Shown in pieces: positions 1 through 31,062 of a stretch of 31,062 nt of DNA (positions within the stretch are counted from its first letter, which is position 1; the number at the start of each line of letters is the position of its first letter). Where the stretch lies: IMG/VR virus record IMGVR_UViG_3300021960_000323, positions 1 through 31,062 of that record; one strand, written 5' to 3'. A program made the position numbers and the translations under genes. Under the pieces are notes generated by a model. That model did no database searches, had not been told where the DNA came from, and saw nothing but the letters and a program-made list of their open reading frames with translations. The DNA comes from a virus.

Positions 1-731
1 GCCTCATACTCGTATCGAGCCATATCAGCATCGATAGCGCGTTGTGTCATGCCTTGACGTTGCGCCCCTACTCTATCCATTGCATTGAATAATCCTAATG
101 GAGCATTCATTGTAGTAGGATACTGACCTTGACCAAACTGCTGTTGCTGTATACCCATCTGAGCAAACGGCATACGCATACCTTGAGCCTGTTGATAAGC
201 CTGATTGTACATTTGAGCAGTAGGTTTAGTAAGACCAGACTGTACTGCATCTGTAATAGCGCGATCAGATACTAACTGATTACGGCTTGAGCCTCCCGGT
301 TGATACTGTACCTGATTCTGTCTAATGCCCGGTAGTATATTCTTTTGCAAGTTACCCATAACATCACTGGTAAACGCATCCGTCATTGCGCCAAACGGTG
401 TACCCGCTCCAGTACGTACATTACCTGCTAGTAGATCAGCAGACTGTCCTGCATTAAAGCCTGTGTAACCACCAAGGCTACGCATAAGCGCACCTTCACC
501 ACCTGCTTGCATACCAATAGCCCTTGGGCCTGTAGCATAGTTGAGTGTAGACTCTTGTGCCATAGTCTGAGCAGGGTCAAAACCTGCAATCGTTTCACCC
601 GGATAGTACGCAGGTGCGCCACGATTGTATATGTTCTTGGCTTGTTCAAAGCCTCCTGTCAAATACCCCTTTTGTTCAGCCCAAGGCTCAACATTAGTGG
701 TGCTTACTTGTGTTCCGCCGCCTCCACACAT
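1..731 (-). CDS. Virion structural protein, partial (C-terminus off left edge)
   Basis: The frame opens at ATG 731 and runs off the left edge without a stop, giving 243 residues. GAGG lies 8 nt before the ATG. The protein starts MCGGGGTQVSTTNVEPW and is rich in Gly, Gln, Ala and Met, with a long Gln-rich helical stretch (MGIQQQQFGQGQYP) and no membrane segment or enzyme motif. Its place at the end of the tail gene order, together with its composition, suggests an internal or ejected virion protein of the kind common in short-tailed phages. That role is inference from context; no named family was recognised. It follows the acetyltransferase gene after 2 nt. Confidence 0.7.
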   Translation of the reverse strand, partial: MCGGGGTQVSTTNVEPWAEQKGYLTGGFEQAKNIYNRGAPAYYPGETIAGFDPAQTMAQESTLNYATGPRAIGMQAGGEGALMRSLGGYTGFNAGQSADLLAGNVRTGAGTPFGAMTDAFTSDVMGNLQKNILPGIRQNQVQYQPGGSSRNQLVSDRAITDAVQSGLTKPTAQMYNQAYQQAQGMRMPFAQMGIQQQQFGQGQYPTTMNAPLGLFNAMDRVGAQRQGMTQRAIDADMARYEYE

Positions 732-733
732 AT

Positions 734-1177
734 TTAATTCCTCAATTTGTATATTTCGCCAATATGTTTAAATCCAAGACTGTTTTCTAAAAACTTCTTT
801 AGTCCTGATCCTTGGTGTCCATTAGTAGAACCCATAGTTATTTCACTTGCGCCCATTCGTTTACCCCAAGCAACATATTCTTTTAACAGCAGTAGAGCAA
901 GCCTTGTCTTACGATGATCTTTACTTACAAACAAACCTAAATCATCTGTTATCTTTGCATTAGAAAAAAAGTATTCACCAATAGTGGCTAACATACCTGC
1001 TATTACAACGCCATCTTTTTCTCCTACCCATGCGTATCCATGACTCATACAGTATGACACAGTACTAACAAACTTCTGGGTATCGAAAGGTATATCTTTA
1101 TACAAGCCTTCTTGATGCATCTCTTTGGCTAACGCTACAACTTTGTTTATGTCCTTTGTTTCAGCGGGACGAATCAT
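734..1177 (-). CDS. GNAT-family N-acetyltransferase
   Basis: 147 residues. The N-terminal MIRPAETKDINKVVALAKEM is the typical beta1-alpha1 of GNAT enzymes, which move an acetyl group from acetyl-CoA to an amine. The middle has strand GVVIAGMLATIG (beta2-3), then motif A: LGLFVSKDHRKTRLALLLLK. The acetyl-CoA loop reads RKTRLA, whereas the family consensus is R/Q-x-x-G-x-G/A, so the usual glycine is Arg here. The C-terminal KKFLENSLGFKHIGEIYKLR matches the usual GNAT end. GGGAG lies about 10 nt before the ATG. GNAT genes among phage tail genes are common; a virion or host target is not known. The fold call is firm, the substrate unknown. Confidence 0.8.
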   Translation of the reverse strand: MIRPAETKDINKVVALAKEMHQEGLYKDIPFDTQKFVSTVSYCMSHGYAWVGEKDGVVIAGMLATIGEYFFSNAKITDDLGLFVSKDHRKTRLALLLLKEYVAWGKRMGASEITMGSTNGHQGSGLKKFLENSLGFKHIGEIYKLRN

Positions 1178-1183
1178 ATTTTA

Positions 1184-1831
1184 TCAACTCCCATCTGAAT
1201 CAGGAGGTCTTCCCGGTGACCCCGGTGTCCACTCCTCCTCTTCTTCTTCATTACCAAATAGTTCTTCTGGAGGTGTAATATTTAAATCGCCAAACGGTGA
1301 GCCGTAATAACTTACAGGGCCAACACCAAAGATATTAGGTTGATACTGTGCTATCTCATTAGGTAACCCATATCGTTCTGAGTATTGCTGTGACCAAGGT
1401 TGGTATAGTAGTCCACCATCGCCACCAAAGGGATTACCTGCCTGAATAAACTCTGAGTAATCTCTGGCTTGTGGCCTATCGTATGCTTGTGTAAGCAATG
1501 GAAAGTATTTGTTAGGTCTTGGGTATGGGCCAATATTAGAATCCAATAGCCCACTTCTACCACTGCTACCACTGCTACCACCTGACTCTTCACCGCCTCC
1601 AACATCATTACCTCTTTGCCACCAAGCATTACCAGAGGCTTCTTTAGCAACTTCCCTAGCCTTCCAAGCATTAAAGGCATCCATCTTACTTATCCATTCT
1701 TGTTTAGGAGCGTCAGCAGATGGAAGAGTTACGCCGGGAACTTCATCATAGCGAAGTTGTCTAGCGTGTTTTAATATTTTGTCATGGTCTTTAGACCAAG
1801 CATCTCCACCAAACATTCCTCCGCTACACAT
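1184..1831 (-). CDS. Glycine/acidic-rich putative virion protein
   Basis: 215 residues, family not recognised. It starts MCSGGMFGGDAW, much like the MCGGGG start of the gene at 1-731. Residues 75-95 are a Gly/Ser linker (GGGEESGGSSGSSGRSG), followed by a Pro/Tyr-rich part and an acidic tail (EEEEEEW). This looks like a low-complexity, partly disordered structural protein. AAGGA lies about 8 nt before the ATG. It sits in the late operon between the glycosidase-like gene and the acetyltransferase, with 6 and 15 nt gaps. A virion role is inferred from position only. Confidence 0.6.
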   Translation of the reverse strand: MCSGGMFGGDAWSKDHDKILKHARQLRYDEVPGVTLPSADAPKQEWISKMDAFNAWKAREVAKEASGNAWWQRGNDVGGGEESGGSSGSSGRSGLLDSNIGPYPRPNKYFPLLTQAYDRPQARDYSEFIQAGNPFGGDGGLLYQPWSQQYSERYGLPNEIAQYQPNIFGVGPVSYYGSPFGDLNITPPEELFGNEEEEEEWTPGSPGRPPDSDGS

Positions 1832-1846
1832 AGTTAATTCCTTTCA

Positions 1847-2887
1847 TTATTTAAATCTCCAGTTTCCAAAGATTATTACTTTGCCATCATTACGAACTGT
1901 TACGCCAGTATCTATGGTTTCTGTAATGGGTCTAACCATCATCAACTCGTAATAGTTTTCTGTAGCGTAGTTAAACGTAGCCATAAATGGCAGGTCAATT
2001 AAGTTAGCCGCACTAACTGTGACCAATGCTAATGCAAATACATATAACTCTTGATCGTTTTTCTTTACGAAGTCTTCCCATCTGTCCCATTCGGACTTGG
2101 TTGTTTGTCCTTGATCCCACTGTATTGTTTCGCAGGTTGCTGATCCTCTGCCGTTTCCAGTTCCCACAACTCCCTTGTACGAGCAAGCAATGTCTCCATA
2201 CCTTTTTGCCAATGCGCTTGTTCCGTTGAGGTGGTACTCAGATACGACAACTGGCTTACCAAGCCTAAGTGCTTCTTCGATACTTTTTCTGAATTGTGAC
2301 TCACTCAGGTTAAAACCAGTTTGCAAATAGATAACGTCTGCTTGAGCATAGTATTCAGGTTTGACTCCGGGGGTTAGGTGTACACCAATAGGTTTGTTAA
2401 CACCTTTGTTTCTAAGGTTCTGTATTAGCACGTTTACTTCTTGTGCTGAGTAATATTCATCGCACTCAAGGCATACAACGTAATGGCTAACAAGATCATC
2501 TACTGCATCTACTACTTGGTTCTGATAGTCTATCTGATTCTGTAGCCCCTGCTTGTATGCTTGTGGACTGTCATCAGATATAAGCCACATTACAGGAGCC
2601 AGATTTTTATTACGCAACTTATTAAGACGATCACGCCAAGCAACTCTATTAACACTACTCACCTCTTTAAACGAAGAGTCATAACTTCTAGCCATTACAT
2701 CAGCGTGTGTATCACCGTTAGCGTTTAACTTTTCTATAACCAAATCACGCCAGTGATTACTTGTCTCATCTGACAGCCAGTTTAATGTACTGTACTTGTC
2801 CCTCTCTATTAGGAATGTAGACTTGTAGTCGCCAATTACGGCAGTGCTGACTATAGCGGCAACCAGTAATGCTAGAATCTTTTTCAC
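1847..2887 (-). CDS. Secreted glycoside-hydrolase-like (TIM-barrel) protein
   Basis: 346 residues from a GTG start whose GTGA overlaps the upstream stop. Residues 1-19 (MKKILALLVAAIVSTAVIG) form a signal peptide or a weak signal anchor. The body alternates strands and helices like a TIM barrel: APVMWLISDD (97-106), SHYVVCLECDEYY (134-146), KPIGVHLTPGVKP (165-177), ADVIYLQTGF and KPVVVSEYHLNG (211-222). By analogy with clan GH-A enzymes, E141 or E144 after the fourth strand and E217 after the seventh could be the acid/base and nucleophile. No GH family number is claimed. A Sec-type signal in a tail operon is odd: it could be a lysis enzyme, a depolymerase or an envelope-targeted protein. Confidence 0.6.
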   Translation of the reverse strand: MKKILALLVAAIVSTAVIGDYKSTFLIERDKYSTLNWLSDETSNHWRDLVIEKLNANGDTHADVMARSYDSSFKEVSSVNRVAWRDRLNKLRNKNLAPVMWLISDDSPQAYKQGLQNQIDYQNQVVDAVDDLVSHYVVCLECDEYYSAQEVNVLIQNLRNKGVNKPIGVHLTPGVKPEYYAQADVIYLQTGFNLSESQFRKSIEEALRLGKPVVVSEYHLNGTSALAKRYGDIACSYKGVVGTGNGRGSATCETIQWDQGQTTKSEWDRWEDFVKKNDQELYVFALALVTVSAANLIDLPFMATFNYATENYYELMMVRPITETIDTGVTVRNDGKVIIFGNWRFK

Positions 2888-3630
2888 TGGCTAACCTGAA
2901 TAACGCTAAGTGTTGCGCTAGGAATTGCTGGCGCAAATGCAGATGCCACTAAACCATGCAAGTCTAAGTCTAAATCGTTGGTAGCCCACATAGCCTGCAA
3001 GTAAGAACCGCCACTTATCTCAAATATCCCAGAACGGCTAATAGTTCTTCTGTGGTTATTAGACTCTAGCGTATGTACCATGCCAGAGTTAGCAATATCA
3101 GTACCATCTACAGCAGGCCAGAAGTAAACCTCTTTAGAACTGGCATTTTCTGAGTGGATGGTTGCAGTAAAGTCTATATAGTACCTACCACTGTGGGTAA
3201 AGTTAATCTTAGTAGTATCTACGGAATCTACTGATACACCCCTAGAATACGCTGTTCCACCCCATGTAACACCTTGTCCAGTATCAACTGCCCCTGCAAT
3301 TTGATTGCTTGTGTCGTAGAACTGCCCATAATCTCCAGCGCCACCAGCGCCAGACATAGCAATCCATTGAGTGCCATCGTACCAATAAATATTTTCACCT
3401 TGTCCAGTAGCCCAATCTGATCCATCTGAGTACCGTATATCTCCAGCCCTTGGTTTTTCTGGCGCTTTATGCGTAGACTCAAGCCTCATTACATCAAGGT
3501 TAAATATAATATCTGACAATCTGTTTAGTTCGCTAAACAAGTAATCAGACAAGTTCTCATTGTTTACTGGAGCAGGGTTAGGAGTCCATCTGTTTACTGA
3601 CTTAATGTTTTTAACTGGAGCATTAGCCAT
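2884..3630 (-). CDS. Tail protein with C1q/TNF-like jelly-roll C-terminus
   Basis: 248 residues. Residues 1-45 are an attachment-like region (NLSDYLFSELNRLSDIIFNL). Residues 60-95 form the module GDIRYSDG...YWYDGTQWIAM, seen in variant form in other fibre genes of this window. From about 95 to the end the protein is beta-rich, with GRYYIDFTATIHSENASSKE and a closing TLSVIQVSQ, as in trimeric jelly-roll (C1q/TNF-like) receptor-binding tips. The likely role is a tail knob or fibre protein. It overlaps the nozzle gene by 8 nt and ends in a GTGA overlap with the glycosidase-like gene. The tip assignment is from pattern, not a search. Confidence 0.65.
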   Translation of the reverse strand: MANAPVKNIKSVNRWTPNPAPVNNENLSDYLFSELNRLSDIIFNLDVMRLESTHKAPEKPRAGDIRYSDGSDWATGQGENIYWYDGTQWIAMSGAGGAGDYGQFYDTSNQIAGAVDTGQGVTWGGTAYSRGVSVDSVDTTKINFTHSGRYYIDFTATIHSENASSKEVYFWPAVDGTDIANSGMVHTLESNNHRRTISRSGIFEISGGSYLQAMWATNDLDLDLHGLVASAFAPAIPSATLSVIQVSQ

Positions 3631-5458
3631 AACTTCTTAAACCTCTAAGTCCACGTTGCTGTACTTCAAATGCTACACCATGCAGTTTCCAATCCATGTC
3701 CGTAGTAGACTCTACTTTAATACCAAAGTATTTTCCGCTTATACGGCATGATACTTTAGATTGACTGTTAGGATTAAACGCTACTGGGCCTTCCCAAGTA
3801 ATACCTTGTTCTGTACTTATCTGCCTACCGATATAAACATTAACAGTGTTGTCACCTGATACTTCAATCTGGGGATATACCGCAGATACAAACTTAACAG
3901 ACTGCGGATCATTTAAATCAAGACCTGTACGTTCTATATACGATACCATGTTAATACCGTCTTTGGTGTTACCAAAACTATCACGAAATATCTTGGTATT
4001 AGTTACGTCACAGAATACTAAGTTCTTTTTGACGTTATCGTAGTTTCGTTCACCCCATGTTCCTGTGCCAACATCCCAATACTCTAAACTGGCATCCCAT
4101 GTAGCGCCAACAGTAATATCTATAATACCATTGTTAATAAAAGAGGTATCTGGTAAATCTCTGAATGAAAAAGTGTTGTCTTTCCAATTCCATATAAGGG
4201 CTTTGTCTACTACATCACTGCCAGAACTAGGAAAGCAAGCAAGCATTTCATTACGAACATAGTCTGCGGCAACAAAACATTTTTGATAGTTATCGCCAGA
4301 CAAATCTTCAAACATTGCCCTACGCACTTTGTTAGGCAGTAGAGGTGTTACAGTTTGACCATTACATATGTAACAATCACTATTACCAATAAAGAAATGA
4401 CCGCCATCAAACTCTTTGATAGCCTCTTTAGATAATGCGCCAACAGTAGGGCTAAGAAGTTTAAATGAGAATATGTAGGGAGTTCCTACATAGTTCATAA
4501 TGTAAATAGAATCTTCTTTATAGATTAAGAATGAATCACCTAATGGTAATCCGTCTACAATATCACCGGGCGTATCAGATAGTTCGTACTCACCTGCATC
4601 TAGTGTAGCGTCAGTCTCATCCCATGTAGAAGGAGCCGCACCATAAGCGGCTTCAGTAGACCATTTAACTAATCTTGGCTCTGGGTTGTCCCTGTTCCAA
4701 TTAAGACCTACAAGAAATGTTCTAAATGATCTAATAGACTTACATGAATTACCACTAGGCCAGTTTTGTAGTTCTCTAAATGGCGTAGCAGTGCTAGGTA
4801 TACCCGCAGACAAAGGCCACATTTGCGGCGTATCAAATCCATTAGTAGCAACCACAAGACCGTTAAGGTTGGTAGCAGTCCATCTACGACTAGAAGTATT
4901 TGCACCGTAATCATCATCTGTTGTAACTGTAGAGCCTGACACATATACAGTAGTATTGTCAGGATGAGCATAGGTTGTTGTGCCTGTAAGAGTAATGACC
5001 CCTGTTACTGTATCTCTAGCGCTGTAAGTTAACTCTTCATATTGATTAGCAGTTCCAGTATCTATTCCAATTCTTAACGTACCTGTAGCAGACAGGGCGG
5101 TTAATGCCGCTCCTGTATCTACAGTAATAGTAGCCGCACTTGCTAAAACAGCACCATTTAAAGTTAGTGTGTTTTGTCTTGTAACATCAATCCATGTAGT
5201 ACCTGTGTAAACCGCAATGTCTGTAGAGCCATAGGCTATCCAGTAATACAGTCCTGCTGATGTTAAATATGGATGAATGTAGTATGGGGCAAACGGACAA
5301 GTAGCCATCACTTCCTTGTAACCTGCGACTTTCTTTACGCCGTTATCAAGGAATCTTACATTGTTTCCGTCAGACCATGCACCTTGTGGAAGATTATAAG
5401 GAGGTATATCCTTAATTATTCCTATAGAGCCTACGTTATCAAAAGGTATTAGCGGCAT
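3623..5458 (-). CDS. Tail nozzle / packaged-DNA stabilisation protein (P22 gp10-like)
   Basis: 611 residues. The start, MPLIPFDNVGSIGIIKDIPP then LPQGAWSDGNNVRFLDNGVKK, is typical of P22 gp10-like proteins, which close the portal channel and carry the fibres. A Thr/Ala-rich beta insert occupies about residues 95-180. It is followed by propeller-like repeats (LNGLVVATNGFDTPQMWP, RSFRTFLVGLNW, LGDSFLIYKEDSIYIMNYVG, DGGHFFIGNSDCYICNG). The C-terminus (KYFGIKVESTTDMDWKLHGV) is the usual beta domain. It starts just after the upstream stop with no clear ribosome site, so translation is probably coupled. Length and gene position fit the family. Confidence 0.8.
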   Translation of the reverse strand: MPLIPFDNVGSIGIIKDIPPYNLPQGAWSDGNNVRFLDNGVKKVAGYKEVMATCPFAPYYIHPYLTSAGLYYWIAYGSTDIAVYTGTTWIDVTRQNTLTLNGAVLASAATITVDTGAALTALSATGTLRIGIDTGTANQYEELTYSARDTVTGVITLTGTTTYAHPDNTTVYVSGSTVTTDDDYGANTSSRRWTATNLNGLVVATNGFDTPQMWPLSAGIPSTATPFRELQNWPSGNSCKSIRSFRTFLVGLNWNRDNPEPRLVKWSTEAAYGAAPSTWDETDATLDAGEYELSDTPGDIVDGLPLGDSFLIYKEDSIYIMNYVGTPYIFSFKLLSPTVGALSKEAIKEFDGGHFFIGNSDCYICNGQTVTPLLPNKVRRAMFEDLSGDNYQKCFVAADYVRNEMLACFPSSGSDVVDKALIWNWKDNTFSFRDLPDTSFINNGIIDITVGATWDASLEYWDVGTGTWGERNYDNVKKNLVFCDVTNTKIFRDSFGNTKDGINMVSYIERTGLDLNDPQSVKFVSAVYPQIEVSGDNTVNVYIGRQISTEQGITWEGPVAFNPNSQSKVSCRISGKYFGIKVESTTDMDWKLHGVAFEVQQRGLRGLRSYG

Positions 5459-5821
5459 TTATTCTGGTGGCGTGGGCCATGTAATGTTAAATGGATCAGA
5501 CTGAGTTGTAATATCTCTTAACTCTTGTCTGTAAACTTTCCACTCATCTCTTAGGCTTTCTTCCATAGGTACATCAGGTAGAACAGTCCAATCAGAATCT
5601 TCTAGTTTATACTTTTGTTCGACCCTTACGCTTGACCACTGAGTATCTGGAACATATCCTAGAACTCTGTTATAAGCAGGTTTGTCAGGCGGGTTGTTAT
5701 AAATAACGTGTTTATCGTAGTTGTCCTCAGAAAACTCAAATTCATTGGCATCTATCATAAACCCATTATTGGGCGTTAATTGAATAAGGCAATCACTAAC
5801 AAATCCTGCTGATAAAATCAT
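5459..5821 (-). CDS. Phage tail assembly chaperone-like protein
   Basis: 120 residues. The start at 5821 is preferred over an ATG 6 nt upstream because GAGG lies 7 nt before it and its ATGA overlaps the fibre stop. The C-terminal part, LRDEWKVYRQELRDITTQ then DPFNITWPTPP, is the hallmark of the tail-assembly chaperone group I know as Phage_tail_APC, in which W-x-x-YRQ-x-LRDIT precedes a terminal proline-rich tag. The N-terminal half is unassigned. It lies directly downstream of a fibre gene, the usual place for a chaperone that folds or trimerises that fibre. Confidence 0.75.
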   Translation of the reverse strand: MILSAGFVSDCLIQLTPNNGFMIDANEFEFSEDNYDKHVIYNNPPDKPAYNRVLGYVPDTQWSSVRVEQKYKLEDSDWTVLPDVPMEESLRDEWKVYRQELRDITTQSDPFNITWPTPPE

Positions 5822-6552
5822 AACCATTCCTCTACAATAAATTCATACTGTGCATACCCTGCCCAACCATCAAGAGGATACTGGTTTTGTCCATATATTG
5901 CTATTGTTCTTGCTCCTGCTGCAAGACCTGTAATCTCCCAAGTATGACTACCCATTCCACGCATAACACTTGTTCCACCCGCATGACTACCTGCCGCTAA
6001 GTCATCATCAAAGTATTGCATAAGGATTGCCCCAGAAGGAGTTACGCCTGTTGCGGCGGCATCAACATACAAAGATACCAAGTTTCCTTCGCTTGGGCTA
6101 GGCGTTCCAAAACTAGAAGCAACTTCACAGTCACATCTCCAAGTTACAGCAAGTTTAGATGAAGCGTTTTGCTTTGTGTAAGATATAGACATATCGGTCA
6201 AGGTAGGTGTAGACGCTCTAACGGTTGATGTGCTAGTGCCTGTATAAAACTGCCTGTTCAAAAGTGTGACACTGTTTGCTACAGCAGACACAACCTCCCA
6301 ATCAGAGTTAGCAGTATTCCTAACCTTAACTAAATCAGTAGAAGTATCAAACCAGAGTTGTCCTGCTGACGTAGATGTAGGTGCTGTTGTTCCTGTATGA
6401 ATACCGTTAATGGCTTCATATGCGTTAGGGAGTGTACCCTGTAAAACAGACTTAATTAGTCTAAGGTGATCGTCACCCTGACTAATTGCATCTGTACCTG
6501 TAGGGTTAGTGTCTACCAACCCGCTAATAAAACTTGCGCTTTCTAATGCCAT
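5818..6552 (-). CDS. Tail fibre protein
   Basis: 244 residues. Residues 1-45 (MALESASFISGLVDTNPTGT then DAISQGDDHLRLIKSVLQ) are a virion-attachment region closely resembling the start of the protein at 9979-10371. It is followed by the module GQLWFDTSTDLVKVRNTANSDW at about residues 63-85. Residues 95-244 are beta-rich (TKQNASSKLAVTWRCDCE, HTWEITGLAAGARTIAIYGQ) and end YAQYEFIVEEW, suggesting a jelly-roll tip. A chaperone-like gene follows with a 4-nt overlap. AAGG lies about 7 nt before the ATG. Confidence 0.75.
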   Translation of the reverse strand: MALESASFISGLVDTNPTGTDAISQGDDHLRLIKSVLQGTLPNAYEAINGIHTGTTAPTSTSAGQLWFDTSTDLVKVRNTANSDWEVVSAVANSVTLLNRQFYTGTSTSTVRASTPTLTDMSISYTKQNASSKLAVTWRCDCEVASSFGTPSPSEGNLVSLYVDAAATGVTPSGAILMQYFDDDLAAGSHAGGTSVMRGMGSHTWEITGLAAGARTIAIYGQNQYPLDGWAGYAQYEFIVEEWL

Positions 6553-6555
6553 ATT

Positions 6556-6858
6556 TTAACCTTTAGGATACTTTGTTTTAATTGACTGTCGTAATCCTTC
6601 CAACGCAGTGACAGACGCCATGCGTTCTTCGACTACGCCTTCCCATAAAGCGACGATCAGTTCGTCAATTGATGGATACTCAACCTGTCGATCACGTTGA
6701 TATTGTGTTGCGTCTTGCTCTGCTTGCAGTCGTGCGACCTCTGTTTCGTAATCTGATTGAACAACAGAAACTTGGTTGCCGTCTTTGTCCATTGCTCCCG
6801 CAGTGTCATCAATAGAGACAACGTTTGGATATAGGTTGTAGATTGCTTGATGGTTCAT
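6556..6858 (-). CDS. Fibre-associated small protein (probable assembly chaperone)
   Basis: 100 residues, highly charged and largely helical: SDYETEVARLQAEQDATQYQ then RDRQVEYPSIDELIVALWEG, ending RQSIKTKYPKG. The pattern YPS-x-x-E-x-x-x-A-W-E and the final KYPKG resemble the C-terminal part of the neighbour at 7466-7780 (AYPSWQEQMDMMYHD ... VKEAYPK), so the two are probably distant paralogues. Phages often place such a protein after each fibre gene as a folding factor or tip-linked helix. It overlaps the fibre gene upstream by 4 nt. Function is inferred. Confidence 0.6.
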   Translation of the reverse strand: MNHQAIYNLYPNVVSIDDTAGAMDKDGNQVSVVQSDYETEVARLQAEQDATQYQRDRQVEYPSIDELIVALWEGVVEERMASVTALEGLRQSIKTKYPKG

Positions 6859-7469
6859 GCGCCTATCTCCATTAAAGTTATAGTGCTTCCAGTTGTAATC
6901 GTAGAAACTCCAGTCATTTGATTGATAAGAATTGTGTTAGATGAATGACTTGACCATACATCAAACGAATAAGTTATTGCAGAGGTTGAAGATGGTGAAT
7001 CTAAAAAATTGCCTGACGCTGGTTTTACTATATCGGAGGCTCTGTTTTGCAAATTAAAACTTGAAGCGTTAGACCCGCTAGACGGTTGTGCTATTGCAGT
7101 CGTGTCCCTCATTAGGTTGCAAAATCCTGAGTAACTTGCGGAGGTTGAATGATTTATTATCCAAGAAATTAAAATTTTGCTACTTGTTGCTGATGGTGTG
7201 ATTGATGCTGTTAATCCCGTAAGTGTTACAGCGTTTCCAACTCCAACAGCATTTGTTGAAAAAGTATCATTTTTAAAAGTTGAAACAACCTGCAACACTT
7301 TGCCAAAACCCGAAGCAGTGCCTGAGTTTGTTATTGTTCCACCACTGTCAATTGTCAGCGTTCCACCACTAGGGATCGTTAGCCCACTGTCTTTAATTGT
7401 GACCCCATCGACTGCAACGCCATTAGCAGAAGTTCGTTCGGAGATCGTGTCAACTTTAACTTCACTCAT
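6855..7469 (-). CDS. Short tail fibre protein
   Basis: 204 residues. The N-terminus MSEVKVDTISERTSANGVAV then DGVTIKDSGLTIPSGGTL is the common short-fibre start with SERT-x-x-NGV-x-x-DGVTIKD. Residues 25-55 are Gly/Ser/Thr beta-repeats. The rest (KVLQVVSTFKNDTFSTNAVG, SATSSKILISWIINHSTSAS) is a Ser/Thr-rich beta domain like receptor-binding tips. ATGA overlap with the upstream chaperone-like gene and a 4-nt overlap with the downstream one make it one fibre/chaperone pair of the cassette. Confidence 0.75.
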   Translation of the reverse strand: MSEVKVDTISERTSANGVAVDGVTIKDSGLTIPSGGTLTIDSGGTITNSGTASGFGKVLQVVSTFKNDTFSTNAVGVGNAVTLTGLTASITPSATSSKILISWIINHSTSASYSGFCNLMRDTTAIAQPSSGSNASSFNLQNRASDIVKPASGNFLDSPSSTSAITYSFDVWSSHSSNTILINQMTGVSTITTGSTITLMEIGA

Positions 7470-7780
7470 TTAGGGTATGCCTCCTTAACGGCTTCGATTG
7501 CATCAAGCCAAGTGCGTGAGCCTTCTGTTTGGTCGTGATACATCATGTCCATTTGTTCTTGCCAAGATGGGTACGCTTCTGCTCTTGCTATTGAATAGTC
7601 TGCTGTTTTTTTTAAATACCCGCTTTTTTCAATCTCTGACCATGCTGTTTCCAGTTCCGCTTGAGTTGGCTGTGGGTCAGGACCACTCCACTCAATAATC
7701 TCATGCGGAGTGTTTGACTGGCTTAATCGATATTGATTGGCGTTAAGACCTAAATGAATAATGCAAAGACTAATGTCCAT
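7466..7780 (-). CDS. Fibre-associated small protein (probable assembly chaperone)
   Basis: 104 residues. The N-terminal half carries IIEWSGPDPQPTQAELETAW, a proline-rich turn followed by helices. The C-terminal half, YSIARAEAYPSWQEQMDMMY then HDQTEGSRTWLDAIEAVKEA, is a helical signature seen in many phage fibre chaperone-type proteins. It resembles the gene at 6556-6858 in the YPS...YPK region. A strong AGGAGG lies just before the ATG, and the ATG shares its first base with the stop of the fibre gene upstream (TAATG). Confidence 0.65.
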   Translation of the reverse strand: MDISLCIIHLGLNANQYRLSQSNTPHEIIEWSGPDPQPTQAELETAWSEIEKSGYLKKTADYSIARAEAYPSWQEQMDMMYHDQTEGSRTWLDAIEAVKEAYPK

Positions 7781-8409
7781 TACGCCTCCTTGTAAATTTC
7801 GACGAAAGTGTATTTTTCGACAACGTTACCAGTATCAGCACCACCCTCGAACCCAAACCCATAAGTTGCGTACCCAGTTGCACAATGGTGACGTATTTCG
7901 TAAACATTAGACCCGCTAGGAGTTACTCGCGCCATTCCGGTCGAAGGATCAGATTCACCGTCATAAGTATCACCCCATCGTGCATCTCCATATTCGATGT
8001 ACGCTGTTCCTGTAACGTCATAAAGTGCCGCTTTATGCCTACCAACTCTTGCGGCGGGCGCAGACCACTTTATAAGATATGAACCCGCTCCAAGAGTAAA
8101 TTGATTGCTTGAAATTGAAACAATGCCATCGGGGTCAGCAATTTTTGTATTCAAATCTCTGGTTCGCCACAAAGCATTTGCAAATGTGCCTCCGCTAGTG
8201 CCTGATGATTTCTGATCGCAAATAAGAGCATAAGAAACAAACCCGCTACTGAACCCAGTTGCGGTTGCGCCTGTTGCGTCAATCGTCGCACCCGATGCAA
8301 TGTCAAGAGTCGTGCCTGATGGGACTGTAAACGTATCCCCCGAATCCCCTAATGTAAAATCCGTACCTGTAGCGGGGCTTATCTTGTTTGCTTTAATTTC
8401 ACTGGACAT
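7780..8409 (-). CDS. Short tail fibre protein with jelly-roll-like tip
   Basis: 209 residues, starting MSSEIKANKISPATGTDFTL. The ATG at 8409 is preferred because GGGAG lies 7 nt upstream; a TTG one codon earlier is unlikely. Residues 20-50 are short beta repeats (SGTTLDIASGATIDATGAT). From about 60 on, SYALICDQKSSGTSGGTFAN and LGAGSYLIKWSAPAARVGRH followed by KAALYDVTGTAYIEYGDARW match C1q/TNF-like trimeric tips that bind receptors. It is coupled to small genes on both sides. Confidence 0.75.
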   Translation of the reverse strand: MSSEIKANKISPATGTDFTLGDSGDTFTVPSGTTLDIASGATIDATGATATGFSSGFVSYALICDQKSSGTSGGTFANALWRTRDLNTKIADPDGIVSISSNQFTLGAGSYLIKWSAPAARVGRHKAALYDVTGTAYIEYGDARWGDTYDGESDPSTGMARVTPSGSNVYEIRHHCATGYATYGFGFEGGADTGNVVEKYTFVEIYKEA

Positions 8410-8710
8410 CAATTAACTCCCATGATTGCGTTTCTTCGTTCCAAATGTATTCATTGCTATCAGCGGGATAAGGAACTGGTGCTTCCCAATTGCAAGTTTC
8501 TTTGTTTAAAACCCAACTATCGTATGGTTGCGGAGGAATAAATGCATCAAGTTCTGTGTCGTAAGTAAACCCGATACCTGCGTAGTTTTTTCTTATTAAT
8601 CCGTTGTAAGATGTTTGAATCCATTCACCGTCTAAACTTTCAATAAATTCTTTTTCTGATCTTATAACTTGTTCAACAATTCCATTTGTAATTTTTGCGT
8701 AATGACTCAT
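8399..8710 (-). CDS. Conserved fibre-associated protein
   Basis: 103 residues: MSHYAKITNGIVEQVIRSEK, SLDGEWIQTSYNGLIRKNYA, then GIGFTYDTELDAFIPPQPYD and SWVLNKETCNWEAPVPYP. I recognise this as a family common in marine and T4-like phages near tail fibres (motifs WIQTSYN, RKNYAGIG, FIPPxPY, SWxLNxETCxWEAP). Its function is not established; a fibre tip or chaperone is plausible. Here it follows the glycine-rich adhesin with a 4-nt ATGA overlap, which suggests it serves that protein. Confidence 0.75.
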   Translation of the reverse strand: MSHYAKITNGIVEQVIRSEKEFIESLDGEWIQTSYNGLIRKNYAGIGFTYDTELDAFIPPQPYDSWVLNKETCNWEAPVPYPADSNEYIWNEETQSWELIDVQ

Positions 8711-9795
8711 TTTTCATACCTAATGATTACAATTCCAGAACCGCCTGAAGTGCCGGGTTTGGTTCCTAAAGAACTTTGAGTGTGATAATCGTAATATGTA
8801 AAAGTTGAACTTCCGCCACCCCCGCCACCGCTATTAATATCTCCGTTTAACGCAAGGTTATGGGAGGGTTTACTTGATAATCCCGGGTATTCACCGCCGC
8901 TACCTAAACCGCCACCATGTCTGCCAACACCCCCATGATGTGCGGGTTCACCTCCTCCACCACCTGATCCTCCACCGCCACCTGCTCTAAAAGTAGCAGT
9001 TCCATCTATAGACGATTCAACACCATATCCACCATTACCACCCGCAAGTTGTGTTCCAGCAAAGCCTATGCTTCCTGCTCCACCTCCACTACCACTACCA
9101 TACGCATGACTGCCACTACCACTAGAGCCAGTGCCTCCCGCATAACCTTGGTTTGTTGTTCCAGAGCCAGGAGTTGTTGCCGATGGCGCACCACCACCTC
9201 CCGATCCACCGCTAACCCCTGCAGTTGTATAATTACGCCCTCCACCACCTCCAAGAGAAGTGATCGTAGAAAAACTGCTATCCGATCCATTGGAAGGTGT
9301 AGTTCCATTATCAGCGCCACCTGCACCAACAACAACAGCGTAAGTTCCTGCGCTTAATGTAAGTTTGGATTCTGCTGATGCACCACCGCCAGAACTTTCT
9401 CCGACAACTGAACAACGATAACCACCTGCTCCACCTCCCGAACCAAATCTATAGGATGAACCCCCGCCTCCACCTGCGATAACAAGATACTCAACTTCAA
9501 TGTCTGATCCTGTTATCACAAAGTTGCCAGATGAGGCAAAAGTATGAACAACATAATCTGTTCCACCCTGAGTTATTTCTGTTATCACTCCTCCGCTAGT
9601 TGCATAAACAGGAGGCACCCAAGATGATCCGTTGTAAACTCTTAAAAGGTTTCCTGTAGTGTCGTAATACATTTCACCAACAGAAGGCGAAACTGGAATA
9701 GAACTTGATGACGGAAAAACAACAGAGTTTCCTGTCATTGTAATTTTACTAGACCCAGAAATAGGACTAATTGTTCCAAGTTCTAATTTAGACAT
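8707..9795 (-). CDS. Polyglycine-rich receptor-binding adhesin
   Basis: 362 residues. Residues 1-62 are the fibre attachment module (PSVGEMYYDTTGNLLRVYNG then SSWVPP). Residues 65-100 are a beta segment leading to IEVEYLVIAGGGGGSS. About 105-335 hold many glycine runs (GGGGG, GSGGGAGG, AGGGGGSGGGGG) separated by short variable loops. The end, GTSGGSGIVIIRYEK, is the classic close of Gly-rich adhesin domains. In T-even gp38 adhesins, polyglycine-II helices are packed as a sandwich and the loops bind receptors; the same design is likely here by composition. Confidence 0.8.
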   Translation of the reverse strand: MSKLELGTISPISGSSKITMTGNSVVFPSSSSIPVSPSVGEMYYDTTGNLLRVYNGSSWVPPVYATSGGVITEITQGGTDYVVHTFASSGNFVITGSDIEVEYLVIAGGGGGSSYRFGSGGGAGGYRCSVVGESSGGGASAESKLTLSAGTYAVVVGAGGADNGTTPSNGSDSSFSTITSLGGGGGRNYTTAGVSGGSGGGGAPSATTPGSGTTNQGYAGGTGSSGSGSHAYGSGSGGGAGSIGFAGTQLAGGNGGYGVESSIDGTATFRAGGGGGSGGGGGEPAHHGGVGRHGGGLGSGGEYPGLSSKPSHNLALNGDINSGGGGGGSSTFTYYDYHTQSSLGTKPGTSGGSGIVIIRYEK

Positions 9796-9982
9796 CTTGA
9801 CTCACCCATCCTGATCCAGTGTAAGTTTTAAAAACGTCTGCGCTTGTATCAAAATAAATTTCTCCAATATCGGGAGATAATGGATTTGATGTTGCTGTAG
9901 GAATTACAATGGTGTCAGAATCAAATGTAACTTTAATGTGACTAGATTCAGGGCCAATTTCATTTACATTTAAAGTACTCAT
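9788..9982 (-). CDS. Attachment-module-only fibre protein (possibly truncated)
   Basis: 64 residues from the ATG at 9982, whose ATGA overlaps the upstream stop. The protein is MSTLNVNEIGPESSHIKVTF then a module ending PDIGEIYFDTSADVFKTYTG and SGWVSQDV. This is the same architecture as residues 1-62 of the adhesin gene next to it (VGEMYYDTTGNLLRVYNGSSWV), but the frame stops straight after the module. It may be a shortened fibre that lost its tip, or a genuine adaptor. Confidence 0.6.
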   Translation of the reverse strand: MSTLNVNEIGPESSHIKVTFDSDTIVIPTATSNPLSPDIGEIYFDTSADVFKTYTGSGWVSQDV

Positions 9983-10371
9983 ACGATAACCCACGTTGAT
10001 CCGCTAGGAATGGTTACGGTTGCTCCAGAATCTACAGTCACTGGCCCTGCGCTCATAGCATTTTCATTTGTAGATATACTATAACTTGTGGTTACATTTT
10101 GTTCATTCTCATAAAAAACTTCGTCACCACCTGCGCCTGTAGCCCCTGCGCTAACAACTCCCCAAGAAGTATCTGTACCGTCTGTAGTTAGATACTTTCC
10201 TGATTGACTTGATACGTTGGGAATAACAGCAGTAGTAGACGCTGACGGAAAACTATTCTTAAGAACAGTCTTTAACATCCTAAGATGGTCATCACCTTCA
10301 CCTACGGGATCACCATCTACAGGATTAGCAGATACTAATTGTGTTATCCAACTTGCTGTTTCTAAAGCCAT
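9979..10371 (-). CDS. Tail fibre attachment protein (short)
   Basis: 130 residues. Residues 1-42 (MALETASWITQLVSANPVDG then DPVGEGDDHLRMLKTVLKNS) match the N-terminus of the fibre at 5818-6552. The middle is NVSSQSGKYLTTDGTDTSWG. The end, MSAGPVTVDSGATVTIPSGS then TWVIV, is a common short-fibre terminus. It has an attachment region and a beta-repeat stem but no large tip. It starts on the last base of the upstream stop (TAATG-type). Confidence 0.7.
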   Translation of the reverse strand: MALETASWITQLVSANPVDGDPVGEGDDHLRMLKTVLKNSFPSASTTAVIPNVSSQSGKYLTTDGTDTSWGVVSAGATGAGGDEVFYENEQNVTTSYSISTNENAMSAGPVTVDSGATVTIPSGSTWVIV

Positions 10372-10877
10372 TATGCACTAGCCGCCGTTAATGTTACAGT
10401 AACTTCAAGAGTGTCACCAGAGATAACTGATCGTGCAGAACCAAAATCAACAGCCCCGTAAATTGTGCCTGACGTTCCAGACTTTGTGCTATCACTTACA
10501 ATAAAGGCTCCTGCAATAGTAGCCGTACCATTAATAGAATAACTAGCCTTGCTTGCAGAGTTGTCAATACTTCCTGCCGCCGCTGTACCTAATGTAAGCG
10601 TTTGTCTAGCGGCTTGACTGTAGGTAACATTCTCAGTCCACCCTGCATGAGATGCCATAGTATCACCTGCCGCTACAGAACCTGCATTCTTTAACCCTAC
10701 ATACCATGCGGTAATTTGTGTAGCGCCATCAAAGGTGCTAGACAGTACGTGGTTAAGACCCTCCGTAACGACCAAGTTCTTTTTGGTTAAGTCCCATTTT
10801 AAATTGCCTTCGGAGTCGAAACATTTTATGTTCCAAATGTTTTTAAGTCCTAAGTTCATATCGCTATCATGTTTCAT
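10371..10877 (-). CDS. Putative virion/tail protein
   Basis: 168 residues. The frame is open to 10976, but ATG 10877 is chosen because GGAGG lies 7 nt before it and it removes an overlap with the upstream gene. The N-terminus (MKHDSDMNLGLKNIWNIKCF then DSEGNLKWDLTKKNLVVTEG) and LNHVLSSTFDG...AWYVGL belong to a family I recognise from many phages (W-x-x-x-C-x-D-x-x-GNLKW, then NLVVTxGLN, AWYVGL) as a probable minor virion protein. The remainder is Ser/Thr/Ala-rich beta (GDTLEVTVTLTAASA). Exact role unknown. Confidence 0.7.
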   Translation of the reverse strand: MKHDSDMNLGLKNIWNIKCFDSEGNLKWDLTKKNLVVTEGLNHVLSSTFDGATQITAWYVGLKNAGSVAAGDTMASHAGWTENVTYSQAARQTLTLGTAAAGSIDNSASKASYSINGTATIAGAFIVSDSTKSGTSGTIYGAVDFGSARSVISGDTLEVTVTLTAASA

Positions 10878-10905
10878 GTGCAAGCCTCCATTGGCTTTAA
10901 AGTTA

Positions 10906-11397
10906 TTAGTTTGGGTAATCAATTTTTGTCCATATACTAGAAGGTTCTTCAACTGGGTTCCATAGTAGTGAATCACCGTTAGAGTAAGTCATAGTTATTC
11001 CAATTGTAGTTGTTTCTGAATGATTTGTATTATTTATGTAATTATTTTCAATACCATAAATAGCACTACCTACGGCGGCTAAAACACTGTTGCTAGTTAA
11101 ACCACCATTAATATCAAACTGAACCGATCCTGATATAGTAAAGCCACCAAAATTACTGTACCCCTGCTGTAATCCATAAGATATAGACTCTATTACAGTA
11201 TGTTTAGAGTCTTTACCAGATGTTAGGTTTACACCAAAATTAATGGCTACTATATAATCAACACCAGTTAGTAATACTAATCCAGAATTAACCGTAAATA
11301 TAGATGTTTCTGTTTTAGCGGGACTATCCCAATCAATACCTATATTAGACCAGTATATAGGTGAACTGGCTTCAGCCCACGTTATAGGGGCTGTCAT
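10906..11397 (-). CDS. Hypothetical virion protein, Trp-rich start and beta-rich body
   Basis: 163 residues, family not recognised. It begins MTAPITWAEASSPIYWSNIG and ends SLLWNPVEEPSSIWTKIDYP; the body is beta-rich with many Ser, Thr, Asn and Gly residues (FGVNLTSGKDSKHTVIESIS). This composition fits a small structural protein. It sits between the adaptor and a virion gene, with an ATGA overlap with the adaptor stop, so it is co-translated with head-tail parts. Confidence 0.6.
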   Translation of the reverse strand: MTAPITWAEASSPIYWSNIGIDWDSPAKTETSIFTVNSGLVLLTGVDYIVAINFGVNLTSGKDSKHTVIESISYGLQQGYSNFGGFTISGSVQFDINGGLTSNSVLAAVGSAIYGIENNYINNTNHSETTTIGITMTYSNGDSLLWNPVEEPSSIWTKIDYPN

Positions 11398-12020
11398 GGA
11401 TACCCGCTAGTATTCATTACTCTTAGTGCAGAACCAGAGTGTCTGTCTTTATTATCCTGTTCTTGTAGGTCTGTAATAGACTGTTGGAATGCTGTAGCCC
11501 ATAACTGTACTCTAGGGTCATTCATAATAAAAGGTTCTGCTTCTAGCATAGAACCATACAAGTAGACATCAGGAGCGTTAGTAAGCACCCAGTTAGTAGT
11601 TACAGTCTCGCTAAGATTTTCAAACCTTTCGTAAAACAACATTTCTATTGTCTGTACTATATCTGGTGTCGGGCCTAACTGAAGTTCATTAGCAATAATA
11701 GTATAGAACTTGGGAGTACCGTTAGAAGAACCGCCATATAAGCGGTCAAATATTTCAGGTGTGACATATTGCATTGGGGTTACAGGAGATGTATTAATCT
11801 GTAGATTACGCATTTGTATAAACCTAGAAGGTAATGCTAGGTTCTGCTGTCCTGCTACAGTAGATGCGGTTTGCTTAGACTCCATAGCACGAATGCGGAG
11901 TAGGCGATTAAACCTAGACTCCGCTAATGCTATAAACTCTGGAATACGATCAGTCAGATCATCACGATCCATCCAGTTCGCTACAGCAGTTTTAAGTTCT
12001 GTATAGTTTGATATAGCCAT
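11394..12020 (-). CDS. Head-tail adaptor (P22 gp4 / SU10 adaptor-like)
   Basis: 208 residues. The N-terminus MAISNYTELKTAVANWMDRD then DLTDRIPEFIALAESRFNRL is the hallmark of the podoviral adaptor family: a helix, W-x-x-R-x-DLTxxIP-x-FI-x-LAE. The middle (LALPSRFIQMRNLQI, PKFYTIIANELQLGPTPD then IVQTIEMLFYERF) and the end are helical/beta as expected. The protein joins the portal to the tail nozzle. TAATG overlap with a 29-codon frame upstream implies translational coupling. Confidence 0.85.
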   Translation of the reverse strand: MAISNYTELKTAVANWMDRDDLTDRIPEFIALAESRFNRLLRIRAMESKQTASTVAGQQNLALPSRFIQMRNLQINTSPVTPMQYVTPEIFDRLYGGSSNGTPKFYTIIANELQLGPTPDIVQTIEMLFYERFENLSETVTTNWVLTNAPDVYLYGSMLEAEPFIMNDPRVQLWATAFQQSITDLQEQDNKDRHSGSALRVMNTSGYP

Positions 12021-12109
12021 TATCTACGAGAAACGTAATATACTTTGTCGTTTAGTTGTGGGTAGTTAACTTGGGTGTTGCCCGGCTGTGGGGATTGATA
12101 TAGCCACAT
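12020..12109 (-). CDS. Small ORF, 29 residues, coupled to the adaptor gene
   Basis: ATG 12109 to TAA 12020, starting MWLYQSPQPGNTQVNYP and ending KVYYVSRR. GAGG lies about 8 nt before the ATG, and the stop overlaps the adaptor start as TAATG. The frame fills the only gap between two real genes. No membrane segment or motif is seen. It may be a genuine small protein or mainly a leader that couples ribosomes to the adaptor gene. Confidence 0.5.
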   Translation of the reverse strand: MWLYQSPQPGNTQVNYPQLNDKVYYVSRR

Positions 12110-12111
12110 AG

Positions 12112-12417
12112 TTATAGCCTCGTTGGTGTTGTGCGTAAGAAAGCGTTATCAGGATTGTTAAGATACTTCTTCATTAACTTGCTATCTTTTTCTATTGCAC
12201 CGTTTGTTTCTTTCATCCATTGTTCCCATATAGTTACAGGAATAGATGCTACTCTCATGCCATGCTGTTGCTTACCAAAGGTACGCTTGTCACCATAGTT
12301 ATTTAATAATTCTTTATTGTTCTTTAGTATAGGCCCTACATCTTGATGAGTAACAACACTGGCTGTACCATCAGAGTGTTCTTCTACTGTGGTTTTGCGG
12401 TAATGTTTCTCTCTCAT
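12112..12417 (-). CDS. Hypothetical protein in the head-gene region
   Basis: 101 residues, charged and helical, family not named. The C-terminal half, MRVASIPVTIWEQWMKETNG then AIEKDSKLMKKYLNNPDNAF and LRTTPTRL, looks conserved in style with small phage proteins found between capsid and adaptor genes. Its start codon shares ATGA with the stop of the 48-residue gene upstream. A head-assembly role is inferred from position only. Confidence 0.65.
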   Translation of the reverse strand: MREKHYRKTTVEEHSDGTASVVTHQDVGPILKNNKELLNNYGDKRTFGKQQHGMRVASIPVTIWEQWMKETNGAIEKDSKLMKKYLNNPDNAFLRTTPTRL

Positions 12418-12560
12418 AGCGGTAGTGATCCCCTATCTTTTGACATTGCTTTTAAATCTTTTACTGCTTTCTGTACAGATGCTTTAACAGTGTAAGGTTT
12501 TTCTTTTACTGTTTGCTCTTTAGGTTTTTTAAGACCTTCTTTAAGTAGTTTTTTACTCAT
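12414..12560 (-). CDS. Small lysine-rich protein, 48 residues
   Basis: ATG 12560 to TGA 12414. The protein is very basic (MSKKLLKEGLKKPKEQTVKE then KPYTVKASVQKAVKDL) and probably a single amphipathic helix. GAGG lies 5-6 nt before the ATG, and the stop overlaps the next start (ATGA). It is the first gene after the capsid terminator, so it needs read-through or its own promoter. No function recognised. Confidence 0.65.
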   Translation of the reverse strand: MSKKLLKEGLKKPKEQTVKEKPYTVKASVQKAVKDLKAMSKDRGSLPL

Positions 12561-12570
12561 AGTATCCTCA

Positions 12571-12598
12571 GAAAGAAAGGCTCCCCCGAAGGGGAGCC
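12571..12598 (-). terminator. Intrinsic terminator after the capsid gene
   Basis: On the minus strand, GGCTCCCC, loop TTCG and GGGGAGCC form a perfect 8-bp GC-rich stem at 12579-12598, followed by TTTCTTTC at 12571-12578. It starts 7 nt past the capsid stop. The stable UUCG tetraloop and pyrimidine tract fit a rho-independent terminator. It probably raises capsid mRNA level relative to the tail genes beyond it by partial termination. Confidence 0.85.
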
Positions 12599-12605
12599 AA
12601 ACTCA

Positions 12606-13589
12606 TTACGCCGCTTTGACGCCGATCACAGCACCGTTAGCCTGACCATTCTTACCTCGAAGGCCATACTCAGCAACCATCATCTGCTTGACGGAATCAC
12701 CAGTCTTAGCCAAAGTCTCAGTCGTAAATGGACGCAAATAATCAATGCTCCAGAAATCGAAATCAACAATGTACAACTGGTTTGCTAGACACAGACGGCT
12801 AGGTACAATTTTAAACGTACCAAAGTCTGTAACGATTACATCAACAGAGTTGACAGCATGGGCGGGTGACGCTTTGTCATGGTTAGTCACGAGATCAGCA
12901 ACGACAGAACCTGCCAGAGCCGACATCTTAACTTTCAATGACGCATCACACATGATGACATCTGGGTTACCACCTGCTTCCCAAACTTGCTGTACGCAAT
13001 CATTGACCATATCCATAGTCAATACAGCGTCAGCACCTGCGGGAGCCGCAACAGAAGTACCATCACCATCGTTAGCGATAGGAGTACCTGCTGATCCATC
13101 AATGATGTTGGAATCAGCCGCAGTAGCGTCACCAAGCCAAGACATAAAGGCCGCAGTTTTACGAGGAACACCCGCACCACCTGCCGCTTTAACATCTTCA
13201 CCAGTAAGCATCAACTCCATGTCACGCTTAATTTCTTTAGCGCGTTTGGCAAGTTGATACGCTTGCGAGGACTTACGACCCGCCCAATCAACTGCTTCTG
13301 CCGTACCTGAAGTCTGAACAGCCTTCTCAGAAATCTGAGTGTGGTTGGTCAACTTCGTAGGTTCAACAACAGCCAGCGAATCAGGATCGTCACCCTCTAG
13401 TTTCTGGTTAGCGGCGGCGGCGGCCAACTCATCTTTCTGCCACTCGAACAGAGTATTTGAGCAAGAGCCTTTACCTGCGCCAGACATAAAGGGCGTGTCC
13501 ATAGGACTAATATTATAAATGATATCACTAAGGTCTTCGCGTACCTGTACGCCACCAAAGGTCAATCGGGTATTCGTAGGGACTGTCAT
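12606..13589 (-). CDS. Major capsid protein (SU10-type, HK97 fold)
   Basis: 327 residues. The start, MTVPTNTRLTFGGVQVREDL then SDIIYNISPMDTPFMSGAGK, and the segments FEWQKDELAAAA, DWAGRKSSQAYQLAKRAKEI then KRDMELMLTG, and the end LKTGDS-like VKQMMVAEYGLRGKNGQANG are characteristic of the family I know as SU10 major capsid protein, which builds the icosahedral shell. The AAAGGAGGT before the ATG is the strongest ribosome site seen in the window, as expected for the most abundant protein. Scaffold gene upstream, terminator downstream. Confidence 0.88.
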   Translation of the reverse strand: MTVPTNTRLTFGGVQVREDLSDIIYNISPMDTPFMSGAGKGSCSNTLFEWQKDELAAAAANQKLEGDDPDSLAVVEPTKLTNHTQISEKAVQTSGTAEAVDWAGRKSSQAYQLAKRAKEIKRDMELMLTGEDVKAAGGAGVPRKTAAFMSWLGDATAADSNIIDGSAGTPIANDGDGTSVAAPAGADAVLTMDMVNDCVQQVWEAGGNPDVIMCDASLKVKMSALAGSVVADLVTNHDKASPAHAVNSVDVIVTDFGTFKIVPSRLCLANQLYIVDFDFWSIDYLRPFTTETLAKTGDSVKQMMVAEYGLRGKNGQANGAVIGVKAA

Positions 13590-13607
13590 AACAGTATACC
13601 TCCTTTG

Positions 13608-14663
13608 TTAAATGTCTACAAAATCCTCAAGAAGAGATACAGAGTCATTTACATGACCGCTCTCCTTAAGACGCTTCATTTGTGCAGTACGTTTAACTTT
13701 GGCTTTCTCATTTTTCTTTTTGCCACCAGTTCCAGACTTAACCATTTTAGCGGTCTTTACTTTCTTCTTAGTCTTAGTTGACTGCTGTGCTTTCTGCATT
13801 TCTTGGAATGCTTTGGCTTGCATAAGTATAATGAGTGATCTATGGTCAGTTAGTTGGGCTAACTCTTCTTGAGAAAATCCCTGAGACATTGCAAATTCAG
13901 AAATATCTTTGCTTACTGCCTGTCGAAACTTAGGGTCTTTCCATTCTGGAATAACCTGTTCAAGTTTAGCGCGTTCTTGATGAGCGATCTGGGCTTGCAT
14001 ATGTTGTTGCTCTTGAGCGGCTTGCTCTTGAGCCTGTTGTATACCTGCCTGATCTTGTTGCATTTGAGTCTGTAAATCAGCAACCTCACTTTTCTTTGTG
14101 AGATACTCTTCACGATCCTCAATCTTTAAACGCTCCCAATCTGTATTATTGACTAGATTGTTCAGCCTACCGTATTGCTGTTCTACAACAGCGGATGCGG
14201 CATCAATGTACTGCTGACGAAATTGCTGAGTCTGGTAAACTTCTTGCTGTGCCTGTTGAGCAACGGCTTCGGCTTGCTTGCGATATTCTGCAATCTCTTG
14301 GGTTTTTTTAGTATAGTCAGACTGACGGCTATAGCCTTTGATGAGTTCGTCTTGGGTTACTTCTAACTGCTCACCATTAACGGTTACAGTATAGAGTTCC
14401 TCAACTTCCTCCTCCTCTTCTGACTCCTCCTCAGAATCTTCATCGGAATCCTCTTCAACTTCAGATTCTTCCTCCAACTCCTCGGAAACCTCGTCCAATG
14501 ATTCGTCTTGAGTTTCCTCAGTAGACTCTTCAACTTCTGTAGGTTCGCTTGCCTCGGCTTCTGGTTTGGCCTCTTCAGGCTCCAAGATTCCAAGGAAAGC
14601 ATTTTGCGCTTCTGAAATACTACCGGGTTCTACAGGGCGCGGGTCAATGGTATTCTCTGCCAT
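13608..14663 (-). CDS. Capsid scaffolding protein
   Basis: 351 residues. Residues 1-90 are extremely acidic (runs such as EESEEEEEVEEL). About 90-125 hold a compact part (LYTVTVNGEQLEVTQDELIK then GYSRQSDYTKKTQEIAEYRK). About 125-235 are a Gln-rich coiled coil (QAEAVAQQAQQEVYQTQQFR). The C-terminus is strongly basic (STKTKKKVKTAKMVKSGTGG then KKKNEKAKVKR), as in scaffolds whose basic tail binds coat protein. It lies directly upstream of the capsid gene, with AAGGAG before its ATG. Confidence 0.85.
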   Translation of the reverse strand: MAENTIDPRPVEPGSISEAQNAFLGILEPEEAKPEAEASEPTEVEESTEETQDESLDEVSEELEEESEVEEDSDEDSEEESEEEEEVEELYTVTVNGEQLEVTQDELIKGYSRQSDYTKKTQEIAEYRKQAEAVAQQAQQEVYQTQQFRQQYIDAASAVVEQQYGRLNNLVNNTDWERLKIEDREEYLTKKSEVADLQTQMQQDQAGIQQAQEQAAQEQQHMQAQIAHQERAKLEQVIPEWKDPKFRQAVSKDISEFAMSQGFSQEELAQLTDHRSLIILMQAKAFQEMQKAQQSTKTKKKVKTAKMVKSGTGGKKKNEKAKVKRTAQMKRLKESGHVNDSVSLLEDFVDI

Positions 14664-14678
14664 TAATTTTTTCTCCTT

Positions 14679-14918
14679 TTAGATGTGATATTCTTTGAGT
14701 TTCTTCGCCATCTCTCCAGTTTCAATAATACTGGTTAGATGAAGGCGTATCCGCTCCAAGAGTCGTAAAGAAAGCCATGCTTGTTCTCTGGCTTCCACTT
14801 CATCAATACTTGTACTTATCCAAGTGTTGTGAATATTTTCTGCTAAAAGGTCAAATGCTTCGTTGTATAGTGGGTCGTTGAGCAGGCGGTTCGCTTGTTG
14901 CTCTCGTTGTTCGGTCAT
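14679..14918 (-). CDS. Small helical protein between portal and scaffold
   Basis: 79 residues, helical: MTEQREQQANRLLNDPLYNE, then AFDLLAENIHNTWISTSIDE and LLERIRLHLTSIIETGEMAK. The pattern RLLNDPxxNEAF and the W-rich helix occur in a small protein often found after portal genes of short-tailed phages; I know no assigned function. AGGA lies 5 nt before the ATG, and the portal stop is 2 nt upstream. A role in head assembly or packaging is inferred from position. Confidence 0.7.
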   Translation of the reverse strand: MTEQREQQANRLLNDPLYNEAFDLLAENIHNTWISTSIDEVEAREQAWLSLRLLERIRLHLTSIIETGEMAKKLKEYHI

Positions 14919-14920
14919 GT

Positions 14921-16858
14921 TTATCCTATGGCTACTGGCCTATTTTGTTGTGCTTCTAGTGAAAGTTCTGCGGCTTTTAACTGATTGCTTACAGCGTCAT
15001 CTGCGGCCTCCTGTTGGACTTTCATCATTTTAACTTGGAGTTCACCTTGCTTAATCTCTAGTTCTTTTGCTTTGTTCTGCAACTCCATCTGTTGCATCTG
15101 TTGCTCTGGAGTAGGTTGTTGTGGCTGTGGTGGAGGCGGTGGAGTCAAGAAGTCATCGACGTTCTGGTATCCCATAGCCTTTACAAGAGCCGAACCAAGG
15201 TTGTACATATTCTGTGGTGTTACAATAGGTAATCCACCTCTCATGGCATCTGCCGCAAATGAAAGCATCTGTGATAGATGAGCCATCTGTTGATCTTTAG
15301 AGCCATTACCCAAGGCAACCGAGACAGTACAGTCCATCTTGTCATTCCACATATCAGGGCGTACCTGTACCCATTCATTGCGTAACATGACAACACGTTC
15401 CTTGTCTTGGTTTTTTAGCAGGAGTTCGTAGATTTTATTCATTAACTCCTTAACGCCTGTCTCCGCGAACTGACGGGCAATTAACTCAACCCTACTCTGG
15501 GCATTGGTCATCACCGCATTCACCGCTGTGGCTGTTGTGTGGCTTGTGAGAGCGTCTGCGTTAACACCCTGTGTATTTTTGTTTACACCAGACCTTGCTT
15601 CCCTCACCTCGTCTAAGTATCCAAGCATCTGGAATGAGTATGGCTCAAGAGGAGGGGTAGCCAAGGGCATGACTGCATTGGGTGATTTAACTCTAACAAT
15701 ACCGCCCGGACGTTGTGTAAGAAGGTCATCAAGGTTAGCCTGACCTTCCAGTACAGCGTATCGACCAAAGTTTTGGTTGTATGCATTGTCCATCAGGTTA
15801 CGCATAAGCGTAGATTTGATGAGTTGCAAGTCCATTACTAGGTCTGCAATAGATAAACCAAAGAACTTGTGTGGTATTTTAAGAGGGGTAATACTAACAA
15901 ATGGCTTGTTATCTACCTCTTCATTAGAGAATATGTAGTCACCCACATGACAAATCTTTCTGAGTTCGGCAATACCGTCTTCATTATAATCTGTCTTTAT
16001 GAATGACTCATGTAACCAATATTCTCTTAATGCTTCCTCTTCTGCGCCACCCCAACCATAATTACTGGAGTCATCAAACTCGTATCGGGCTAGTCGTTCA
16101 GCATTGTAAGTCTCTGCATCGTACCCTGCACCTAATTCTTCTGGGTCAAAGTCCTGATCGGGGTACATCTGCCGCAGTTCTGATACCGTCTTCCTGACTC
16201 TATGGCATACAAATCGTGCTTCATCAATACTCTTCGCTTCTTTTGAAATTAAAAATTCATCAGGTGGTACATTTTCTATACAAATCTTGCCATTAGTTTC
16301 TTGTCGGATAACCACAATGTTGTATAAAGTTTCATCTAGGTAAACTTCTTCACGTTCGATGACCTCTATATCAGGATTACTAATAAGAACGTCATGCTCC
16401 ATCTGGGTAAGGTTATGGTATTCCTCACGTTGTGGGTCTGGGTACTCATCCCACCATACTTTTACAATACCATTCTTCTGTAGGAGTGCATCATGGAACC
16501 ATGAATACAGAATCTCCCAACCGTTATTGTCCTTAGAGAATACATAATTAACGTAATCAGTGGCTTGTTCAGCCGTCTTTACGTCCTCTGGGCCATGTGG
16601 TGTGAACTTAACAAACTCGTCACCAGAGCCAAAGATACGCATAAGACTAGGCTTAATCCACTCGATAGTGTCTTGTACAGTAGAGTCAACGTACTGACTT
16701 CTGCCTTCTACTTCATTACCAAAGGGTAGCGCATAGTAATACTCTTGCGCTTTTTCCCTTTGTTCTGATACTTCGCCATCATATCCAATAGCATCAGTTA
16801 TCTCTGATCGGATTCTGGACAGCAGTTCTTCTTCGTCAGACAATGCCATATTCTCCAT
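14921..16858 (-). CDS. Portal protein (P22 gp1-like)
   Basis: 645 residues. The N-terminal part has SEQREKAQEYYYALPFGNEV then EGRSQYVDSTVQDTIEWIKP, the usual P22-type portal start. The core holds IENVPPDEFLISKEAKSIDE and ARFVCHRVRKTVSELRQMYP. A channel helix region follows (SIADLVMDLQLIKSTLMRNL then MDNAYNQNFG). The C-terminus carries PPPPPQPQQPTPEQQMQQ and a coiled coil. The portal is the dodecameric DNA gate and motor docking site. The frame overlaps terL by 23 nt. ATG 16849 (residue 4) is an alternative start. Confidence 0.88.
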   Translation of the reverse strand: MENMALSDEEELLSRIRSEITDAIGYDGEVSEQREKAQEYYYALPFGNEVEGRSQYVDSTVQDTIEWIKPSLMRIFGSGDEFVKFTPHGPEDVKTAEQATDYVNYVFSKDNNGWEILYSWFHDALLQKNGIVKVWWDEYPDPQREEYHNLTQMEHDVLISNPDIEVIEREEVYLDETLYNIVVIRQETNGKICIENVPPDEFLISKEAKSIDEARFVCHRVRKTVSELRQMYPDQDFDPEELGAGYDAETYNAERLARYEFDDSSNYGWGGAEEEALREYWLHESFIKTDYNEDGIAELRKICHVGDYIFSNEEVDNKPFVSITPLKIPHKFFGLSIADLVMDLQLIKSTLMRNLMDNAYNQNFGRYAVLEGQANLDDLLTQRPGGIVRVKSPNAVMPLATPPLEPYSFQMLGYLDEVREARSGVNKNTQGVNADALTSHTTATAVNAVMTNAQSRVELIARQFAETGVKELMNKIYELLLKNQDKERVVMLRNEWVQVRPDMWNDKMDCTVSVALGNGSKDQQMAHLSQMLSFAADAMRGGLPIVTPQNMYNLGSALVKAMGYQNVDDFLTPPPPPQPQQPTPEQQMQQMELQNKAKELEIKQGELQVKMMKVQQEAADDAVSNQLKAAELSLEAQQNRPVAIG

Positions 16859-18284
16859 AATTTATATCGTTAGTCCAAGTAGGGTCTGAACCTGCGATAG
16901 CGTGTCGTTGTGATTGGAAAGCGTAACGTGTGGCTGACATCAGGTCATCCCTTATGGCAACTACCTTGTTATCCTTCCTGTGATACATTCTGTATTCTTC
17001 AAACCAGTCTGTCAGGGTGCTGAATACTTTAAACTTACCGGCTTCCATGCTCTGTAGCATAGCCATAAGCCCTTCCTCTACTGAGTTAGAGCCTTTAGTT
17101 TGGCCTAGTCCCGGTGGATTGTGGAAGTGATCTAGTGTAAAGTTACACCCATGACCCCTGTATTGTTCTGCCAGACCGGGGTTTCCCATGCTATCTCTAC
17201 GGTTTCCATCATGTGGGTAGACAATAGGAATAAAACTAGGTCGTTGTTTTATAATGCTTGCGTGTACACTAGGGCTTGCTTTGGATGCTCTATAGCAATC
17301 ATAGATGTAGAAAGTATCTTCTTCCTGATCTATAGCACACCACACTACTGCGGTAGGGTGATCCCACCCAAAATCTATAGCGGCTACTCTAGGCCAATGA
17401 TCCTCTATTACAATAGGATCAATCATTAGATCCTCTTCGTTTACAGGAAATATCAGACCGGAACCAATAGTAGGTCTACCGTATCTACGCATTTCCCGCT
17501 CATGTGGAGCATATGCACTAAGAATCTGTGTCATTACGTCTTCAGAAAGGTGTCCATTTTCCCCTTTCATGGACTTTATCTTCTCACTGGCATCATCCCA
17601 AGTAGCATTGGTGAGGCTCTGACCCTTCTGTATACGGTTCATAAAACTTGCTACAGTCTCTGTCATGCCTTGTTCTGGTGTGAAGGTCATGTAAACCATG
17701 CCTCTTCTATCCAGAGTTCGTGTAACGGCCTGTGAATAGAGTTCCCTACTGGGTTCCTCGTCTAGCCATACCACGTCAACAGAGCGTCCCTGCCACTTGT
17801 CTACACCCATCTCGTAGGCTTTAAAGTGTAAAGAAGAGTTCCCCCCAGAAATATGCCGTATCAATGCTACGGACTTGGCGTTTGGCACTCCGGGTTTACG
17901 TTCCGTTTTTATAATATATTTTTCTGGAACAGCACCGGAACCAAAGGCTTCAGGGTCATCAGGGGAACCCAATAGTTCTGCTTGTACAATGTCCCTAGTT
18001 GTTTCGTTAGAGACACCACCTGCCCATGCTGTGATGGGTTGTTTAAATCTTCTACCCTGCCACCAGTCTGGGTACATTCCTGTCAGGTGATAGGACATTT
18101 CAGCCGCACCACAGTAGGACTTACCGATACGGTTAGCCGCCATCAAGAGGCGTTGTGAGTTATTTGCTCCTGTTTTATGGAAGTCCTGTTGATAAGGGTA
18201 AGGATCGTACTGATCTATCTTGTTAAATCTTTCTAGTCTGTTTAAAGCCTTTGCTAACTCAAGTGCCCTAGTGTTTGTATCCAA
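16836..18284 (-). CDS. terL: Terminase large subunit (packaging ATPase and nuclease)
   Basis: 482 residues from a TTG at 18284, with AAGGAG about 10 nt upstream. The ATPase domain has the Walker A-like motif AANRIGKS (49-56) and Walker B VDVVWLDEE (169-177), with D175 and E176 as catalytic acids. A likely motif III lies at MVYMTFTPE. The RNase H-like nuclease has AAIDFGWDHPTAVVW (301-315) with D304 and D309, and a later acidic site at VVAIRDDLMSATRYAF. It cuts concatemers and pumps DNA into the prohead through the portal. It overlaps terS by 17 nt. The P22/SU10-style head set suggests headful packaging, not shown directly. Confidence 0.92.
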   Translation of the reverse strand: MDTNTRALELAKALNRLERFNKIDQYDPYPYQQDFHKTGANNSQRLLMAANRIGKSYCGAAEMSYHLTGMYPDWWQGRRFKQPITAWAGGVSNETTRDIVQAELLGSPDDPEAFGSGAVPEKYIIKTERKPGVPNAKSVALIRHISGGNSSLHFKAYEMGVDKWQGRSVDVVWLDEEPSRELYSQAVTRTLDRRGMVYMTFTPEQGMTETVASFMNRIQKGQSLTNATWDDASEKIKSMKGENGHLSEDVMTQILSAYAPHEREMRRYGRPTIGSGLIFPVNEEDLMIDPIVIEDHWPRVAAIDFGWDHPTAVVWCAIDQEEDTFYIYDCYRASKASPSVHASIIKQRPSFIPIVYPHDGNRRDSMGNPGLAEQYRGHGCNFTLDHFHNPPGLGQTKGSNSVEEGLMAMLQSMEAGKFKVFSTLTDWFEEYRMYHRKDNKVVAIRDDLMSATRYAFQSQRHAIAGSDPTWTNDINYGEYGIV

Positions 18285-18636
18285 GAGAGGCTAACTCCTT
18301 CTTAATGTCTTCTGCGCTCATTTGATCTATAGTGGTGGTTTCTATCTTCTCAACTGGTTTCATACCTGCCCTGTCAAGGATATCCTTTACTGCCCCCAAT
18401 CTTACGGACTCACTTTCTGCATTTTCAGCCAAGTCAGTAACCCATTTAAGTGCTTGTGGTATCTTATCCTGTAAGGCTTTGTAGGTAGCATCCTTAATCT
18501 GTTCACTGAGTTTGTTCTTTAACTGGTGACCTTGGGCTTTAGCAGTCTTTTCTGAGTATCCCGCATGGATGGCACTCTTGGTGGCATTACCACTCCTCAC
18601 ATACTCCTGAATGAATAGGTCTTGCTTGTCTGTCAT
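18268..18636 (-). CDS. terS: Terminase small subunit
   Basis: 122 residues. The N-terminus MTDKQDLFIQEYVRSGNATK then SAIHAGYSEKTAKAQGHQLK is the classic helix-turn-helix of small terminases (F-x-x-EY-x-x-x-GNAT-x-A-x-x-AGYS-x-x-TA). Residues 45-95 are helices for oligomerisation, including ESVRLGAVKDILDRAGMKPV. The C-terminus EIKKEL-like SAEDIKKELASLGYKH probably contacts TerL. It recognises the packaging site and is the first gene of the leftward late operon. The ribosome site is weak (GAGAG). Confidence 0.88.
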   Translation of the reverse strand: MTDKQDLFIQEYVRSGNATKSAIHAGYSEKTAKAQGHQLKNKLSEQIKDATYKALQDKIPQALKWVTDLAENAESESVRLGAVKDILDRAGMKPVEKIETTTIDQMSAEDIKKELASLGYKH

Positions 18637-18683
18637 ATACGCTCTCAGAGGCTCTGTAATGGCCTGTACGGGGTTTTAAGGGT

Positions 18684-18710
18684 CTAGGGTAGGCTAGGGT
18701 ACTGGGTAGG
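18684..18710. repeat. Short tandem repeats with 10-bp period
   Basis: CTAGGGTAGG, CTAGGGTACT and (c)TGGGTAGG follow each other head to tail, so the GGGTA core recurs at 18687, 18697 and 18704. The first two copies are spaced exactly 10 bp, about one helical turn. They lie 50-75 nt upstream of the terS start, a plausible place for an activator, TerS or replication-protein site. Confidence 0.55.
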
Positions 18711-18740
18711 TTCTATATTACTGGTAACACCTTTTGAAGT

Positions 18741-18771
18741 GGCCTTAGTAATAGAGGGTTCTCTTAAGGCC
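18741..18771. other. Stem-loop with GGCCTTA/TAAGGCC arms
   Basis: GGCCTTA (18741-18747) and TAAGGCC (18765-18771) are perfect complements. Inside, AGAG, loop GGTT and CTCT pair again, leaving GTAAT as a one-sided bulge. No T-tract follows on either strand, so it is more likely a binding site or mRNA leader element than a terminator. It overlaps the first unit of the TAAT/TCTC array. Confidence 0.5.
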
Positions 18772-18870
18772 AGTTAATTCAGATGTTCTCTATAGGTCAT
18801 CTAATTCAGATTCTCTATATTACTAGGGCCATCTTTAAGATGATCTGAGTAATGAAGTCTCTATAGGGGG
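18749..18870 (+). repeat. Four-unit array, TAAT...TCTCTATAGG
   Basis: Four elements join a TAAT box to TCTCTATAGG or a close variant: 18749-18769 (TCTCTTAAGG), 18775-18796 (TCTCTATAGG), 18802-18821 (TCTCTATATT) and 18850-18867 (TCTCTATAGG, followed by GGG). Units two and three share TAATTCAGAT. The layout recalls T7-class promoters (TAAT box, then CTATAGGG), but the distance from TAAT to CTATA is 7-11 nt here rather than a fixed 8. They could be promoters for a phage polymerase or regulator sites. Confidence 0.5.
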
Positions 18871-18914
18871 ACAATAGATCAATATTAGATAATGCTTATG
18901 AATGCTCTAAATTA

Positions 18915-18930
18915 CCCACTGGTGAGTGGG
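18915..18930. other. Perfect hairpin beside an AT-rich tract
   Basis: CCCACT, loop GGTG and AGTGGG form a perfect 6-bp stem. An alternating AT tract (18938-18948) and then a G-rich run (GGGG, GGGG, GGGGG at 18963-18977, separated by single T) follow. The hairpin, easily melted tract and G-rich strand next to each other fit a replication start, but no initiator protein or iteron is identified. Confidence 0.4.
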
Positions 18931-19151
18931 GAGAACATATATATATATTCTAGCATATACAAGGGGTGGGGTGGGGGTCAGACTATTACGGATGGTTCGA
19001 GGTAGCGTGTGTGTGTGGGGAGAGGATGTCCATTCTTGCTCTAGAACTTATACAGCCACAGCCACAGCAAGAGTTATGTTTCTCCCTATGAGTATATGAT
19101 ACTTGGGTGTCTTAGGTTTCTATTGGGCGATCCCGCGATACAACGGCGGGC

Positions 19152-19207
19152 GGGCTAAAGCCCTATCGCTTGCGACCCCCGGTCGCTCAATGCCCGGACA
19201 AGTCCGG
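19152..19207. other. Cluster of three GC-rich hairpins
   Basis: Three perfect stems sit in 56 nt: GGGCT/AGCCC (19152-19163), GCGACC/GGTCGC (19172-19186) and CCGGAC/GTCCGG (19194-19207). None is followed by a T-tract. The composition differs sharply from the AT-rich sequence to the left and marks the left side of a GC-rich island. REP-like or leftover host/plasmid intergenic sequence is possible. Confidence 0.5.
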
Positions 19208-19233
19208 TAACAGCGCTTTCTTTAACGGCATAG

Positions 19234-19249
19234 ATATTCATATGAATAT
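19234..19249. promoter_or_regulatory. 16-bp perfect palindrome, operator-like
   Basis: ATATTCATATGAATAT is identical to its reverse complement. A second dyad, GTGGTT...AACCAC, lies at 19261-19281, and GACATA-ATTA-TATGTC at 19378-19393. All three precede the small gene at 19480 and suit dimeric repressor binding. No matching regulator was identified. Confidence 0.45.
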
Positions 19250-19479
19250 AGATGTTGGTTGTGGTTTATCTGTATAACCACTATCAACAGTATAGAACTG
19301 TCACGTACGGCCTTGTCGCTCACTAACTGGTGGATGGCTGAAGAAACAGCGGGCTACCAAGGAAGTGTTGTCGCGCTGACATAATTATATGTCGCATATG
19401 GGATAATCGGTGTATTTCGTTCTGTGTTTATAATAGTCCACTGGCTGGCAATAACGCCACCAGTCACCAAGGACACATT

Positions 19480-19653
19480 ATGGACTTTGAAGAATTCCGA
19501 GTTTTACTTTCTCGCATTAACTACATTCGTGACTTTTATATCGCTCAAGATGATTATTACCATGAGTCTATTGATGATATGATTCTCAAGATCATGAAGG
19601 ATCTCGAAAACGCATATCCCGACTATTACAAACAATTCAACAATTGGAGATAA
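19480..19653 (+). CDS. Small acidic protein, 57 residues
   Basis: ATG 19480 to TAA 19651-19653. The protein is acidic and aromatic (MDFEEFRVLLSRINYIRDFY then IAQDDYYHESIDDMILKIMK, ending QFNNWR) and predicted helical throughout. AAGGA lies about 7 nt before the ATG. Its last codons contain the GGAG that serves the next gene, 5 nt downstream, so the two form an operon. No family recognised. The upstream stem-loop CTGG...CCAG (19441-19463) could occlude its ribosome site. Confidence 0.6.
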   Translation: MDFEEFRVLLSRINYIRDFYIAQDDYYHESIDDMILKIMKDLENAYPDYYKQFNNWR

Positions 19654-19658
19654 GAACC

Positions 19659-20255
19659 ATGATTACAAGCATAAACGAAGTTATTAAAGAAGTCCGAAGC
19701 CGACTGGCTCGGAAGGTATCCCAGAAGGCGCTCAGCATTGCAGACGCGGCTTGCAAGCGAGAGCAGAAGTCAGCACTTGCCGACGGTATAGACGGCGTAT
19801 CAGAGTTTTTAAACGCTTCAGCGGATCGGGTTGTATCAAATGAGCAGTTGCGAGATATGGGTTTGGTCGTGTCGGAAGATCAGGCGCGCCTCTGGTATGG
19901 TATCTGCAACCGTCTTGGCGGTCTTTGTGTCTCACCGTTCGACGGTCTGCCATTGGATTCCCACGCCGCCGCAAGGTTCCGCATTGAGTGCGATTTGGAA
20001 TCGCTGAAGAGTGAACGCCCCGAGCGCAGGGAGAACCGACGCCGTCAAATCTCCGCGCGGGTTGAATCTCTCCGCTGTGCGGTGGATCGGGTCGAGGAAG
20101 TCGGCGAAGGGTTCGACCTGCCCGAAGGGTTCCACGATCTTTATGTTGAGTGCATCGAAGCCGAGATTGCCCACCTCAAGCAGGCCACCCACAAACCCAG
20201 CATTGAGTTAGACGCTGATATCTTGCTACTGGAGGCCGAACTAGCCAACACGTAG
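19659..20255 (+). CDS. Orphan protein in GC-rich island
   Basis: 198 residues from ATG 19659; GGAG lies 9 nt upstream, so this is preferred to an in-frame TTG at 19644. The sequence is helical and charged (MITSINEVIKEVRSRLARKV; DQARLWYGICNRLGGLCVSP then FDGLPLDSHAAARFRIECDL; an Arg-rich RPERRENRRRQISARVESLR; EIAHLKQATHKP). No catalytic or membrane motif is seen. GC content in sampled lines is near 58-60%, against about 38-48% in sampled early-gene lines, and codons such as CGC, GCC and GTC are common, which suggests recent transfer. Function unknown. Confidence 0.65.
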   Translation: MITSINEVIKEVRSRLARKVSQKALSIADAACKREQKSALADGIDGVSEFLNASADRVVSNEQLRDMGLVVSEDQARLWYGICNRLGGLCVSPFDGLPLDSHAAARFRIECDLESLKSERPERRENRRRQISARVESLRCAVDRVEEVGEGFDLPEGFHDLYVECIEAEIAHLKQATHKPSIELDADILLLEAELANT

Positions 20256-20265
20256 CCGGCTTGAT

Positions 20266-20293
20266 ACCCTCGGCCCGCAAGGGTCGGGGGTTT
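20266..20293 (+). terminator. GC-rich hairpin after the island genes, probable terminator
   Basis: ACCCTCGGCCC, tetraloop GCAA and GGGTCGGGGGT form an 11-bp stem with two G-U pairs at 20266-20291, beginning 10 nt after the stop. Only a short TTT follows before ATCAG, so termination may be partial. It closes the two-gene island unit and separates it from the early operon. Confidence 0.6.
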
Positions 20294-20309
20294 ATCAGTA
20301 CATTCTAAT

Positions 20310-20336
20310 ATGCTGTAAAAAAATTTTTAACAGCAT
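20310..20336. promoter_or_regulatory. 27-bp dyad with an A/T centre
   Basis: ATGCTGT at 20310-20316 and ACAGCAT at 20330-20336 are perfect complements. Between them five A-T pairs continue the dyad around a run of seven A then five T, with one mismatched pair and one central base. The A/T tract should bend. It may be an operator or architectural-protein site, or work as a hairpin in RNA. Confidence 0.5.
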
Positions 20337-20342
20337 GAGTGC

Positions 20343-20418
20343 GGAGGCAGAAGCCTCCTCTGTTCCCTCGCTTCGCTCGCAACGGCACTTCGCTACGCTC
20401 AGCCACGGCATACGGCAG
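20343..20418. repeat. Hairpin plus short GC-rich repeats
   Basis: GGAGGC, loop AGAA and GCCTCC form a perfect 6-bp stem (20343-20358). Then CTTCGCT appears twice and ACGGCA three times up to 20417. This low-complexity GC-rich style is foreign to the phage genes around it and resembles intergenic sequence of plasmids or bacterial chromosomes. It ends where AT-rich phage sequence resumes, so it is probably the right border of the island. Confidence 0.45.
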
Positions 20419-20425
20419 TTGAGGA

Positions 20426-20478
20426 GGTATGGTACTTTAGAGAGGCAATGAGTCTAGGTATGAAACTTTAGTGAGGCA
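20426..20478. repeat. Pair of 22-bp direct repeats, 31-bp period
   Basis: Copies at 20426-20447 and 20457-20478 match at 19 of 22 positions. Both begin GGTATG, continue with ACTTTAG and end GAGGCA; differences are at positions 7, 8 and 16. The starts are 31 bp apart, close to three helical turns, so proteins bound to both would face the same side. They lie just upstream of the early promoter candidate. Confidence 0.6.
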
Positions 20479-20483
20479 TCAGT

Positions 20484-20517
20484 AACCTATTGATTTCAAA
20501 AGGTTATGTTGTATTTT
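20484..20517 (+). promoter_or_regulatory. Early promoter candidate overlapped by an operator-like dyad
   Basis: AACCTATTGA (20484-20493), TT and TCAAAAGGTT (20496-20505) form a 22-bp dyad with one mismatched pair. A possible -35, TTGATT (20490-20495), lies within it, and a weak -10, TATTTT (20512-20517), follows after 16 bp. A repressor on the dyad would cover the -35. The dyad is clear; the promoter call is weaker. It precedes the rightward operon starting at 20552. Confidence 0.45.
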
Positions 20518-20551
20518 ATTAATACTAATAAAGTAAAGGAGATAAGTTAAA

Positions 20552-20635
20552 ATGGAAACAATTATTGCTTGGCTTTGGGTAATATGTATGATACTATGTG
20601 GTGTAACAGTAATACTATGGAGCAAAACAAAATGA
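20552..20635 (+). CDS. Tiny single-pass membrane protein, 27 residues
   Basis: ATG 20552 to TGA 20635. The product METIIAWLWVICMILCGVTV then ILWSKTK is one hydrophobic helix with a basic tail, so it is probably inner-membrane with the C-terminus inside. A strong AAGGAGAT lies about 9 nt upstream, and the stop overlaps the next start (ATGA). It is the first gene of the early operon. Early phage micro-proteins of this kind often interfere with host functions, but the target here is unknown. Confidence 0.65.
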   Translation: METIIAWLWVICMILCGVTVILWSKTK

Positions 20636-20883
20636 GAGGAAATAAGACAGTGAGTCAAGACATATACGATGTATTCATGATGATCGTTGGTAACCCCGAT
20701 GATCTGGAGATTGATGATATAACTGACTATGTTATATCTAACTTTGACCTAGCAGAGATTGATTTTATTGTAGAGTTGCTAGATAATCTTGATGCTGTAA
20801 TGGTTAGAGAAGAATTGCGTAACCATATACAGGCATACGTTGACTCAGTTACAATGAATCAAGACTTAGGAGCGATACACTAA
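20632..20883 (+). CDS. Small acidic hypothetical protein
   Basis: 83 residues from ATG 20632 (ATGA overlap with the previous stop); GTG 20650, with GAGGA 9 nt before it, is an alternative. The product is strongly acidic: DVFMMIVGNPDDLEIDDITD, then YVISNFDLAEIDFIVELLDN and REELRNHIQAYVDSVTMNQD. It is helical and could be a DNA mimic or host-interaction protein, but no family is recognised. The stop TAA shares its last base with the next ATG. Confidence 0.65.
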   Translation: MRGNKTVSQDIYDVFMMIVGNPDDLEIDDITDYVISNFDLAEIDFIVELLDNLDAVMVREELRNHIQAYVDSVTMNQDLGAIH

Positions 20884-21152
20884 TGACACCGTTTATAGAA
20901 CCGATGGACTGGGATTGGAACATGGATCAGATGGAGGCTTATGAATACCAACGTGATGCAGAAATTATCGAGGGTGATATGGTATTATGCGATGGCGTAT
21001 GGTATGTAGTCGATGAGATTGAGTGGGATATGATGCCAGATACTGATGAATGGTATCGTATATGTTACTGTTCAGATCAAGATTGTCTGGATGTTGTGTT
21101 ATCTGAGGGTATGATTGAGTCAGTTGACAGATCAATGAGGAGTGTCATATGA
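20883..21152 (+). CDS. Small acidic, Trp/Met-rich hypothetical protein
   Basis: 89 residues: MTPFIEPMDWDWNMDQMEAY then EYQRDAEIIEGDMVLCDGVW and YVVDEIEWDMMPDTDEWYRI. It is very acidic, with a beta-like middle (GDMVLCDGVWYVVDEIEW) and Cys residues in YCSDQDC. AGGAG lies 10 nt before the ATG, and TAATG and ATGA overlaps link it to both neighbours. An SH3-like small fold is possible from the middle segment; no assignment is made. Confidence 0.65.
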   Translation: MTPFIEPMDWDWNMDQMEAYEYQRDAEIIEGDMVLCDGVWYVVDEIEWDMMPDTDEWYRICYCSDQDCLDVVLSEGMIESVDRSMRSVI

Positions 21153-21325
21153 AATGCTGTTATGAGTGTGAGAATCTACGCTCTATGCGTTGGCTACCTA
21201 CAAATAATAAGTTTGAATGGCGTTGTTCTCTTAGTCATACACCTTGGGATGACGTATGGGAGGAGCATAACTGTCCTGATTTTGTACAGGGATACGAGGA
21301 TGAAGAGCATGATCTCAAGGAATAA
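21149..21325 (+). CDS. Small zinc-binding-type protein, 58 residues
   Basis: ATG 21149, six nt after AGGAG and overlapping the previous stop (ATGA). The product MKCCYECENLRSMRWLPTNN then KFEWRCSLSHTPWDDVWEEH and NCPDFVQGYEDEEHDLKE has cysteines at 3, 4, 7, 26 and 42, as CxxxC...C...C. This fits one zinc site like the short Cys-rich proteins of many phages that carry NCPxF near the end. Function unknown. The longer frame from 21162 overlapping it is not used in its first half. Confidence 0.7.
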   Translation: MKCCYECENLRSMRWLPTNNKFEWRCSLSHTPWDDVWEEHNCPDFVQGYEDEEHDLKE

Positions 21326-21599
21326 GTCTTTTGAATCTGAGTATGCTACCCTTAATGTAGAGCAAGTTGAAGAAATCTACGTTGAACTTAGGGAAGGTAC
21401 TTCATTCTCTAAGATAGGCAAAATGTTTGATGTGTCTACCGCTACAGTACAGAACGTAAACAAAGGTAAGTATTTTAGAGTAGATTACATGACATATCCC
21501 ATAGTGGATAGACGTAGAAAATATCTTACTGAACCGGGAGAGAATGATGAGTTCTGGGATTGGTTTGTACCTGAACCTTACATAGACAGAGGAATTTAA
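21309..21599 (+). CDS. Small helix-turn-helix protein
   Basis: 96 residues. ATG 21309 (AGGA 8 nt upstream) is chosen; ATG 21300 in frame is possible. Residues 14-48, ATLNVEQVEEIYVELREGTS then FSKIGKMFDVSTATVQNVNK, are a homeodomain-like HTH: a helix, FSKIGKMF, turn DVS, recognition helix TATVQNVNKGK. The C-terminus FWDWFVPEPYIDRG is aromatic. It probably binds DNA as an early regulator or accessory protein. It overlaps the Cys-rich gene by 17 nt. Confidence 0.65.
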   Translation: MISRNKSFESEYATLNVEQVEEIYVELREGTSFSKIGKMFDVSTATVQNVNKGKYFRVDYMTYPIVDRRRKYLTEPGENDEFWDWFVPEPYIDRGI

Positions 21600-21602
21600 A
21601 CA

Positions 21603-21926
21603 ATGCTTTATTCAACTGAACTGTCATTAAGTGACAAGCAAAAAGAAGAGGTAGACAAGGTGATATATGAGCAGGTTCAAGAGAACCTAGATGATCTCTC
21701 AGTCTTTGAGGATTACTGGCATGGAATGACTTGCTCAGATGGGACGTTACTAGACATAAATATCTACGACAGACGTACCTACGGTAATCAGGAGTGTTTA
21801 CAATGTTCCGTTTACTTTACAGGTGCAGATATGATAATTGATTACAGTAACCCAGTATGGTTTGAGTCAAAGCACCTTGATTTTATTGATCCAAACACTA
21901 ACGCACAAGTAGAAGTTTATTTCTAA
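21603..21926 (+). CDS. Hypothetical early protein
   Basis: 107 residues, acidic, not recognised. The N-terminus is helical (LSDKQKEEVDKVIYEQVQEN), followed by a beta-rich part with GMTCSDGTLLDINIYDRRTY and CLQCSVYFTGADMIIDYSNP. The CLQC pair is a possible metal or redox motif but lacks partners. AGAGG lies about 10 nt before the ATG, and the previous stop is 3 nt upstream. It precedes the antirestriction gene. Confidence 0.6.
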   Translation: MLYSTELSLSDKQKEEVDKVIYEQVQENLDDLSVFEDYWHGMTCSDGTLLDINIYDRRTYGNQECLQCSVYFTGADMIIDYSNPVWFESKHLDFIDPNTNAQVEVYF

Positions 21927-21935
21927 GGAGGTACT

Positions 21936-22844
21936 ATGAAACCTAAAGATAAAGTATATGATATGGTAGTTACACCCTTGATCTCTAGACTAGAGCGCAT
22001 CGAGGCAGGTGAATCCATTAGTCCTTGGCATAAGCCTTGGGTTAAAGATGGCACTGAGAATATGTTAAACGGTCTAGGCAGTGCGCGTAACGGTGTAACA
22101 AAGCGTCAGTATAATGGTATCAATTGGTTGATACTTGGTATGATGTCAGATCATACGTCAAGAGATTACTTTACCCTGACTCAGTTAAAAGAGTTGACAG
22201 GTAACAGTCACCCAGTACCTAATGAGGTATTCAAAGATGCGTATGATGTTGTGTTCTATAAGACTCTGGTCGGGACAGATGATAAGACAGGCAAAGATAA
22301 ACGCATACCATTTATGAGAACATATAAAGTATGGAACCGGGATCAGATACCCGGCTTGCCTGAACCAACACCTGATGTTGTCGCTCCAGATTTTAATCCT
22401 ACTACAGAAATAGATAAGTATATCAACAACTTAGAGTTGCGTGGTGGTATACATATCGGTGGTGACAGAGCGTTCTATCGTCCATCTGATGATGCGATAG
22501 CGTTGCCACAAGACTCAGCGTTTACATCTGATGCTGAACGTGAGTCAACCAAAGCGCATGAAGGTATCCATGCTACTGGTGCAAAACATAGACTTGACCG
22601 TAAGAAAGGTGCCAAGTATGAAGATGCTTACGCTTACGAGGAGTTAGTTGCTGAACTAGGAGCGGCAATGACTTGTTCCTACATAGGTATTCCGCTTGAG
22701 CAATTGCAACACACTCAGTATATTAAGTCTTGGCTAGCCTCTTTAAAGAATGATAAGAGTTATATCTTTAGTGCAGCGGCTGAAGCCAACAAAGCATTTC
22801 AATATCTAACAGGAGATAAGTATGTTAATACAGCAAACAAGTAG
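21936..22844 (+). CDS. ArdC-like antirestriction protein (ssDNA-binding + zincin)
   Basis: 302 residues. The N-terminal domain (about 1-135) has SPWHKPWVKDGTENMLNGL and SARNGVTKRQYNGINWLILG then FTLTQLKELTGN, the usual ArdC ssDNA-binding region that coats incoming DNA. The C-terminal domain is a metallopeptidase (zincin) with ESTKAHEGIHATGAKHRLDR: H208-E209-x-x-H212 is the zinc motif. YEELVAELGAAM (about 234-245) supplies the third ligand or conserved acid. It likely shields phage DNA from restriction on entry. AAGGAGG precedes its ATG. Peptidase activity is not established by sequence alone. Confidence 0.85.
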   Translation: MKPKDKVYDMVVTPLISRLERIEAGESISPWHKPWVKDGTENMLNGLGSARNGVTKRQYNGINWLILGMMSDHTSRDYFTLTQLKELTGNSHPVPNEVFKDAYDVVFYKTLVGTDDKTGKDKRIPFMRTYKVWNRDQIPGLPEPTPDVVAPDFNPTTEIDKYINNLELRGGIHIGGDRAFYRPSDDAIALPQDSAFTSDAERESTKAHEGIHATGAKHRLDRKKGAKYEDAYAYEELVAELGAAMTCSYIGIPLEQLQHTQYIKSWLASLKNDKSYIFSAAAEANKAFQYLTGDKYVNTANK

Positions 22845-23130
22845 AGATGCGTATGAATCTGTAAACCGTGGTAAGATTCCTATTCGACAGCAGATAATAG
22901 ATAAGTTTCTTTTAAAGAATGCTACAGGTTGTTACTATAGTGTACACTGGACTTGTGATCAACTAGAATGTATGCTAGATAGTAAGCATCAAACAGTCTC
23001 AGCGTCTATTAGATCGCTTGTAAAAGAAGGTGTACTACAAGACTCTGGTTTCAAAAGAAAGACTAGGAGTGGGCGTGGTGCTATCTGTTGGGAACTAGTA
23101 GACGTACCTCAACCTAATAATCTTCTGTAA
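22822..23130 (+). CDS. Winged-helix DNA-binding protein
   Basis: 102 residues; AGGAG lies 6 nt before ATG 22822, overlapping ardC by 23 nt. The sequence has WTCDQLECMLDSKHQTVSAS then IRSLVKEGVLQDSGFKRKTR and SGRGAICWELV, a compact winged-helix: helix 2, turn, recognition helix KHQTVSASIRSLVKEG and a wing with R-x-x-x-SGR-x-A-x-x-W. The pattern is common in small phage regulators. It may control early or middle transcription. It has a 17-nt tail-to-tail overlap with an antisense frame. Confidence 0.75.
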   Translation: MLIQQTSRDAYESVNRGKIPIRQQIIDKFLLKNATGCYYSVHWTCDQLECMLDSKHQTVSASIRSLVKEGVLQDSGFKRKTRSGRGAICWELVDVPQPNNLL

Positions 23131-23260
23131 GATTCTTGTTTGATTGACGATTGTACTCAGTCTTTTTCTTAAGGGCTTTAGGCTTGTACTTATTGTACTT
23201 GGCTACAAGATTACGTTGACGCTTGAGCCTAGCCTTGTCCTTATCATCAGGATTAGTCAT
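23114..23260 (-). CDS. Antisense small basic protein, 48 residues (possible)
   Basis: Minus-strand ATG 23260 to TAG 23114. The product MTNPDDKDKARLKRQRNLVA then KYNKYKPKALKKKTEYNRQS is strongly basic and helical, with the R-x-R-N-x-x-x-x-KYNKYKP style of small phage basic proteins. It fills an otherwise empty stretch on the rightward side, opposite to all nearby genes. No clear ribosome site is seen. It could be a real antisense gene, a moron or chance. Confidence 0.4.
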   Translation of the reverse strand: MTNPDDKDKARLKRQRNLVAKYNKYKPKALKKKTEYNRQSNKNLTEDY

Positions 23261-23350
23261 TGTATTCTTGTGTAACTAAGGAAGGTAATGGTGTTATTAG
23301 GAATCAGTTCTTACAGTTATAGAATGCTACCACTATTTTGACATAATTTG

Positions 23351-23455
23351 CAGAGAGAGGTGGGTTTCGACAGGGTGAGTGACGGCATCCTGAACCAAGG
23401 TTTGATAGGGTCTGCCTCTCAGTTTATGACCTTGCTCTATCATTCCATCCGTCAC
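23351..23455 (+). ncRNA. Candidate structured RNA with pseudoknot potential
   Basis: Three perfect or nearly perfect pairings are interleaved: GAGAGG (23355-23360) with CCTCTC (23415-23420); GTGACGG (23379-23385) with CCGTCAC (23449-23455); TGATAGGG (23403-23410) with CTCTATCA (23435-23442), one G-U pair. The third nests in the second, and the first crosses both, which defines a pseudoknot. It lies in the leader region before the gene at 23539, but upstream of the promoter candidate at 23495. Confidence 0.4.
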
Positions 23456-23494
23456 GCTTCATTACTAGGGTCACTATTAATGCTTTAATACAAG

Positions 23495-23503
23495 TGGTAT
23501 AAT
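23495..23503 (+). promoter_or_regulatory. Extended -10 promoter candidate (TGGTATAAT)
   Basis: A perfect TATAAT at 23498-23503 is preceded by TGG, the extended -10 motif that can replace a -35. No good -35 is present (TATTAA at 17 bp). The GTG start of the next gene is about 35 nt downstream. It probably drives the recombination/nucleotide block. Confidence 0.55.
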
Positions 23504-23538
23504 AGGGGTGTAATTCTTAATATATTAGAGGGTACTTA

Positions 23539-24033
23539 GTGAAACCGTATGAGATTGTAGCAAGAAGGGCAGAGAGTCACAGTGATGAATACTATGCCAA
23601 CAAGAATAAGCAGGGTCTGAATCAGGGTATGACTATCTCAGCAAAGGATAGCGTACTGAATAGGATACTGGCTTGTATATCTTGGTTGGATAGGATGCCC
23701 GGTCGTGATGACATTAAAGAACCGTATGTTAAAAGGATATGGTCAGCATATCAAGAGGTACAAGAAGGTAACATCGACGATACTGTAGCCATTAGTGAGG
23801 TGCTGAATACCAAGAGAGTAGAAAGGCTAGAGGATTTATCACCAGATGTTAAAGAAAATATAGGTGCTTTTTCCAGTGTGAAGATGACACAGTTAGGTAC
23901 TGACTATAGAGGTAGCAAGTCTGATCCATACTGGAAGCCACCAAAGAAAACTAAATCAAGAACCCTAATGGGTAAGGAATTACAGGACGCTTATGAATCA
24001 TATCTGCAAGTGCGGAAGGATAGTAGAACATAA
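23539..24033 (+). CDS. Hypothetical protein opening the recombination block
   Basis: 164 residues from GTG 23539, with GAGGG about 8 nt upstream. The sequence is charged and helical (ARRAESHSDEYYANKNKQGL; SVLNRILACISWLDRMPGRD then DIKEPYVKRIWSAYQEVQEG), with a basic, proline-containing end (SDPYWKPPKKTKSRTLMGKE). No catalytic motif is seen and the family is not recognised. It is the first gene after the promoter candidate and overlaps the zinc-ribbon gene by 41 nt. Confidence 0.6.
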   Translation: MKPYEIVARRAESHSDEYYANKNKQGLNQGMTISAKDSVLNRILACISWLDRMPGRDDIKEPYVKRIWSAYQEVQEGNIDDTVAISEVLNTKRVERLEDLSPDVKENIGAFSSVKMTQLGTDYRGSKSDPYWKPPKKTKSRTLMGKELQDAYESYLQVRKDSRT

Positions 24034-24292
24034 AGCACATAATATGTGCGGTAAATGTTGGACAATGAAATACTCAACTCAATATATAAATGGTGAACAC
24101 GTTCCTTATGTTGAGATGTTTAAACAAAGCGACGGTGCTAAACTACCTGATGAAACTAGGGAAGAATGGTTTGCACGTTGCGAGAAACTAGTGAGGAAGA
24201 CAGGCTTTGCGCCCACAATCAGCAAAATCAAAGGGGAGATACCTACAGAAACTAGTGAGGGATCAGATCAGGGAGATGTTCAACCTGCCTGA
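23993..24292 (+). CDS. Small zinc-ribbon protein
   Basis: 99 residues; AGGA lies 7 nt before the ATG. The N-terminus MNHICKCGRIVEHKAHNMCG then KCWTMKYSTQY has C5, C7, C19 and C22 (CxC...CGKC), a zinc ribbon. The rest is charged and possibly disordered (KGEIPTETSEGSDQGDVQPA). A large 86-nt overlap with the endonuclease gene downstream suggests the last 28 residues are constrained mainly by that gene. It may bind DNA or help the nuclease. Confidence 0.6.
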   Translation: MNHICKCGRIVEHKAHNMCGKCWTMKYSTQYINGEHVPYVEMFKQSDGAKLPDETREEWFARCEKLVRKTGFAPTISKIKGEIPTETSEGSDQGDVQPA

Positions 24293-24566
24293 TGATGATG
24301 TAAGATCAACTGCTATGGGGCAGTCAGGTGAAGATGTTCAACTATCAGATAGGGCTAGACAAATGTTTCCGTATAGTGTAGAATGTAAGAATGTAGAGAA
24401 GTTAAATGTCTGGTCTGCATATGAGCAGTGTGAAAGTAACTCAGGTGATTACGAGCCTGTGTTATTTATGAAGAAGAATCGTAAGGAACCGCTTGTCGTT
24501 ATAGATGCCAAGCATTTTTTTAATTTACTACGGAGGTTAGTTAAGCAAGATGAAAACGAGTTATAG
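24207..24566 (+). CDS. PD-(D/E)XK-type phage endonuclease (resolvase-like)
   Basis: 119 residues from a TTG with AGGAAG upstream. The N-terminal SAKSKGRYLQKLVRDQIREM and then DDVRSTAMGQSGEDVQLSDR followed by ARQMFPYSVECKN carry E/D and E-x-K of the nuclease fold: GED (catalytic D), then ECK. WSAYEQCESNSGDYEPVLFM and PLVVIDAKHFFNLL complete the fold. I recognise this family from marine phages as a putative Holliday-junction or structure-specific endonuclease. It likely resolves recombination intermediates before packaging; substrate unproven. Confidence 0.75.
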   Translation: MRPQSAKSKGRYLQKLVRDQIREMFNLPDDDVRSTAMGQSGEDVQLSDRARQMFPYSVECKNVEKLNVWSAYEQCESNSGDYEPVLFMKKNRKEPLVVIDAKHFFNLLRRLVKQDENEL

Positions 24567-24774
24567 TAATTGGACACCAAGAACTTTTATGGATGAATTC
24601 TTTTCGCCAATGAAGTATGCTTATGGAGATATGTCAGGCAGAGGAACCAAAGAGGAACCCTTTGTTATCAAGAGGCAAACAGTAATCACTAAAACATATC
24701 ATGGTTACATCAATGATGACGGTAGTTACCACGAAGTGTTAGTACCAAACAATCAGGAATCAGATAATGAATAA
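24550..24774 (+). CDS. Hypothetical protein
   Basis: 74 residues: MKTSYSNWTPRTFMDEFFSP, then beta-like PFVIKRQTVITKTYHGYIND and a short acidic tail. No motif or family recognised. The GGAGG is about 12 nt before the ATG. The gene overlaps the nuclease by 17 nt and the annealase by 8 nt, so it is within a translationally coupled recombination operon. Confidence 0.6.
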   Translation: MKTSYSNWTPRTFMDEFFSPMKYAYGDMSGRGTKEEPFVIKRQTVITKTYHGYINDDGSYHEVLVPNNQESDNE

Positions 24775-25189
24775 ACTAGAAATGGATTTTAAAAGACCTT
24801 ATCCTTATCATAAGATTAAGTTTAGGAAAGGCGGAGGTAGCAAGGAGTTAGCCTATATTGATGCTAGAAATGTAATGGATAGGCTAGACGAAGTTGTTGG
24901 TGTTGCTAACTGGCAGACTAAGTACCATTGGATTGGTAATCGTATGATATGTGAACTATCTATTAATATAGATGGCACATGGATTACTAAGTCAGATGGT
25001 GCTGATGATTCTAATATTGAAGGCGCTAAGGGTGGTATCAGTGACGCTTTAAAAAGGGCGGCTGTACTATTTGGTATAGGCAGGTATTTGTATTACCCCA
25101 ATGCTTTTAATCAAGATAATAAACCTGCTCCTTGGGCAACACCAGAAGGCTTTGATGAACTAATGAATAAAAAGAAGGAGGCGGCTTGA
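24767..25189 (+). CDS. Rad52-family single-strand annealing protein
   Basis: 140 residues. KFRKGGGSKELAYIDARNVM then DRLDEVVGVANWQTKYHWIG covers the Rad52/22 signature (AYIDAR-x-VMDRLDEV-x-G-x-xNW). ICELSINIDGTWITKSDGAD then DSNIEGAKGGISDALKRAAV and LFGIGRYLYYP match the conserved core (K-x-DGA-D-x-x-x-E-x-x-KGG-x-SDA-x-KRAAV-x-x-GIGRYLY). These proteins form rings and anneal complementary strands. It probably works with the exonuclease at 27787 as a two-component recombinase. Confidence 0.88.
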   Translation: MNKLEMDFKRPYPYHKIKFRKGGGSKELAYIDARNVMDRLDEVVGVANWQTKYHWIGNRMICELSINIDGTWITKSDGADDSNIEGAKGGISDALKRAAVLFGIGRYLYYPNAFNQDNKPAPWATPEGFDELMNKKKEAA

Positions 25190-26811
25190 GCGAATTTAGA
25201 ACTGAGTTAGGACTCAACATATTTAAAAATAAGTATGCCCAGAATCAGTACGAGACATGGGCAGACAGGGCACACATCGTGGTTGATGCTGTTGCAGGTA
25301 CTAACGGTGGTACTGAGACAGCCCTGCTAACTAAGGAAGAGCGTGACCAGTTGGTTGAGTATCTGGTTGACTTCAAGTGGTTGCCGGGAGGTAGGTACCT
25401 ATGGTATGCAGGACGTAAGGCTAGGTTTTATAACAACTGTTATCTACTCAGGGCTGAAGAGGACAGCCGTGAGGAATGGGCAGACCTTTGGAAACGTGCA
25501 GGGTCTTGCCTAATGACAGGCGGTGGTATTGGTATTGATGTAACAAACTTCAGACCAAAGGGGCGTACACTATCAAAGACAGGTGGCGTTAGTAGTGGGC
25601 CTATCCCATTCCTGTTAGCCACTAATGAGATTGGGCGCAACGTAATGCAGGGTGGTAGTCGTAGGTCCGCCATGTATGGTAGTATGAACTGGCAACACGA
25701 AGATGCTCAAGACTTTTTAAAGATTAAGAACTGGACACCAGAACAGAAGGCGGCTAAAGAGGCAGACTTCAATGCTCCTGCTCCGCTAGACATGATGAAT
25801 GTATCACTCAATTATGATGATGCATGGCTTAAAGATAAGAACAATCCAGTTTTTCTAGAGAATGTTAAGCAAGCAATGATGACAGGTGAACCGGGATTTA
25901 GTTTTAACTTTGGAGATAAACAAAATGAAACCTTACGTAACGCGTGTTGTGAAGTGGTATCTGAGGATGACAGTGATGTATGTAATCTATCGTCAGTTAA
26001 TATGTCACGAATTGAATCGATTGATGAATTCAAAGACGTAGTACATTTGGTAACTAAATTCCTAGTGTGTGGTCTGGAACGTGCTGAACTACCTTATCAA
26101 AAGGTATATGATGTAAGAGAAAAGAACTCACGTTTAGGTCTGGGTCTAATGGGTATGCACGAGTGGTTACTCAAACGTGGTTATAAGTATGAGGTCACTG
26201 ATGAGTTAAAGAAGTGGCTCAAGGTATACCGTAATGAATCTGACAATACATCAAGAGACTTCTGTAATAAGTTGTATCGTGTGATACCCAAAGGTGTGCG
26301 GGCTATTGCTCCTACTGGAACAATCAGTATCCTAGCAGGTACAACATCAGGTATAGAGCCAGTCTACTCGGTAGCATTTAAGCGTAGATATCTTACTGAT
26401 GGCACACGCTGGAAGCATGAGTTCGTAGTAGATGGTACAGCACAGATTCTAATTGAGATGGGCATTAACCCTAACGACATTGAATCAGCAGTTGATTTGG
26501 CTAGGTACCCAAGAAAACGCTTTAAGTTTCAGCATGATGTTCAACGTCCTTACGTCGATCAGGCTATTAGCAGTACGGTTAATCTGCCAGAATACGGAAG
26601 TGAATACAACAATGAGGATTTAATTCCAGAATATGCGGGATATATAATAGAGTTTGCACCGGGGCTACGCGGTCTGACCATCTACCCTAATGCGGCACGA
26701 GGTGGTCAACCAATTACCTCAGTACCATATGAAGAGGCAATCAACAAAAGAGGCGTGGTGTACGAAGATAACTCAGAAGAACAATGCTTATCAGGAGTGT
26801 GTGGAATATGA
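25186..26811 (+). CDS. nrdJ: Class II (adenosylcobalamin) ribonucleotide reductase
   Basis: 541 residues from a TTG 5 nt after AAGGAGG, overlapping the annealase stop. It reduces ribonucleotides to deoxyribonucleotides. C85 (NNCYLL) and C266 (VCNLSSVNM) fit the reducing pair. N252-A-C254-C-E256 matches the N-x-C-x-E radical site, with C254 as the thiyl cysteine. TGGGIGIDVTNFRPKG and APTGTISILAGTTSGIEPVY are conserved barrel loops. The C-terminus EEQCLSGVCGI is the CxxxxC shuttle. Compactness and lack of a small subunit gene suggest a coenzyme B12-dependent monomer or dimer; no separate radical-generating gene is nearby. Confidence 0.85.
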   Translation: MSEFRTELGLNIFKNKYAQNQYETWADRAHIVVDAVAGTNGGTETALLTKEERDQLVEYLVDFKWLPGGRYLWYAGRKARFYNNCYLLRAEEDSREEWADLWKRAGSCLMTGGGIGIDVTNFRPKGRTLSKTGGVSSGPIPFLLATNEIGRNVMQGGSRRSAMYGSMNWQHEDAQDFLKIKNWTPEQKAAKEADFNAPAPLDMMNVSLNYDDAWLKDKNNPVFLENVKQAMMTGEPGFSFNFGDKQNETLRNACCEVVSEDDSDVCNLSSVNMSRIESIDEFKDVVHLVTKFLVCGLERAELPYQKVYDVREKNSRLGLGLMGMHEWLLKRGYKYEVTDELKKWLKVYRNESDNTSRDFCNKLYRVIPKGVRAIAPTGTISILAGTTSGIEPVYSVAFKRRYLTDGTRWKHEFVVDGTAQILIEMGINPNDIESAVDLARYPRKRFKFQHDVQRPYVDQAISSTVNLPEYGSEYNNEDLIPEYAGYIIEFAPGLRGLTIYPNAARGGQPITSVPYEEAINKRGVVYEDNSEEQCLSGVCGI

Positions 26812-26826
26812 GCGGAGCAAACTTAG

Positions 26827-27138
26827 ATGCAACTATCTAAAGATGTACGTTGGAGATCAAAGAAGTATACTGATTGGGTGGCTACGTTACCTTGTACTAA
26901 CTGCGGTGCTGATGATGGCACCGTGGTTGCTCACCATCTTAAGCATAGACACACGCCGTGGAGTGGTGGTGGCATGGCGATGAAGGCACATGACTGGCTG
27001 ACTATGGCATTGTGTTATGTGTGCCATGACAAGGCTCACAATGGCGACCATGATATATTAGATAATCAGTTCTTACTTATATGGAAGACACAGAATCAAG
27101 CCTTCAAGGAGGGGAGACTACAGTATGTTAGTGACTGA
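26827..27138 (+). CDS. Zinc HNH-type recombination endonuclease (Ref/YbcO/DUF968-like)
   Basis: 103 residues; GGAG lies 9 nt before the ATG. The sequence carries CTNCG (C23, C26), VAHHLKHRHTP (H36, H37), GGGMAMKAHDWLTMALCYVC then HDKAHNGD, with C63, C66, H67 and H71. The pattern CxxC...HH...G-x-x-x-K-x-HD...C-x-x-CH-x-x-x-H is typical of the phage Ref/YbcO/DUF968 zinc HNH nucleases, which nick or cut recombination substrates. It sits after RNR and before the SSB-tail protein. Confidence 0.78.
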   Translation: MQLSKDVRWRSKKYTDWVATLPCTNCGADDGTVVAHHLKHRHTPWSGGGMAMKAHDWLTMALCYVCHDKAHNGDHDILDNQFLLIWKTQNQAFKEGRLQYVSD

Positions 27139-27451
27139 AGAAAAAGTTGAGGGAATATTGAACTATCTCTCACAAAGTGATGATGACTATGGTAAACTAT
27201 CAGCAAGAGTTAAAGGACTCGAGAAAGATGAAAAGATTATTATTGCACAAGGGCTATTGGAACATCGTCGGTACGAGAAAACAATGGCTGAGTCGGAAGC
27301 AAAAGCAAGATGTTCAAAGGAGTACAAAGAGTGGCGGGAGCAGTATGAAGATGCAGTGGCAGACTTTGAGATAATGAAATCTCATAGAGGTACAGCACAA
27401 ATCCTTTGGGAAACGTGGCGTACAGAACAAGCAAACCTCAGAAGATCATAG
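27125..27451 (+). CDS. Helical protein of recombination block
   Basis: 108 residues, nearly all helix: DYGKLSARVKGLEKDEKIII then AQGLLEHRRYEKTMAESEAK and KEYKEWREQYEDAVADFEIM then RTEQANLRRS. The style ARVKGLEK...E-A-RCSKEYKEW...Y-E-x-A-V...LWETWRT-x-x-x-N-x-R is one I recognise from phage recombination operons, always without a known function. GGAG is upstream of the ATG, and it overlaps the HNH gene by 14 nt. Perhaps an accessory or chaperone of the exonuclease/annealase pair. Confidence 0.65.
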   Translation: MLVTEEKVEGILNYLSQSDDDYGKLSARVKGLEKDEKIIIAQGLLEHRRYEKTMAESEAKARCSKEYKEWREQYEDAVADFEIMKSHRGTAQILWETWRTEQANLRRS

Positions 27452-27460
27452 GAGAATTAA

Positions 27461-27787
27461 ATGTCTGAGAAATTTGTAGTAGAAAATGAAGCGGGTCACT
27501 ACCCCAACGATAACAAAACAGAAGATTGGCAAGACGATTTCCGTGCTAAAGTATACATCCCAGAAGCAGGATGGTACTGGTCAGGAATAAAAAAGAATGA
27601 AGGTGGTAACAATAGACCTCCTTTAGTTTCTAAACTTAGAAAGATGACTCAAGAAATGGTACAGAAATATTGCCATGATATTAAGATACTTACTAAAGAG
27701 CAAGCCAAAGAAAAGTTTAGCAAGGCTGACTCTGGTTCTAGCCGTAGTCGTGATAAACCAGACCTTGCTGACGACATACCGTTCTAA
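27461..27787 (+). CDS. Small protein with SSB-type acidic tip (DDIPF)
   Basis: 108 residues. The body (KFVVENEAGHYPNDNKTEDW, then DFRAKVYIPEAGWYWSGIKK) is beta-like. A charged linker with Ser/Lys/Arg (FSKADSGSSRSRDKPDLA) leads to the last five residues, DDIPF, identical to the C-terminal tip through which bacterial SSB recruits RecG, PriA, ExoI and others. No complete OB fold is recognised. It may be a reduced phage SSB or a competitor for SSB partners. AGGAG precedes its ATG, and the exonuclease starts on its stop. Confidence 0.65.
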   Translation: MSEKFVVENEAGHYPNDNKTEDWQDDFRAKVYIPEAGWYWSGIKKNEGGNNRPPLVSKLRKMTQEMVQKYCHDIKILTKEQAKEKFSKADSGSSRSRDKPDLADDIPF

Positions 27788-28473
27788 TGATACTATCATA
27801 TAAGAATGGTAAAGAGTATGACCTTGAGTATGATGACAAGGCACACTCTTATAAAGTGGAGGGAGTCAAAGTGCCGTCAGTCACACGAGTGGTTGACGGC
27901 TGTTTCCCTAAAGACTTAACTCACTGGGCTTTAAGCATTGGTCAGGAGGAATATGATAAAGTAATTAGCGATGCTTTAGAGATAGGTAACGATACCCATC
28001 AGTGGATAGAACACTATATAAACTACGGTCATGCGTGTACTGAACCGGAAGATTATATATCTAAATCAGTTAACGCATTCCTTGACTGGACAACTGAGTA
28101 CAACCCAGAGTGGGTTGATGCAGAACGTAAGGTGTACTGTGATAAGTATAAGTATGCAGGTACAGTAGATGCAGTGGCTAAGATTAATGGTCGTGTTTGT
28201 GTAATAGATTTTAAAACGTCCAAGAAAATCTACAAGCCATACCACTTACAAGTAACTGCGTATGCACAGGCTATCAAACGTATGGATGGATTGAGGCGTT
28301 GGCCTTTAGGTGTAATACTTAGGCTTGATAAAGAGACAGGTAAGTTTGAGCATAAAGTCTTTGAACCCAAGCATAACTTTAATACCTTTAAGAAATGTCT
28401 TGAGTTAAAACAGTGGAGTTCTTTGAGGATAAAGAATGAAGAAGGCTTGCTCGGAGATGATGGAAGGCCGTGA
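27787..28473 (+). CDS. RecB-like PD-(D/E)XK exonuclease
   Basis: 228 residues. GNDTHQWIEHYI (68-79) has the early H71 of RecB/Cas4-type exonucleases. YAGTVDAVAKINGRVCVIDF then KTSKKIYKPYHLQVTAYAQA gives GTVD (D128), ID141FK143 (D-x-K) and Q155VTAYAQ, the full RecB signature. It degrades one strand to expose ssDNA for the Rad52-type annealase, an exonuclease/annealase pair. TAATG overlap with the DDIPF protein. Confidence 0.85.
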   Translation: MILSYKNGKEYDLEYDDKAHSYKVEGVKVPSVTRVVDGCFPKDLTHWALSIGQEEYDKVISDALEIGNDTHQWIEHYINYGHACTEPEDYISKSVNAFLDWTTEYNPEWVDAERKVYCDKYKYAGTVDAVAKINGRVCVIDFKTSKKIYKPYHLQVTAYAQAIKRMDGLRRWPLGVILRLDKETGKFEHKVFEPKHNFNTFKKCLELKQWSSLRIKNEEGLLGDDGRP

Positions 28474-28630
28474 CTATACGGTAGAGAAGTACAGTAATGA
28501 GCATGGACACTGGTATTTAATCAAGTTAAAGAATAGACTGGCAGTGAAAGGCCCATTTAAAACAGAAGAACTTTTAAACGATGCACTAACAGAGGAGATT
28601 ACATTCCGTGGACTTACTAATAATAGGTGA
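28436..28630 (+). CDS. Small hypothetical protein, 64 residues
   Basis: The ATG has GAGG about 8 nt upstream, and the gene overlaps the exonuclease by 38 nt and the phosphoesterase by 23 nt. The product is basic: EGRDYTVEKYSNEHGHWYLI then KLKNRLAVKGPFKTEELLND. It has a strand-turn-strand pattern and no known motif. It looks like a small single-domain protein of the operon; function unknown. Confidence 0.55.
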   Translation: MKKACSEMMEGRDYTVEKYSNEHGHWYLIKLKNRLAVKGPFKTEELLNDALTEEITFRGLTNNR

Positions 28631-29378
28631 TCCTCACGCTCATCCTGACTATGATAACAAAAGGTTTACAGCACTAGGTAAGTACATCCTAAAGACTAAG
28701 CCAGATATTATTGTATGCCTTGGTGACTTTGCTGATATGCCTAGCCTTAGTTCTTATGACAAAGGAACAAAAGGATTTGAAGGTAGACGTTATAAGAAGG
28801 ATGTTAATGCTGTTATAGACGCACAAGAAAAACTCTTTGCACCTATCAAGTCTTATAACAAACGTCAAGCAGAGAAGCATAAAGTAAGATACAAACCTGA
28901 GTGGCACATGACGTTAGGTAATCACGAAGATAGGATTAACCGTGCTACCAACTCTAGCCCTGAGTTAGATGGTGCTATCTCTATTGATGACCTACAGTAC
29001 AAGAAGTTTGGTTGGCATCTTACTCCTTTTAAACAAGCACTAACACTGTATGGTATATCGTTTAGTCATTACTTTACTGGTGGCGTAGCAGGTAGACCTA
29101 TTAGTTCTACTCATGTGGCTCACGCTTTGGTAAGTAAACTGCATTGCTCCAGTGTGCAGGGACACTCGCATCTGTACAACCATGCGGAACAGACTCGACC
29201 TGATGGACAAAAGATATTCGGTCTATCCGGTGGGTGCTTTAGCCATCCTACATACACCGAGAATTGGTGTAAAGATACGGAGTATCAATGGTGGCGGGGG
29301 GTAATTATGCTTGAGGGTTTAGATGGAGAAGGATATTACGATGGCATCCATGCTATCACTCAGCGTAGTATTATCTAA
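28608..29378 (+). CDS. Calcineurin-like metallophosphoesterase
   Basis: 256 residues from a GTG with GAGGAG about 10 nt upstream. The metal motifs are in order: MDLLIIGDPHAH (D8, H10), VCLGDFADMP (D40), TLGNHEDR (N105, H106), ISFSHYF (H154) and VQGHSHLYNHAE (GHSH 185-188). This is the two-metal phosphoesterase fold, seen in phage phosphatases, nucleases and nucleotide hydrolases. Substrate cannot be told; a role in nucleic acid or nucleotide metabolism fits the neighbours. The next gene starts on its stop (TAATG). Confidence 0.85.
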   Translation: MDLLIIGDPHAHPDYDNKRFTALGKYILKTKPDIIVCLGDFADMPSLSSYDKGTKGFEGRRYKKDVNAVIDAQEKLFAPIKSYNKRQAEKHKVRYKPEWHMTLGNHEDRINRATNSSPELDGAISIDDLQYKKFGWHLTPFKQALTLYGISFSHYFTGGVAGRPISSTHVAHALVSKLHCSSVQGHSHLYNHAEQTRPDGQKIFGLSGGCFSHPTYTENWCKDTEYQWWRGVIMLEGLDGEGYYDGIHAITQRSII

Positions 29379-29683
29379 TGGCTAAGAAGCATGACATTGT
29401 AGCCGAGCGTCAGGTTTATGCTAAGATCAAGGCATTAGAGAAGGAGAAGTTACGTAAGCCTGTGCCTACTGAGTTAACTCCTGATCAAGTATACATGAGG
29501 CTTTGTATGGCTAGGGATTGTTGGAGTAAGCGTAATGAGTTAGCACCCTCTGGCATTCCTTGGCCTGATGTATTCTTTAAGCACTGGGGTATAACTCTTC
29601 AGCAATTCTCCGAAGACGAACAACAGCGCCAGAAGGAAATACATGAAAGCCATAGTAAGGAGTCTGATCCTGAGATTCCATAG
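29378..29683 (+). CDS. Last gene of the rightward operon, hypothetical
   Basis: 101 residues: MAKKHDIVAERQVYAKIKAL, then PDQVYMRLCMARDCWSKRNE and WPDVFFKHWGITLQQFSEDE, ending in a charged tail. Helical and not recognised. No terminator follows on this strand. Its final 107 nt overlap, tail to tail, with the minus-strand gene that ends at 29577; both proteins look plausible there. Confidence 0.6.
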   Translation: MAKKHDIVAERQVYAKIKALEKEKLRKPVPTELTPDQVYMRLCMARDCWSKRNELAPSGIPWPDVFFKHWGITLQQFSEDEQQRQKEIHESHSKESDPEIP

Positions 29684-29909
29684 AGTCAGTAGGGTCTTTA
29701 GTAGATGCAATAGAGATACTGTCCTTGTCTTCTCTAATTAACCATCCAACAGTAAAAAGGGTGGGGCAAGTTGGTTCTTGCTCCCACCCTGCTGTTGCTA
29801 CTATGTCACGCCACTCTACTATTACTAGTTCTTTCTGTTCAATTTCGTCGGGCTTGGTAGTATCCACCCCAGAACCATCGGCACTATGAAGACTAACATT
29901 AAAGTCCAT
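29577..29909 (-). CDS. Conserved hypothetical protein of the late block
   Basis: 110 residues. The body ELVIVEWRDIVATAGWEQEP, then LFTVGWLIREDKDSISIAST and YYGFHVFPSGAVVRL has the style VEW-x-D...TxGW...TVGWL...DSI-x-I...YG-x-x-x-x-P-x-G I recognise from phage proteins, probably a small beta-barrel; no function is known. GGAG lies about 8 nt before the ATG. It overlaps the lipoprotein-like gene by 85 nt upstream and the plus-strand gene by 107 nt at its end. An intrinsic-terminator hairpin lies inside it at 29754-29789. Confidence 0.65.
   Translation of the reverse strand: MDFNVSLHSADGSGVDTTKPDEIEQKELVIVEWRDIVATAGWEQEPTCPTLFTVGWLIREDKDSISIASTKDPTDSMESQDQTPYYGFHVFPSGAVVRLRRIAEELYPSA
29754..29789 (-). 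terminator. Intrinsic-terminator-like hairpin inside a coding sequence
   Basis: On the minus strand, GGGTGGG-A-GCAAG (29789-29777), loop AACCAA and CTTGC-CCCACCC (29770-29759) form a 12-bp stem with one bulged A, directly followed by TTTTT (29758-29754). On the plus strand the T-tract is missing. It lies about 120 nt into the gene at 29577-29909, so it would truncate most transcripts of that gene unless translation, antitermination or read-through keeps it open. Confidence 0.6.
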
Positions 29910-30271
29910 CCGCCTATCTCCACTATTTTGTGTAGTAATGTAAAGAAATTATCAGGTGCCTTGATAATAGTCTGAGTCTTTTGGTTTGTTGTCAAAACCT
30001 CTGTCGCTACATCGGTCACAAAGGCACCCGTCATGGCTCCCAGTATCGGCGCACCTACACCCCCACTGATCGCAGTCCCAACACCCGCACCTATTGCTGA
30101 CCCTGTTGCTACTACTGTCGATTCCTTTAGACTCTGACAACCTACTGTACTGGCACTGATGACGATGGCGATCCAAAGATTGCGGACAAGATAGCCAATC
30201 CTGCTACGACTACGATTACAATCTTGATCCTTCGATCTAATGCGTTCCAAGTCTTTGTTATATTTTCCCAC
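29825..30271 (-). CDS. Lipoprotein-like membrane protein with glycine zipper
   Basis: 148 residues from GTG 30271. After a basic N-terminus, NLWIAIVISASTVGCQSLKE looks like a lipoprotein signal with Cys45 to be lipidated (lipobox STVGC, not ideal). Residues 52-80 are a glycine zipper (GSAIGAGVGTAISGGVGAPI then LGAMTGAF), which often packs in membranes. A terminal hydrophobic helix is GGWTLMLVFIVPMVLGWILP. This may be a lysis or membrane-remodelling factor. It shares its ribosome site with a 43-residue frame starting 2 nt earlier, which is unusual. Confidence 0.6.
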   Translation of the reverse strand: MGKYNKDLERIRSKDQDCNRSRSRIGYLVRNLWIAIVISASTVGCQSLKESTVVATGSAIGAGVGTAISGGVGAPILGAMTGAFVTDVATEVLTTNQKTQTIIKAPDNFFTLLHKIVEIGGWTLMLVFIVPMVLGWILPSPTKLNRKN

Positions 30272-30273
30272 AT
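30142..30273 (-). CDS. Tiny membrane protein overlapping the lipoprotein gene in another frame
   Basis: 43 residues from ATG 30273. The product MWENITKTWNALDRRIKIVI then VVVAGLAILSAIFGSPSSSV is a classic one-helix membrane protein with a Trp-rich start and basic edge. AGGAG lies about 6 nt upstream, better placed than for the GTG used by the longer frame, and the ATGTG allows both starts. Either both are made, like overlapping lysis genes of other phages, or one start is a shadow. Holin-like size, but no function is shown. Confidence 0.5.
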   Translation of the reverse strand: MWENITKTWNALDRRIKIVIVVVAGLAILSAIFGSPSSSVPVQ

Positions 30274-30282
30274 ATAATTCTC

Positions 30283-30519
30283 CTATTTGTTTTTTCTTTT
30301 TTTTCCGCTAGCGGTAGTAGACCACTTAACTTTCTTAGGCCCAGTTTTCTTTTTTGCCTCAGATTTTGATATGCTTTTGGCTACTTTTTTTGGGCGGCAA
30401 GCAGGGTAAGGACGTTTAGATTTACCTTTAGCAGTTTTCCTGCCACAAGGTTTACCAGTTTTAACATCTACCCATTCCTCACCAAACCATTTACCAAGAC
30501 CACCTTTACTTTTTGGCAC
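30283..30519 (-). CDS. Small lysine-rich conserved phage protein
   Basis: 78 residues from GTG 30519. The product MPKSKGGLGKWFGEEWVDVK then TGKPCGRKTAKGKSKRPYPA and CRPKKVAKSISKSEAKKKTG is strongly basic. The core GL-x-x-WF-x-EEWVD-x-KTGKPCGR...YPACRP is one I recognise in small virion-associated or DNA-binding proteins of marine phages; the two Cys may bind a metal. It overlaps the upstream small gene by 14 nt. Confidence 0.7.
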   Translation of the reverse strand: MPKSKGGLGKWFGEEWVDVKTGKPCGRKTAKGKSKRPYPACRPKKVAKSISKSEAKKKTGPKKVKWSTTASGKKRKNK

Positions 30520-30685
30520 GTTTTTTTACTCTGTTATCAGCACCGCTCCATGTACCACCCATACGCTTGTACTCTTTAGCGGCCCAAGCATTAGCGTAAG
30601 CAGAAGGATAAACTTTAAACTTAGCCTTTGCTTTTGATTTTGCAGAAGACCATTTAGATGGAGAGTTAGGTTTTGATTTTGCCAT
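30506..30685 (-). CDS. Small basic protein, 59 residues
   Basis: ATG 30685 to TAA 30506. The product has SKWSSAKSKAKAKFKVYPSA then YANAWAAKEYKRMGGTWSGA, very basic. The core FKVYPSAYAN-x-WA-x-x-x-Y-x-x-x-GG-x-W is widespread in small phage proteins of unknown role. The start is part of a TAATG overlap with the 21-residue peptide gene, so translation is coupled. Probably DNA-binding. Confidence 0.7.
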   Translation of the reverse strand: MAKSKPNSPSKWSSAKSKAKAKFKVYPSAYANAWAAKEYKRMGGTWSGADNRVKKRAKK

Positions 30686-30750
30686 TAATATTTTTTACCT
30701 TTTTTCATTGGCTTTTTCTTCATAGGTTTTTTCATTTTTTTACCGTACAT
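30685..30750 (-). CDS. Lys/Met peptide gene, 21 residues
   Basis: ATG 30750 to TAA 30685. The product MYGKKMKKPMKKKPMKKGKK then Y is almost only Lys, Met, Pro and Gly. AAGGAGC lies about 6 nt before the ATG, and both ends are in TAATG overlaps. The strong ribosome site and coupling argue for a real product, perhaps packaged with DNA as a charge-neutralising peptide; otherwise it is a coupling leader. Confidence 0.55.
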   Translation of the reverse strand: MYGKKMKKPMKKKPMKKGKKY

Positions 30751-30923
30751 TATTTGCTCCTTGCTTTTTTCTGTGCAGTTTTTGACAAGTCTTTAAAATG
30801 AACTAAAGGCTTTGAAGTCTTGCCATGAGTTTTACCTGAATGAAGTTTTCCATTAGGCATTTTATGATAAGCACCTTTGTGTTCAGTGCCGTCCCTAAAA
30901 TAATGTGATGTTCCTTTTGCCAT
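30750..30923 (-). CDS. Small basic His-rich protein, 57 residues
   Basis: ATG 30923 to TAA 30750 (an ATG at 30929 adds two residues). The product MAKGTSHYFRDGTEHKGAYH then KMPNGKLHSGKTHGKTSKPL and VHFKDLSKTAQKKARSK is Lys/His-rich with the repeat-like H-x-x-x-GK-x-H-x-GKTH. The family style is common in tiny phage proteins. It is coupled on both sides by TAATG. Confidence 0.65.
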   Translation of the reverse strand: MAKGTSHYFRDGTEHKGAYHKMPNGKLHSGKTHGKTSKPLVHFKDLSKTAQKKARSK

Positions 30924-31062
30924 TACCATTTCACCTTGTTAGCCCAGTATGCCGCAGACATCTTGCCTTTGGCTATGTTCTTAGCGTGTCTAGCCTTGAA
31001 CGATCTTTGTCTAGCAGATGGTTGCCTGTCTCCAGTAACACCTTGCTGTCCAAATCTTATAG
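30923..31062 (-). CDS. Basic protein, partial (N-terminus off right edge)
   Basis: The frame enters from the right edge and ends at TAA 30923; 45 residues are present: IRFGQQGVTGDRQPSARQRS then FKARHAKNIAKGKMSAAYWA and NKVKW. The ending ARQRSFKARHAKNIAKGK-x-SAAYWA-x-x-x-KW is a pattern I recognise in small basic virion-associated phage proteins. The first codon is not in view. The stop shares a base with the next ATG (TAATG). Confidence 0.65.
   Translation of the reverse strand, partial: IRFGQQGVTGDRQPSARQRSFKARHAKNIAKGKMSAAYWANKVKW

Follow-up and report, generated by a model that had tools for sequence, protein, structure and literature searches.

The window, by which we mean the whole stretch of 31,062 nucleotides analysed here (IMG/VR record IMGVR_UViG_3300021960_000323, positions 1 to 31,062), carries on its minus strand two overlapping membrane genes, both of which are conserved: ORF A, coding for a one-helix peptide, and ORF B, coding for a lipoprotein-like protein in another frame, the start codons of which share the pentamer ATGTG (table 1). 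The interpretation that we favour, with a probability of about 0.6, is that A and B, nested and translated together, belong to an envelope module, probably for lysis, of uncultured marine tailed phages. According to this interpretation, ribosomes placed by a single AGGAG would start mainly at the AUG to produce many copies of A, and a minority of them would start at the GUG two bases on to produce fewer copies of B; a single site would thereby divide initiation between the two genes. B, a predicted lipoprotein carrying a membrane helix near its C-terminus, would likely bridge the periplasm in the manner of a unimolecular spanin (u-spanin), and A would be an inner-membrane peptide which, at a guess, is perhaps its holin-like or regulatory partner.

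Table 1. Position of the features discussed in the text, numbered along the window
Feature	Position	Strand	Remarks
Shine-Dalgarno AGGAG	30280..30284	-	common to both starts, with 6 nt separating it from the ATG and 8 from the GTG
ATGTG double start	30269..30273	-	ATG 30273-30271 (A) and GTG 30271-30269 (B)
ORF A, 43 aa	30142..30273	-	opened by ATG 30273
ORF B, 148 aa	29825..30271	-	opened by GTG 30271, in another frame than A
Alternative B start, codon 8	30248..30250	-	TTG here, ATG in some relatives; from the Trp9 codon of A
ORF C, 110 aa, VEWRDIVATAGWE...	29577..29909	-	in a different frame from B, whose 3' end it overlaps
Secreted TIM-barrel glycosidase-like protein, 346 aa	2887-1847	-	AlphaFold pLDDT 81

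The arrangement reported in an earlier note, with ATG and GTG offset by two bases, in two frames and behind one AGGAG, is confirmed on the sequence. The AGGAG overlaps the TAG (30285-30283) which closes the upstream ORF on the same strand, and because the two starts are so close in the branch to which the window belongs, one ribosome-binding site probably feeds both. The note had also placed the hydrophobic segments of the two frames at nearly the same position. Both frames do encode such segments, but these are staggered: the helix of A (about 30222-30175) is encoded just upstream of the signal core of B (about 30178-30140), and the DNA specifying the Val/Ile helix of A encodes an Arg/Ser-rich stretch in B. 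The stop codon of A then falls five bases before the Cys codon of the B lipobox. As ORF C overlaps B at the other end, the A/B/C cassette forms a chain of overlaps, and an ORF similar to C follows B in several relatives, including members of other branches. Upstream of A, between 30283 and 30929 on the minus strand, lies a series of very Lys-rich small proteins, two of which have weak, sub-cut-off similarity to DUF5872.

Relatives of B were collected in a first scan, which also used two patterns in the N-terminal part of the protein and gave 42 loci with 63-90% identity, and in profile scans with 226-240 relatives apiece, 80 per scan being retained; five contigs in bacterial MAGs were added. 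The resulting comparison set contains 166 distinct B loci with their 5' end. The suspicion that a base might be missing from the assembly is dispelled by the first scan: all 38 of its relatives in which the 5' end is preserved have ATGTG and both frames open, which rules out an assembly or sequencing frameshift. At 160 of the 166 distinct loci, a one-helix ORF of 22-75 aa resembling A lies in the same frame relative to B, and when ATG-initiated ORFs of 25 codons or more are counted, the frame of A has one at 155/166 loci, versus 5/166 for the other frame, taken as control. Apart from the two N-terminal patterns of the first scan, the loci were found through the mature part of B, and so were not selected for the presence of A, nor for the openness of B upstream of its Cys. 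Judged from these sequences, the nested A/B pair is much older than the clade of the window. Its carriers form a large group of uncultured marine tailed phages; the window itself encodes a terminase, a portal and a major head protein of tailed-phage type.

Both frames bear the mark of selection. When the A gene of the window is recoded synonymously, B stays open in about 5% of the trials, and over 33 A clusters the openness of B relative to such recodings gives a summed log10 P of -15.7 (about 10^-16). The hydrophobicity of B in the 12 residues before the lipobox (or the end of A) lies on average 1.18 SD above that of the A recodings across the same number of clusters. Conversely, the third codon positions of B in the overlap, which correspond to second positions of A, have a mean entropy of 0.23 in the window's clade versus 0.62-0.89 in the non-overlapping parts of B, indicating that A is constrained too. 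Frame control and recoding tests thus rule out a spurious A or a spurious B, and the earlier proposal of two membrane proteins from overlapping frames is borne out. That only one of the ORFs is real, the other being an accident or a product of sequencing frameshift, is a reading suggested by the view of a single genome; since more than a hundred independent contigs conserve both frames, we consider its probability negligible.

How is B translated? Any Trp codon in A reads as NTG in the frame of B, and an ATG followed by TGG yields the GTG automatically; the GTG by itself is therefore no proof of its use, since Trp2 of A supplies it for free. In the same way, Trp9 of A gives TTG or ATG at codon 8 of B, and Trp14 gives such a start at codon 13 in another branch. 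More telling are the synonymous sites of A at which a T would create a stop in B, which we followed from the GTG to the next B start in 65 ATGTG loci: T was found at 0 of 138 susceptible sites, versus 28% at comparable sites in single-coding B, with the qualification that the 138 sites are non-independent and represent 31 distinct states of clade, column, residue and base. Moreover, in two loci (L165 and L260) the GTG is the sole ATG, GTG or TTG available to B before the lipobox, non-standard starts being left out. This avoidance of stops after the GTG, together with the loci having the GTG only, argues that the codon is probably used, and we regard GTG 30271 as the probable start of B in the branch of the window, even if it would produce a signal of 44 residues before Cys45, which is long for a lipoprotein and counts against it.

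The main competitor is a reading in which both genes are real, with B starting at codon 8 (TTG 30250), or at codon 13 elsewhere, and the GTG being a by-product of Trp2. A signal of more usual length would result, and TTG or ATG is present at codon 8 throughout the window's branch, a second start of this kind occurring in most ATGTG loci; all these NTG codons come automatically with the Trp codons of A. Three further loci (L121, L123 and L126), in which A lacks Trp2, have no GTG and carry a B stop just downstream of the A start, so that their first B start is the ATG at +23 (codon 8), behind GGTGA, and this opens B; that a stop stands there where the GTG is missing speaks, on the other hand, for the use of the GTG elsewhere. 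Yet in the loci that possess a later start, stops in the B frame between the GTG and codon 8 or 13 are found at 0 of 125 sites, no later start exists in L165 or L260, and TTG 30250 is without a Shine-Dalgarno sequence; we therefore hold this reading to be rather unlikely. Production of B by -1 ribosomal frameshifting from A, instead of from a start of its own, is far less probable still. B does lie in the -1 frame of A, the stop codon of which comes just before the lipobox, but inspection by eye recognised no slippery heptamer in A, the codons of B directly after the GTG are free of stops, which a late shift would not require, and other branches have an ATG for B 8 or 11 nt after the start of A, or 7 nt before it.

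Returning to the initiation at a shared site, the AGGAG of the window corresponds to a DtoStart of 13 for the ATG and 15 for the GTG in the metric of PMC9841429; a distance of 13 from Shine-Dalgarno to ATG is found in 54 of the 65 ATGTG loci, a constancy which counts in favour of the GTG being used, and the 12/14 spacing in 3 of them. In E. coli reporters, AUGUG at 13/15 gave mostly the AUG product and little from the GUG, and clear dual use was seen at DtoStart 12/14 (PMC9841429). By this measure, AUG should dominate here. The idea that a single shared site would set a fixed ratio of A to B products, already present in the earlier note, is plausible.

The predicted A protein (MWENITKTWNALDRRIKIVIVVVAGLAILSAIFGSPSSSVPVQ, 43 aa) has a basic N-terminus, a single hydrophobic helix at about residues 18-33 and a Ser/Pro tail, with about 10 residues following the helix. 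Its orientation would be N-in/C-out according to the positive-inside rule, and its candidate roles are those of small holin, antiholin-like regulator and partner of B. Read from the GTG, B displays a basic N-region, a hydrophobic signal core, a lipobox TVGC, a glycine-zipper region, a C-terminal hydrophobic helix and a basic tail. The lipobox, called by pattern only, makes Cys45 (30139-30137), which follows TVG, the candidate for lipidation, and the Cys aligned to it is conserved throughout the family, in agreement with the lipoprotein-like character initially attributed to the protein. The C-terminal membrane segment, GGWTLMLVFIVPMVLGWIL (about residues 120-139), precedes the basic tail KLNRKN. 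In the AlphaFold model of mature B, the C-terminal helix covers residues 65-93 with block pLDDT up to 87, and the glycine-zipper region forms a helical hairpin of low confidence (pLDDT about 50).

In functional terms, u-spanins are defined by an N-terminal lipobox combined with a C-terminal transmembrane domain (PMC6139136), and B presents both features, the lipobox signal being recognised by pattern. Its topology would thus be that of a u-spanin, from which a u-spanin-like working, and a role as outer-membrane disruptor, may be inferred; we do not claim membership of a spanin family. Similarity with T1 gp11, a u-spanin (PMC6139136), extends to the N-terminal lipobox, the C-terminal membrane helix and comparable length. 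B differs in that no sequence similarity to T1 gp11 was found, in its ectodomain, modelled with low confidence as glycine-zipper and helical whereas the T1 gp11 family is beta-rich, in the extra Cys of most of its relatives and in the start that it shares with a nested gene. The extra periplasmic Cys is present in 119 of the 166 loci and absent in the window and 46 others; none of the 58 published u-spanins has it (PMC6139136). Searches with four B proteins found no homologues among isolated phages, no Pfam family scored above cut-off for B, PHROGs gave weak matches only, to unnamed entries, and a fold search of BFVD with B was uninformative, giving no match; a search for phage lysozymes in six records was negative and no endolysin was recognised, which counts against a lysis module.

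It is a serious, if less probable, alternative that dual translation is right and B is instead an inner- or outer-membrane lipoprotein with another role, for example superinfection exclusion, having A as its partner. The lack of any sequence or fold match to known spanins, the glycine-zipper predicted to be helical instead of beta-rich and the additional Cys of most relatives speak for it, as does the glycosidase-like protein of TIM-barrel type often encoded by the next gene. Against it stands the combination of lipobox, C-terminal helix and basic tail, which is exactly the published topology of u-spanins (PMC6139136), as well as the fact that relatives have genes for other small membrane or secreted proteins immediately before the pair.

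The genes around A/B deserve consideration in this respect. In relatives, the pair is preceded by further small proteins of membrane or secreted type, one with DUF6356 among them; at L362:12013-12216, this DUF6356 protein (PF19883) lies directly before A/B and the 3' end of its gene overlaps the start of A. L184 has an ORF resembling the DUF6356 protein. In about 35 relatives, the gene immediately following B encodes a homologue of the 346-aa secreted protein listed in table 1; the 346-aa protein has GH1/GH5-type matches in the PDB with low TM-scores, and invariant Glu/Asp, with no Pfam family above cut-off. Such neighbours would fit a lysis or envelope module, without proving it. Just upstream of A/B, five loci (L181, L184, L209, L215 and L311) encode an IscA/ErpA-like protein (GGGCSG...CGCG).

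The resemblance to embedded lysis genes of Rz/Rz1 type, which the earlier note had evoked, holds for the nesting and fails otherwise. As in lambda, two membrane-directed proteins, one of them a lipoprotein, are encoded in overlapping frames; but Rz1 starts in the middle of Rz, whereas here the short non-lipoprotein A occupies the 5' part of the gene for the lipoprotein, so that the nesting is reversed. An embedded Rz/Rz1 pair, in which an i-spanin with a periplasmic coiled coil would hold the o-spanin gene within its own, is rejected on anatomy: A falls far below the length of an i-spanin, and the longer gene is that of the lipoprotein B, which has a C-terminal helix. Closer precedents come from bacteria. 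E. coli has ambiguous initiation sites AUGUG or GUGUG, for instance in pqiA, tamA and narQ, from which both frames can be translated (PMC9841429); they share with A/B the two-base offset between AUG and GUG, the two frames and the single Shine-Dalgarno sequence that places both starts. They differ in that A and B are both membrane proteins conserved across a large phage group, and in the 13/15 spacing of A/B, weak for the GUG in reporters. Thermus rnpA-rpmH, the only fully nested natural bacterial pair cited as known, has nearly touching starts (AUGGAUG) and one initiation site (PMC9841429). It is likewise a gene inside a gene, but of housekeeping type and with two AUGs, in contrast to the AUG/GUG and phage envelope proteins of A/B. 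Dual initiation at AUGUG is therefore known, and what is new is a conserved phage variant with two membrane proteins; in our partial coverage of the literature, we found no published conserved phage case of AUGUG-nested genes. Ambiguous AUGUG initiation has so far been shown mainly by reporters (PMC9841429), and A/B would provide a natural and widely conserved case of it. B further draws attention to a large class of lipoproteins that phages encode together with a nested partner, to which annotated isolate phages and Pfam offer no match and unnamed PHROGs weak ones.

The two-base offset holds for the window's branch and not elsewhere, which excludes GTG+2 as a universal start: B starts +8 nt after A in the MDKW type, +11 in the MKEKW type and +23 in the MIDK type, and the MESLK type has a candidate B start upstream of A. 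With both products identified, such natural variants render the partition of ribosomes by touching starts directly testable. On the tree of mature B, which is based on a short alignment, the GTG+2 label requires 10 changes, at least four of them forced by well-supported branches. In a bolder reading, which we hold to be less likely than not, the phage group might use near-coincident starts in two frames to set the ratio of a holin-like peptide to a u-spanin within a lysis module, the offset having been repeatedly re-tuned with the nesting kept. Some 5' parts of MWEKFK type are joined to a mature B belonging to other branches, a sign that A and the signal of B may be exchanged together. In six loci (L225, L229, L231, L236, L239 and L248), the dual-coded 5' part appears to be linked to the mature B of other branches, as though swapped as one piece near the lipobox.
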